A DNA stretch of 38,976 nucleotides from a virus. Shown here one piece after another: positions 1 through 38,976 of this stretch. Below the pieces are notes generated by a model. It did no database searches and was not told the origin of the DNA. It saw only the letters and a program-made list of their open reading frames with translations. The stretch is from IMG/VR virus record IMGVR_UViG_3300022891_000006, positions 1 through 38,976 of that record, one strand, 5' to 3'. A program made the position numbers and the translations under genes. Each line of letters begins with the position of its first letter. Positions within the stretch are counted from its first letter, which is position 1.

Positions 1-417
1 GTAGTGAGCCATCAGGGCCTTGCAGCCCCGGTGGTAGGCGTTCATCTGCACCGTGGGCCAGTCGCCGACCGTGCCGGGCACGCCCTTGGCCTCGGCCTCG
101 ATCCCGATGCGGTGAGCGTTGCCGTACTGCGGGGCCTTGCTCACCCCGGCGTGGTAGCAGAGCCCGGCGGCGATGACCCGGTACACACCGTCCTTGCGCA
201 ACAGTAGTTGCGCCAGTGGGCCTTTCAGTCCGGGCCTGCCGTCGCGGACGACGGTCCGGCTCGGCTCCACACCCTTGGCTCCGCCGTTCGCGGTGTGGTG
301 GCAGGTCACTCCGAGCACATCGACCATCGCACCGTGGCCGCGCTGTTTCCAGCCCGGCTCCTCGATCACGACGAGTCCGGCCGCACGCAGAACGTCGGCC
401 AGTTGGGTCAGCATCAT
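1..417 (-). CDS. Endolysin, N-acetylmuramoyl-L-alanine amidase (3' end outside window)
   Basis: Peptidoglycan hydrolase expected to cleave the bond between N-acetylmuramate and the stem peptide at lysis. The frame is open from ATG at 417 to the window edge (139 residues seen). It carries Amidase_2-type signatures: TCHHTAN near residue 38 (first zinc histidine), a YHAG motif near 90 and IGIEAE near 104. A GAGGAGA Shine-Dalgarno sits 8 bases before the first ATG of an ATGATG pair, and the upstream gene's TGA lies inside that pair, so translation is coupled. The two upstream membrane proteins complete a lysis cassette. The C-terminal cell-wall-binding part is not in the window. Function is inferred from family motifs; bond specificity is not shown. 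Confidence 0.85.
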   Translation of the reverse strand, partial: MMLTQLADVLRAAGLVVIEEPGWKQRGHGAMVDVLGVTCHHTANGGAKGVEPSRTVVRDGRPGLKGPLAQLLLRKDGVYRVIAAGLCYHAGVSKAPQYGNAHRIGIEAEAKGVPGTVGDWPTVQMNAYHRGCKALMAHY

Positions 418-806
418 TCGGGGGTCTCCTCTCCCAAGGTGCGCCGCTGTAATGAATGTACGTGTTCGAGCAAACTGTTGTATCTCGCAGCCGCCTGATC
501 CCGTTCCAGGCGGATCTGCGCCTCAAGCCTGGCGATGTCCGCGTACAGCCGGGTGCGCTCGTTTGTCCACTCGGCTCGCTCGGCCGCGAACCGCAGCCGT
601 TCCTCGGTGAGGATGACACGGATGCGATCGTTGTCAGCCTCCAATTCATCGCGCGCTCGCGCGACCGTTGCCACTGAGGCGTCCACTCTGCGCATCTCCT
701 TCGGGATTCGATTGCGCCAGGCACTCATGCCGTCGTAAGCCAACTTGAGCCCACCACCGGCGGAGAAAATACTGAACAGGGCGATCCACGGTTCAATTTG
801 GGGCAT
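414..806 (-). CDS. Membrane-anchored coiled-coil protein of the lysis cassette
   Basis: 130 residues. One short hydrophobic segment at the N-terminus (about residues 5-20, PWIALFSIFSAGGG) is followed by a long charged heptad-like region (about 40-115, rich in Arg, Glu, Ala), so it should be an inner-membrane protein with a cytoplasmic or extracellular coiled coil. It lies between a multi-pass membrane protein and the endolysin, which suggests a holin, antiholin or spanin-like accessory role; that is inference from position. I chose ATG at 806, which overlaps the upstream gene by 14 bases; the frame stays open to 941, but the extension is basic low-complexity sequence lying inside the upstream gene. 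The stop overlaps the endolysin ATGATG. Confidence 0.75.
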   Translation of the reverse strand: MPQIEPWIALFSIFSAGGGLKLAYDGMSAWRNRIPKEMRRVDASVATVARARDELEADNDRIRVILTEERLRFAAERAEWTNERTRLYADIARLEAQIRLERDQAAARYNSLLEHVHSLQRRTLGEETPE

Positions 807-1275
807 CGGGGGCCTGTGCCTCGTTGTCGTTGTCGATGCGGCGTCTTTCCTTGCGCCGGGCTGCCTCCTCTTCTCGGAGCCACCACCCACGCACGAAACA
901 CACTGCCGCCATGATGAACAGGAAACCGGCAATCGCGCCACCGCTACGCCACCCCGAGGACGCCATGATGGCGGCCCCGTACGCGGCTAGAATCGCTCCG
1001 AACGCCTGCATCCCCGAGGCGACCATCACGTTCAAGCGCAGAACGAGTCCGAGCAGAGTCATGACCGACGATGCGCCCATGAGCAGTGCCCAGCCGATTT
1101 CAAGTTCGTTGGGTAATCTCTGCAATGCCGTTGAAGGTGGTTCTCCTGCAATAGCGTTCGCCGCTGCGAGCACACCCCAGAGAATCATTCCGAGTTCTAG
1201 CGGGTATTCGCCCATCACTGATGGGACGGTCCTCGCGAGAATCCGTCGCCTGGTTCGCGCGCGCCACGTAGGCAA
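793..1275 (-). CDS. Four-helix membrane protein, candidate holin
   Basis: About 160 residues with four hydrophobic stretches (roughly residues 27-43, 61-80, 82-106 and 112-131) and a strongly charged C-terminal tail (EEEAARRKERRRIDNDNE). A small multi-pass membrane protein next to an endolysin is the usual place for a holin, but no holin family motif is recognised. The start is uncertain: TTG at 1275 has GGAAGG 7 bases upstream and lies 14 bases after the tail gene stop; ATG at 1215 would drop a basic 20-residue N-terminus. Spacing favours 1275. It should act in the cytoplasmic membrane to time lysis. Confidence 0.7.
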   Translation of the reverse strand: MPTWRARTRRRILARTVPSVMGEYPLELGMILWGVLAAANAIAGEPPSTALQRLPNELEIGWALLMGASSVMTLLGLVLRLNVMVASGMQAFGAILAAYGAAIMASSGWRSGGAIAGFLFIMAAVCFVRGWWLREEEAARRKERRRIDNDNEAQAPDAPN

Positions 1276-1289
1276 TGCCTTTCCTTCCG

Positions 1290-2012
1290 TCAGAGTGCTC
1301 GAATGATATACAACACGGCCACATAGGGCGGCATGTTGTCGATCGGATCACCGGAACCCTGAGTGTCGTGCGTGTGCGCGGTCGCGCCGGTGAAGCCTGC
1401 GGTGTTGTTGCTGACCGTCGCGCCGGAGCCGGACTGCACCGTGGCGTTACCGGTGCCGTTGGTGGAGTGGTTGTGGCCGACGTGTGTGCCGTGGTTGTGG
1501 GCTGGCATCTGCCCGACGCTCAGAGTGACGGACATCGCCCCGCCGTTCTGCCCGTGAGTGAAGGTGAAGCCCCCGCCCACGGGCACGCGGTCGTCGAGGT
1601 CGGGGATGTTGAACGTGGTGGTGCCGTTGCCCGCCCCGAACGCCGTGCCGGTGGCCGCGAACAGGGTGGCGTAGGTGCTGCGGCTGATCGCCGAACCGTC
1701 CGCCTTCAGCCAGCCGGGCGGTGGGGTGCTGCCCGCGTACGGCAGGATCGTCCCGATGGGCACACCGAGCGGTGCGCCGGAGAGCCGTCCGGCAACGACG
1801 AAAACGCCGCCCTGCTGGATCATCCACACCCGGTCGCCGATGCTGTAGCCCACGGACTTGTCGGCGCTGATCCACGCCGCGTCAGTCTGGTCAGTCTTGA
1901 CTCGGTACGAGCCGGTGCCTTCCAGTGCGGTGATGACACCGATGCGCAGCCGGATCGTGGGCTCGGCGGTGCCGATCTCGCGAGCGAGGTTCTTGATCGT
2001 GTCGTCGTTCAT
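1290..2012 (-). CDS. Tail collar-domain minor tail protein (fibre tip)
   Basis: 240 residues. The N-terminal part (about 1-85) resembles a small OB/beta domain found in phage tail and baseplate proteins. From about residue 90 a phage tail-collar domain is clear: GTILPYAGSTPPPGWLKADG, then NIPDLDDRVPVG. The His-rich MPAHNHGTHVGHNHS stretch and the terminal NMPPYVAVLYIIRAL are typical of collar-fold fibres that trimerise and bind metal through histidines. It probably contributes to receptor recognition at the tail tip. ATG at 2012 has a strong GAGGAGA ribosome site and overlaps the upstream gene as ATGA. A much longer open frame upstream is only a shadow of the preceding gene. Confidence 0.85.
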   Translation of the reverse strand: MNDDTIKNLAREIGTAEPTIRLRIGVITALEGTGSYRVKTDQTDAAWISADKSVGYSIGDRVWMIQQGGVFVVAGRLSGAPLGVPIGTILPYAGSTPPPGWLKADGSAISRSTYATLFAATGTAFGAGNGTTTFNIPDLDDRVPVGGGFTFTHGQNGGAMSVTLSVGQMPAHNHGTHVGHNHSTNGTGNATVQSGSGATVSNNTAGFTGATAHTHDTQGSGDPIDNMPPYVAVLYIIRAL

Positions 2013-3103
2013 GCGATCTCCTCGCAGCGCAGCCGGATGTGTTCTCCCTGGCCAACTTTCAGGGGAATGGTGGCGGAGATGACGCGCCACAGACCGGACG
2101 TGCGTGAGCGTGGGTCGACGATTTCGATGACGTCGTCGATGTCGTGGCCGGGATGTCCGCTGACGGTGATCTCGCATCCCTGCTTGATCTTGACCTCGCG
2201 GTCGTAGATGATCTGCGCGATGTCCGTCAACTGCGGCACCGTGCGGATGCCTTCGGTGAAGTAGCCGTAGGGCCTGCGCCCGAAAGGCCCGTCCGAGTAG
2301 GTGGGGCTCGTCGGGTCGGTGTCCCAGATCTCGACCCTGACCGGCGCTTCGTCGGGGTGCTCGCTGCGGGCGATGACACCTGAGTACGAGTCGCGAGCGG
2401 TGAAGTTCCGCGCGGACGTCATCAGCATGGACGTCACGCCGGGCCGGTACGTCCAGCCGGTCAGCACGTCCGTCTTGGGCTCGATGACGAAGGACCCCAG
2501 TTGATCGAAATAGCAGATGAGCCCAGCGTTTTCGGCGAGTTTCCGGATCGCGTCCCACGGGTCGGAGAGCCGGTCGAACACGAGTTCCGGTGTGGTGTAA
2601 GCGGTCGGGGTGACCCGCATGGGGATACCGGGCATCCGGTCGGTGAAGATGGCGGCGACGGCTGCATGTGTCAGGGTGTCCTTGGCGACCACCCAGGGGT
2701 CCTCGAACCGGCGGTAGCGCAAGGCGTCGACCCGGTCGAAGCCCTTGATCTCGATAACGGTGCCTTCGGAGTGCGAGCGAACCTCGGGCTTGTCGACGCC
2801 GAAGACTCCCATCGGCACGTACTCGTACTGGTAGTTCACCATCAGGCCCCGGTAGAGCCGGATCTCGGTTCCCTTGGGGGACAGCAGATCGTTAGCGCTG
2901 GCCGGGGTGAATACGCCATCGGCGTCCACGATGGTGAAGTTGCATTCACGGCGCACTGATTGGTTGTCCATGGTGATGTGCCCGGAGACCATGGTGTCGA
3001 GGCTGGTAACGACGTCGTTGCCGAAGAGGACTTCGATCCGGGTCGACCAGATGCGGCTGTTCGATTCGAGGGCTTCCTTGAAAGCCGTTGTCGTCTCCCA
3101 CAT
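2009..3103 (-). CDS. Minor tail protein, DUF5047-like tail hub protein
   Basis: 364 residues. The sequence resembles the actinophage minor tail family often labelled DUF5047: an N-terminal beta domain with RRECNFTIVDADG, then TEIRLYRGLMV and EYVPMGVFGVDKPEV, followed by a segment like a baseplate hub (WDAIRKLAENAGLICYFDQLG). It probably forms part of the tail tip below the tape measure. ATG at 3103 comes one base after the TGA of the large minor tail gene, so translation is probably coupled; the frame is open further upstream but that overlaps the neighbour. No catalytic motif is visible. Confidence 0.8.
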   Translation of the reverse strand: MWETTTAFKEALESNSRIWSTRIEVLFGNDVVTSLDTMVSGHITMDNQSVRRECNFTIVDADGVFTPASANDLLSPKGTEIRLYRGLMVNYQYEYVPMGVFGVDKPEVRSHSEGTVIEIKGFDRVDALRYRRFEDPWVVAKDTLTHAAVAAIFTDRMPGIPMRVTPTAYTTPELVFDRLSDPWDAIRKLAENAGLICYFDQLGSFVIEPKTDVLTGWTYRPGVTSMLMTSARNFTARDSYSGVIARSEHPDEAPVRVEIWDTDPTSPTYSDGPFGRRPYGYFTEGIRTVPQLTDIAQIIYDREVKIKQGCEITVSGHPGHDIDDVIEIVDPRSRTSGLWRVISATIPLKVGQGEHIRLRCEEIA

Positions 3104-3104
3104 C

Positions 3105-6100
3105 TCAGGCCCCGATCTCGACGTAGTTGACATCGATAATCCGGTGCCGGTTCTCCGCGATGTTGTAGTCACGCTGAATGAGCCGGATGGAATACACCGC
3201 CCCCGCTGGTGTTTGAGCGATCATCGGGACAACTCGCCTGAGAATGCCTACCACACGAACGATGTCACCGGCGAGTACGTAGATGTTCAGCACACCCCGC
3301 GCACCATGGATACCTTCAGTATCCACGATCGGGAACTCCCGGCCGGACGGGTAGTGCACCGACGACGACTCGTCATCGCTGCGCTTGTGCCCGACGACCC
3401 AGGCGTTGAACTCGCCCAGTTCATCAGCGGGATCACGGATCGCCCAGACCTGCGAGTCGAGCAGAAGCGTTGCCACCAATGAGGATGCGGACGACAGGAT
3501 GGCACCGAAGCCAGGGTCGACCTCGGTGTAGGCGCGGTACTTGACGTCGATCCCGAACGGCATCAGCCGGTCGGTGGCGGTGGCGCGCTGCGCGAGGCTG
3601 GGCTTGAGTCGTTCGATGATGGTGGTCCAGTTCTCGCCGCCGTCGATGGAGCGCTGCACCCGCAGGGTCTGGGTGCCGGAGTAGCCCCCGGGGCTCCATT
3701 GCGTCGACCGGCCGGGGGAGAACGCCGGGAAGGCGAGGTAGAACTGCTCGGCCGCCGCGACCGCGCCGAGGATCTCGACGACAAGCCGACCGAGCATCGC
3801 TCCGACTGGGGCCACGGCGCTAAGAACCGCGTGCGCGTACGCCGTGCTGTCGACGACGACCTGATCCGAAACGTCCTCCGAGACAAGGCTTCCGGTGCCG
3901 TCGTCGGCGTCGTACCAGCGGATGCGGATGCGGGCCGCGCGGGTGGCGGCGACTGCTTTCAGGGACGCCATGCCGGTGTAGGCGACGCCGGGCACGACGG
4001 GGAAGCCCAGTGGCGCGGTCAAGGCCGGTTGCCCGAACGGGGCTTCCGGCGGGTCGCCGAGTTCGGTCCGGATGCCCATCAGACCCGAAGCGATCGAGGT
4101 TAATTTAAGCCCTGCGTATATCTGTGCGCCGGTGTCGGCGGCCTGCGTCGCGATGGTGGTGTTGGTGTCGTTCTCCCAGCCGCCGAGGCCGGTGTCCTGC
4201 TCGGTCGTCAGGAACGACGACTGCGCGGTGAGGTCCATGCGGATGTACGGCACGTCGGTGTCGTACGAGACAGCGTCGGACACCTCGATCAGCGGGCCGG
4301 TCGGCGGGGTCACCGAGATCGTGAAAGGCGTGTAGTCCCAGGGGCTCGCCACGGCGGTGCTGCTCGTGGACCGGACGTAGGCCCGGTACGCGGTGCCGTT
4401 CGTCAGGGACAGCGCCACCCGGTGCTGGCGGGCGATCGAGGAGTTCACCACCCCGCTGCTCCACACCCAGCCGGTCGGGTTGCTGTCGTCGATCCCGGCG
4501 GCCTCCGCCAGAATCCGCACCTCGTAGGACGCCTGCGCGTCCAGGCCCGTGTAGTCCCAGGTGACCAGCGGCGTCGTCTCCCCGTACACCAGGCCCACCG
4601 GCGCGGTGACGGTGACGACCGGCGACGCCGTGCCGACGACGGTCCGATCGGTCGCCCAGGCACTGTCAGCGCCCGTGGACGACCGCGTGCGGGCCGACCA
4701 GGTGTAGGTGGTGCCATTGGTCCACTTGCCCGCTGCGAAGGGCGCAGAGGACGGATCTGAGCCGCTGGAGGTGTTCCAGACGATGCTGCCGCCCCAGGTC
4801 TGCGCACCGGCGTTCCAGTACTCGGTCGTGACCCCATAGACCCGCCGGAACGCCCACGCCTGCTGGGTGTCCCCCGGGCTCACCGGGTTGTACGTCCACC
4901 GGAACGTCACCCCGGCCGCGAGGTCCAGGTTCGCGCCGGACGCGGGGAACGTCAGCGTCGGCGCGGCCGGGGAACGCACCAGGGCCGCCAATTGGCTGGA
5001 GTAGATCGCCCACGTCGTGCCGGAGCCGGTGGCGTAGATCATGTCGACCGAGTCGCGGGTGGGGTGCTTCACCAACTGCACCTTGCCGTCGTCGGCCGAC
5101 GCGGTGCGGGTGATCGCTACCGCCCACGCTGACCAGGTGTTCGCTCCGCGAGTGAATTTCGACCACCGGACGTCCCCATCGGTGGCGTCGTAGTAGGCCA
5201 GGTAGACGTCGTCGGTGTCCGGGTCGACGGACAGACTGAGCCCGAGCACGGTGCCGGTGCCGCCCGGCGCGGCCGGAGGGTTGCGGGCCGTGACCGTGGT
5301 GACGCCGTCCCATTCGGAGCACAGGATCGTGCTGGTCCCCTCCGACCACGCGATCATCATCCGGGAGCCGTCCCACGCCTGTGTCAGCGTGGTCTCGTCG
5401 ATCTGCGCGGAAGCGTCGATACTGACCGGCGCGTCCCAAGTCCACGAACCGGCCGAGTACACAGCGCGGTTCGCTCTTAGCGCCGAGGCCGCACCCTGAA
5501 CACTGGTGGTGAAGTAGACATGTGGGCTCGCCGCCGCTGTCTTGCCGTCACCGGTGTGGTTGAACTCCAGCGAGCCGAACTGGTAGTTGACCGCGCCGGT
5601 CGGCGGGCCGTGCTGGGTGCTCGTCACGCTCAGGGCACCGCTGGCACTGATGGACACCTGCGCGACCTTCGCCCCGCCGGTACCGGCGAGCCCGTACGAC
5701 ACCCACGCCTTCCAGCCGGACCCGACGCGGAACGCGACCACGTCGGAGTCGACGCCGGTCCGGCCGGACGCCGGGCTGATCGTCAGGTACGTCCACACCC
5801 AGCCGCCGCCGGTGACCGGCGTGCCCCGCGCGTACCGGACGACCTGAGGGTTGCTGTCCCACTTCACCCACGAAACGTGCGCGTACCCGTCGACATCGAT
5901 GTAGAACGAGGGGACGGCGCTGTTCTGCTCCAGCGAGATGTCCGACGCCACATAGGACCACGTCGCCCCACCGTTGGCGGACTTGAAGAACTTCGCGGTG
6001 CCGGGCGACCCGGCGGACACGATGAGAGCCCAGAGTGTTCCGTCCGGCGCGATGTCGACGCGCTTCTCCGCCGAACCCTGAAGGGAGTCACCGGTATTGC

Positions 6101-6122
6101 TGTCCGTGATCTTCGTCGGCAC
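3105..6122 (-). CDS. Large minor tail protein with BNR/Asp-box and FnIII-like repeats
   Basis: 1005 residues, GTG start with GAGGAGG placed 4 bases upstream. The N-terminal 350 residues look like a beta-propeller: an Asp-box-like SANGGATWSYV near residue 50 and repeated aromatic beta strands. Residues about 380-600 read as two or more fibronectin type III-like modules (for example FRWTYNPVSPGDTQQAWAF). Another Asp-box, RSIDGGENWTTI, appears near residue 840. Such proteins form tail-tip or fibre structures that bind surface glycans; sialidase activity is not implied because catalytic residues are not identifiable. It follows the tape measure gene by 9 bases in the late operon. Confidence 0.8.
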   Translation of the reverse strand: MPTKITDSNTGDSLQGSAEKRVDIAPDGTLWALIVSAGSPGTAKFFKSANGGATWSYVASDISLEQNSAVPSFYIDVDGYAHVSWVKWDSNPQVVRYARGTPVTGGGWVWTYLTISPASGRTGVDSDVVAFRVGSGWKAWVSYGLAGTGGAKVAQVSISASGALSVTSTQHGPPTGAVNYQFGSLEFNHTGDGKTAAASPHVYFTTSVQGAASALRANRAVYSAGSWTWDAPVSIDASAQIDETTLTQAWDGSRMMIAWSEGTSTILCSEWDGVTTVTARNPPAAPGGTGTVLGLSLSVDPDTDDVYLAYYDATDGDVRWSKFTRGANTWSAWAVAITRTASADDGKVQLVKHPTRDSVDMIYATGSGTTWAIYSSQLAALVRSPAAPTLTFPASGANLDLAAGVTFRWTYNPVSPGDTQQAWAFRRVYGVTTEYWNAGAQTWGGSIVWNTSSGSDPSSAPFAAGKWTNGTTYTWSARTRSSTGADSAWATDRTVVGTASPVVTVTAPVGLVYGETTPLVTWDYTGLDAQASYEVRILAEAAGIDDSNPTGWVWSSGVVNSSIARQHRVALSLTNGTAYRAYVRSTSSTAVASPWDYTPFTISVTPPTGPLIEVSDAVSYDTDVPYIRMDLTAQSSFLTTEQDTGLGGWENDTNTTIATQAADTGAQIYAGLKLTSIASGLMGIRTELGDPPEAPFGQPALTAPLGFPVVPGVAYTGMASLKAVAATRAARIRIRWYDADDGTGSLVSEDVSDQVVVDSTAYAHAVLSAVAPVGAMLGRLVVEILGAVAAAEQFYLAFPAFSPGRSTQWSPGGYSGTQTLRVQRSIDGGENWTTIIERLKPSLAQRATATDRLMPFGIDVKYRAYTEVDPGFGAILSSASSLVATLLLDSQVWAIRDPADELGEFNAWVVGHKRSDDESSSVHYPSGREFPIVDTEGIHGARGVLNIYVLAGDIVRVVGILRRVVPMIAQTPAGAVYSIRLIQRDYNIAENRHRIIDVNYVEIGA

Positions 6123-6131
6123 GGTGCCTCC

Positions 6132-9100
6132 TCATCGTCTGCGGGTCGCGGACAGCAGTTTCTCTGCCAGTTCATCGCTGGCGTCGTCGAACGCATCGCG
6201 TGCGTCCTTCGGATCAACTCCGTCACCGACCTGCACAACGACCGCGCCCTCGCTGACCGTGATCGTAACGCCCCCGCCGTCGCCGGACCCGGACAGGTTC
6301 GCGGGTGTCCCCTCGGTGATCCCCGCGAACGCGGCCTCCGAGTTGAACTGCAGGGTCATCAGGTCCGCGAGATCCCGTGCCGACGCTTCGACGTCGCCGG
6401 TCCGTGACCGGATGCCCTCGGCGAGGTCTTCCGAGAAGTGGCGACCACGGATCATGGTGTAGCCCTCGCCGGACAGTGGGCCGGTCTCGGCCGGGCTGCC
6501 GGGCAGCAGGGCGGTGATCCGGCCGATGGCTCCCTCGACCGTGCCGACCACGCCACCGATGCCGTTGGCGATACCGCGCCCGAGAGACGCCATCATCGCG
6601 GCACCGGCGGCGAGGAACTGCCCAGCCAGACCACTGACGAGGCTGACCGCCTGCGACGCGAACGACGCGATCGCCGACAGTGCGTTGCTGACTCCGGCCT
6701 GGATCGCCGACACGAAGTTCGACATCGCCGACCGGATCGCCGACACCATGCTGGCGAACCCGGACGTGACCCGGCTGACCATGCTGGAGATCCACGACGT
6801 GATCGCAGCGGTCACTGTTGCGATCATCCCGGTGATCGCTGATTGCACGGCGCTGATCGCTGAGCGGGTGATCGATGTGACGGTGTTCCAGAACGCAGTC
6901 CACGAACCAGTGACCCGGGTGATGAACCCGCTGATCGCTGCGCCGATGTTAGCGATCCACGCGGTGATCGCTCCGGTGATCGCTGAGATCGCTGTCGTTA
7001 CGCGCGTTCCTAGCGTGTCCCAGAACGTCGACCAGTTGGACGTCACCGACGCGATGAAACTGCCGATGATCGAGATCACTGTCGCGACCCACGCGGTGAT
7101 CGCTCCGACGATCGCTGTGATCCGCTCCGCCACCGTCCGGCCGATCGCATCCCAGAAGGTGTTCCAGATGATCGCTACACCGTTGGCGAACGAGGTGATC
7201 GCTCCGGTAATTGTTGAAATCGCCACGCCGATCACGGTGGTGATCACGGACCAGGCCAGGGACACCGGCCCGTCGAACGCCTGCCACAGCGCGTCCCAGA
7301 TCGCCTTGATCACCGCGACCTGGATCATGATGATCCCGACGATGACGGCGAGCGCCGCGCCGATGATCGTCTGCACCAGGAGCCACGCCAGTTCGACGAC
7401 GGCCCCGAAGACCATCCAGAAGCCGTCCCACGCCGCTTTCAGGATCGCCAGCCCGGCGCTGAACAGGGCCTGAATGATGGCCCAGGCTGCGGAGATCAGC
7501 GCGCCGACCACCGCGAACGCGAACTGCACCGGCGGGCCGAGGATGGCCCAGAAGGCGTTCCAGACACCCATCACGATGGCAATGTAGGTGGTGAAGAGGG
7601 TGGAAATAATCGCCCAACCGGCGCTCACTAATGCGGAGGCGATCGCGAACGCCGCCTGAATCGGCGGGCCGAACACGCCCCAGAAGGCGTTCCAGACGGC
7701 GGTCACCACCGCGACACCGGCGGCGAACACGGCCTGCAGGAATCCCCATCCGGCGCTGACGACGGCGGTAACGATCCCCCACGCCGTGGACGCGACGGTC
7801 GACAGGGCTGACCACAGCGTGTTCCAGATCGCTACGGCGATCGCTACGCCAGCAGTGAACAGGCTAGTGATCAGTGACCATCCGGCAGTGATTACCGATC
7901 CCACCGTTGTGATCGCTGTCTGCACCGGTCCGGGGAGCGCGTTGAAAATAGCGGTCCAGATACCGAGCAGCATGTCGAGCCCGGCCTGAGCGATCATCTG
8001 CAGTCCGGCCATGACGGCGGACCAGTCACCAGCGATCAGCCCGGCGAAGATCGTGAGGACGCCCCGGATCGCTGCGAGCGCACCGGAGATGATCGACGTG
8101 ATCACTCCCCATGCCGTGCTCACGATGGCGCTGAGGACCGGCCAGATCGCGCCGAACACCGCGAGCATGATGCCCGCGAACACGGTGACGGCGGTGGCGA
8201 TCCTGTCGAACGTGGTCTGGAAGACCGGCCCGAACTCGGTGATCCAGGCGCGGGCCTTGCCGATCTCGTCGGCGATGAAGTCGCCCATGGCGGCGAACGC
8301 CGGTGCCAGCACACCCATGATCGCGTCGAACACGCGCTGACTGGCGGCCCAGAACGCCTGCACGTACCCGACGTACGCGGACACCACACCGTTGACGATG
8401 TTGCGGAAGGTCTCGAAGTGGACGTATGCCGCGATGAAAGCGCCGACCAGCAGAAGGATTCCGCCGATGATGGCTGCGGCGACACCCCCGATGAGGGCGA
8501 TGGCGGCGATCACGGACAGAATCGGGCCGATGATGTTGATGGCAGCGGCGGCCAGGCCGACCAGCGCGATGACCATGCTCGCGAGTGCGGGGTGCGCATC
8601 CTGGAAGGCGGAGAACAGTTTCAGCAGGTTGGTCACGATGACGAGGACTGCCGCGCCGACAGGTGCGGCGGCCTGTACGAGATCGCCGAAGGTGCGGACG
8701 AGTTGGCCGATGAAGTCGAGGACGATGCCGGTGCTGGCACGGATGTAGGCCACGAAACGCTGGAAGGCGTCGTTGGTGTCGAGGCTCTGCGCCCACCTCG
8801 CCCACCCGCCGGTCATGGTGACGAGCCCGCCCATGAAGTCCCCACTGAGGGGGATGAACGCGGAGACGAATCCGGCGAACACACCGATCAGGTTGCCGAT
8901 GACCTTGCCGATGTTCTCCAGCATCGACTGGGTGTTGATGCCGAGTTCACCGATGAACTGTTGCCAGAACGGGCCGTTGAGCGCATTGAACGCCGCTGTC
9001 TCCAGTCCACGGAATGCGCCGATGGCCCCGTTGATGATCGGGGCGAGGCTGGGGAGAATCCCGGCGATGCCGAGCAGTCCCTCTGAGGCGATCCGGAAGA

Positions 9101-9968
9101 TGCCCGGCTCGAACTGCCCGGCGAAACTGGCCCACGTCGACTGGAATTCGCGCAGGGACTTCAGGGCAGCGGCTTGCGAGGGGGTCAGCGAGTCCCAGAT
9201 CGCTTTCATCTTCGCGAGGGCCTTGTCTTTCTGGTCCTCGGTCACGGCCTGGTTGTACTGCTTCTGCGCTGCGGTGAGGTCCTTGTTCGCGGCCAGCACG
9301 TCGTTGTAGACGGTGGTGGCGACCGCGCCGAACAGGGCGGTCGCGATACCGGCGATGCCGAACGCAGAGCCCAGCCCGACGACCGCGCCGGTCGCTGCGC
9401 CGCCGAGGGGGATCAGCGCGGGGCCGAGGAGGAGCGCGGCGGCGGCGAGCGCGGACACGGACTGTCCGGCGGCGCGAGTGGTGGTGGCGAGTTGCTGAAG
9501 GCTGGCGTGGGCTCGGTCGGTGTCGACCTCAATGGTGACTTTCTTGTCACGCAGCGCCGCTAGTTCGGCTTCGAGCGCGGCGACCTCTTCGGTGCCGTCG
9601 ACATCCACCTCGACGGTGATCTCTTCGTCATGCAGGGCCGCTACGCGGGCCTCGTACAGCACGAGTTGCGAGTCGTCGATGACGATCTCGGCATCGATGA
9701 TGATCTCTTCAGATTCGAGTCGGGCCAGTTGTGAGCGGGCCGCCAGGTCGTCGAGATCCACCTCAATGGTGGCGGTGTCGCCGTCCAGGTCCGCGAGGTC
9801 TTCCTTGAGACCGAACAGATCCCGGACGGCGTCCGCCACGTCGGCGTCAACGTCGATGTCGACGTCGTCGCCTTCCATCGACTTGATCAGCGCGTCGAGT
9901 GCCATCAGTTTCGCGGTGGCGTCATCCTTGGCGTCGATCTTGACGTCGAGTTCGGCGACCGTTGGCAC
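6132..9968 (-). CDS. Tape measure protein
   Basis: 1278 residues, the longest gene in the window. It sets tail length and lies in the tail lumen; at about 0.15 nm per residue it predicts a tail near 190 nm. The N-terminus has four acidic beta-like repeats (VDIDVDAD, TIEVDLDD, ITVEVDVDG, VTIEVDTD, residues 35-150), then hydrophobic segments (about 165-215, 440-510) and a long series of Trp-containing helical repeats (IWNTLW, VWNAFW, AWDGFW) between 600 and 1000. The C-terminus carries the PGSPAETGPLSGEGY motif common in tape measures. GTG start with AAGGGG 7 bases upstream. It follows the tail assembly chaperone frames by 3 bases, the classical arrangement. Confidence 0.95.
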   Translation of the reverse strand: MPTVAELDVKIDAKDDATAKLMALDALIKSMEGDDVDIDVDADVADAVRDLFGLKEDLADLDGDTATIEVDLDDLAARSQLARLESEEIIIDAEIVIDDSQLVLYEARVAALHDEEITVEVDVDGTEEVAALEAELAALRDKKVTIEVDTDRAHASLQQLATTTRAAGQSVSALAAAALLLGPALIPLGGAATGAVVGLGSAFGIAGIATALFGAVATTVYNDVLAANKDLTAAQKQYNQAVTEDQKDKALAKMKAIWDSLTPSQAAALKSLREFQSTWASFAGQFEPGIFRIASEGLLGIAGILPSLAPIINGAIGAFRGLETAAFNALNGPFWQQFIGELGINTQSMLENIGKVIGNLIGVFAGFVSAFIPLSGDFMGGLVTMTGGWARWAQSLDTNDAFQRFVAYIRASTGIVLDFIGQLVRTFGDLVQAAAPVGAAVLVIVTNLLKLFSAFQDAHPALASMVIALVGLAAAAINIIGPILSVIAAIALIGGVAAAIIGGILLLVGAFIAAYVHFETFRNIVNGVVSAYVGYVQAFWAASQRVFDAIMGVLAPAFAAMGDFIADEIGKARAWITEFGPVFQTTFDRIATAVTVFAGIMLAVFGAIWPVLSAIVSTAWGVITSIISGALAAIRGVLTIFAGLIAGDWSAVMAGLQMIAQAGLDMLLGIWTAIFNALPGPVQTAITTVGSVITAGWSLITSLFTAGVAIAVAIWNTLWSALSTVASTAWGIVTAVVSAGWGFLQAVFAAGVAVVTAVWNAFWGVFGPPIQAAFAIASALVSAGWAIISTLFTTYIAIVMGVWNAFWAILGPPVQFAFAVVGALISAAWAIIQALFSAGLAILKAAWDGFWMVFGAVVELAWLLVQTIIGAALAVIVGIIMIQVAVIKAIWDALWQAFDGPVSLAWSVITTVIGVAISTITGAITSFANGVAIIWNTFWDAIGRTVAERITAIVGAITAWVATVISIIGSFIASVTSNWSTFWDTLGTRVTTAISAITGAITAWIANIGAAISGFITRVTGSWTAFWNTVTSITRSAISAVQSAITGMIATVTAAITSWISSMVSRVTSGFASMVSAIRSAMSNFVSAIQAGVSNALSAIASFASQAVSLVSGLAGQFLAAGAAMMASLGRGIANGIGGVVGTVEGAIGRITALLPGSPAETGPLSGEGYTMIRGRHFSEDLAEGIRSRTGDVEASARDLADLMTLQFNSEAAFAGITEGTPANLSGSGDGGGVTITVSEGAVVVQVGDGVDPKDARDAFDDASDELAEKLLSATRRR

Positions 9969-9971
9969 TGG

Positions 9972-10175
9972 TTACCCCTTCGCCGCCTGTTTCGCCGCGC
10001 GGGCCTTCGCCTCGGCGTCCTGTGACGCCAAGGCTACCTCTAACCACCAGTTGGGCCGGGTCGCAAGATCCCAGGGGGCGACGCCGAGGTACCGGGCCGC
10101 CTTGATGACTCTGTACCAGTTCGGCACTTCCCCGAACAGCCCGTCAGTACGGAGGGCTCGGGTCAGCGCCTTCAC
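9972..10175 (-). CDS. Tail assembly chaperone, downstream frame (T part)
   Basis: 67 codons in the -1 frame relative to the upstream chaperone ORF, ending 3 bases before the tape measure start. In long-tailed phages this segment is normally made as a C-terminal extension of the upstream chaperone by -1 ribosomal frameshifting and helps to fold the tape measure. The sequence VPNWYRVIKAARYLGV and WDLATRPNWWLEVAL fits this role (bulky, helical, short). A CCCCCAA heptamer at 10178-10184, just before the upstream TGA, could be the slip site. Separate initiation is also possible, because GTG at 10175 overlaps the stop as GTGA. The sequence does not settle which is used. Confidence 0.75.
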   Translation of the reverse strand: MKALTRALRTDGLFGEVPNWYRVIKAARYLGVAPWDLATRPNWWLEVALASQDAEAKARAAKQAAKG

Positions 10176-10564
10176 GCTTGGGGGTCGGGCCGCCCGTCGC
10201 TGTTGATCGCGGTAATGATCTTCATGTAGATCGAGAGGGGGACGTGCATCAGCGGGTCGTGCGGCGGTGCGGCGTCCAGGGCGGGGTCGGTGTCGACAGG
10301 GTCGCCGTTCTCCCTGACCACGGCGTGGCGTGCTTCGACGGCGGGCAGTTCCAGCGGGACGAGACGCTGGTATTCGTCTGTAAGGTCCCACTTCACAACG
10401 AGTTTCCGGATCTGCTCGACGATGCGCCGGATGTTCTTGTCGGCCTGCAGTTCCTCCAGTTCCGCCGGGGTCCATGACGGTGGCCGGTACGTGATGTGCA
10501 AGACTTCGGATGCGAAGTGGACATCGAGGTCTCGGACTTCCTTCAGGGCATCGCTGATCTTCAT
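10172..10564 (-). CDS. Tail assembly chaperone, upstream frame (G part)
   Basis: 130 residues, acidic and helical, starting MKISDALKEVRDLDVHF. Position between major tail protein and tape measure and its two-frame arrangement identify it as the G-type tail assembly chaperone, which coats the tape measure before tail tube polymerisation. The last codons cover the sequence CCCCCAA followed closely by TGA, the probable site of a -1 shift into the downstream frame. ATG at 10564 follows a leader of about 100 bases that contains a perfect 12-bp hairpin and a GACTAGTC box. Confidence 0.8.
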   Translation of the reverse strand: MKISDALKEVRDLDVHFASEVLHITYRPPSWTPAELEELQADKNIRRIVEQIRKLVVKWDLTDEYQRLVPLELPAVEARHAVVRENGDPVDTDPALDAAPPHDPLMHVPLSIYMKIITAINSDGRPDPQA

Positions 10565-10580
10565 TGGTGATCCTGTCGTT

Positions 10581-10588
10581 GACTAGTC
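10581..10588. promoter_or_regulatory. GACTAGTC palindrome in chaperone leader
   Basis: An 8-bp palindrome 17 bases before the chaperone ATG. The same octamer occurs within an 18-bp repeat at 25199-25216 and 26820-26837, both inside predicted minus-strand promoters. The ACTAGT core is rare in this GC-rich sequence, and I found only these three copies. Function is inferred from position only. Confidence 0.35.
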
Positions 10589-10620
10589 GTAGTCGAGCAC
10601 TCTACATGTTCTTGACAAGC

Positions 10621-10650
10621 CGAAACCCCCGCACACCGGCGGGGGTTTCG
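10621..10650 (-). terminator. 12-bp hairpin between major tail protein and chaperone genes
   Basis: CGAAACCCCCGC at 10621-10632 pairs perfectly with GCGGGGGTTTCG at 10639-10650 around a 6-base loop. It lies 12 bases after the major tail protein stop on the minus strand. There is no clear U-tract, so it may be a partial terminator that lowers expression of the downstream tail genes relative to the abundant tube protein. Confidence 0.7.
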
Positions 10651-10662
10651 ACTACTCGTTGA

Positions 10663-11679
10663 CTACAGTGTGGCCGTGGTCGTGACTACCTCGATCGTGA
10701 ACGACTTGCCAGCGCCCCACGATGCGTCGTGAGTGGCCTCGAACGTCCACTCGACACCGAACACGCCGTCCTCGTCGCTGAGTTCGCCGACGTCCGAGAC
10801 CTGCCCACACAGATCGATGGTGACCGAGTGGAAGATGTCATCCTCAGGGTCGGCCGCCTCGTAGATCCTCGGCCCGAACGCCTGCAGCCGCATGTAACGG
10901 TTCTCGCCGTTGCGCATGGCTTCGAGGGACTCCATGCCCTGCGCGTTGGCTTCCTGCGTGATCTTGAACTCGACGGTGGGCTCGACCTCGATCGTCGCGG
11001 CGAACGACGCCTGCGCGGCGTCCACCACCCACAGAGGGCTGAACCGGTCGGTGATGTTGAACTCGCCCTTGAGGGCTCGCAGCAACTTCGTCTCACCGAT
11101 GTCCGCGTGGGCTTCGTCGAGGTAGACGGACAGTTCGGACGGCCGGACCGGGATCTGGGGCAGGCTCGTCGGTGAACTGGTGAGGGTGACGCCGTCCTGG
11201 ATCGCCCGGCCCAGAACGGAGCCGCCCAGTTCGATCTCGTCCCGAGACCAGTTCCAGGTGTACTCGGTGAAGATGGAGTTGGCCATCCGGTGAGCCCGGA
11301 CACCTGACCCCTGCTCGATCGTGTACGTCTTCGGCGCGTCGTCACCAAAAGTGTTGCTGGTAAACGTGTGCCGGTACGCGCCGGTCGGTGTGGCACTGTC
11401 CATGATCTGAGCGATCGTGGGAGTGTTCACCGACGAGGCGAAGGCGTACGGCAGTTCGGGGTAGACGGCGAGGCCCTCGACCTTGGCCTCGGTCCACTCC
11501 TTGCCGAGAATCTGCAGGCTGGCGTATTTCTGACCGGCCGGGAGCAGTTTCTTGATCGTGGTCTTGGGACCGAACTTGAATCCCATGGAGCCGAGGCGCT
11601 TTCCGGCAGCAACAGCCGTGCCAGGCGTCGACTCAACTCCGATCTGTGCTGACTGGCTGATAGTGCTGCGTTCCGCCAC
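10663..11679 (-). CDS. Major tail (tube) protein
   Basis: 338 residues. Position directly before the chaperone pair and a beta-rich sequence (for example YTIEQGSGVRAHRMANSIFTEYTW, split over two strands; VTIDLCGQVSDVGEL) with a GTAVAAGKRLGSMGFKFGPK N-terminus fit actinophage tube proteins that stack as hexameric rings. GTG start at 11679 with AGGAG 6 bases upstream. A hairpin follows the stop, as usual for this highly expressed gene. It is separated from the upstream glycoside hydrolase gene by 36 bases. Confidence 0.85.
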   Translation of the reverse strand: MAERSTISQSAQIGVESTPGTAVAAGKRLGSMGFKFGPKTTIKKLLPAGQKYASLQILGKEWTEAKVEGLAVYPELPYAFASSVNTPTIAQIMDSATPTGAYRHTFTSNTFGDDAPKTYTIEQGSGVRAHRMANSIFTEYTWNWSRDEIELGGSVLGRAIQDGVTLTSSPTSLPQIPVRPSELSVYLDEAHADIGETKLLRALKGEFNITDRFSPLWVVDAAQASFAATIEVEPTVEFKITQEANAQGMESLEAMRNGENRYMRLQAFGPRIYEAADPEDDIFHSVTIDLCGQVSDVGELSDEDGVFGVEWTFEATHDASWGAGKSFTIEVVTTTATL

Positions 11680-11715
11680 AACGGACTCCTAACGGGAAGG
11701 TGTGTTACTTGGGGC

Positions 11716-12930
11716 TCAGTGTGCCAGAGCGAGGATCTGCGCTCGGTACGCAGCCGCACTCTTGGGGTTGACGGTCGGACGGCCTTCGCGAGTGGTCAAC
11801 TGCGACTGAATGTAGCCAGCCTCTTCGTCGAACCAGGCGTCGTAGGCAATGGTGTTGGCGGGCTTCGACTTCAGGAAGTTGAAGACGTGATTGACGTACC
11901 GGTCATTGTCGCCTCCGGCGTGGCCTTCCCACTGGCAGCCACCGAAGTTGCAGGCGACACCCCATTCGGGAAGCGCGAACTTCTTGCCGTTCGCGACTGC
12001 GTAGTTGTAGGAGTCAGTCAGCGAGCGGTAGGCGTCGCGCCGAGCGGCGTCATTGGACGCGGTGATCGGCTCCCAGGCGTCGTAGTAGTCGATGCCATAG
12101 GTGTCGACGTTCGCCTTGACAGCCTGGAACACACCGCGAACATCAACGTCGGTCTGGTCACCACCCCAGTTGGGGTTGAACGTGACAGTGCATCCGGGAC
12201 ACGCGGTGTGGATAGCGATGGCCGCCCGGTTGAATGCGGCGATCCACGCGGTGCGGTTGCCAGGGTTGACGTGCCAAGCGCTGGAGGGGAGGTTCATCTC
12301 CCAGCCGAGCCGGACATCGGTGCGCGGGTCCATCGCTTCGACGCGGTTGGCCCATGCGGTCCATTGGGAATTGTAATTCGTTCCGACAGCGCCGTTTCCG
12401 GGCCAGAGCGGCATGGCGAACGACAGTCGGCCCTTACCTGCGGTGCCGAGGTATCCGTCCGGGATCGGCTCGGTGTATGCCCAGTTGTCGTTCAGCGCCG
12501 TCCAGTTGTCCCGTGCGGGGTGGATGACGATGATGTCGACAGGCTTGCCGCGCATCGACTCGAAAGCGGTGACGTTGACCGCGCCTTGCCACTGTGGGTT
12601 GGTGCCGGACAGCCACGGCATCCCACTGCGGTTGGTGCTGGCCGGGGGTGGCGTGGTGGTCGGCGGGACCGTGGTCGGCGGAACCGTGGTCGGTGGCACG
12701 GTCGTCGGAGGGACGGTGGTCGGCGGAGCCGTGGTGGGGGGGGGGCTGGGAGTGGCCAGGCTGTCGAGGTATGCCTTGATGACGGCCTGGTCGGTGTCGA
12801 TGTGCGCGAGCGCGGCCTGTGCCTGCTCGCGCGTCGGGGCCGGGTCATCGGCGTTGGCGAGCGTGGCCACGCCGAGCGTGAGGGTGGCGACTACTGCAGC
12901 CGCCGAGGCCCAGATTCGTTGCCGGTTCAT
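11716..12930 (-). CDS. Secreted GH26-like glycoside hydrolase in the tail operon
   Basis: 404 residues. Residues 1-27 form a Sec signal peptide (basic MNRQR, hydrophobic core, cleavage expected near LANA). A Pro-Thr linker with five tandem PTTVP-type units spans about residues 60-100. The rest resembles a glycoside hydrolase family 26 TIM barrel: RLGWEMNLP carries the likely acid/base Glu and KFALPEWGVAC the likely nucleophile Glu; HVNPGNRTAWIAAFNR and FNPNWGG are also family-like. Predicted substrate is a beta-mannan or similar host-coat polysaccharide; substrate is inference. ATG at 12930 has AGGAG just upstream and follows the previous stop by 7 bases, so it is firmly part of the structural operon. 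An ATG at 12948 lacks a ribosome site. Confidence 0.85.
   Translation of the reverse strand: MNRQRIWASAAAVVATLTLGVATLANADDPAPTREQAQAALAHIDTDQAVIKAYLDSLATPSPPPTTAPPTTVPPTTVPPTTVPPTTVPPTTTPPPASTNRSGMPWLSGTNPQWQGAVNVTAFESMRGKPVDIIVIHPARDNWTALNDNWAYTEPIPDGYLGTAGKGRLSFAMPLWPGNGAVGTNYNSQWTAWANRVEAMDPRTDVRLGWEMNLPSSAWHVNPGNRTAWIAAFNRAAIAIHTACPGCTVTFNPNWGGDQTDVDVRGVFQAVKANVDTYGIDYYDAWEPITASNDAARRDAYRSLTDSYNYAVANGKKFALPEWGVACNFGGCQWEGHAGGDNDRYVNHVFNFLKSKPANTIAYDAWFDEEAGYIQSQLTTREGRPTVNPKSAAAYRAQILALAH
12640..12745 (-). repeat. Tandem 15-bp repeats encoding the PTTVP linker
   Basis: Five to six imperfect 15-bp units (plus-strand form GTGGTCGGCGGAACC) encode the Pro-Thr linker between signal/N-terminal segment and the GH26-like domain. 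Copy number is likely to vary by slippage. Confidence 0.85.
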
Positions 12931-12937
12931 GGTGCTC

Positions 12938-13375
12938 CTATTGGTCATGCGAGGCTTGGATGCGATAGATCCCGCCGAGGTGCCGGTATTGCTGTCCGGC
13001 TTCTACTTCGGGGTACTCGATGATGCTTTCGCGGACCGTTGTCAGTGATCCGCCCGGGACGGTGATGTTCGTGTGCGGCCGGTGCAACAGTGCGTGGAGC
13101 CTCGTAGCGATCGGGTTGAGGCTGTCCCATCCCGAACTACGATCGACGGCCTTGACCGCGTAGAGGCAGTCTCCCATGACCTCTACTCCGCCGACCCCTA
13201 GCACATCGCGGTGGCTCTGCATGAGGAAGGTGACGTACGGCAGGTCCGGCGGCCGGGCCGACAGGGTGTAGGAGACCCGGCCTTGCACGAGGTCCGTCAG
13301 GATGTCGTCGTTCGCGAGCAGGTCATAGAGCCACGGCGCTATGATCCCGGTCGTCAGAATCGGCTTGTCGGTCAT
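12938..13375 (-). CDS. Tail terminator / tail completion protein
   Basis: 145 residues. Place in the order (after gp10-like protein and before the tube protein) and a sequence with DLPYVTFLMQSHRD and RLHALLHRPH resemble tail terminator proteins (DUF3168-like), which cap the completed tube before head joining. ATG at 13375 overlaps the upstream stop as ATGA. No ribosome site is needed if translation is coupled. The family assignment rests on position plus weak similarity. Confidence 0.7.
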   Translation of the reverse strand: MTDKPILTTGIIAPWLYDLLANDDILTDLVQGRVSYTLSARPPDLPYVTFLMQSHRDVLGVGGVEVMGDCLYAVKAVDRSSGWDSLNPIATRLHALLHRPHTNITVPGGSLTTVRESIIEYPEVEAGQQYRHLGGIYRIQASHDQ

Positions 13376-13725
13376 GTCGCTCTACACGCATCCTTGACCG
13401 CTTCGGTCATTCGACGGGCGTACATCGGTTCGTGCCGGTGGGCTGTCGGGCCGACGATCGGGCGGGCTCGCTGCCGGTATGTGCCCCACTCCTGGAAGCG
13501 GGAGTAGAACCCCTGACCTCGGTTGTACCCGATCCAGACCTCGGCGTGGAGTTTCCCGGCGGGCTTGTCGACGGTGACCCGCCGGACCATGCCGGTGTCG
13601 ACCCACAGGATGGTCTTGAGTTCCCGCGCCATGTCCTGCGCTTCGGCGTCAACGGCGTCGTCGATGTTCTTTCCCATCGCCGCCGCGATCGCACCGAAGT
13701 AGTTGTACTTGACGTGGATACCCAT
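13372..13725 (-). CDS. HK97 gp10-like tail completion protein
   Basis: 117 residues. An N-terminal helix with AIAAAMGKNIDDAV is followed by LKTILWVDTGMVRRVTV, EVWIGYNRGQGFYSRFQEWGT and a closing helix; this pattern (substrate-like D-T-G followed by Y..FQEWGT) is characteristic of HK97 gp10-like neck proteins. It probably joins head connector to tail. ATG at 13725 shares one base with the preceding TGA, and the gene overlaps the next by ATGA. Confidence 0.75.
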   Translation of the reverse strand: MGIHVKYNYFGAIAAAMGKNIDDAVDAEAQDMARELKTILWVDTGMVRRVTVDKPAGKLHAEVWIGYNRGQGFYSRFQEWGTYRQRARPIVGPTAHRHEPMYARRMTEAVKDACRAT

Positions 13726-14090
13726 CAGAGTTCCCTGATGCCAGCGCGATTCACGGTCACGACTTCAGACGGTGGAGTCAGCATCCCGACGATGACCCAG
13801 ACGCCGTTGTCCTTCGCATTCCGGACCCGGTCGCCTTCCTTGTAGAGCGTGCCGATCGGGAACAGCAAAATGGCGCTGGCTACCCCGTATTCGGATTCAA
13901 GCCGGATCTCCGGCTCGTCGTCGGTCAGGCGCACGAACCGGCACTTGGTCGGGCTCGGTCGTTCGACCCACGAGTTGTTCACGCCACCGCTGCTATCCCT
14001 CACGCGGGTGAGGTCACGGATGTAGCAGCGGTCCAGGAAGGTGGTCGCGACCAGTCGGCGTCCGTTGCCGATGACCGATTTGACGCTCAT
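13725..14090 (-). CDS. Head-tail stopper protein
   Basis: 121 residues, mainly beta strands (CRFVRLTDDEPEIRLESEYG, DNGVWVIVGMLTPP). Position immediately before the gp10-like gene and length match the head closure/stopper family that plugs the portal after DNA packaging. Starts ATG at 14090 and overlaps the upstream small gene by ATGA. Identification is by position and size; no diagnostic motif. Confidence 0.65.
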   Translation of the reverse strand: MSVKSVIGNGRRLVATTFLDRCYIRDLTRVRDSSGGVNNSWVERPSPTKCRFVRLTDDEPEIRLESEYGVASAILLFPIGTLYKEGDRVRNAKDNGVWVIVGMLTPPSEVVTVNRAGIREL

Positions 14091-14341
14091 TCGCTGATGA
14101 TCTTCCTCAACTTCGCGGGGTGCTTCTCGGCGAGGAACTTGGCGTGCGTCGCCGACATCGCATCCACGTAAGGACGTTCGGGGTACTCGCCGACGACCTC
14201 TTCCACCAACTCATCCTTGTACTTGCCTTCCTTGGGTCGCTCCTCAACCGGGGTCGGCTGCGGGGCGGTAGCCTCCTCCTCGGTCTTGACGGCCTCGTCG
14301 AGTTCCTTGTCGGCCTTCTTGCGCTCTGCTGCGGTGGTCAT
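14087..14341 (-). CDS. Small acidic protein of the connector cluster
   Basis: 84 residues, highly charged (Lys/Glu-rich), with a disordered middle TEEEATAPQPTPVEERPKEG and a C-terminal helical part AMSATHAKFLAEKHPAKLRKII. Not recognised. A GAGGAGA ribosome site precedes ATG at 14341 by 4 bases and the stop overlaps the stopper gene, so it is expressed with the head-tail joining genes. It could be a connector accessory or capsid-bound peptide. Confidence 0.7.
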   Translation of the reverse strand: MTTAAERKKADKELDEAVKTEEEATAPQPTPVEERPKEGKYKDELVEEVVGEYPERPYVDAMSATHAKFLAEKHPAKLRKIISE

Positions 14342-14350
14342 GTCGTCTCC

Positions 14351-14641
14351 TCAGATCACGTTACTTGCAAGGACTTCTAGGGCGATCTCATCGACGGCGT
14401 CGATGACTCCTGTACCTTCGGGCCTGAAGAACCAGGTGCTTGGCTGGTCCACCAGAACCGAAACGTCATACAGGCCAACATCCCGGCGAACGAAGTACTC
14501 GCTGGGGTAGGTGATGGTGGTGCTACTGCCGTCCGGCGCGCGGGCGGTGAGTTGCACGATGTTAGGATCGGTGGGGACTCCGAGCAGCCGGAACTCACAT
14601 TCGATCGTCACCCGCTGGCCCACGAACACGCGCTGGCTCAT
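14351..14641 (-). CDS. Small beta-rich structural protein
   Basis: 96 residues, predicted almost entirely beta: RVTIECEFRLLGVPT, VQLTARAPDGSSTTITYP, VGLYDVSVLVDQPSTWFFRPEG. Looks like a single Ig-like or immunoglobulin-fold module, a type often used for head decoration or neck whiskers in siphophages, but I do not recognise a family. AGGAGAGG ribosome site; ATG at 14641 shares a base with the TGA of the repeat protein upstream. Confidence 0.7.
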   Translation of the reverse strand: MSQRVFVGQRVTIECEFRLLGVPTDPNIVQLTARAPDGSSTTITYPSEYFVRRDVGLYDVSVLVDQPSTWFFRPEGTGVIDAVDEIALEVLASNVI

Positions 14642-15678
14642 CAGCCTCTCCTGATCCTGGTGCGGACCTCACCGATGACGCGGCGGGTGACGACGACGAT
14701 ACCGGGGCGGCCGAAGATCCGGCCGAAGTGCGCCGTGGCGAGCCCGCCGGTCGGTGTGCTGGAGCCGGTGAACCGTTTGATGATGGCCTTGCGGAACGCG
14801 CCGGTCGGCGTGGTCGAGCCCGCCATGGTCTTGTTCGCGCGCTTCAGCGTCAGGCCGGTGGGAGTGGTGGAACCGGCGAAGACCTTGATCATCGTTTTCT
14901 TCAGCAGACCGGTCGGCGTGCTGGAGCCGGTGAAAACCCGCACCACGACACGCATCTTGGACAGCGCACCCGTGGGTGTGCTGGAACCGGTGAAGGGGTT
15001 CTTGGTGATGGTCTTGCGCAGTGCGCCGGTCGGGGTGCTGGAACCGGTGAACGTGATCATCGCCTGTGACGGTGTTTCGGTGTCGGTGGCGTTGAACGAG
15101 TCGATGATGAGGTCTTTGGCCCCGGACGCGCCGGAGACCGTGGTGACACCGATGAACCCGGCGGACGGCTGGTTCGTGTCGGTGGCGACGATCTGCCATG
15201 TCGACGTCGGCTCGGGGTTGGACTGCAGCCAGGTACGGGCCTTCTGGCTGTTGCCGAACACGGCGATGCGGGTGTGCACCACCTGCCCGGCGGTGAATCC
15301 GTGGGTGTAGGTCTGAAGGTCGGTGCCGGAGTAGCCGGTTGACCACCCGAAGATCATATTGCTGGGTTCGAGCGAGAAGTAGTACCCCGTCTCGGTGTCC
15401 ACGTTCGTCGACGTCCGGACGAAGACATAGGGGAACTGGGTGCCGGTCGGTACCGTCCAGATGAAGTCGATTTCCTGGTTGGTCCGCGAGGCTGCGTTGA
15501 GCCGGATCGAGGTTCGGTTGCCGCTGGCCGCGCCGGTGCGTATCCGGGCCTGGTTGGACTGGATCGTGACGGTGCCGCTGTTGTCGGCCTTGCTGATGGT
15601 CCAGTTCGTTCCGGCGACACTGGTTCCGTTGGAACCGGTGAAGGTATCGACCGCGCCGGACGGCATGATGTTCGCCAT
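14641..15678 (-). CDS. Structural protein with LamG-like domain and GSSTPTG repeats
   Basis: 345 residues. Residues about 10-205 form a beta-rich domain that resembles a lectin/LamG-type jelly roll (FTGSNGTSVAGTNWTIS, TGYYFSLEPSNMIFGWS). From residue 209, six copies of a G-S-[ST]-T-P-T-G motif, five of them followed by a hydrophobic/basic linker such as ALRKTITK, repeat at 16-20-residue spacing. The C-terminus is very basic (TRRVIGEVRTRIRRG). It may be a capsid- or neck-attached fibre that binds glycans. Its place among connector genes, not tail fibres, is unusual. Confidence 0.75.
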   Translation of the reverse strand: MANIMPSGAVDTFTGSNGTSVAGTNWTISKADNSGTVTIQSNQARIRTGAASGNRTSIRLNAASRTNQEIDFIWTVPTGTQFPYVFVRTSTNVDTETGYYFSLEPSNMIFGWSTGYSGTDLQTYTHGFTAGQVVHTRIAVFGNSQKARTWLQSNPEPTSTWQIVATDTNQPSAGFIGVTTVSGASGAKDLIIDSFNATDTETPSQAMITFTGSSTPTGALRKTITKNPFTGSSTPTGALSKMRVVVRVFTGSSTPTGLLKKTMIKVFAGSTTPTGLTLKRANKTMAGSTTPTGAFRKAIIKRFTGSSTPTGGLATAHFGRIFGRPGIVVVTRRVIGEVRTRIRRG

Positions 15679-15733
15679 CGGCTCTTACCTCCCAGTTCCT
15701 GCTCAGCCGACCTTTCTCTGTGGTCTTGCGGGC

Positions 15734-16489
15734 TTACCCGCCGGAGACCATGGTGAATTGGTAGGTGGCCTGGAGGCTTTCGGACGACGCGAGGTTGACG
15801 ACGGTGAACAGGGTGCGGTCGAGCATGACCCCACCGCCGGTGGCTGCCTGGCTGAAGATGCCGTGCTCGGTCGCGGCGACGGTCGCGGAAACCGTGATGG
15901 TGGCGACGGATTCGTACACGTTGGCGTTTCCGGCCTGCTCGCCGGTGGTTCCGGTGGGCCGGGTGCTCGACACCGCGTACTGAGTTGTCAACTCGGTGGT
16001 CAAGGCCGTGTTTCCGACTGCCTCAGCGGAACCGCCGGTGCCGAGACCGTGGTACTTCATGTTCTCCAGTTCCACCAGGTTCTGGAAGGCGTCGATCACG
16101 TAGTTGACGCCGGTGGTGGTGATGACCCGGCACGACGCCAGCCCGAGGTCGTGCTGCAGCCCCTCACGGTCGATCTTCGCGAGCCACAGGTTGCCGATGA
16201 TGGCGACGGAACCGCCGCGAGCCGCCTGCTCCGCCGAGGCCGCAGCGGCGATGGAGCGCTCGAAGTTCTCGGCGTTCTCCTCCTGCCAGGCGACTCGTTC
16301 CAGGAGCGCGGCCTTGCCGAACTTCCGGGCGCTGGCGATGACGCCGCGTCCACTGAGTTCGGGGTGTGCCCGCAGCCCACCACCGAACCGGATGGCGTCG
16401 GCCTCGGTCATGACGACGGGCCGCTTCGGCGGGGCGGGAATCCGGACTAGGCCGAGAGACCCTGATGGCTGACTGGTCGAGTTACGCAT
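15734..16489 (-). CDS. Head-associated structural protein, unknown family
   Basis: 251 residues. The first 115 residues are basic and helical (AWQEENAENFERSIAAAASAEQAARG); the C-terminal part is beta-rich, with NMKYHGLGTGGSAEAVGNTAL and SATVAATEHGIFSQ. This C-terminal pattern is common in phage virion proteins of unknown function, sometimes near head fibres. ATG at 16489 lies 9 bases after the upstream stop, with GAGAGG as ribosome site. A 55-base gap separates it from the repeat protein. Confidence 0.7.
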   Translation of the reverse strand: MRNSTSQPSGSLGLVRIPAPPKRPVVMTEADAIRFGGGLRAHPELSGRGVIASARKFGKAALLERVAWQEENAENFERSIAAAASAEQAARGGSVAIIGNLWLAKIDREGLQHDLGLASCRVITTTGVNYVIDAFQNLVELENMKYHGLGTGGSAEAVGNTALTTELTTQYAVSSTRPTGTTGEQAGNANVYESVATITVSATVAATEHGIFSQAATGGGVMLDRTLFTVVNLASSESLQATYQFTMVSGG

Positions 16490-16498
16490 GATGGCCTC

Positions 16499-16951
16499 TC
16501 AGGGCGTCGGCAGGATCGAGACGTCGTTGACGCGGTAGGGATAGGACGACGTCAGCGTGATCGAGCGTACTCGGCCGACGATCAGGCCAGCCTCTTCAAG
16601 CGCGTCGTCGATGTCGCTGAGGTCTTCTTCGGTGACGATGACGCGCGGGCGGCCGGACCATTTGTGGAAACCGACCCCCACGGAGCCGTCAGCGCCGATC
16701 TGCTGCTGTGAATTGACGTCGGGGTTGGACAGCACCCGGATGACGATTTCGGCGGCGCACATCGCCACCAGGCGCACATCGACGTCACCGTCATCGACGG
16801 CGGCGGCCAGCATCGGCCGGGCCAGGTCGATCTTGACGATGGCGTCCTGCAGGAGCGTCGCGGCGATGTCCGCCTCGCTCGGTTCACCATCGGTATCGAG
16901 GGCTCGCCAACGGTTGACGATGTCGTCAACCGTGACTTCTGGGTATGCCAT
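16499..16951 (-). CDS. Head-tail adaptor, Gp19/Gp15/Gp42-like
   Basis: 150 residues. Helical N-terminal half (EVTVDDIVNRWRAL, EADIAATLLQDAIVKIDLA, CAAEIVIRVLSNPDVNSQQQ) fits the mycobacteriophage Gp19/Gp15/Gp42-like adaptor family that binds the portal ring and starts the head-tail interface. The Ser-rich C-terminus (SITLTSSYPYRV) is also usual in the family. Follows the disordered protein gene by 24 bases. Confidence 0.75.
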   Translation of the reverse strand: MAYPEVTVDDIVNRWRALDTDGEPSEADIAATLLQDAIVKIDLARPMLAAAVDDGDVDVRLVAMCAAEIVIRVLSNPDVNSQQQIGADGSVGVGFHKWSGRPRVIVTEEDLSDIDDALEEAGLIVGRVRSITLTSSYPYRVNDVSILPTP

Positions 16952-16975
16952 GGCGAGCCCTCGATCCCTCAGGTC

Positions 16976-17347
16976 CTACTTCGTGCCGTTGCCGCGCGGG
17001 GTGACGACGGTCGACTCCGGCGTGCGGTCACCGCGACCGACACCACGCAGGGTGTATGCGGAGTTGGGGGTGGGGTCCATCTTCGTTCCCCGGTGCCCTT
17101 TCTCCTGCTCCTTGTCGACCCGGTCCTGCATGAACTTCTGCAGGTCCGCAGCGGCGGGCTCGTCGGCGATCTGCCCGGCGGGGGCTTCACCGACGCCACG
17201 GGGCGGGTTGGTCGACACCGGAGCGCCGACCGCTTCGCCCTGCTGGGTGCGCCCGGCCACGATCGGCGCTGTGCCGTCCGCTGCCGGGGTCTGGTCCGTC
17301 TCGTGCACCTTCGGTGCAGCGGCGGTCTTCTTGGCGGTCTCAGCCAT
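16976..17347 (-). CDS. Disordered small protein, unknown
   Basis: 123 residues, rich in Ala, Pro, Thr, Gly and charged residues with no hydrophobic core and a basic tail (GVGRGDRTPESTVVTPRGNG). Only AAADLQKFMQDRVDKEQEK (about 64-82) could form a helix. The stop of the upstream gene overlaps its ATG (17347), so it is cotranslated with the capsid cluster. Possible minor capsid or decoration peptide; not recognised. Confidence 0.6.
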   Translation of the reverse strand: MAETAKKTAAAPKVHETDQTPAADGTAPIVAGRTQQGEAVGAPVSTNPPRGVGEAPAGQIADEPAAADLQKFMQDRVDKEQEKGHRGTKMDPTPNSAYTLRGVGRGDRTPESTVVTPRGNGTK

Positions 17348-17745
17348 TAGTTGACCCTCTCAAACTGAACGGAGACCGATCCACCGGGATCGACCAGGCC
17401 GGTGCCGCCGACCGCGACGGAACGCCACTCCAGGACGTCACCGGCGACCACGACGTTGGAGGACGCGACACCCGTCAGGGGTACGACCTTTTCGTCATAG
17501 GCCACGAGGTTCACCGAGCCGAGCAGGGCGAGGGAGGCGACCACTGTGGTGCCCGCCCCGGCCTGTCCGTGGTTGATGAGCGACAGCGTGCGGCTGGCCG
17601 GTGACGCTGCACCGGTGACCGCCGCTGTGGCCGTGTAGGTGACCGCAGCCACGGTGCCGTCGAAAGGTGCTTCGACCACCGTGGACTGGGTTGCGAGGAT
17701 CGTCGCCGCCGGGGCGTCGATCGTCTTGGTCTGCTTGAGGCCCAT
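17347..17745 (-). CDS. Candidate capsid decoration protein
   Basis: 132 residues, small, neutral, almost all beta strands with Ala/Val/Thr (VEAPFDGTVAAVTYTATAAVTG, RTLSLINHGQAG, VLEWRSVAVGGTG). Size, composition and place directly after the major capsid gene suggest a trimeric decoration or head fibre protein. Starts ATG at 17745, sharing a base with the capsid stop codon. No family motif is identified, so decoration is an inference from context. Confidence 0.65.
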   Translation of the reverse strand: MGLKQTKTIDAPAATILATQSTVVEAPFDGTVAAVTYTATAAVTGAASPASRTLSLINHGQAGAGTTVVASLALLGSVNLVAYDEKVVPLTGVASSNVVVAGDVLEWRSVAVGGTGLVDPGGSVSVQFERVN

Positions 17746-18773
17746 TACGCGCCCACCGTCCTGATGTAGCCGACCGGGTAGCGGGTGCCCTCGGTCGGGT
17801 TGTCGTTGTTGATGGTGTTGCTGACCTGCCAGCCCACCCGGAACTTGAGCCGGATGGCCTGCATGTCCTGCTGCGGCAGGTTGTAGACGATGTTGCCGTC
17901 CTCGTCGGTGATGACGCCCTCGGTGATCAACTTGTACTCGATCCCGGACTTCACGCCGACGAGGAAGTTGTTCCAGTCCCCGCCGATGAGCGCGACGCCG
18001 TTGACGCCAGCGCCACCGGAGACGGGCCAGAGGCCACGCATCGGGTACATGATCGGCACGCCGTCGACCGACTTCAGGTCACCGCCGACGCGACCGTCAT
18101 CCAACTTGCGGCCGGTGGTGTCGCGGGCCTTGCGGAACTTCGACCGGGTCGAGATCGGGCTGAGGTAGGCGGTGGTGTCGTAGCCGTCCTCTTCGATCTT
18201 GCCGATGAGGTTGTCCAGGTCGCCCATGAACCCACCGGCTGCGGCGTTCGACGCGCCGAAGTCGACGTAGTTACCAGCCGCAGCGGCGGCGGCGATGACG
18301 TTGGTGGGGAACGAGGCGGGGGCGTTGACGCCGAAGAACACCGCTGAGTCGAGGACCCGGGCGAAGGCTTCCACCAGCAGTGGCTGGGCCTCGTCCCAGA
18401 TGTCGACGGCGACGTCCTCCATCACGTTGTCCGCCACCGGCATGATCACGGCGATCTCTTCGATCGTCATGTACCGGTTGGCCCAGGACATCTCGGTGGT
18501 CTGCTTGAGACCGGTGTCGCCGACCACCCAGTACGCGATGGGAAGCGCGCTCAGGATGGGGAATCGGACCGAGTTGCCGCTGACCGGGATGGGTCGAAAC
18601 AACTGGAGTACCGAAGAGTCCTCCGTGGCCTTGCCGAGCATCTCCTTGGAGACCTCTTCGGGGATCAGCGGAGAAACGTCGGTACGGGTCGTGAGGGAGT
18701 CGTACGCGCCACCGGCGAAGCCGAAAATCGGCTTCCCGTTGCGCCGGTAGCCGATTGGCCTGGTCAGTTGCAC
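17745..18773 (-). CDS. Major capsid protein (HK97 fold)
   Basis: 342 residues. Features of HK97-fold capsids: an N-terminal arm, an E-loop region (SVRFPILSALPIAYWVVGDTG), a long spine helix region (DIWDEAQPLLVEAFARVLDSAVFFG) and a P/A domain ending IRLKFRVGWQVSNTINND. No separate protease domain is visible nearby apart from the scaffold. GTG start at 18773 with AGGAG 6 bases upstream. The first 30 residues contain IGYRRNGKPIFGFAGGA, which closely resembles the scaffold N-terminus (see findings). Confidence 0.9.
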   Translation of the reverse strand: MQLTRPIGYRRNGKPIFGFAGGAYDSLTTRTDVSPLIPEEVSKEMLGKATEDSSVLQLFRPIPVSGNSVRFPILSALPIAYWVVGDTGLKQTTEMSWANRYMTIEEIAVIMPVADNVMEDVAVDIWDEAQPLLVEAFARVLDSAVFFGVNAPASFPTNVIAAAAAAGNYVDFGASNAAAGGFMGDLDNLIGKIEEDGYDTTAYLSPISTRSKFRKARDTTGRKLDDGRVGGDLKSVDGVPIMYPMRGLWPVSGGAGVNGVALIGGDWNNFLVGVKSGIEYKLITEGVITDEDGNIVYNLPQQDMQAIRLKFRVGWQVSNTINNDNPTEGTRYPVGYIRTVGA

Positions 18774-18792
18774 TCTGCACTCCTGAGGGTCA

Positions 18793-18817
18793 GCCGCACC
18801 CCCTGGTGGAGTGCGGC
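18793..18817 (-). terminator. Hairpin between scaffold and capsid genes
   Basis: GCCGCAC (18793-18799) pairs perfectly with GTGCGGC (18811-18817) over an 11-base loop. It sits immediately after the scaffold stop and before the capsid ribosome site. It may act as a processing or mRNA stabilising stem that raises capsid yield rather than a terminator; no U-tract. Confidence 0.45.
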
Positions 18818-18818
18818 G

Positions 18819-19553
18819 TTAGCGTCCGCGCTTGTTCGCAGACTCCTTACGCAACTGAGCGCTGAAACCCTTGGCGGCGGGTGCCGTCTGGCGTGACCCA
18901 CCGTCGTAGTCGATCTCAGCGTCCGATGCGCCCTTCTTCCAGTGCGGGCGGTCTTTCAGCAGTCCGGCGAGCGCGCGGTCGATGGCCTTGACGTCAGGCT
19001 TGCCATCGTCACCGATGAGGTCTTCGATGTCGTCGCGCAGGGCCAAGACCGCGTCTCGCGGTGTCATGAACCCTGAAGTGGCGCGGGCCTCGATCTTCGA
19101 CTCGGTGATGGACTTCGCTGCGCTGAGATCGGCTTCGCGCTTGGCCTCGGCTCGCGCCTCCGCCTTGATCGCCTCGATGTCGACCGTCTGCTGTTGCTGC
19201 CCGTTCTGGTCGCCCGATCCGCCCTTGGTGCTGGTGCCGGTTCCCCCGGCAACCTTGGCCTTGAACTCGTCGAACGTCTTCACACCGGTGTCACGCATAA
19301 GAACCTTGAACTGGCGTGTTTCGCGCTTGGCGAGTTTGACTGCCTCGCGTTCGCGTTCCAGCGCCTTCTTCAGACCCTCGGTGCTGTCGGGGTCCGGCTC
19401 GTTGTCGTCTCCGCCATCGTCGCCGTCTCCGCCGTCACCATCACCGCCCCCACCGTCGCCATCTCCATCAGGTGCGCCACCGGCGAACGGCCAGATCGGT
19501 CGTCCATCGATTCGCGTTCCGAGCGGAGCAATGTTCAGGTAGGACAGGGACAT
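18819..19553 (-). CDS. Capsid scaffolding protein
   Basis: 244 residues. Gly/Asp-rich low-complexity stretch (about 27-57), then long charged helices (GLKKALEREREAVKLAKRET, EAIKAEARAEAKREADLSAA) and a basic C-terminus (AQLRKESANKRGR) are typical of siphophage scaffolds that direct procapsid assembly and then leave. It lies directly before the major capsid gene. The N-terminus LGTRIDGRPIWPFAGGA mirrors the capsid N-terminus. ATG at 19553 has GAGGAG 7 bases upstream. No serine protease triad is evident. Confidence 0.85.
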   Translation of the reverse strand: MSLSYLNIAPLGTRIDGRPIWPFAGGAPDGDGDGGGGDGDGGDGDDGGDDNEPDPDSTEGLKKALEREREAVKLAKRETRQFKVLMRDTGVKTFDEFKAKVAGGTGTSTKGGSGDQNGQQQQTVDIEAIKAEARAEAKREADLSAAKSITESKIEARATSGFMTPRDAVLALRDDIEDLIGDDGKPDVKAIDRALAGLLKDRPHWKKGASDAEIDYDGGSRQTAPAAKGFSAQLRKESANKRGR

Positions 19554-19571
19554 GCGTACTCCTCAGTGCGT

Positions 19572-19612
19572 GACAGCGTCCCGCTGCCGGTTGGTGATGG
19601 CGTCCCGCCATC
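19572..19612. repeat. Two tandem 7-bp stem-loops with the same loop
   Basis: GACAGCGTCCCGCTGCC (19572-19588, one G-U) and GATGGCGTCCCGCCATC (19596-19612, perfect) are successive hairpins sharing the core GCGTCCCGC. They lie in the 97-base gap between the MuF-like gene and the scaffold ATG, in the mRNA leader of the scaffold. Likely an RNA processing or attenuation site. Confidence 0.5.
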
Positions 19613-19650
19613 CGAGCGAAGTTCTGACCAGTGGGCATCCCGCCCGCCGA

Positions 19651-20775
19651 TCACTGCACAATGTAGCCGAAGCGCGCAAGCATCGCGGTCGCAACCTCGC
19701 GGTCACCTCGGGCGTCCTTCATGATCTGCCACGGTGTGGGCCTGCGGACCTTCGAGCCTTTCCGTCCGTAATACCCACGCCGGGTAGTGCCTTCGCGGGT
19801 GTACCGGCGACCACCGTCAGCGGTATACATCCCGTTCTTGCGCGCGGTCGCGTTCACCACCTGATTGATGTCCGCTCCGGCCCGGATCGCTTCAGCATTG
19901 GCCTTCCCAAACAGCACGTCCTGATCGCGCTCCGACAGTGACGCGAAGTACTCATCAGGATCGACAGTGACGCCGGACGCAGCGGCCACCGTCACCGGCA
20001 TGTGCTTGCAGTCGCAGTTCGGGTGACGCAGGAAGCCATCGGACCATTTGTAGAACCGACCGGCCAGGATCACGCACCGACCGCAGGACGGTGGATCGAG
20101 GACCCGAATCCACCCGAGGGTGACCCGCTCGCCGGTGCGGACAACGCGGGGCGGTGGGGCCACGGCGGGCTCTCGCGCCGGTTCCCGCAGATCCACCGGC
20201 CGGGCCTGGGTCGGCATGGTCCGCAGCGGTTCGCTCCGGCGCACCGGCTGACGGTTCTGGACCTTGCGGACGTCGTCGGCGACGATCAGGACGGTGGCGT
20301 CGGCGGCGCGGCTGGCGTCGCTGACCTGGGTCTTGACCACCATCTTGAGGAAGTCCGCACCGGCCTCCATCGCCTGCGCCGGGGTGTCGCCGCGTCGCTC
20401 CCGCTGCCGGACCCGGATCACGGCACCGGCCAGCAGGCTGTCGAGATCCCGGTTGTCCGAGGCGATCCCGGCGAAAGCGTCGTAGTCGATCTCGGGGATC
20501 TCGCCGAGGTCCAGGCCCAGCGGTGTCAGCACCCGCCGGTAGTAGTCCTCGGAGTCCTGCGCGGCGATCCGCTGCGCGATCGAGAGCAGCGTGTAGATCC
20601 GGTTCCCGATGCCACCGACCCAGTCCTGGACGATCGTTGACACTTCCATCGCCAGGAAGATCGCCATGATCTGAGCGACGGCGGCCTGCCGCTGGTCGGC
20701 CTGGGCCTGCTGGCGGGCCTGCGCGACGGCCAGCGCGAGTTCGACCTCCCGCAGACCCTCGGTCATGGTGCTCAT
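19651..20775 (-). CDS. MuF-like minor head protein
   Basis: 374 residues. N-terminal two thirds are helical (portal-contacting). A Cys/His cluster at about residues 230-262, PPSCGRCVILAGRFYKWSDG then HPNCDCKHMP, is the signature of phage MuF-like/VIP2-type minor head proteins that bind the portal and enter the capsid. No toxin or protease domain is recognised after it; the end is short and basic (GREVATAML-like). ATG at 20775 overlaps the portal stop by ATGA; a second ATG at 20766 is also possible. Confidence 0.8.
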   Translation of the reverse strand: MSTMTEGLREVELALAVAQARQQAQADQRQAAVAQIMAIFLAMEVSTIVQDWVGGIGNRIYTLLSIAQRIAAQDSEDYYRRVLTPLGLDLGEIPEIDYDAFAGIASDNRDLDSLLAGAVIRVRQRERRGDTPAQAMEAGADFLKMVVKTQVSDASRAADATVLIVADDVRKVQNRQPVRRSEPLRTMPTQARPVDLREPAREPAVAPPPRVVRTGERVTLGWIRVLDPPSCGRCVILAGRFYKWSDGFLRHPNCDCKHMPVTVAAASGVTVDPDEYFASLSERDQDVLFGKANAEAIRAGADINQVVNATARKNGMYTADGGRRYTREGTTRRGYYGRKGSKVRRPTPWQIMKDARGDREVATAMLARFGYIVQ

Positions 20776-22427
20776 TTCGCGGTCGCCTTAGCCACACCCG
20801 CCCCGCCGGGCCGCCCGGTGCCGTTGCCGCCCGCTCCGGCGGAGCCGCTGCCGCCGGTGGTCCGCCCGGATGTGCGCCGTGGTGTCCGGCCACCGATGGA
20901 GCCGGTGACCTTGGCGTCCTGCTGTGCGCGGAACGATTCGCCGAGCAGCGCGGTCGCGTCGTTCATCGCCATCTCCCGCTGCGCCTCTGCGGCCATGACC
21001 TTCCAGCGGGCGATCTCGGTCTGCGTCGCACCCCAGCGCTCCCACAGGGCTTCCTTCGGGACGCCGAGCGTGCCCATCTGCACCAGGGCCGACACGAGTT
21101 CGCCTTCGGTGCGGAAGCCGGGGTTTTTCCACATGACTTCCATGCTGTAGTCGCCCTGGGTCTGAATCCCGGCGATCTTGCGGACCATTCGTGCGGAGCC
21201 CTCCAGTCCGCCGTTCATGCCTCGCGAGCGCTGCCCGCACTTCGACACCAGGCCGGACTCGGATGCCACGAGGGTCTCCCCGTTCACGTTGGACAGGTCG
21301 CCGAGGAGGTACTGCGCCGGTGTCCGGCTGCGGGAGGCCATGTCCTTGACGTCGTCCAGTTTCGACGCGATGTAGCCCATCAGGTCAGCGGCGGCGAACT
21401 GCCCGAACTTCGTCTCGATCACCTCCGAGGTGATCATCCGGTTCTGGCCGACCTGGATCTCGGGGTTCGTGTTGCCCGCACCGTCCTTGTCCGGCCAGCC
21501 GGTCGCCCACTTCGCGGGGAACGCCCCGAAGTCCTGCGTCATGAGCCGGTCGACGACGGTCTTGATGATCCGGTCTTGGGTGTCGCAGAGGTCTTCCAGT
21601 TCGGACCGGCCGCCGGTGAGCAGACGCGGGTTGTTCGGCAGTTCCCAGATCGGGACCTCGCCGAGCCGGTTCGGCGCGGGCCACGACTCGCCCTTGACAC
21701 CCCGGCGCTGCCACACCGGCCGGATGTTCATCGTGCTGGCGGACGGTGATTTCGCCCGGTACTTGTAGATCTTGTCGGGAAGGTAGAGCGTGGCGTGGAT
21801 TTCGTCGGTCCAGTCGTCGCGCCACACCTTCAGCCCGGCGGCTGCCTCGGTCCGGCCGGTGCCGGGGTTGTACTCGACGATGCACTGTGATGAGTGCTCG
21901 ACCCACATCTTGGGAGTCTTCTCGTCCTTCGGGTTCGGGGCCACCAGCAGGTACGACTGACCGGTGATCGCGGCTTCCAGCAGACCTTGATCGAAGTAGG
22001 TGTCGAGGTCGTTGGCCTGCCAGATCCTCCACATCTCCATGTCCGCTTCGCCGAGGTCGGACGGCTCCTGCTCGGGCAGTTCGATGACGTTCGACGTCGG
22101 CGGCCGGACCGTCTCTGCCGGGATCTTCTTCTTGACCTTGGCCGGATCGTTGATGCGGAAGCCCTCGACGCTCATCCGCTCAACCTGCGCGTCGCAGACC
22201 AGGCCGGTGAAGTTGACCCGGCTCATCTTCATGATCCGGCGGAAGTCGTCCTCCGCCTGCGGGGCCAGCCAGGGCAGCGGGAACTCGCCACGGTAGTAGT
22301 CGTCGAACTTGTTGATGATCGGCATCCGGTGCTGCAACTGCACGTAGAGCCGGTGCACCCACCAGAGCGGAGACAGCACAGGGTGACCCCCGTTGCCGAT
22401 CGGCATCACGATTTCGAGGTCAGCCAC
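20772..22427 (-). CDS. Portal protein
   Basis: 551 residues, in the length range of SPP1 gp6-like portals. Forms the dodecameric DNA channel at one capsid vertex. Features: RLYVQLQHRMPIINKFDDYYRG near the N-terminus, FTGLVCDAQVERMSVEGFR, then stem and wing regions with DTQDRIIKTVVDRLMTQ and SRTPAQYLLGDLSNVNGETL, all usual in actinophage portals; a disordered Gly/Thr-rich tail ends the chain. GTG at 22427 has AAAGGG 7 bases upstream and lies 13 bases after the terminase stop; the open frame to 22469 runs into that gene and is not used. Confidence 0.9.
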   Translation of the reverse strand: MADLEIVMPIGNGGHPVLSPLWWVHRLYVQLQHRMPIINKFDDYYRGEFPLPWLAPQAEDDFRRIMKMSRVNFTGLVCDAQVERMSVEGFRINDPAKVKKKIPAETVRPPTSNVIELPEQEPSDLGEADMEMWRIWQANDLDTYFDQGLLEAAITGQSYLLVAPNPKDEKTPKMWVEHSSQCIVEYNPGTGRTEAAAGLKVWRDDWTDEIHATLYLPDKIYKYRAKSPSASTMNIRPVWQRRGVKGESWPAPNRLGEVPIWELPNNPRLLTGGRSELEDLCDTQDRIIKTVVDRLMTQDFGAFPAKWATGWPDKDGAGNTNPEIQVGQNRMITSEVIETKFGQFAAADLMGYIASKLDDVKDMASRSRTPAQYLLGDLSNVNGETLVASESGLVSKCGQRSRGMNGGLEGSARMVRKIAGIQTQGDYSMEVMWKNPGFRTEGELVSALVQMGTLGVPKEALWERWGATQTEIARWKVMAAEAQREMAMNDATALLGESFRAQQDAKVTGSIGGRTPRRTSGRTTGGSGSAGAGGNGTGRPGGAGVAKATAK

Positions 22428-22440
22428 GGTGCACCCTTTC

Positions 22441-24129
22441 TCAGTACGATCTGGTCGCGCCCACGGCACGGGTCAACTTGCTCGGTGGTTTCCATGCCGC
22501 CGGTCCTTCGATGTGGAGGTCGGCCGCTGCCTCGTGTGCCAGCACGTCTGCCATCGCGAGGTCGATCTTACGGTGAGGGTCGGGCTTGCCCAGGAGGTAC
22601 TTGTCCTGAGGCTTCGCGACCTTCCGTGCGTTGCTGATGTGGTCGGCGGTCATCGGGTCGCCGTCGTGCTTGGTCCGGCCGGACAGCAGGTCGTTGCGGG
22701 CGCGCTTCAGGGCCAGGAACATCTGGTCGATCCGCCACGTCGCCCACTCGTGCACAACGTCCTCGTCGGCCAGCAACGCCCACTCGCCGATCTCGGTGCG
22801 CCAGTCGCGAGGGTCGCAATAGAACTTCCGGAGCCGGTACTTGGCGATGATCTCGGTGACGGCGGTGTGCACCTCGCCGCGTGGGATCGATCCGTTCCAC
22901 TCTGCGGGGTTCCAGTAGCACAGCCGGTTGTCCGGCCCGTACCTCGGTGTGAAGCGGTAGCCGTCCTGGGTTTCCAGCCGGATGCCGGTCCAGTCGTCGT
23001 TGTCCGATCCGTCGAATCCTCCGGCGACGGCTTCGCCGACCGGGTCCGGCCGCCACAGGTGGTGTGTTTCCCACTGGGTGTCCTCGATCCACTGCCCGAG
23101 TCCGGCGACGAGCCGGTTGCCGTAGAACCGTTCGGCCTGGCCGGGGTCGGTCTGGAGGATCTCGAAAGCCTCGGCCTCGATGCCGTCCAGGTCCACCCAG
23201 TGACTTCCGGCGTACACGTACTTGTGGATGCGCCGCCGTTCGCGTTTGTTGGTGTAGGACAGGTTCTTTGGTGGAGTGCGATGCAGGCGGAAGATGTCCC
23301 CGGCGGTGAGCGCTGCGAGCGCGGTCTTCTGTGCGACCGAGTTCTCGCTCGGGTCCCAGGCGTTCGTGGTTTCGACGATCCGCCCGCCCATGCCGGAGGC
23401 ACCACGGCGCTGGGTTTGTGCGACCTTGACCATGTTGCCGCCCTTGCCGTCCTTGCTGGCGGGCAGCCACAGGCCGACCTCGTCCTGGGGGACGAACGTG
23501 ACGCGCTGGCCGAGGCGTGACTGGTTGTTCGACGTGACGGTCTCGATCCGGCCGCCGCCGGGGAGTTTGATCCATTCGGTGCCGACCCGCGAGACGATGT
23601 TCGCGAGCGGTCCCTCCTCCACCATCGGCCGGAGCGCGCCGTAGATGTTGTCGGTCTGCTCCTCACTGAACGCGGTGATCTGAATGATGGGTGTGGGCCA
23701 GGGGATTCCCATGGGCTCGCCGGTGGCGTAGGTGTACGTCCAGCCGCAACCGCATCCGTGGTCGATGCACCGGTACTGCTCGCCGCCGTCCGCCCACCCG
23801 GCGAACATGGCGGGGCCGACACCTTCGAGGCAGCACTGTGACGCGGTCAGCGGTCCCTTGCCGGACTTCTGCGGCATGACGATCTGGGAGCGCCGGTTGT
23901 GGAACGCCGGGGCTCCCATGCCGGGCACACCACGCTTGAGTCGCGCGGTGGGCTTCACTCGATAGTGGTTGGCGTAGAACCATCCTTGCCAGTCGCACAG
24001 CAGGTACGGCTTGCCCTTGTTGAATCCGTCAGGGATGACGCAGTGCGCCTCGACCCAGTCAATGGTGATCCACATGACCGGGAAGTCGATGACGAACTCC
24101 TCCGGCGAGGTCGCCAGCGCCGGGCTCAT
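22441..24129 (-). CDS. terL: Large terminase subunit (ATPase and nuclease)
   Basis: 562 residues. Drives DNA packaging and cuts the concatemer. A Walker A variant PQKSGKGP occurs near residue 87, a Walker B-like VTFVPQDEVG near 211, and the SNNQSRLG coupling region lies before it. The nuclease half shows GGFDGSDNDDWTG (first metal Asp), KFYCDPRDW and a final KIDLAMADVLAHEA acidic motif. ATG at 24129 overlaps the small upstream gene as ATGA. Length and motif order match Terminase_1-type enzymes. Confidence 0.92.
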   Translation of the reverse strand: MSPALATSPEEFVIDFPVMWITIDWVEAHCVIPDGFNKGKPYLLCDWQGWFYANHYRVKPTARLKRGVPGMGAPAFHNRRSQIVMPQKSGKGPLTASQCCLEGVGPAMFAGWADGGEQYRCIDHGCGCGWTYTYATGEPMGIPWPTPIIQITAFSEEQTDNIYGALRPMVEEGPLANIVSRVGTEWIKLPGGGRIETVTSNNQSRLGQRVTFVPQDEVGLWLPASKDGKGGNMVKVAQTQRRGASGMGGRIVETTNAWDPSENSVAQKTALAALTAGDIFRLHRTPPKNLSYTNKRERRRIHKYVYAGSHWVDLDGIEAEAFEILQTDPGQAERFYGNRLVAGLGQWIEDTQWETHHLWRPDPVGEAVAGGFDGSDNDDWTGIRLETQDGYRFTPRYGPDNRLCYWNPAEWNGSIPRGEVHTAVTEIIAKYRLRKFYCDPRDWRTEIGEWALLADEDVVHEWATWRIDQMFLALKRARNDLLSGRTKHDGDPMTADHISNARKVAKPQDKYLLGKPDPHRKIDLAMADVLAHEAAADLHIEGPAAWKPPSKLTRAVGATRSY

Positions 24130-24410
24130 CGCGCGGAATGCTGGGCCGGGTCGAAGTTGTCCGGCGCGACGCAGGCCCAGCGTGAGGACACGAGCAGGAA
24201 TTCCCCGCCGAGGAGCGGCGACATCGCTTGCTTCGTAATGACTTCCGGCGCGCGGTCGGTGCGCAGTTCGACACCGTGCTCACGGCAGACCTGTTCGGCC
24301 TTGACCCGCAGCCGGTTGATGATTTCCTTTGAGGCGGTGGTCGAGTCGCCCATATTGAGGACGTCAGCGTTCGGGATGTCCAGTTCGACGTCCATCATGA
24401 TGTCTTTCAC
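24126..24410 (-). CDS. Small protein between terminase subunits
   Basis: 94 residues: MKDIMMDVELDIPNAD, a helical centre (TTASKEIINRLRVKAEQVCREHG) and a C-terminal LLVSSRWACVAPDNFDP. Not recognised. It is inserted between small and large terminase genes, overlaps terL by 4 bases and follows the small terminase by 11 bases. It could be a terminase accessory factor; no HNH motif is present. Confidence 0.7.
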   Translation of the reverse strand: MKDIMMDVELDIPNADVLNMGDSTTASKEIINRLRVKAEQVCREHGVELRTDRAPEVITKQAMSPLLGGEFLLVSSRWACVAPDNFDPAQHSAR

Positions 24411-24421
24411 TGTGGTGCTCC

Positions 24422-25033
24422 TTAGAAGGGGATGTCGGACTGTGGCTCGTCATCTTCGTCCACGTCCTCGTCTTCGTCCTCTTCGTCTTCGCTCGGGGCC
24501 TCGGCGGAGGGATCTGGCCCGGGTTGCCCGACGATCTTGAATCCGAGTCGTTCGCGGGCTCCGCCGGGCGCAGCGCTGTGGATAGCGGTTACCGTGCCTG
24601 GTTCGCCCTCCTCGCCGATTGCCGCTGCGATCGCTGCGGCTTCGTTGGTTCCGGCCACGACGTAGCGCGCGGACATCATGGAATTGGCGGTGAGCAGGAG
24701 TTCGTTCTGGAGTTGCTTGGCCAGGGTCCGGCCGCCGAGCGGGCCGTCCGGCTGCATGGCCTGGACGTAGACGCGCACGTACAGGGCGACCTGGTCGAAC
24801 AGTCGGTCGGCTTCCCAGATCAGCGCCTGTGGCAGCGCCCACAGGGTGCGCCAGCGCAGCAACTCCTGCGATGACGGCGGTGGGACGTCGTCCGGCCACT
24901 CTGGCGCGGGGCCGATGCGTCCGGCGGACGGCAGGAACGTCCAGTCCTTGCCGTCACGCTTACGGTTCAGTGCGTTCGGGTCGGCCGCCGGGCCTGATCC
25001 AGCCCTCGCGCCGCCGCTTCCTCGTCCACCCAT
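24422..25033 (-). CDS. Small terminase subunit
   Basis: 203 residues. N-terminal Gly/basic arm (MGGRGSGGARAGSG), PPPSSQELLRWRTLWALPQA, a helical oligomerisation core (WEADRLFDQVALYVRVYVQAM) and a very acidic tail (EDEEDEDEDVDEDDEPQ). This layout and the position before terL match actinophage small terminases that bind the packaging site. ATG at 25033 was chosen; the frame is open to 25156 but the upstream part includes a perfect hairpin and would read through it. The promoter predicted at 25189-25218 gives a leader of about 150 bases. Confidence 0.75.
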   Translation of the reverse strand: MGGRGSGGARAGSGPAADPNALNRKRDGKDWTFLPSAGRIGPAPEWPDDVPPPSSQELLRWRTLWALPQALIWEADRLFDQVALYVRVYVQAMQPDGPLGGRTLAKQLQNELLLTANSMMSARYVVAGTNEAAAIAAAIGEEGEPGTVTAIHSAAPGGARERLGFKIVGQPGPDPSAEAPSEDEEDEDEDVDEDDEPQSDIPF

Positions 25034-25050
25034 GGCCTGATGGTAGACGT

Positions 25051-25090
25051 ACGGAAGGCCCGACCCCCTGTGCGAGGTCGGGCCTTCCGT
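25051..25090. terminator. Perfect 15-bp hairpin in small terminase leader
   Basis: ACGGAAGGCCCGACC (25051-25065) pairs fully with GGTCGGGCCTTCCGT (25076-25090), 10-base loop, 17 bases before the small terminase ATG. No U-run on either strand. It lies between a predicted promoter and the first late gene, so it may attenuate late transcription or protect the mRNA 5' region. Confidence 0.7.
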
Positions 25091-25188
25091 TGCCGGTCGC
25101 GCTCTAGTCGAGCAGGCTACGAGCACGAAGTTATGACGACGACGTGTGCGAGCCATGGCCGAGCAGGCTGTGCGACCGATCTGGTTAC

Positions 25189-25218
25189 ACCTTACAGGAC
25201 TTGACTAGTCCTTGTCCA
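25189..25218 (-). promoter_or_regulatory. Predicted promoter for terminase/structural operon
   Basis: On the minus strand TGGACA (25218-25213), 18 bases, then TAAGGT (25194-25189), directly after the stop of the small exported peptide gene. The spacer contains the GACTAGTC palindrome. The same 18-bp segment ACTTGACTAGTCCTTGTC (plus form, 25199-25216) is repeated exactly at 26820-26837 in another promoter. Confidence 0.5.
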
Positions 25219-25222
25219 GTGG

Positions 25223-25327
25223 TCAGCACTGGCCGCAGGCGACGGTGGCCGACGCGGGAGCGACGGTCGCGGCGCTGAAGCCGAACGCCAGGGTTACGGC
25301 GATGAGCACGGTGGCTGCCTTCCTCAT
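25223..25327 (-). CDS. Exported micro-peptide precursor with CxxC end
   Basis: 34 residues, too short for ordinary gene calling. MRKAATVLIAVTLAFGF begins a textbook Sec signal peptide; APASA then gives an AxA cleavage site, leaving a mature peptide of only about seven residues, TVACGQC. AAGGAGG sits 7 bases before ATG 25327, the best ribosome site in the region, so translation is likely. It lies between the Ig-like gene and the terminase promoter. Roles could include extracellular signalling peptide, lipid-exposed or redox CxxC peptide, or a signal-peptide-only regulator; none is shown by the sequence. Confidence 0.65.
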   Translation of the reverse strand: MRKAATVLIAVTLAFGFSAATVAPASATVACGQC

Positions 25328-25373
25328 GGTGGAACCTCCTTCCGGGGGTGTTGTCGGGGCGGGGGAACGGATT

Positions 25374-25745
25374 TCAGGGCTCGACGGGCGGGTTTTCCGG
25401 GGCGGGCTCGTCGGCGGGCGGGGCGTCGTCGAACCGGCTGACGGGCACGCCGGTGCCGATGGCGATGGCGAACACGTCGCCCTCGACGACGTCGAACGCG
25501 AGGGAGCCGACGTAGTCGGGGACGCCGTCCACGTCGGTGTCGTTGGAGACGGTCACGGTCGCGGTGCCCAGCGGGCCGACAGTGACGGCCTCGAACGTGC
25601 CGTCGCCGTTGTCGGTCACGGTCAGAACGCTGTCGTCGCTGGATACGGCGACGAGGGTGCCGACCGCGTCCTTGTCGAGTACGTTTCCGGCGCGGTCGGT
25701 GAAGGTGACGGCGAGCGCGACTTTCTGGTCTGCCTTGAGCAGCAT
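25374..25745 (-). CDS. Ig-like (BIG-type) domain protein
   Basis: 123 residues. KVALAVTFTDRAGNVLDKDA, VAVSSDDSVLTVTDNGDGTFEAVTVGP (read in two parts) and GTATVTVSNDTDVDG form a bacterial Ig-like domain of the kind used on phage capsids and tails for weak binding to surface carbohydrates; the tail is acidic and Pro-rich (PPADEPAPENPPVEP). ATG at 25745 has AGGGG 7 bases upstream. An in-frame extension to 25889 adds a basic Arg-rich segment and is less likely. It precedes the packaging genes, an uncommon place for a virion Ig protein. Confidence 0.7.
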   Translation of the reverse strand: MLLKADQKVALAVTFTDRAGNVLDKDAVGTLVAVSSDDSVLTVTDNGDGTFEAVTVGPLGTATVTVSNDTDVDGVPDYVGSLAFDVVEGDVFAIAIGTGVPVSRFDDAPPADEPAPENPPVEP

Positions 25746-26179
25746 TGTGAACCCCTGTTCGTTCTGTGCGGATCGCCGCTTCGCCGGACGGCGACGCGGA
25801 GTTGAGGTGGGGTGGACGATTTCGCGCTGGCTGACCGGTCCGATGCGCCAGCGCGCGCGTGCGCGTTGACGGACGGGCCTGACCTGCATGGAGACGTCGA
25901 ACCCCGAGTCGAAAATACTGATGACGCACCTCCAGTCGGTGCTTGCAGGATCGAGCGTAGCCGATCGTGGACGCAGAGCAGCCCGGCGACAGGCTCAGGG
26001 CAATTCGGGCGTATTGGGTCAGGGCGTACCCTGTCCGGAACGGGTCCGATGCAGCCGTGAGATGGTCTGTGCCGGGCTGATGCTCTCCATTGCGACCGGC
26101 TGGAGATCGACCGGTGCTGTGTTCAGCCCCAGGACCCCAACAGCCGTTAGGGCTACCTGTTTACAGGCCGAACCTCGCG
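25746..26179. other. 434-base gap without a convincing gene
   Basis: Both strands have open stretches, but none with a ribosome site and sensible composition. A minus-strand frame continuing through the tRNA gene to 26019 is discounted. Plus-strand CGCGCGCGTGCGCG at 25853-25866 is a CG-alternating tract. I see no clear promoter or terminator; the interval probably forms the leader or processing region between the tRNA and the Ig-like gene. Confidence 0.4.
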
Positions 26180-26252
26180 TGGCGGGAGCCGGGCTCGAAC
26201 CGGCGGCCTCCGGAGTATGAGTCCGGCGCGCTTCCAACTGCGCTATCCCGCT
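26180..26252 (-). tRNA. tRNA-Met (anticodon CAU)
   Basis: Complete cloverleaf of 73 bases without encoded CCA: acceptor strand AGCGGGA pairs with TCCCGCC except a terminal A1-C72 mismatch; T8-A9; D-arm GCGC-AGTTGGAA-GCGC; anticodon arm CCGGA-CTCATAC-TCCGG (anticodon CAT); 5-base variable loop; T-arm GCCGG-TTCGAGC-CCGGC; discriminator A. It could supply Met, or Ile if C34 is lysidylated. It lies upstream of the late operon, like many phage tRNAs. Confidence 0.9.
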
Positions 26253-26357
26253 GCGGTGCTCCGCCTTCAGCCGACATTGCACTGACTGACGGGCACCTTG
26301 ACGATCAGCGATGCTCTCGCAGGACGGGCGAGTCCGCCCACATCACCTAACGCCAAG

Positions 26358-26414
26358 TCAACGAGGTGGATTTGAACCACCGCCCCCGCAGGGGCTCCGG
26401 CATCCCTTAGCCGG
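26358..26414 (-). ncRNA. tRNA-like 3' half with long variable arm (type II-like)
   Basis: On the minus strand a perfect T-arm GGTGG-TTCAAAT-CCACC (26381-26365) is preceded by a variable-arm hairpin GCCCC-TGC-GGGGGC (26395-26382) and by CCGGC-TAAGGGAT-GCCGG (26414-26397), in the order of a Leu/Ser-type tRNA. The last stem has an 8-base loop with no U33, and I could not find a matching 5' acceptor strand at the expected distance. It is either a degenerate or unusual tRNA, or part of a larger structured RNA running to about 26530. Confidence 0.4.
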
Positions 26415-26537
26415 TCCGGCTGATCCGAGGCCCCGTGGTGCGTGGGGTCTATAGGCCGGAACTCTCGTCGTACCAGCCCGTATCGAACCCGGTGGGCCAT
26501 TCCGTCCGGGGCGAGGCCAGGCTTGTGTCCTGCCTCG

Positions 26538-26566
26538 ATTCTGTCGACTCAACTACGAGTTGTCAA
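26538..26566 (-). promoter_or_regulatory. Strong minus-strand promoter for tRNA region
   Basis: Minus-strand TTGACA (26566-26561), 17-base spacer, CAGAAT (26543-26538): near-consensus sigma-70 type. The spacer holds the inverted repeat CAACT-CGT-AGTTG. Transcription would run into the tRNA-like element, tRNA-Met and possibly the late genes. Confidence 0.65.
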
Positions 26567-26809
26567 GAGAGGGTTTGAGCGGCCGGGCTGACAGGGGATG
26601 CCTCCCTCCTACAGCCTGCAAGGACTCCCACTTTGCATCGTTTCAAGCCCTGGCTTCTAGAAAGCCTCACTCGAAACCGACTTGGCGGTCCGCTCGCGGC
26701 GGGCATTCGTCCGGAGCACCAGGTGCCCATCCAAAACGTCCCACCGCAACAGGTTGTCGCCTCTGGCACCCGTGGTCCGGAGTTTCACCGGAACAACCCG
26801 TCAGAGACA
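26567..26809 (-). other. Non-coding interval with RNA-like stems
   Basis: About 240 bases with no convincing reading frame. On the minus strand it shows nested pairing: GGTTGT with ACAACC enclosing TCCGG-TGAAACT-CCGGA, a GCACC-T-GGTGC palindrome, and GGCTT-TCTAG-AAGCC. It lies just downstream of the promoter at 26810-26839, so a structured leader or small RNA is plausible. I do not recognise a known RNA family. Confidence 0.35.
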
Positions 26810-26839
26810 ACTCTGCACCACTTGACTAGTCCTTGTCAA
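26810..26839 (-). promoter_or_regulatory. Minus-strand promoter with GACTAGTC operator
   Basis: Minus-strand TTGACA (26839-26834), 18 bases, CAGAGT (26815-26810). The spacer is the repeat shared with 25199-25216, flanked as ACTTGAC...GTCAAGT. The TGGTGCAGAGT end is also found in the plus-strand promoter at 27136-27165. Would transcribe the RNA-like interval and tRNA genes. Confidence 0.55.
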
Positions 26840-26972
26840 GTGAGAATCCGTGCTCAGCCGGGCAATCTCGGTCATGGCGCGGTCTTTTGAACTGACAACG
26901 CCTTGTTGTGTGCTTGACCAGCCGTGCAATCACTTACGAACCTGGCTGACCCATTTTTACCCTCACCGTAGG

Positions 26973-27077
26973 TCCATCGCGCGCGCCCGCGCGCGGGTCA
27001 CCCCCTCCGGGGGCGAGCGCGCCCGCGCGGCGTCGCTCCGCGACGCGAGCGACGCGACGCGACGCAGCGAGGCTGCG
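26973..27077. other. CG-only low-complexity tract, candidate packaging or end region
   Basis: About 100 bases made almost only of C and G with short repeats: CGCGCGCGCCCGCGCGCGG, CCCCC-TCC-GGGGG, GCGTCGC-TCC-GCGACGC, then GACGC units in tandem. No gene fits. It lies where late genes diverge from the early-type genes, upstream of the small terminase, the usual place of cos or pac. Assignment is inference. Confidence 0.35.
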
Positions 27078-27115
27078 ACGTGGCGACACGCCGAAGCGCG
27101 TTGCACGGTGCGACC

Positions 27116-27127
27116 TGCATCGATGCA
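27116..27127. repeat. TGCATCGATGCA perfect palindrome
   Basis: A 12-bp perfect palindrome 8 bases before the -35 box at 27136, within a series of TGCA/GTGC words. Possible upstream binding site for the regulator of the promoter. Confidence 0.3.
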
Positions 27128-27135
27128 CGATGCGC

Positions 27136-27171
27136 TTGACATGGTCATGGTGCATGGTGCAGAGTCTGCAC
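27136..27171 (+). promoter_or_regulatory. Promoter with variant GTGCA-N5-TGCAC operator
   Basis: TTGACA (27136-27141), 18 bases, CAGAGT (27160-27165). The -10 box is covered by a perfect 15-bp palindrome GTGCAGAGTCTGCAC (27157-27171), same half-sites as the repeated leaderless element but with a different centre. No ATG follows, so the transcript would have a leader of about 245 bases before the GTG at 27421. Confidence 0.6.
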
Positions 27172-27172
27172 C

Positions 27173-27420
27173 AGCACCGAGGCAACGCACCACAGAGTGG
27201 GCAACGCCAAGGTGTGCACCACACACCACGCACTGCGGACACACGCTCACCAGGGCCTCTGTGGATGCACTGCAGGTGAGGCACCACAGCACAGCACGCA
27301 CAGCACACGCTCACCCATCACTCACCAGCACACATGCACCATGCACAAGGGTGCTCCCACAAGGGGGTGCTTCCAGGAAGGGGTGCCTCCAGAGGGGTGC
27401 CTCCCACGAAAGGCCCGACC
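27173..27420 (+). other. GCA/CAC-rich leader with GGGGTGCCTCC repeats
   Basis: Leader of the exported protein gene: almost free of long frames with sense, rich in CACCACA and GCAC words. Just before the gene, four imperfect copies of GGGTGCTCC/GGGGTGCCTCC occur between 27351 and 27408 at about 14-17-base spacing; purine-rich parts could compete as ribosome sites. GAAAGG 7 bases before GTG 27421 is the likely real one. Confidence 0.4.
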
Positions 27421-27801
27421 GTGAACCTTCGCACCGTAGCCAGCACCGTTGCCGCAGTCGCCGTACTCGCCTTCGGCGTCGCCACCGCCCCGGCAGAGGC
27501 TGCCAAGCCCGCCGCCCCGAGTTGGGCTCCCGCAGGCTCGAAAGCCTGCCCCGCAGAGGACTCCCCCGGCCCGTGCTACTGGGATGCCGCCAAGCGTGGC
27601 AACCGCAAGGGTCAGACGTTCTACGTGACCCGTGACCAGCGTGTTGTCCGCACTGCCGACCTGTGTGTGGTGGCAGCGACGCAGGCCAAGTTCAAGATCA
27701 TCACTGAGGACGCCGCTGTCAAGGTGTGCGTCCGTACCGTCCGCACCGACGCCGACGCGAAGCGGGCTTACCGCTACGCCGCTGTGCGAGCCATCGGCTA
27801 G
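27421..27801 (+). CDS. Exported protein with signal peptide, unknown function
   Basis: 126 residues. N-terminus MNLRTVASTVAAVAVLAFGV followed by ATAPAEAA is a Sec signal peptide with cleavage near AEA. The mature part (about 98 residues) is small and basic with four Cys (ACPAED, GPCYW, DLCVV, VKVCVRT) that could form two disulfides outside the cell. Contains FYVTRDQRVVRTADLC. Not recognised. GTG start at 27421 with GAAAGG 7 bases upstream; it is the one gene of this block with a Shine-Dalgarno and long leader rather than a leaderless start. The next promoter follows its stop by 3 bases. Confidence 0.75.
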   Translation: MNLRTVASTVAAVAVLAFGVATAPAEAAKPAAPSWAPAGSKACPAEDSPGPCYWDAAKRGNRKGQTFYVTRDQRVVRTADLCVVAATQAKFKIITEDAAVKVCVRTVRTDADAKRAYRYAAVRAIG

Positions 27802-27804
27802 GGC

Positions 27805-27840
27805 TTGACAAGTCGGTGGCTGGGGTGCAATGATTGCACC
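27805..27840 (+). promoter_or_regulatory. Leaderless promoter/operator cassette, copy 1
   Basis: TTGACA (27805-27810), 18 bases, AATGAT (27829-27834), six bases TGCACC, ATG at 27841. The palindrome GTGCAATGATTGCAC (27825-27839) covers the -10. Predicted start of transcription is the A of ATG. Confidence 0.8.
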
Positions 27841-28209
27841 ATGACGACGACGCAGAGCACCCCAGCCACCGTGACCGTAGCCTCCACCGACCAGTTCATG
27901 AACCGCCGGACCGACCGCGAGTTCGTCACCCGCGAAGCGGCGGACGCTTACATGGCGACCTGCCACGGATACGGCGGGCAGGCGTGGATCGTGAGCCGCT
28001 TGACAACTGAATTCACCCGGGCCGATGAACTCGGCGTCGGCTTCCGGTTCATGGACGCGAACCGCACTGAGTACACCGTGGCCAGCGCCACGCTGGTGCG
28101 CCGTCATCACGAGGACGTGGTCGATGTGGTCACCACATCGGGACGCGAGATCACGTACGCCGCATGGGCTCTCGTGAGCGTCTACGTGATCGACGGTCGC
28201 CGCGTCTGA
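27841..28209 (+). CDS. Early-type small protein, MTTT family
   Basis: 122 residues: MTTTQSTPATVTVASTDQF, then REFVTREAADAYMATCHGYGGQAW and a beta-rich C-terminus (FRFMDANRTEYTVASATLVRR). No recognised domain. Start at 27841 is fixed by the repeated element, whose conserved block ATGACGACGAC is the first codons; an open extension to 27805 would translate the promoter itself. Probably transcribed leaderless. Followed by a perfect hairpin at 28222-28250. Confidence 0.8.
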   Translation: MTTTQSTPATVTVASTDQFMNRRTDREFVTREAADAYMATCHGYGGQAWIVSRLTTEFTRADELGVGFRFMDANRTEYTVASATLVRRHHEDVVDVVTTSGREITYAAWALVSVYVIDGRRV

Positions 28210-28221
28210 CCCCCACCCACC

Positions 28222-28250
28222 GATGCCCCCGCCGATCCGGCGGGGGCATC
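28222..28250 (+). terminator. Hairpin terminator GATGCCCCCGCC/GGCGGGGGCATC
   Basis: Perfect 12-bp stem (28222-28233 with 28239-28250), 5-base loop. The same stem sequence recurs at 30107 and 31044, and shortened at 29619, marking ends of cassettes. Confidence 0.75.
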
Positions 28251-28278
28251 CTTGCGTCTGGTGACCTGTCGGCACGAC

Positions 28279-28314
28279 TTGACAAGATCTGAGGCACCGT
28301 GCAATGATTGCACC
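28279..28314 (+). promoter_or_regulatory. Leaderless promoter/operator cassette, copy 2
   Basis: TTGACA (28279-28284), 18 bases, AATGAT (28303-28308), TGCACC, ATG 28315; palindrome at 28299-28313. Confidence 0.8.
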
Positions 28315-28950
28315 ATGACGACGACGAGAGCAGCCGCAGCCCTGGCAGCAGCCAACCTGACCCCCACCGTGGCGAACGTGCTCAAGGTGTACCGGTCCGC
28401 AACCGACGCACAGTTGGCCGAAGGTATCCGCTGGTACGACGACGCTCACACGCTGGCCGTTGCGCTTGACCCGACCAACGTTGAGCGTTCATCCGGTGTC
28501 ATCGCCGCACTGTCGCCGATGATGCCGTGGGGACGCAACGTGACCACCGCAGTTCGGGCCTACGCCGATGGTTTCGCCTCGGGATGCCTGAACACGTCAT
28601 GCGCCAAGGCAGACCGCATCCTGAACGGTGAAGCACCGTTGGACGTGATCGGCAACGGCAACAAGGTCCGCAACTTTTACCTGAACATCCTTAACCCGTC
28701 CGATGCCTGCGGTGGTGTCACGGTTGACCGTCACGCTTTCGACATCGCGGTGGGTCGGGTCACCGATGACGAGACGCGCGGCATCCTCTCCCGCAAGGGT
28801 GTGTACGACACGTTCGCCGATGTGTACCGGCAGGCTGCTCTCATCGCTGGCATCGGTTCGGCACAGATGCAGGCTGTGACATGGGTTGTGTGGCGCGAGT
28901 CGGCCGGTAAGTTCGCTGCTGCGAACCGTCGCGAAGCGGGTAGGGCCTGA
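28315..28950 (+). CDS. Conserved phage protein with TVDRHAFDIAVGR motif
   Basis: 211 residues, largest of the plus-strand block. Mostly helical: GVIAALSPMMPWGRNVTTAV, KADRILNG, GNGNKVRNFYLNILNP, then VTVDRHAFDIAVGR and YRQAALIAGIGSAQMQAVTW. The layout (helical bundle, an invariant-looking Asp-Arg-His after a beta turn, Trp at the end) recalls a family of actinophage and plasmid proteins of unknown function and vaguely HhH-type DNA glycosylases; I would not assign activity. Leaderless start at 28315. Its TGA shares a base with ATG of the next gene (TGATG), so the two form one operon. Confidence 0.8.
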   Translation: MTTTRAAAALAAANLTPTVANVLKVYRSATDAQLAEGIRWYDDAHTLAVALDPTNVERSSGVIAALSPMMPWGRNVTTAVRAYADGFASGCLNTSCAKADRILNGEAPLDVIGNGNKVRNFYLNILNPSDACGGVTVDRHAFDIAVGRVTDDETRGILSRKGVYDTFADVYRQAALIAGIGSAQMQAVTWVVWRESAGKFAAANRREAGRA

Positions 28951-29165
28951 TGGCTCCCCGCAAGGCGTCGCCACGAGTGGTGGCGACGCCGTACCGGGCG
29001 AAACTCACCCCGTACTATGAGATCTCGACTCGTGTGCAGGTCTGGCGCACCTTGGGTGACGTGCTGATTCACAACGCTCTGCACCGTGGGGGTGTGGAGC
29101 GTGCGACGGCAATCGTCCATGACGTGATCGAGGCGGACGAGAGAGCGCTTGACAAGCCACCGTGA
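28950..29165 (+). CDS. Small basic protein coupled to upstream gene
   Basis: 71 residues: basic N-terminus MAPRKASPRVVATPYRAKLTP, then a helical part WRTLGDVLIHNALHRGGVERATAIVHDVIE. Not recognised; could be a partner of the upstream protein. Starts by TGATG coupling. Its last codons contain the TTGACA (29149-29154) of the next promoter, so the promoter is inside the gene end. Confidence 0.75.
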   Translation: MAPRKASPRVVATPYRAKLTPYYEISTRVQVWRTLGDVLIHNALHRGGVERATAIVHDVIEADERALDKPP

Positions 29166-29184
29166 CCCGTGCAATGATTGCACC
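29149..29184 (+). promoter_or_regulatory. Leaderless promoter/operator cassette, copy 3
   Basis: TTGACA (29149-29154), 18 bases, AATGAT (29173-29178), TGCACC, ATG 29185. The -35 box lies in the coding end of the preceding gene. Confidence 0.8.
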
Positions 29185-29607
29185 ATGACGACGACAGAGA
29201 GCACCGAACGCGACATCCGCGACGCAGTCTCGGCCCTGTGGCCAGCGCTCACCCCCGTGATCATCACCCACGAGGTTGAGATCTGCCACCACAGCACGGA
29301 CGCACTGCTCGGATACTCCGAGCACACCACGTACGGCATGATCGTGGGTCACAAGATCCGCGACGAATTCGGCGACTACCCACAGCGTTTCATCGTGATC
29401 CGCGACAGCGCCGATGAGGAGTACTACCTAGAAATCGCAGTCGGCGACGGCGGAGAGTTCGCCATGTACTCCGCCTGGATGGAGCGTGACGGCGTCACCG
29501 AAGCGTTCCCGTCCGACCCTCTGGCCGCTTACGAGAGCAATGAAGAAGCGTTCGGCGACCTGCTGGACGATCTCGTGACCGAAGGCGCGCTACTGCCCGT
29601 GTGGTGA
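29185..29607 (+). CDS. Acidic early-type protein, MTTT family
   Basis: 140 residues, strongly acidic (FAMYSAWMERDG, SNEEAFGDLLDDLVTEG). MTTTESTERDIRDAVSALWPAL starts a helix; the middle is beta-like (YPQRFIVIRDSADEEYYLEIAVGDGG). Unknown function; acidic small phage proteins of this type often act as nucleic-acid mimics or host-protein inhibitors, which is speculation here. Leaderless start. Followed by a T-tailed terminator at 29619. Confidence 0.8.
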   Translation: MTTTESTERDIRDAVSALWPALTPVIITHEVEICHHSTDALLGYSEHTTYGMIVGHKIRDEFGDYPQRFIVIRDSADEEYYLEIAVGDGGEFAMYSAWMERDGVTEAFPSDPLAAYESNEEAFGDLLDDLVTEGALLPVW

Positions 29608-29618
29608 CTCGCTCACCC

Positions 29619-29654
29619 AATGCCCCCGATGCCTCGGCGTCGGGGGCATTTTCG
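29619..29654 (+). terminator. Intrinsic terminator with T-run
   Basis: AATGCCCCCGA (29619-29629) pairs with TCGGGGGCATT (29640-29650), with further pairing toward the loop, followed directly by TTC. Best intrinsic terminator of the block. Confidence 0.8.
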
Positions 29655-29656
29655 TG

Positions 29657-29692
29657 TTGACAACTCACCGATGCCCGTGCAATGATTGCACC
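29657..29692 (+). promoter_or_regulatory. Leaderless promoter/operator cassette, copy 4
   Basis: TTGACA (29657-29662), 18 bases, AATGAT (29681-29686), TGCACC, ATG 29693. The spacer ACTCACCGATGCCC is identical to that of copy 5, so the whole cassette is duplicated. Confidence 0.85.
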
Positions 29693-30094
29693 ATGACGAC
29701 GACACAGGGCAGCAGAGCAGACCGAGTCCGCACCGATGGCGCACAGGTTCAGATCGTGAGCGGCGAGTACCGGGGCCACACGGCGCGGTCGTGTGGTGCG
29801 GTGAGCGTGAACGAGGTCAAGGTGTTCGATTTCGACAGCAACGGCTACCGCATCGTGCACGTTTCCGACCTGGACGTGGCCGAGACTGAAATGCCGCGCA
29901 CTACCTACGATGTGCTGTTCCGCGTGAGCACCGGACGTTTCGCGGGAATGCCTGACTACATTACCGTTGTGGTCGGCCCGGACGGCAACGGCAAGCCGTA
30001 CACCTCCGAGTCAGACATCCCGAAGATCATCGCAGTCCGGCTGGCGCTGAACGAGGCCGACATCACCGTGATCTCACTCGGCAAGCGCGCCTGA
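29693..30094 (+). CDS. Early-type protein with KOW-like N-terminus
   Basis: 133 residues. GAQVQIVSGEYRGHTARSCGAVSVNEVKVFDF resembles a KOW/SH3-like barrel start (V-x-I-x-S-G-E-Y-R-G-x-T), a motif found in NusG and ribosomal proteins (read as two shorter segments). The C-terminal half is alpha/beta (YITVVVGPDGNGKPYTSES, IIAVRLALNEADITVIS). A role in transcription or translation control is conceivable but unproven. Leaderless start at 29693; hairpin follows. Confidence 0.8.
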   Translation: MTTTQGSRADRVRTDGAQVQIVSGEYRGHTARSCGAVSVNEVKVFDFDSNGYRIVHVSDLDVAETEMPRTTYDVLFRVSTGRFAGMPDYITVVVGPDGNGKPYTSESDIPKIIAVRLALNEADITVISLGKRA

Positions 30095-30106
30095 CCACCC
30101 ACCCAC

Positions 30107-30135
30107 GATGCCCCCGCCAGGTTGGCGGGGGCATC
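30107..30135 (+). terminator. Hairpin terminator, 13-bp stem
   Basis: GATGCCCCCGCCA (30107-30119) and TGGCGGGGGCATC (30123-30135) with a GGT loop. Near-copy of the hairpins at 28222 and 31044. Confidence 0.75.
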
Positions 30136-30169
30136 CTTGCGTTCGGCGAAAGTCGTTGCCCGACACGAG

Positions 30170-30205
30170 TTGACAACTCACCGATGCCCGTGCAATGATT
30201 GCACC
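30170..30205 (+). promoter_or_regulatory. Leaderless promoter/operator cassette, copy 5
   Basis: TTGACA (30170-30175), 18 bases identical to copy 4, AATGAT (30194-30199), TGCACC, ATG 30206. Confidence 0.85.
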
Positions 30206-30406
30206 ATGACGACGACACAGAGCACCCGCAGCCGCATCACCGTTGCATCCGACCTGCTGGTCGGTGACCGCGTATTCATGGGCCAGGCATGGCGCACCGT
30301 GCGCTACCTCGTGACCTGCCTCGCCGACCGCACCCAGACCGTGATCACCGCCGATGGCGGAGAGTACGAGATCGGTCTCGACTCCGCAGTTTCCTACATC
30401 GCCTGA
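30206..30406 (+). CDS. Small early-type protein, MTTT family
   Basis: 66 residues: MTTTQSTRSRITVASDLLVG, then DRVFMGQAWRTVRYLVTCLAD and a beta hairpin QTVITADGGEYEIGL. Looks like a small all-beta domain (perhaps Hint/SH3-like; LVGDRVFMGQAWRTV resembles beta strands around a WR motif seen in many actinophage small proteins). Not recognised. Leaderless start. Confidence 0.8.
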   Translation: MTTTQSTRSRITVASDLLVGDRVFMGQAWRTVRYLVTCLADRTQTVITADGGEYEIGLDSAVSYIA

Positions 30407-30417
30407 CCTGAAATGCC

Positions 30418-30445
30418 CCGGCGGGCGGCACAAGCCGTCCGCCGG
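30418..30445 (+). terminator. Hairpin terminator, 12-bp stem
   Basis: CCGGCGGGCGGC (30418-30429) pairs with GCCGTCCGCCGG (30434-30445), one G-U, ACAA loop. Different sequence from the GATGCCCCC family. Confidence 0.7.
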
Positions 30446-30453
30446 TAGCACGC

Positions 30454-30489
30454 TTGACAACGCTCCACATCCCGTGCAATGATTGCACC
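30454..30489 (+). promoter_or_regulatory. Leaderless promoter/operator cassette, copy 6
   Basis: TTGACA (30454-30459), 18 bases, AATGAT (30478-30483), TGCACC, ATG 30490. Confidence 0.8.
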
Positions 30490-31032
30490 ATGACGACGAC
30501 GAGAGGCAGTGACATGAACGGCATCGAGAGCATCTACTCCCACGGACAGCACGTCACCATCGAGATCGACGGCGAACTGATGCCCGGTCACCTGACCGTG
30601 CAACAGCGTGAGGGTTTCTGGTTCGCGGTTCTCGCGGACGGCACGCAGTTGGGCCAGATCAGCGAAACTCGCCTCGCCAGCGTGACCACGCTGGTGCACG
30701 GTGACCGGCTGCGAGTGGCCGACGCCAAGGCGCAGAATCACTCATTCTCGACCCTGTCCGGCTTCGGCGCGCAGTACAACGATTACGAGGGTTCCGCAGG
30801 ACTCGCAAAGTACATGGAGCACGCCTCCCGCCAGGGTGGCAAGGTTGCGTGGATCAACGCAGAGGCGACCGTGATCTCGGCTCACCGTGAGCGCCCGGTC
30901 ACCCGTCACCACGTCCGCAGTGGCGACCTGGTCCGCGTCGCCTCGACCGCCCCGGGCGAGGCTGGCTGGTACCGGATCACGCTGCCCGGGATGCTCGACG
31001 GCGACCACTGCAACCTGGTCCGCGTCAACTGA
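30490..31032 (+). CDS. Early-type protein, MTTT family, 180 residues
   Basis: MTTTRGSDMNGIESIYSHGQ starts a protein with two beta-rich modules (VTIEIDGELMPGHLTVQQRE and VRSGDLVRVASTAPGEAGWY) around a Gly/Tyr/Ser-rich middle (FSTLSGFGAQYNDYEGSAG). The second module ends WYRITLPGMLDGDHCNLVRVN. SH3-like barrels are possible. Unknown role. Leaderless start at 30490; a second ATG at 30514 exists, but the element fixes the first. Confidence 0.8.
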   Translation: MTTTRGSDMNGIESIYSHGQHVTIEIDGELMPGHLTVQQREGFWFAVLADGTQLGQISETRLASVTTLVHGDRLRVADAKAQNHSFSTLSGFGAQYNDYEGSAGLAKYMEHASRQGGKVAWINAEATVISAHRERPVTRHHVRSGDLVRVASTAPGEAGWYRITLPGMLDGDHCNLVRVN

Positions 31033-31043
31033 TCTCACCACCT

Positions 31044-31072
31044 GATGCCCCCGCCGGTCTGGCGGGGGCATC
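31044..31072 (+). terminator. Hairpin terminator GATGCCCCCGCC/GGCGGGGGCATC
   Basis: Perfect 12-bp stem (31044-31055 with 31061-31072), loop GGTCT; same stem as at 28222. Confidence 0.75.
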
Positions 31073-31080
31073 ATTGCGTC

Positions 31081-31257
31081 ATGGCTACCCACATCACGCC
31101 CGGCGGAATCGTCGGCCGGTGCACGTTTCTCGGCGTCGACACGCCACGGTGGTTCGATGCGTACGTGCTGGACATCGATGGCACCCATGGCGCTCCCACC
31201 TGGATCTATCGCGTGCTGAGATCGAGTGGCCTGGTCCGCTTGACAGAACTCCACTAA
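31081..31257 (+). CDS. Possible small protein without own promoter
   Basis: 58 residues: MATHITPGGIVGRCTFLGVD, beta-like with TPRWFDAYVLDIDGTHG and WIYRVLRSSG. Coding bias looks right and the end overlaps TTGACA of the next cassette (31240-31245), as for other real genes here. But it follows a terminator by 8 bases and has no clear ribosome site or promoter; expression would need readthrough. It may be a cassette that lost its promoter. Confidence 0.5.
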   Translation: MATHITPGGIVGRCTFLGVDTPRWFDAYVLDIDGTHGAPTWIYRVLRSSGLVRLTELH

Positions 31258-31275
31258 GCGTGCAATGATTGCACC
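31240..31275 (+). promoter_or_regulatory. Leaderless promoter/operator cassette, copy 7
   Basis: TTGACA (31240-31245), 18 bases, AATGAT (31264-31269), TGCACC, ATG 31276. The -35 lies within the preceding small frame. Confidence 0.8.
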
Positions 31276-31797
31276 ATGACGACGACGCAGAACACCTCAG
31301 CCAAGACCGCAGACGAGTTCCGGGCCGAAGCCCGCCAGCACTCGATCAACGCTCACGAGTCATTCGAGCGTTGCGACACGGACGGCTTCATGAGCCAGTG
31401 GGCCTCGGGCCTGTCAGCCGCCAAGGCGCACCTCGCCGCAGACATCGCCGAGAACGGCGGTTGCGCATCGTTCCCGGCACTCTTCGAGTGGGGCGGCGAC
31501 CTGGTGCCCGCGAAGTTGATCGAGACCCGCTACGGCTACTCGTGGGGCATCCTCGAAAGCGATGACCCGCGCAGCCGGATCGTCGACTGGTTCAACCCGT
31601 CCAAGGCGCGCAACGACGACAAGCGGATCGAGAACAACGCTCGCAAGGGTTTCAGCGTCGGGCGCGTCATGGCTCCCGCGAAGGCTGAACTTGCCGGAGC
31701 CAACGCGACGTCGGTCCGGCCGATCCCCGTCCGCACCGATGGCGGATTCTCCCGTGACGTCGAAATCGTTGAATTCGTCAGCCGCTACAACGGCTAG
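31276..31797 (+). CDS. Early-type helical protein, MTTT family
   Basis: 173 residues. N-terminal helices (TADEFRAEARQHSINAHESFE, GLSAAKAHLAADIAENG), a central YGYSWGILESDDPRSRIVDWF and a C-terminal KGFSVGRVMAPAKAEL with V-E-I-V-E-F. Not recognised. Leaderless start at 31276; a T-tailed hairpin follows 13 bases after the stop. Confidence 0.8.
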   Translation: MTTTQNTSAKTADEFRAEARQHSINAHESFERCDTDGFMSQWASGLSAAKAHLAADIAENGGCASFPALFEWGGDLVPAKLIETRYGYSWGILESDDPRSRIVDWFNPSKARNDDKRIENNARKGFSVGRVMAPAKAELAGANATSVRPIPVRTDGGFSRDVEIVEFVSRYNG

Positions 31798-31809
31798 TAC
31801 CGTCCGCCC

Positions 31810-31851
31810 GTGCACCCTGTCGGCCCACACCCGGCAGGGTGCACCATTTTG
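31810..31851 (+). terminator. Intrinsic terminator with 14-bp stem and T-run
   Basis: GTGCACCCTGTCGG (31810-31823) pairs with CCGGCAGGGTGCAC (31831-31844), one wobble, 7-base loop, followed by CATTTTG. Confidence 0.8.
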
Positions 31852-31856
31852 CCCGC

Positions 31857-31892
31857 TTGACAACCGCCGACAAGTCGTGCAATGATTGCACC
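31857..31892 (+). promoter_or_regulatory. Leaderless promoter/operator cassette, copy 8
   Basis: TTGACA (31857-31862), 18 bases, AATGAT (31881-31886), TGCACC, ATG 31893. Confidence 0.8.
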
Positions 31893-32156
31893 ATGACGAC
31901 GACAGAGATCACCCCAGGCATGTTCGACATTCGCATCAGCAACAGCGGCGATTGGTCCATCACGACCGCTGCAACTCTCACCGACGCGCAGGCCAAGGTG
32001 ATCACCTGGCGCGCGAACCCCGCCGACGTCGTGCTCGGCGCGTACGTGCAGGTCTCCGACGCTGGCGGGCTGCGCATCGGCCACCTCTCCCGGGCGACCT
32101 ATCACAACCCGTGGGCGCAGACCCCGTACGTGATCTGCGAACTGGAGTTGATGTGA
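31893..32156 (+). CDS. Small early-type protein, MTTT family
   Basis: 87 residues: MTTTEITPGMFDIRISNSGD followed by WSITTAATLTDAQAKVITWR, VVLGAYVQVSDAGGLRIGHL and YVICELELM. Mixed alpha/beta with one central helix; could be a single compact domain. Unknown. No terminator after it: the next cassette's TTGACA begins 1 base after the TGA, so readthrough transcription into the next gene is likely. Confidence 0.8.
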   Translation: MTTTEITPGMFDIRISNSGDWSITTAATLTDAQAKVITWRANPADVVLGAYVQVSDAGGLRIGHLSRATYHNPWAQTPYVICELELM

Positions 32157-32157
32157 G

Positions 32158-32193
32158 TTGACAACTCCCCGCATCGTGTGCAATGATTGCACC
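32158..32193 (+). promoter_or_regulatory. Leaderless promoter/operator cassette, copy 9
   Basis: TTGACA (32158-32163), 18 bases, AATGAT (32182-32187), TGCACC, ATG 32194. Confidence 0.8.
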
Positions 32194-32463
32194 ATGACGA
32201 CGACAGAGACCATCACCCGCAACGACGCCGAGAACTTCCTGCGCAACACCGCACTGGTCAACCTGAGCGGCATGATCGGCACCCCACATGCCGGTCGCTA
32301 CACCTTGCACGAGGCACTCGGCGAACTCGGCCGGTGTAACGGCGTGTTCCAGATCGAGAGCCTCAACGGCCTGCACGTCCTCAAGGCGACCAGTGACAAC
32401 GGACAGCACCGCTGGTACGTGCACACCGACGAAAACCTCGTGCCCCGCAACCCATGGGCGTAG
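32194..32463 (+). CDS. Small early-type protein, MTTT family
   Basis: 89 residues: MTTTETITRNDAENFLRNTA, a helix (YTLHEALGELGRCNG), then beta strands (VFQIESLNGLHVLKATSDNG, HRWYVHTDENLVP). Not recognised. Last gene of the plus block; it converges on the HNH gene with a shared 16-bp hairpin. Confidence 0.8.
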   Translation: MTTTETITRNDAENFLRNTALVNLSGMIGTPHAGRYTLHEALGELGRCNGVFQIESLNGLHVLKATSDNGQHRWYVHTDENLVPRNPWA

Positions 32464-32486
32464 GCTCGGTATCCGCTGCTGAACGA

Positions 32487-32527
32487 GACGACGCGCTCTG
32501 ACTCCCGATGGGTCAGAGCGCGTCGTC
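32487..32527. terminator. Bidirectional terminator between convergent genes
   Basis: GACGACGCGCTCTGAC (32487-32502) pairs perfectly with GTCAGAGCGCGTCGTC (32512-32527), 9-base loop. It ends the plus block and overlaps the last codons of the minus-strand HNH gene. Confidence 0.75.
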
Positions 32528-32860
32528 GTATGCGGGGTCATACGGCGGATCGCTGCCAAGGTTGCATGACCGGTGCGTCATGTCGCTGAGTTTCGCCGTC
32601 CGGTCATCACGCAACGCGATGATGTGGTGCAGGTCCAGCGGCTGACCCTTGCGCATCTTCCGGCCGCAGATCGCGCACGCGCGGCCATAGGCGCGCGGCA
32701 GGAGCCTCGCCCGCTTGACCCGGTGCTCATAGTCGTACCCGCGTGCGCTGGCGCTTCCACGGGCAACCTCGCGCGCCGTGGCGCACTTCTCACACCGGCC
32801 CGCGCGCACCGCGACGGCAGTGCACCCCTCCTGATTGCACACTGCCGTCGCGCGCGGCAT
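32513..32860 (-). CDS. HNH endonuclease
   Basis: 115 residues. An N-terminal zinc-knuckle-like pair (CNQEGC about residues 8-13, CEKC about 24-27) is followed by a basic helix and an HNH core: CAICGRKM, LDLHHIIALRDD (catalytic His pair) and HRSCNLG. Metal-dependent DNA nicking or cutting; in HK97-like phages such enzymes may aid packaging cleavage, and free-standing ones can be homing nucleases. Here it is far from the terminase in gene order. ATG at 32860 shares a base with the upstream TGA. Confidence 0.85.
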   Translation of the reverse strand: MPRATAVCNQEGCTAVAVRAGRCEKCATAREVARGSASARGYDYEHRVKRARLLPRAYGRACAICGRKMRKGQPLDLHHIIALRDDRTAKLSDMTHRSCNLGSDPPYDPAYDDAL

Positions 32861-33444
32861 CAGACCAGCAACCCCGTGTCGACGTCCATGGTCTGCGCGG
32901 ACTCGCGCCACTTGCCGAGTTCACGCGCGCCGACCAGAGCGAACGGCACCCCCGGGGGTGCTGACACCCGGCCCTCCTCGAACTTGCCCGCGACCCACAG
33001 ACCCTGCAGCCGCACCCAGCCCTGCGGCCGGTGCGCGTACGCCAGGATCATGACCGAGTGCACCGGCTCGCGCTCGGTCCATCCCACGGTCTTCATCGCA
33101 GGTCGGCCGGTAGGGGTCTCCTCGCCGGTCGGTTCCTTGATCGCATCCATTTTCGTGGTGCCATCATTGTTTACTTCCCAGCCGTAGGCGTAATTCGCTT
33201 TCAACGTCCATCCAGGTAATGCGATGAATGATTTAGCGAATGTCAATGCACCGTCCGGCATATCCACATCACCGACAATGGTCTTTACCTTGCCGGTGCG
33301 TGTCATTGTCGTGACGAAAGCAATGGGCCGAGCCCGCACCAATGGTTCCGGATGAACAGGCTCGACCCACGGCTCCCGCTTTTCCCAGACGCGCTCGGTA
33401 GTGACGACGACATCATCAATGTCATCGATGTGATCACCCAACAA
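32860..33444 (-). CDS. Unknown protein, 194 residues
   Basis: Mixed alpha/beta with RPIAFVTTMTRTGKVKTIVG, AKSFIALPGWTLKANYAYGW, then EREPVHSVMILAYAHRPQGW and a Pro-rich turn (VSAPPGVPFALVGARELGKW). No family recognised. The start is TTG at 33444 or 33441 with GGAG 9 bases before; it overlaps the end of the membrane protein gene by 11 bases. The codon use between 33130 and 33330 is less GC-rich than neighbours. Confidence 0.7.
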   Translation of the reverse strand: MLGDHIDDIDDVVVTTERVWEKREPWVEPVHPEPLVRARPIAFVTTMTRTGKVKTIVGDVDMPDGALTFAKSFIALPGWTLKANYAYGWEVNNDGTTKMDAIKEPTGEETPTGRPAMKTVGWTEREPVHSVMILAYAHRPQGWVRLQGLWVAGKFEEGRVSAPPGVPFALVGARELGKWRESAQTMDVDTGLLV

Positions 33445-33640
33445 TGCGGATCACTCCGAACGTCGTGAAGATCACGATCACTACGAGCAGAGCGATCACG
33501 GCGACCCGCATCGGGCCGATGTCGTCGTGATCGCTGTCGCCGGACCGGTCTGATCGCTGATCGCTGGTCACATCGTTAGCGAGCGGCCAGAGCCGATCGT
33601 TACGGTCCGGCTGATCGCTAAGCGACCGGCTGTTCTGCAT
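33434..33640 (-). CDS. Small single-pass membrane protein
   Basis: 68 residues. Hydrophilic Asp/Arg/Ser-rich N-terminal 43 residues (SDQRSDRSGDSDHDD) and a C-terminal transmembrane helix (VAVIALLVVIVIFTTFGVI). Likely tail-anchored with the N-terminus in the cytoplasm. GGAGG 6 bases before ATG 33640. The repeated Ser-Asp-Gln/Arg text comes from tandem GATCGCT words on the plus strand. Confidence 0.75.
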   Translation of the reverse strand: MQNSRSLSDQPDRNDRLWPLANDVTSDQRSDRSGDSDHDDIGPMRVAVIALLVVIVIFTTFGVIRIVG

Positions 33641-33896
33641 CGCTGACCTCCGGCTCGTACTTGTCCTTGAACCACTTGGCCCACTTGTCGAGATCGTAGA
33701 GCCGACCCATCGACAGGGGCGGAAACTCCTGATCGCTAAGTGGCCCCGGAGCGCCGTTCTGCTCCATGCGGTAGATCATGCTGCTCGCTCGGGTGTAGTC
33801 CACGCCGAGTTCGATCGCGAGTTCACTGATGCCGCCGACCCGCTTGTTACGGATGTTGGTCTTGCGGGTGACTCGCTCGGCTCGCTGTCGGGCCAT
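33618..33896 (-). CDS. Helix-turn-helix DNA-binding protein (AlpA/excisionase-like)
   Basis: 92 residues. GGISELAIELGVDYTRASSMIYRM forms an HTH (read as helix ISELAIELG, turn VD, recognition helix YTRASSMIYRM), and FPPLSMGRLYDLDKWAKWF resembles the wing of small AlpA/Xis/MerR-like phage regulators. It could regulate phage promoters; it is the only DNA-binding regulator-like protein in the window, so it is a candidate for the GTGCA-N5-TGCAC operator. ATG at 33896 has GGAG 8 bases upstream; GTG at 33905 would be too near. It overlaps the upstream gene by 121 bases. Confidence 0.7.
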   Translation of the reverse strand: MARQRAERVTRKTNIRNKRVGGISELAIELGVDYTRASSMIYRMEQNGAPGPLSDQEFPPLSMGRLYDLDKWAKWFKDKYEPEVSDAEQPVA

Positions 33897-34138
33897 GGTG
33901 GGCACTCCTCAGGTTCGGGGGGATCGCTGGCGTGGTGACCTGACATAGCGATCAGCCACTTCTTGAACGTGATCATGGTGTGGTGCGGGTACTCGGCCCA
34001 CTCGGGCGTGCCGGGTCCGTAGAGCCCAACACCGTCCTCGCGGGTCTGTTCGTCAGCGAGGCGGGCGGCGTAGTACGCGGCCATGAATTCCCGGTGGTAC
34101 CGGGAGACCTTCCGCGTCGTCTTCCGCTCGTATCGCAT
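33776..34138 (-). CDS. Basic early-type protein with variant leaderless start
   Basis: 120 residues. N-terminal 65 residues are basic and aromatic (RYERKTTRKVSRYHREFMAA, YPHHTMITFKKWLIAMSGHH); after residue 80 the chain becomes Ser/Pro-rich low-complexity, because it overlaps the HTH gene in another frame. The start ATG 34138 is fixed by a variant cassette (34139-34173). The true protein may be shorter, or a -1/+1 shift could join it to the HTH frame; neither is shown. Confidence 0.65.
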   Translation of the reverse strand: MRYERKTTRKVSRYHREFMAAYYAARLADEQTREDGVGLYGPGTPEWAEYPHHTMITFKKWLIAMSGHHASDPPEPEECPPWPDSEPSESPARPTSVTSGSAASVNSRSNSAWTTPERAA

Positions 34139-34173
34139 GGTGCAATGTTTGCACGTTGTTGAGGACTTGTCAA
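34139..34173 (-). promoter_or_regulatory. Variant leaderless cassette, 17-base spacer
   Basis: Minus-strand TTGACA (34173-34168), 17 bases, AAACAT (34150-34145), TGCACC, ATG 34138. Palindrome GTGCAAACATTGCAC (34140-34154) keeps both half-sites; centre and first codons (ATGCGATACG) differ from the canonical copies. Confidence 0.7.
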
Positions 34174-34646
34174 CTCACCCCGGGCACGGTCGGCGGACCC
34201 ATCGAACCGTCGTGCGGCGCGGTGCCGCTGAGCACGTCCATCACATGCTTGGGCAGCGGCTGAACGTAAGGGCGCTGCAGCGGCGCTGTGGGCCGCCCTG
34301 AAGGGCTCGCAGGGTCCGCCTCGGTATAGATGGTCCCGACGTCCACGAAACGGCCTCCACGCCCCCGCCAGACGCCGCGCACGCGCCGTCCCACCTGATG
34401 CCTTCGGCTGGCGAGGACAACACGAACCACGCAGCCAGTCACGAGGTCATGACAGAACCATGTCCGCATCCCGGTCAAGGCCGGTCCCGAAGACCAGACG
34501 GGGCCACGGCGGGGGGATTCTCCCCCGTCCGCATGGATCTCCAGCCAGAGCAGCCCGTCCCCCGGTTCCGGCGCGAACTTCCGGCCCTTGATCACCCCAC
34601 GCTCGGGCCTGGCCAGCAGTCGGCGTGCGTCGTCCGCGCTGGTCAT
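34170..34646 (-). CDS. Unknown basic protein, 158 residues
   Basis: MTSADDARRLLARPERGVIK then EPGDGLLWLEIHADGGES, MRTWFCHDLVTGCVVRVVLAS and an Arg-rich loop (RRVRGVWRGRGGRFVDVG). Not recognised. ATG at 34646 overlaps the upstream stop as ATGA; the frame open to 34778 is a shadow of the neighbour. Its last codons overlap the -35 region of the variant cassette. Part of a three-gene unit with the two NUMOD4-like genes. Confidence 0.65.
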   Translation of the reverse strand: MTSADDARRLLARPERGVIKGRKFAPEPGDGLLWLEIHADGGESPRRGPVWSSGPALTGMRTWFCHDLVTGCVVRVVLASRRHQVGRRVRGVWRGRGGRFVDVGTIYTEADPASPSGRPTAPLQRPYVQPLPKHVMDVLSGTAPHDGSMGPPTVPGVS

Positions 34647-34888
34647 GAGCCGAAAGTCTCGGCGACAAGCGCCGAAACGTCGCGAATCACGGGCACGTTG
34701 TTCAGCCAGAGCCTGACCCGTTCGCGGCCATCGCTGGTGTGCTTGAGTGGCACGGGACGTGGTTCCTTCGCAACCCAAGTACCGTCGCGAAGTTGCAGGC
34801 GCGTGCCGATGTGCCTGACCTGGCCTTCTTCGTTGATCTGGTAGACCCCGCGAGAGTCAGCGATGTCTCGCCACTCGGCGGCGGTCAC
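34643..34888 (-). CDS. NUMOD4-like protein, short
   Basis: 81 residues. EWRDIADSRGVYQINEEGQVRHIG matches the NUMOD4 pattern (W-[KR]-x-I-x(4)-Y-x-[IV]-[SN]-x-x-G-x-[IV]-[RK]), and VSALVAETFG resembles the linker that normally leads to an HNH domain (given in pieces). No HNH residues follow: the chain ends there. NUMOD motifs bind DNA in homing nucleases, so this may be a stand-alone DNA-binding module or a nuclease remnant. GTG start overlaps the upstream gene as GTGA. Confidence 0.7.
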   Translation of the reverse strand: MTAAEWRDIADSRGVYQINEEGQVRHIGTRLQLRDGTWVAKEPRPVPLKHTSDGRERVRLWLNNVPVIRDVSALVAETFGS

Positions 34889-35328
34889 AGGGTGATCCCG
34901 TGCTTCGCGGCGGCCTTGAGTGCCGCGTCAGTGGGCTTTCGTTCCACCCGCTTGCGCAGTTCGATGTTGTCGGCCCGGTAGTTCGCCGGATCGGCCCGGT
35001 AGGCGTCGACCTCGGCCTTCAGTTCGACTGAGCCTTCGACCAGTAGGTATTGGTGCGTCTTGGGGTCGATGGGTCCGTGAAAAGCCTGGCCGACCACGTC
35101 GGCGAGGTTGCGCCGAACGCGCTGACCATCCACGGACATCTCGGCCATCAGGAAGCCGGAGAGCGAGCGCATCGGCTTGATCAACTTCGGAGGCACTTGC
35201 CGGTGAGTCATGCCGGTCTCGGGGTCGACCCAGAGCGGCAGGCCGAGGCGGCGCAACTGCCCCTGATCACTGACCTCATACCGCCCGTTGGTGTCTGGGA
35301 TGGTCTGCCATCGTGGTGTTTTGCTCAT
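34885..35328 (-). CDS. NUMOD4-like protein, long
   Basis: 147 residues. PRWQTIPDTNGRYEVSDQG and QLRRLG form a NUMOD4-like motif; LADVVGQAFHGP is the LV.AF-type linker; the C-terminal ANYRADNIELRKRVERKPTD is basic and helical. As in its neighbour, HNH catalytic residues are absent. The two are probably paralogues. ATG 35328 has no good ribosome site; TGCTAGCAT then CCGTCC directly before ATG suggests an extended -10 and leaderless start as in the repeated cassettes. Confidence 0.7.
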   Translation of the reverse strand: MSKTPRWQTIPDTNGRYEVSDQGQLRRLGLPLWVDPETGMTHRQVPPKLIKPMRSLSGFLMAEMSVDGQRVRRNLADVVGQAFHGPIDPKTHQYLLVEGSVELKAEVDAYRADPANYRADNIELRKRVERKPTDAALKAAAKHGITL

Positions 35329-35343
35329 GGACGGATGCTAGCA
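35329..35343 (-). promoter_or_regulatory. Possible extended -10 leaderless promoter
   Basis: Minus-strand TGC-TAGCAT followed by CCGTCC and ATG 35328, the same geometry (TGN plus hexamer, six bases, ATG) as the canonical cassettes, but without a clear -35 box or palindrome. Confidence 0.4.
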
Positions 35344-35401
35344 GACGTCCTGTATATCCTCGCCCCCCGTTCGCCCCCTCGTGCACGCTTGCCCCCCCTC
35401 C

Positions 35402-35554
35402 TGACCTGCGGAAACGTCCGAAAATCGAGAAGTTGATGTTGCAAAAAAATCAACCGTACACGAATGTACGGATGACCCTATATATCCATTCGTGTACGGT
35501 TAAATTAAAATTCATGATCCACAGAGGTTTTTATGTGTAGCGACCTGCGGAAAC
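35402..35554. repeat. Direct repeats CGACCTGCGGAAACG-type flanking AT-rich island
   Basis: GACCTGCGGAAACG occurs at 35403-35416 and 35541-35554, both next to CCCCCCTC runs. The repeats bracket the only strongly AT-rich segment of the window. Confidence 0.6.
35432..35535. other. AT-rich divergent island with 15-bp perfect inverted repeat
   Basis: Between divergent genes. Contains GTTGAT...ATCAAC (35432-35453) around an A7 tract, AACCGTACACGAATG (35452-35466) with its perfect inverted copy CATTCGTGTACGGTT (35487-35501), an inner CGTACA-CGAA-TGTACG, CTATATATC at the centre, then TTAAATTAAAATT and TGATCCACA, a 7 of 9 match to a DnaA box. No gene. Candidate replication origin, partition site or master operator; inference. 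Confidence 0.45.
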
Positions 35555-35656
35555 GAGGGTTCTGCCCCCCCCTCGCCCCCCTAAGATCATTTGCCCCCTA
35601 CGGTTCCGTAAGTTACCGACCGTCAACCCTCAACCTCTACCTGAGGGTCAGAGTTC

Positions 35657-35682
35657 TTGACAGTTTGGTGCATACTGTGCAC
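35657..35682 (+). promoter_or_regulatory. Variant GTGCA-N5-TGCAC operator at a divergent gene
   Basis: Palindrome GTGCATACTGTGCAC (35668-35682) directly abuts ATG 35683. TTGACA (35657-35662) is only 5 bases before the palindrome instead of 14, so it cannot serve as -35 with the usual spacing; TGCATACT may act as an extended -10. Half-sites match the canonical operator exactly. Confidence 0.55.
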
Positions 35683-35973
35683 ATGACTGACCAGACGCGA
35701 CCGACCGTGAGGGTGCCCGTGCCACCCCCGCGCTCTCCGGCGCGCGCCGACTGGGCCGGACGGATCGAGGCACTGCGCGGCCAGCGGGTCTACGTCGCCA
35801 ACGAGGCCGAGGTGTTCCGGGGGTTCTACGCCTGGTCCGAACTGGACGAGGACGCCGAGGGGTTCCTCTGGGTCGAGGTGGTGCCCGAGGTGGAGTGGTG
35901 GGCGTTCCGGCTGCTCGGCCACACGCCTCTCAACGTGGTGCGCTGGCCTGCGGGAGCGGTCTGGCTGGACTGA
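35683..35973 (+). CDS. Small Trp-rich protein, unknown
   Basis: 96 residues: Pro/Arg-rich start MTDQTRPTVRVPVPPPRSPA, then WAGRIEALRGQRVYVANEAE, FYAWSELDEDAEGFLWVEVV and VEWWAFRLLGHTPLNVVRWP. A small beta domain with several Trp. Not recognised. Start at 35683 abuts the variant operator and is probably leaderless; the frame open to 35533 runs through the AT-rich island and CCC tracts. Followed by a strong terminator. Confidence 0.75.
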   Translation: MTDQTRPTVRVPVPPPRSPARADWAGRIEALRGQRVYVANEAEVFRGFYAWSELDEDAEGFLWVEVVPEVEWWAFRLLGHTPLNVVRWPAGAVWLD

Positions 35974-36002
35974 TCGGATTTATCCCGCCGTGGCCCCACG
36001 AA

Positions 36003-36045
36003 AAAGCCCCGGAAAGCGACCACCTGCGTCGTCTTCCGGGGCTTT
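36003..36045 (+). terminator. Terminator, 12-bp perfect stem
   Basis: AAAGCCCCGGAA (36003-36014) pairs with TTCCGGGGCTTT (36034-36045), 19-base loop; A-run before and TTT at the end make it usable from both strands. Confidence 0.8.
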
Positions 36046-36188
36046 CCATTGTCTGTCCAGCCAGCACCCAGACCTTGATCGTTTGCGGGCCGCTGACTAC
36101 GGCGACCCCTTGAAGTGAACCGGGGACGCCTCCGTCAGCGTACCTGAACTGTCAAATGTCTCAACCTCAGGCTGAGGGTCACTGTTCG

Positions 36189-36225
36189 CCCGTTGACTAC
36201 TCCGGGGGTCGAGGGGGGCTGTCCG
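36189..36225. repeat. Direct repeat left of endonuclease VII-like gene
   Basis: CCCGTTGACTACTCCGGGGG then TC, one variable base, AGGGGGGCTGTCC. The second copy is at 36698-36734, about 510 bases away, with a single difference. The repeat supplies the last codons of the nuclease gene (SPPRPPE and stop). Confidence 0.8.
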
Positions 36226-36655
36226 TGCGTGCCTGGTGCTTGCGCAGGTATTCGATGGCGAGCATGAGACCTTCGATCGAGTCACCGAAGGCTCCGAGTG
36301 CGACGTTGCATCGAGTGCAGAGCAAGCCGCGCACGATGCCTGTTGCGTGGTCATGGTCAACAACCAGTCCGTTTTGTGCCAGCAGTTCGTGGAAGTCATC
36401 ACAGATCGCGCAGTGACCCTCCTGCTCCTCGTAGAACGCTAGATACTCCGGCCATGAGAGCCCGTAGGTGCGCCTGACGTGGCCTTTCATGCGAGTCAGC
36501 CGGTGCTTCTCGGGGTTGGCCGCCCGGTACTCAGCCGTGATGTCGCGGTGACAGTCCTTGCAGTTGGACATCCGATCGAACTTCATCCCCTTCTGCTTGT
36601 AGAACGCAGAAACGGGCTTGACCTGCTCACATCGCTTGCATTCCTTGGATCTCAT
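36197..36655 (-). CDS. Endonuclease VII-like recombination nuclease
   Basis: 152 residues. Endonuclease VII signature: CAICDD near residue 82, LVVDHDHATGIVRGLLCTRCN near 96-116 (D-H-D-H, C-x2-C pairs; shown in part) and LGAFGDSIEGLMLAIEYL. An N-terminal Cys-rich motif (CKRCEQVKPVSAFY, CKDCHRD) precedes it, as in many actinophage copies. T4 endonuclease VII resolves branched DNA before packaging; many relatives behave as homing enzymes. Flanked by the 37-bp direct repeats, one of which overlaps its 3' end. ATG 36655 has weak AGGATTTAGG upstream. Confidence 0.85.
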   Translation of the reverse strand: MRSKECKRCEQVKPVSAFYKQKGMKFDRMSNCKDCHRDITAEYRAANPEKHRLTRMKGHVRRTYGLSWPEYLAFYEEQEGHCAICDDFHELLAQNGLVVDHDHATGIVRGLLCTRCNVALGAFGDSIEGLMLAIEYLRKHQARTDSPPRPPE

Positions 36656-36697
36656 GCCTAAATCCTAGCACCCAGAATTTAGACATCCCCTGGACCA

Positions 36698-36734
36698 CCC
36701 GTTGACTACTCCGGGGGTCCAGGGGGGCTGTCCC
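36698..36734. repeat. Direct repeat right of endonuclease VII-like gene
   Basis: Second copy of the 36189-36225 repeat. It starts just after the stop of the minus-strand gene at 36736 and precedes the nuclease ATG by about 40 bases. Confidence 0.8.
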
Positions 36735-36735
36735 G

Positions 36736-37242
36736 TCAGGCTTGCTCGAACAGCGAGACCTCTTTGACCGCGAAGGTGTCGGTCGAGAACTTGTGCAGCA
36801 CGGTGACCGCCGACTCGGCACCGGCCCGGTCGAGGCAGATGCCGACCGGGTACTCGTCGTAGCCGCGCACCAGCAGGAAGCCGACCGGGTCACCGTCAGC
36901 CTCGGCGACCGGCCGGGCAACGCCGATCTTGTGCTCGGTGAACCGGTCGCTGAGGGCGGCGAACCGGTCCTCGTCGTGGCCGAGGTCGCCGTCGCTCAAG
37001 TACTGGATCTTGTTGAGCATCCACTCCATGTCGGCGTTCGGGACCTGGATGCTGTCGGCCACCGGCGTGGCCACGAACGGCTCCTGCGGGCCGACCATGG
37101 CCGTCCGCAGCCGCTCGTAGGCGGCGACACCGTCGTCACCGAGGAACTCGTCGGCCAGGTCGCCGATCTTGCTGAACAGGGTGCGGATGTCGTTCGCGTC
37201 TACCTGGATCATGGTGTCCATCTCCTTGTTCGTCGTCGTCAT
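36736..37242 (-). CDS. MTTT-family protein on minus strand, 168 residues
   Basis: MTTTNKEMDTMIQVDANDIRT then helical LFSKIGDLADEFLGDDGVAAY, PNADMEWMLNKIQYLSDGDL and a beta C-terminus VGFLLVRGYDEYPVGICLDR with FAVKEVSLFEQA. Not recognised. Start 37242 is fixed by the canonical cassette on the minus strand; the frame open to 37278 would translate the promoter. The 37-bp repeat follows its stop. Confidence 0.8.
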   Translation of the reverse strand: MTTTNKEMDTMIQVDANDIRTLFSKIGDLADEFLGDDGVAAYERLRTAMVGPQEPFVATPVADSIQVPNADMEWMLNKIQYLSDGDLGHDEDRFAALSDRFTEHKIGVARPVAEADGDPVGFLLVRGYDEYPVGICLDRAGAESAVTVLHKFSTDTFAVKEVSLFEQA

Positions 37243-37278
37243 GGTGCAATCATTGCACGGATGCCGACGAGTTGTCAA
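37243..37278 (-). promoter_or_regulatory. Leaderless promoter/operator cassette, copy 10
   Basis: Minus-strand TTGACA (37278-37273), 18 bases, AATGAT (37254-37249), TGCACC, ATG 37242; palindrome 37244-37258. Confidence 0.8.
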
Positions 37279-37296
37279 CTCCCCCTGGACAGCAGA

Positions 37297-37326
37297 AACG
37301 CCCCGAATCCGAAGATCCGGGGCGTT
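37297..37326 (-). terminator. Hairpin terminator after 240-residue gene
   Basis: AACGCCCCG (37297-37305) pairs with CGGGGCGTT (37318-37326), with some pairing in the 12-base loop; 10 bases past the stop at 37336 on the minus strand. Confidence 0.7.
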
Positions 37327-37335
37327 GCCTGGCGC

Positions 37336-38058
37336 TCAGTCCCAGTACGCGGCCTCGCTGCCGGTCACCTCAAGCCCTGCGGCGCGCTCCAGGGCCGCTT
37401 GCCAATGTCCGGTGCTGGCAGCCACGGAGAAGTCCCTCGTGGGCCGCTCCAGGCCCAGAGCGAGCGCCAGCATGACCTGGTCGTCCATCGTGGTCTGGTA
37501 GTCCGTGACGCGGGCAGCAGGGGCCTTGATGTGCAGCCAGCCGTACGCGGTGCCGGTACTGCCGGTCACCGACCAGGTCCGGCCGGTCCGCGCCTTCAGG
37601 AACGTCTTGATCAACTTCGTGGTCGCGGTCCGGTCGTGGCTGGACAGAACGCTGTTGATCGCGGCCTGCACGCCCTTGAGCGGCATCATCACCGGCGGAA
37701 CCTCCACCGCGATGTCGTCCCGCTTCAGCCGGGCAACGAGACGCTCGCGGTCGCGCTCCAGCCGCTGCCGGTCGGCGGCGTCCTCGGTTGCCTGCCGGGC
37801 CGCGAGATCGGCGGCGTGCTGCTCCTGGCTCGCCGTCAGGAACTCGGCCGTGCCGGACAGCCGGGCCTGGGCCTTGGGTGGCAGACCGGCCGGGAGCCGG
37901 TGTGCGACGGCGATCCGCTCGTACTGCTCGCACTGCAGGTCGGTGAGTGACTGAGTGCCCTGCATGGTGTCGACTCCCATGCCTGCGAGCCGGATGAGCA
38001 ACTGCAGGTCGTCGTGGTTGATCGTTACGTCCATCGTGGTCTCCCTTGTCGTCGTCAT
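37336..38058 (-). CDS. MTTT-family protein, 240 residues, coiled coil plus conserved C-terminal part
   Basis: MTTTRETTMDVTINHDDLQ, a helix-rich N-terminus, a charged coiled coil (ATEDAADRQRLERDRERLVA, about 90-110), then FLKARTGRTWSVTGSTGTAY and GWLHIKAPAARV, a motif I have seen as conserved in actinophage proteins of unknown function. The C-terminal DFSVAASTGHWQAALERA closely resembles a segment of the 81-residue protein encoded at 38250-38495. Leaderless start at 38058; own terminator at 37297-37326. Confidence 0.8.
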   Translation of the reverse strand: MTTTRETTMDVTINHDDLQLLIRLAGMGVDTMQGTQSLTDLQCEQYERIAVAHRLPAGLPPKAQARLSGTAEFLTASQEQHAADLAARQATEDAADRQRLERDRERLVARLKRDDIAVEVPPVMMPLKGVQAAINSVLSSHDRTATTKLIKTFLKARTGRTWSVTGSTGTAYGWLHIKAPAARVTDYQTTMDDQVMLALALGLERPTRDFSVAASTGHWQAALERAAGLEVTGSEAAYWD

Positions 38059-38094
38059 GGTGCAATCATTGCACAGCGATCAGAGAGTTGTCAA
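38059..38094 (-). promoter_or_regulatory. Leaderless promoter/operator cassette, copy 11
   Basis: Minus-strand TTGACA (38094-38089), 18 bases, AATGAT (38070-38065), TGCACC, ATG 38058. The -35 lies inside the last codons of the small membrane protein gene. Confidence 0.8.
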
Positions 38095-38253
38095 CTTCAG
38101 CCAGACGAGTGATGCAGCGATCGCCACGATCGCAACGATCACCGCAGCGGCGAACATCGCAGCGATCACACCGGCGAACCGAGCGAGCGCCACAACGATC
38201 AGCGAGCGATCAGCGATCGGATCGTTGGCGTGCCGGGCGTAGCGAGCGCTCAC
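38080..38253 (-). CDS. Small single-pass membrane protein
   Basis: 57 residues, short and GTG-started. MSARYARHANDPIADRSLIV is followed by a long hydrophobic run (VALARFAGVIAAMFAAAVIV, IVAIAASLVWL). GTG at 38253 overlaps the upstream TGA as GTGA, and the stop is reached through the TTGACA of the next promoter. Built almost from repeated GATCGCT/GCGATC words. Unknown role; membrane location is clear. Confidence 0.7.
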   Translation of the reverse strand: MSARYARHANDPIADRSLIVVALARFAGVIAAMFAAAVIVAIVAIAASLVWLKLTTL

Positions 38254-38495
38254 AGCATCGCTCGCAACTCGGCCCGCACGCGCTTAGCGAGCGAGGTGTT
38301 CCAGTGACCGTCACTGCTCGCTACGAAGAACTCCACGAGCGATCGCATGGAGTACGGCCCGTAGTGATCAGCGATCGACGCCACGCCGCTCATAGCGATC
38401 ACGGGCGCTCGCAGCGATCCGGGCAGCAGATCCCATTCGGTCTGAATATCAGCGGCAATGAGCCGCAGGCTGCGGCCCTGCAATTGAATGTCCAT
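38250..38495 (-). CDS. Small protein sharing GHW motif with the 240-residue protein
   Basis: 81 residues: MDIQLQGRSLRLIAADIQTE, LLPGSLRAPVIAMSGVAS, then SLVEFFVASSDGHWNTSLAK. The last stretch aligns with DFSVAASTGHWQAALERA of the 38058 gene product (F-x-V-A-[AS]-S-x-G-H-W). Probably a shared small fold. GGGGA before ATG 38495; GTGA junction to the membrane protein gene. Confidence 0.75.
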   Translation of the reverse strand: MDIQLQGRSLRLIAADIQTEWDLLPGSLRAPVIAMSGVASIADHYGPYSMRSLVEFFVASSDGHWNTSLAKRVRAELRAML

Positions 38496-38513
38496 TGTTT
38501 CCCCAATGAATAG

Positions 38514-38537
38514 GCCGGGAGCCCGAAGGCCCCCGGC
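38514..38537 (-). terminator. Short GC hairpin after minus-strand gene
   Basis: GCCGGG (38514-38519) pairs with CCCGGC (38532-38537), 10 bases beyond the stop of the 38547-38816 gene. Weak, no T-run. Confidence 0.45.
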
Positions 38538-38546
38538 GTCTGGAAT

Positions 38547-38816
38547 TCAGGCTCCGTATGCGTCCCATGATTCTTCGGTGGCGCTGGCGGTAAAGATCTC
38601 GTCCCAGTCGGAGTCAATCTCGACCAGGGTCGCGAGGTGCAGGCAGAGGAACAGGTGGAGGTCGATGCGGGAATTCTCGGCGAGGGTCAGGACGAATTCG
38701 CTGATCTCGACGCCGCCGCCGACGAATGGCTGCTCGGCCAACTTGCGGGCGGTGCAGTAGAGGTTCGCCGCGAGGGTCACGATGGTCTCGGTCTCGATGC
38801 TCTGTGTCGTCGTCAT
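38547..38816 (-). CDS. Small MTTT-family protein, acidic, minus strand
   Basis: 89 residues: MTTTQSIETETIVTLAANLY, a helix with Cys (CTARKLAEQPFVGGGVEISE), then FVLTLAENSRIDLHLFLCLH and an acidic end (EIDSDWDEIFTASATEESWD). Mostly helical; not recognised. Leaderless start at 38816 fixed by the canonical cassette; the frame open to 38954 belongs to a shadow of the neighbour. Confidence 0.8.
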   Translation of the reverse strand: MTTTQSIETETIVTLAANLYCTARKLAEQPFVGGGVEISEFVLTLAENSRIDLHLFLCLHLATLVEIDSDWDEIFTASATEESWDAYGA

Positions 38817-38852
38817 GGTGCAATCATTGCACGGGCTGACGAGGCTTGTCAA
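38817..38852 (-). promoter_or_regulatory. Leaderless promoter/operator cassette, copy 12
   Basis: Minus-strand TTGACA (38852-38847), 18 bases, AATGAT (38828-38823), TGCACC, ATG 38816; palindrome 38818-38832. TTGACA overlaps the upstream stop codon. Confidence 0.8.
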
Positions 38853-38976
38853 CTCCAGTCGCAGGGAATTTCGCCGCAGTTGTAGCCGGACCGGCACTGC
38901 CGTCGGATCAGCCCGCAGACGCGCCCGGCCAGCCGATGGCCGGAGCGCCTCCACAGGTCGTAGAGGGTCTGGTGGT
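38849..38976 (-). CDS. C-terminal part of a Cys-rich basic protein (5' end outside window)
   Basis: 41 codons visible on the minus strand: YDLWRRSGHRLAGRVCGLIR, then QCRSGYNCGEIPCDWS and TGA at 38851-38849. Four Cys in 20 residues and many Arg suggest a small zinc or disulfide motif. The stop falls in the TTGACA of the next cassette, as for other genes here. The alternative frame open to 38954 continues into the next gene and is rejected. Confidence 0.5.
   Translation of the reverse strand, partial: HQTLYDLWRRSGHRLAGRVCGLIRRQCRSGYNCGEIPCDWS

Follow-up and report, generated by a model that had tools for sequence, protein, structure and literature searches.

A gene lodged between two tail genes of a soil bacteriophage encodes, as judged by sequence profiles and a structure model, a divergent relative of glycoside hydrolase family 26 (GH26), and the junction in which it sits is, by sequence comparison across related viruses, a cargo site for glycoside hydrolases. 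The window analysed, a 38,976-base virus record, carries its late operon (terminase, portal, capsid, connectors and tail) on the minus strand. The hydrolase gene reads from an ATG at 12930 to a stop at 11716 (Table 1). The original prediction had a gene in this interval and a glycoside hydrolase in the tail operon, both of which are confirmed, and its gaps of 7 bases to the upstream gene and 36 bases to the downstream gene agree with our measurements; it overlooked the minus strand (the plus strand across 11716-12930 is nonsense for the GH26-like protein), the role of the junction as a cargo site and the relatives found in lysis cassettes. The downstream gene is also preceded by AGGAG. The labels tail terminator and tube are assigned from gene order plus weak matches, and phrog_290 itself is annotated as a minor tail protein. 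The hydrolase gene lies 11.3 kb from the phage's own endolysin gene, so that it does not adjoin the endolysin and possible holin here; the PHROG search with the latter membrane protein gave no match of weight.

Table 1. Features of the hydrolase gene and its surroundings in the window.
Feature	Coordinates	Strand	Basis
GH26-like glycoside hydrolase gene, predicted to be exported, 404 aa	11716..12930	-	ORF and 66%-identical syntenic homologue
Predicted Sec-type signal peptide, residues 1-27, AxA site after A27	12850..12930	-	sequence, heuristic score
N-terminal helix module, residues 28-58, EQAQAALAHIDTDQAVIKAYLDSL	12757..12849	-	motif recurrence; predicted helix 34-58
Pro/Thr-rich linker, residues 59-101	12628..12756	-	sequence
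Catalytic (beta/alpha)8 domain, residues 102-404	11719..12627	-	AlphaFold2 pLDDT 95.5; CtLic26A match
Codon E211, predicted acid/base (GWEMN), just after strand 4	12298..12300	-	aligns with E of HEAN, CtLic26A
Codon E322, predicted nucleophile (PEWG), strand 7	11965..11967	-	aligns with E of AEF, CtLic26A
Shine-Dalgarno AGGAG of the hydrolase gene	12935..12939	-	overlaps TAG stop of the upstream gene
Putative tail terminator, upstream neighbour	12938..13375	-	Tail_completion_gp17 E 0.031 (below cut-off); order; conserved in relatives
Putative major tail tube protein, downstream neighbour	10663..11679	-	phrog_290 E 0.0059; order; 82% in L019
Tape measure protein, same operon	6132..9968	-	phrog_58 E 1.1e-49
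Endolysin, cut by record end	1..417	-	phrog_880 E 2.3e-30
Membrane protein, possible holin, adjoins endolysin	793..1275	-	hydrophobic sequence and position only

Elsewhere in the window, GCAATGATTGCACCATGAC occurs in twelve exact 19-base copies, against 0.01 expected from shuffles: on the plus strand at 27827, 28301, 29171, 29679, 30192, 30476, 31262, 31879 and 32180, and on the minus strand at 37238, 38054 and 38812. Its ATG could serve early genes as their start codon, and together with the preceding GT it contains the inverted repeat GTGCAAT-G-ATTGCAC. The repeat resembles an operator or regulatory element associated with gene starts; some mycobacteriophages have comparable start-associated sequences.

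The family assignment depends on collecting relatives. Used alone, the window protein gave no useful match in Pfam (0 families), NCBIfam or a phmmer search of the PDB, and a single match in PHROGs at E 0.052; in a tblastn search of 50,697 phage records neither it nor the tube protein found a match, and the catalytic domain of the relative L005 found none there even at E 10. GH26 Pfam profile PF02156 gave no match to the window protein above the curated cut-off, with 15 of the 47 family members matching at E <= 0.01; the GH5 profile PF00150 likewise gave no match to it, with 4 of the 47 at E <= 0.01 and the relative L002 at E 0.0031 (below the cut-off). A profile of 47 rows, made up of the window, 19 of 20 viral contigs (L018 omitted) and 27 of 79 bacterial loci, retrieved GH26 structures, with the Clostridium thermocellum enzyme CtLic26A as the best match (E 8e-23) and other GH26 enzymes after it. 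The AlphaFold2 model built from this alignment matches CtLic26A with a Z of 25.5 and an rmsd of 2.6 over 262 residues; the top nine rows of the structure search are all GH26 or GH26 fusion chains (Z 22.3-25.5), the first non-GH26 row scores 19.6, and row 10 is a Vibrio xylanase that we take to belong to GH26. Both predicted catalytic glutamates are kept in all 47 rows; their CtLic26A counterparts are the acid/base and the nucleophile of that enzyme. The residue before the acid glutamate is Trp in 47 of 47 rows, a count biased by the use of GWEMN-containing patterns in collecting members, instead of the His usual in GH26 (HE[MA]N), and three relatives at the tail site do carry His. Because Trp replaces the usual His, we regard the window protein as a divergent GH26 relative, subject to the profile and the model. 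The GH26-like domain with GWEMN and PEWG glutamates of the original prediction is thus borne out by the family profile, the model and the alignment of both glutamates; the profile search that it proposed came close to contradicting it when run with the window protein alone and supported it when run with the family, and the structure prediction gave the expected GH26-like fold.

A second virus, L002, has a 66% identical hydrolase gene in the same position, retaining leader, helix and linker. The catalytic domain gives a dN/dS of about 0.15 (NG86; dS about 1.2, near saturation, so the value is rough) and the helix module 0.12 (window versus L002, dS near saturation), values that point to purifying selection on the catalytic domain. 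The 66% identity in place, the dN/dS of the catalytic domain and the presence of eight GWEMN-type enzymes at the same junction argue that the gene is more than a chance reading frame.

Upstream of the catalytic domain, the leader MNRQRIWASAAAVVATLTLGVATLANA, followed by DD, combines K/R residues with a hydrophobic core and an AxA site. In a simple hydrophobicity/AxA script used in place of SignalP (mean Kyte-Doolittle value over 12 residues) it scored 2.13, the highest value among 25 window proteins from the late region; next came terL at 1.89, with no K/R before the core, and the portal at 1.51. All 11 GH26-type proteins at the junction carry such an AxA leader: eight of eight of the GWEMN type by the script and three of three of the HEMNG/HEYNG type (L124 and L125 scored, L168 by eye). 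At the same site a leader is absent from the GH18-like protein of L126, the only one of its kind with its 5' end, and from the GH6 protein of L216; in the lysis cassettes described below, L005 and L024 have a leader and L011, L031 (scored under L013, same contig) and L032 do not. Since leaderless members occur at both sites, neither location always goes with a leader. The signal peptide and Pro-Thr linker that had been predicted for the window protein hold up, and the recurrence of the leader in the GWEMN-type proteins supports predicted export; the original interpretation is thus supported in part, for the fold and the export signal. Another leader-like protein is encoded at 27334-27801 on the plus strand, where an internal start would give NLRTVASTVAAVAVLAFGVATAPAEAA and then a small Cys-containing domain.

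The helix of the N-terminal module was predicted in a low-confidence model (the first AlphaFold job, with 3 sequences and pLDDT 45.8), which was not used further. Its motif recurs in L002, L005 and L024. Pattern searches for this module on other enzymes gave 5 and 16 matches. Among 13 loci inspected for the N-terminal motif, L142 is another leader-bearing relative and L148 has the motif within a 46-residue frame with no enzyme; the remaining 11 look like chance and were set aside. Scans of bacterial genome contigs with N-terminal patterns found 0 relatives, and catalytic patterns did find relatives. A chromosomal GH26-like protein of Kineosporia rhizophila (L051:5677-6861) has the helix motif SPTQQQALDANQTVRNYILAHPD as in the phage enzymes, which suggests gene exchange.

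The junction was scanned from the tube gene, first in 20 loci and then more widely, where 80 loci were retained out of 170 relatives; together with the window these make 81 tube-bearing records. Ten of the 80 loci have a gene matching the GH26 profile, three a GH18-like gene, 64 a gap of less than 400 bases, and three (L216, L169 and L218) something else. The junction gene of L216 encodes a GH6 enzyme (PF01341 E 3.9e-38), with no terminator found upstream, and the 425-base gap of L218 contains an ORF of 104 aa. In L169 the junction gene is encoded on the other strand (2373-3269, minus) and specifies an HNH endonuclease (PF01844 E 6.6e-5), possibly a homing endonuclease. Glycoside hydrolases therefore occupy the junction in 15 of 81 records (window included), other inserts of more than 400 bases in 2, and nothing in 64, although near-repeats lower the independence of these counts (L127 repeats L126 over their shared part, and L203 and L204, also numbered L129 and L130, gave identical rows). 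The 15 comprise eight of GWEMN type, three of HEMNG/HEYNG type (L124, L163 and L168), three GH18-like and one GH6. The domain of L124/L125 is homologous to the GWEMN family (hhalign probability 99.67). The GH18 label is based on weak chitinase matches (best E 0.0012) and a DGxDxDNE motif, and the GH18-like profile, built from L123 and L126 themselves, gave no match to the GWEMN family. In a tree of 33 of the 81 tubes, empty and occupied junctions are intermixed, with the empty L121 inside a clade of GWEMN carriers. In L119 (2713-3969) the junction backbone is nearest L022, the catalytic domain is nearer the window (44% versus 38%) and an Fn3 domain is absent; this mismatch points to domain shuffling.

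In five other viruses a gene of the same family lies directly after lysis genes. L005 has an endolysin (phrog_1493, E 2.1e-8) followed by phrog_4565 and phrog_3798 proteins, L031 an endolysin (phrog_880, E 6e-35) followed by the same two families, L032 an endolysin (phrog_880, E 5e-37), L011 a phrog_1512 match (E 7e-14), and L024 a holin (phrog_443, E 8e-5) with a presumed endolysin that gave no PHROG match. Queries with the window's late genes found no match in these five loci at E 1e-4. In the catalytic-domain tree (38 of the 47 profile rows plus L119), the L024 enzyme nests in the tail-site clade (100/100), and that of L005 groups as sister with chromosomal enzymes of Micromonosporaceae (99/93). 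In L012/L030, a tail-like protein of 1349 aa has a relative fused to its N-terminus. We found no published account of this arrangement in a literature search conducted mostly without subscription journals, and we regard the cargo site, together with its connection to enzymes of lysis cassettes, as new here.

Several observations bear on the host. The nearest bacterial relatives are secreted actinobacterial (Micromonosporaceae) enzymes, 38-45% identical for the first six. A capsid search of 22 genomes with relatives returned one prophage, in the Winogradskya consettensis genome, with 45% (terL), 56% (portal) and 57% (capsid) identity to the window's head genes; its tail is mostly different, with one tail gene at 28%. 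The tail region of this prophage also encodes a GH5 cellulase domain (L159:19094-19900, PF00150 E 1.5e-27). The tube profile matched 1 of 354 Micromonosporaceae genomes, in which the slot has no hydrolase, and 0 of 394 genomes of the class. Together these give a hint of a Micromonosporaceae host.

From this material we infer the export, catalysis, substrate, timing and benefit of the enzyme, and we place about even confidence in a role in which a late exported glycosidase clears host-surface or matrix glycan around the host at lysis or egress. The hydrolase would be expressed late and sent out through Sec by the infected actinobacterium; its leader would be cleaved, and the helix-linker-catalytic protein would build up in or outside the cell wall during virion assembly, where it would cut a beta-linked glycan around the host such as exopolysaccharide, matrix or surface glucan/mannan. 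Once holin and endolysin burst the cell, progeny would be free of the surrounding matrix and of receptor-bearing debris. The enzyme would be an accessory lysis/egress-type enzyme placed in the tail operon, its family swapped among phages as host glycans differ. Such a role is favoured because late expression of a glycosidase that could reach the outside, by leader or by lysis, is common to both locations. We count for it the fold and glutamates, the leaders of the GH26-type junction proteins, the lysis-cassette relatives, the nesting of L024 and the excess of hydrolases over other junction inserts; against it stand the distance to the endolysin, the leaderless members, the tail-like fusion, and the resemblance that GH5, GH6, GH18 and GH26 may also bear to a soil-polymer toolkit.

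The main rival to egress is environmental polymer use, the usual interpretation of soil viral glycoside hydrolases in the sections available of PMC6460857, PMC6786970 and PMC10127799. The exported enzyme would then be an auxiliary metabolic one that digests environmental beta-mannan or glucan and feeds the host through a prolonged infection or lysogeny. The families found at the one site, together with the GH5 domain of the Winogradskya prophage, are soil-polysaccharide families, the closest bacterial relatives are secreted, viral GH26 genes are counted as auxiliary in soil virus papers, one of which predicts Actinobacteria as hosts (PMC6460857, in part), and one viral GH5 has been shown to be an endomannanase (PMC6786970, in part); but placement in a late structural operon or lysis cassette would bring the enzyme shortly before the cell dies, and we consider this explanation unlikely.

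The tail-gene neighbours, the leaderless relatives (including the tail-like fusion) and the leaderless GH18-like and GH6 proteins at the same junction would also suit a depolymerase built into or loaded on the tail and acting at entry, with the leader misleading or export partial. This is rather improbable, given the AxA leaders in every GH26-type tail-site protein and the lack of any junction gene in 64 of 81 records, which indicates that the hydrolase is not a needed tail part. Predicted export from the infected cell would also suit control of superinfection or re-adsorption, in which the enzyme strips the infected cell and its debris of a glycan receptor, and swapping of hydrolase families at one site would track receptor changes; protecting the cell would require early expression, however, and the operon is late, so that we hold this to be very unlikely.

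Returning to egress, two host systems provide background. The polysaccharide sporangium matrix of Actinoplanes missouriensis is dissolved by the secreted GH5 enzymes GimA and GimB, according to the portion consulted of PMC12691653, and in Streptomyces an apical beta-1,4-glycan goes together with the GH6 enzyme CslZ, according to that of PMC9040799. A bolder version, which we offer as a doubtful conjecture, is that an uncultivated actinophage lineage reserves the junction for the exchange of exported enzymes that cut glycans, and that such enzymes form a class of lysis partners in addition to endolysin, holin and lysin B; where hosts form sporangia or mycelium, these would open the matrix as the host's own matrix-dissolving enzymes do, so that progeny escape ('viral dehiscence'). 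Soil viral glycoside hydrolases are usually filed as carbon-cycle auxiliary genes, and the cargo site with its lysis-gene clade provides a testable alternative in which exported hydrolases serve phage release via host glycan. It would also point to the glycans that actinobacterial phages must cross, and it supplies named genes.

Among known systems, CtLic26A (a GH26 lichenase, PDB 2bv9) is the best fold and profile match, with both glutamates aligned, and differs in its 19% identity and in the Trp that the window protein has for His before the acid glutamate. The secreted enzymes of Dactylosporangium, Actinoplanes and Winogradskya (L035-L042) share 38-45% identity and GWEMN, with a leader seen by eye in L035-L037; unlike the phage enzyme they are chromosomal, and galactose-binding-like (by eye) or other large domains replace the helix module. 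Soil-virome GH26 auxiliary genes likewise occur in viruses with predicted Actinobacteria hosts, although leaders, cargo site and lysis context are absent from the parts of the description consulted (PMC6460857). GimA and GimB resemble the window protein as secreted, leader-bearing glycoside hydrolases that free cells from a polysaccharide matrix; they are GH5 enzymes according to their authors, with a C-terminal galactose-binding domain and a glutamate spacing of 87 versus 111 in the window (PMC12691653, same portion), and we rejected a GimA/GimB type for the window protein on family and glutamate spacing rather than by sequence comparison. The partial text of PMC6116005 offers two phage parallels. 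Lys44 of fOg44, a secreted endolysin, also has a Sec leader on a late phage enzyme, and differs in targeting peptidoglycan and in being the endolysin itself. Mycobacteriophage lysin B is an esterase rather than a glycosidase and sits in the lysis cassette; like the role proposed here, it adds an envelope enzyme to the endolysin and holin of actinophages.

Follow-up and report, generated by a model that had tools for sequence, protein, structure and literature searches.

Cassettes, invariant block and leaderless register

The window analysed here (38,976 bases) is an entire IMG/VR record of an uncultivated phage. The window encodes portal, major head and tail proteins, together with a terminase that has approximately 51% identity to the terminases of Arthrobacter, Gordonia and Streptomyces phages and 70-87% identity to those of its IMG/VR relatives. 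The phage behind the record is an uncultivated actinophage. The record itself is probably a fragment, because those of three relatives (G007, G005 and G021), all of which extend into the non-structural region, measure 61-81 kb.

Twelve exact copies of TTGACA-N18-AATGAT-TGCACC-ATG (also written TTGACA-N18-AATGATTGCACCATG) were located in the window, nine on the plus and three on the minus strand (Table 1), as had been reported in the preliminary description; the pattern was found 0 times in 100 dinucleotide shuffles. Every exact cassette precedes an open reading frame of 66-240 aa, the product of which starts with MTTT. These genes are mostly orphans, with the exception of those behind cassette 2 (DUF7178) and cassette 7 (phrog_5855). 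The perfect palindrome that had been described as overlapping the -10 box was likewise recovered (7-bp arms, central G unpaired, repeated core GTGCAAnnnTTGCAC), and the extended -10 motif TGC was detected by promoter scan in all twelve. As a repeated element the perfect palindrome is restricted to the non-structural region of the window, where all 13 GTGCAA-N3-TTGCAC sites end exactly 1 bp ahead of an ATG.

The thirteenth of these sites belongs to a variant cassette (TTGACA-N13-GTGCAAACATTGCACC-ATG), in which both 6-bp palindrome arms are intact and the centre reads ACA where the others have TGA. Its -35-to-palindrome distance is one base shorter, ACGACGAC is absent, and the encoded protein starts with MRYE, not MTTT. 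At 35668 (+), GTGCATACTGTGCAC-ATG forms a looser site that lacks a convincing -35; a palindrome-like site at 27157 was set aside on account of its GGTGC-rich surroundings. A few codons into the genes of cassettes 6, 11 and 12 another ATG follows in frame, preceded by a purine-rich Shine-Dalgarno sequence of its own, and these three cassettes look as if they had been put ahead of an older start.

Table 1. Positions of the cassettes, the putative helix-turn-helix gene and the predicted terminators in the window.
Feature	Position	Strand	Content
Cassette 1	27805..27851	+	ORF 27841-28209; -35, spacer, palindrome/-10 and ATG, plus codons 2-4
Cassette 2	28279..28325	+	ORF 28315-28950, DUF7178, phrog_3842
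Cassette 3	29149..29195	+	ORF 29185-29607
Cassette 4	29657..29703	+	ORF 29693-30094; spacer identical to cassette 5
Cassette 5	30170..30216	+	ORF 30206-30406
Cassette 6	30454..30500	+	ORF 30490-31032; second in-frame start inside, GAGAGG-ATG
Cassette 7	31240..31286	+	ORF 31276-31797, phrog_5855
Cassette 8	31857..31903	+	ORF 31893-32156
Cassette 9	32158..32204	+	ORF 32194-32463
Cassette 10	38806..38852	-	ORF 38816-38547
Cassette 11	38048..38094	-	ORF 38058-37336; second in-frame start inside, AAGGGAG-ATG
Cassette 12	37232..37278	-	ORF 37242-36736; second in-frame start inside, AAGGAG-ATG
Variant cassette 13	34136..34173	-	ORF 34138-33776, phrog_7933
Putative helix-turn-helix protein, 92 aa	33618..33896	-	Second gene of the cassette 13 operon, Shine-Dalgarno GAGGAG
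Hairpin terminator after ORF 1	28222..28250	+	-29.4 kcal/mol
Hairpin terminator after ORF 3	29619..29650	+	Predicted folding
Hairpin terminator after ORF 4	30107..30135	+	Predicted folding
Hairpin terminator after ORF 6	31044..31072	+	Predicted folding
Hairpin terminator after ORF 10	38514..38537	-	Predicted folding
Hairpin terminator after ORF 11	37297..37326	-	Predicted folding

The twelve exact copies are identical to one another over -36 to -31 and over -16 to +11 (33 positions unchanged); 11 of the 12 carry A at -30, and positions -29 to -17 are mostly variable. The invariant block of the preliminary description was thus confirmed in kind and had been drawn too short: it comprises TTGACA plus GTGCAATGATTGCACCATGACGACGAC, by which codons 2 and 3 and part of codon 4 are fixed. 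At codons 2 and 3 threonine is always written as ACG (24 of 24), as compared with 103 of the 420 threonine codons counted elsewhere in the window genes, and the conservation of codons 2-4 exceeds what a repressor site alone accounts for. Perfect 7-bp arms arose by chance in 0.4-0.7% (<1%) of shuffled or random 27-mers. With 33 positions invariant, the spacer mostly variable and the arms improbable by chance, the block has been held while its flanks drifted. At least one recent duplication is indicated by cassettes 4 and 5, which have their entire spacer in common.

The -10 box ends six bases ahead of the ATG, and the spacing (16-19 bp allowed) places the predicted +1 on the start codon. Among the remaining 23 starts of the window 16 have a Shine-Dalgarno sequence, whereas 0 of the 13 cassette starts do. 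Six units (ORFs 1, 3, 4, 6, 10 and 11) are closed by a strong hairpin of -23 to -29 kcal/mol, so several units are single genes. Earlier, the cassettes had been proposed to be dispersed, co-regulated leaderless promoters; as a prediction from sequence this is well supported by the register, the lack of Shine-Dalgarno sequences, the terminators and an architecture kept in relatives, and the earlier interpretation as a whole is supported in part. For annotation, it would follow that actinophage genes without a Shine-Dalgarno sequence behind TTGACA-N17/18-10-N6 may begin at that ATG.

Relatives and known systems

Each genome and a control were scanned for combinations of -35, -10 and start codon in leaderless register. 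The hits (control in brackets) numbered 14 (1) in the window, 15 (2) in both G007 and G005, 11 (1) in G021 and 9 (0) in G013. Most of those in G007, G005 and G021 are leaderless promoters that match the window in register, and the -10 boxes of the relatives are of the ordinary TAGxxT type in that register. The promoters of G007, G005, G021, G013 and G014 consist of TTGACA, 17-18 bp, a -10, 6-7 bp and ATG and precede many non-structural genes, several of which encode proteins starting with MTT(T). The orthologues of the cassette 2 gene in G007 (51% identity) and G005 (49% identity) both start with MTTT and both lie behind leaderless promoters; a homologue in G021 has the same start and a leaderless promoter ahead of it, and such a promoter also precedes a partial orthologue of the cassette 6 gene in G007. 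When the orthologous promoters of these two genes were aligned, TTGACAA and ATGACGACGAC coincided, but the palindrome did not.

The GTGCAA palindrome is absent from the leaderless promoters of G007, G005, G021, G013 and G014. TTGWCA recurs at a distance of exactly 11 bp past the -35 in 10 of 15 promoters of G007, 8 of 12 of G005 and 7 of 9 of G021 (approximately 0.1 expected), and in 0 of 14 window promoters. The element repeated in G013 is TATAGTTGAAGTT-ATGAGC, and the promoters of G014 carry a CTCGAC-N4-GTCGAG palindrome within the spacer. Because orthologous promoters keep the register but differ in the repeated element, the leaderless frame is regarded as shared and the regulatory element as phage-specific: the putative operator is private to this phage, and the leaderless architecture is common to its relatives. 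We tentatively suggest that whole leaderless promoter sets swap their regulatory element in concert among these actinophages, with register and starts persisting at orthologues. It is conceivable, if somewhat doubtful, that the operators of each genome were all replaced by another sequence elsewhere on the promoter. Such a concerted swap, if true, would amount to regulator-operator switching of an entire phage regulon. Sister phages that share genes and register with this phage yet have other operators would allow the question of how immunity specificity changes over many sites to be approached by comparison.

Further features of these promoters were recorded in the relatives. The array of G013 (L115, L116) consists of TTGACA, 16-17 bp, TATAGT or TAAAGT, TGAAGTT and ATGAGC at six genes, including a homologue of window ORF 31276. 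Three leaderless-type promoters of G014 (L117, L182) read TTGTCAACTCGACCC(A/G)AGTCGAGTAAGGTGTTGAC-ATG with the palindrome in the spacer. In G021 (L177, 9554-9571) a perfect palindrome, TTGACAAGCGCTTGTCAA, encloses the -35 of a leaderless promoter.

Searches of IMG/VR and of 84,980 species genomes with exact and relaxed cassette patterns returned only isolated, chance-like matches among the records covered, which may leave out those very close to this one, and none of the stretches from one of these searches had a -35 in register. Matches in L001, L010 and L011 were rejected because their sequence contexts differ; L001, an unrelated contig, contains several clustered GTGCAATGGTTGCAC-like repeats at 961-1060. 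A nucleotide search of phage records gave nothing relevant, and no leaderless array was detected in the homologue-bearing stretches of the cultured phages Cepens, Muddy, Tonitrus, Triumph, Hexbug, TG1, Isolde, Nyceirae and Kromp. The preliminary description had named a random local duplication, absent from related phages, as the contrary case. The palindrome is indeed absent from the relatives and from the collections searched, but the block is not a random duplication, because spacers and downstream codons diverged while the block did not, and because orthologous genes of the relatives have leaderless promoters at the matching position.

The conserved inverted repeats of the Streptomyces phage phiC31 are repressor sites. 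In the non-structural stretch of phiC31 that was read, the palindrome ACTCACGTGAGT is present in eight copies, each 10-396 bp away from the start that follows, and no leaderless array was picked up by the scanner. Like phiC31, the window has perfect palindromes that are nearly identical to one another and scattered through an actinophage's non-structural region; it differs in the core (GTGCAAnnnTTGCAC, not ACTCACGTGAGT) and in the position of the sites, 13 of 13 of which lie at 1 bp from the ATG and overlap the -10.

Start-associated sequences (SAS) of cluster K mycobacteriophages are asymmetric, 13-bp elements of the GGGATAGGAGCCC type in the position of the ribosome binding site, 3-7 bp from the start (PMC3203893); the ESAS contains both a SigA-like promoter and an imperfect inverted repeat, the consensus of which varies between subclusters (PMC11373665), and Start-Associated Sequences also occur in cluster EF Microbacterium phages (PMC7302621). 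A dispersed conserved element at non-structural gene starts is common to SAS/ESAS and the window. Unlike the cluster K SAS, however, the window element is palindromic, of other sequence, without a Shine-Dalgarno and part of a leaderless promoter, and it falls outside that class. Cluster O phages (Corndog) have more than 30 copies of an invariant 17-bp palindrome with a 3-bp centre, as well as predicted leaderless SigA promoters PL1 and PR2 (PMC4351075); their palindromes are unconnected to promoters or starts, whereas palindrome, promoter and start form one unit in the window. In cluster EG Microbacterium phages, 8-10 copies of an 18-bp inverted repeat lie upstream of non-structural genes (PMC7302621), at 14-22 bp from the start and with no fusion to -10 or start codon described, in contrast to the fused sites of the window. 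By the definition cited in PMC4351075, cluster A stoperators are asymmetric, follow the direction of transcription and occur away from starts as well; the window sites are palindromic, 13 of 13 abut a start, and they are not of this kind. In none of the named parallels (cluster K SAS/ESAS, cluster O, cluster EG and phiC31) is an exact operator joined to both -10 and start codon. What is new is this joining of an exact putative operator to -10 and start codon, seen at 13 sites, together with the exchange of the operator relative to sister phages.

Proposed regulation and alternative explanations

We consider it probable that the cassettes, leaderless promoters of the SigA type numbering 13 or more, form a dispersed regulon and that their palindrome would be bound by a dimeric regulator. 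RNA polymerase would recognise TTGACA and the extended -10 (TGC-AATGAT), transcription would begin at the A of the ATG, and the mRNA would be translated from its own 5' end without a Shine-Dalgarno sequence. A dimeric regulator, probably a phage-encoded repressor, would bind GTGCAA-N3-TTGCAC and, on the bound site (-16 to -2), would shut polymerase out of all promoters at once. Repression is the simplest reading because of this coverage, from which a bound dimer would exclude polymerase. That a single regulator acts on the palindrome, as had been proposed before, is a good inference, because cassette 13 keeps the arms but alters the centre. On the letters of the DNA, the array is best read as short, mostly single-gene leaderless units under one dimeric, probably phage-encoded repressor that would cover the -10.

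Three other explanations were weighed. The hexamer AATGAT is non-canonical for SigA, with no T at -12, and the conserved block takes in all of -16 to +11, as might be expected of a promoter for a phage-modified polymerase or a phage sigma factor, the palindrome then being incidental or aiding a symmetric activator. We regard this as unlikely, given that the -35 and the spacing are canonical, that perfect 7-bp arms are improbable by chance, that the thirteenth copy retains the arms while altering the centre of the -10, and that the relatives have ordinary -10 boxes in the same register. The cassettes might also represent a mobile start module that was copied to its present sites recently, through duplication or gene conversion, so that their identity would reflect recency and not regulation; the entire shared spacer of cassettes 4 and 5, the seemingly partial relatedness of codons 5-7 (CAGAGCACC), the three cassettes that, like later additions, precede an internal in-frame ATG equipped with a Shine-Dalgarno sequence, and the restriction of the palindrome array to this phage all point that way. 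Most spacers and all genes have diverged, yet 33 positions are unchanged across twelve copies, and the -35, the register and the MTTT start are older, being present at orthologous genes of the relatives. Recent copying in place of regulation is accordingly judged improbable, and spread and regulation are compatible with each other.

The fixed distance to the ATG and the conservation reaching into codons 2-4 would also suit a translational start signal like the cluster K SAS, acting in RNA through a hairpin or ribosome contact on read-through transcripts, and a small hairpin (GUGCAA-UGA-UUGCAC, -5.6 kcal/mol) can be drawn. This hairpin is weak, however (z -1.7), a Shine-Dalgarno sequence is absent, every copy has a -35 with its spacing, and terminators between several units limit read-through; such an RNA signal is very improbable.

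If the palindrome is the site of one dimeric repressor, as we prefer, a single protein would govern a dozen short units via one site, which would serve at the same time as operator, as -10 and as the mRNA's 5' edge, a very compact off-switch for dispersed phage genes. The putative 92-aa helix-turn-helix protein encoded behind cassette 13 is only a candidate for the regulator. It has sub-threshold matches to MarR and FtsK-gamma families, and no homologue was found, including in a search of IMG/VR; for the 92-aa and 120-aa proteins of the cassette 13 operon no match was obtained among the relatives except one weak one, and their AlphaFold models (mean pLDDT 55 and 59) were too poor for use. Autoregulation by the 92-aa protein through the deviant operator of cassette 13 would be attractive. 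The regulator may equally sit outside the record, since the latter is probably a fragment.

Other repeats in the window

An endonuclease VII-like HNH gene (36655-36197, minus strand) is flanked by two near-identical direct repeats, GACAGCCCCCCT(G/C)GACCCCCGGAGTAGTCAACGGG (window 36190-36732), an arrangement that suggests an inserted mobile gene. The AT-rich intergenic stretch at 35455-35498 contains an inverted repeat, CCGTACACGAATG...CATTCGTGTACGG, possibly an origin or operator. The heptamer GATCGCT occurs on both strands in dense runs at 6.8-8.1 kb, 33.5-33.95 kb and 38.08-38.41 kb, mostly within predicted coding sequence.
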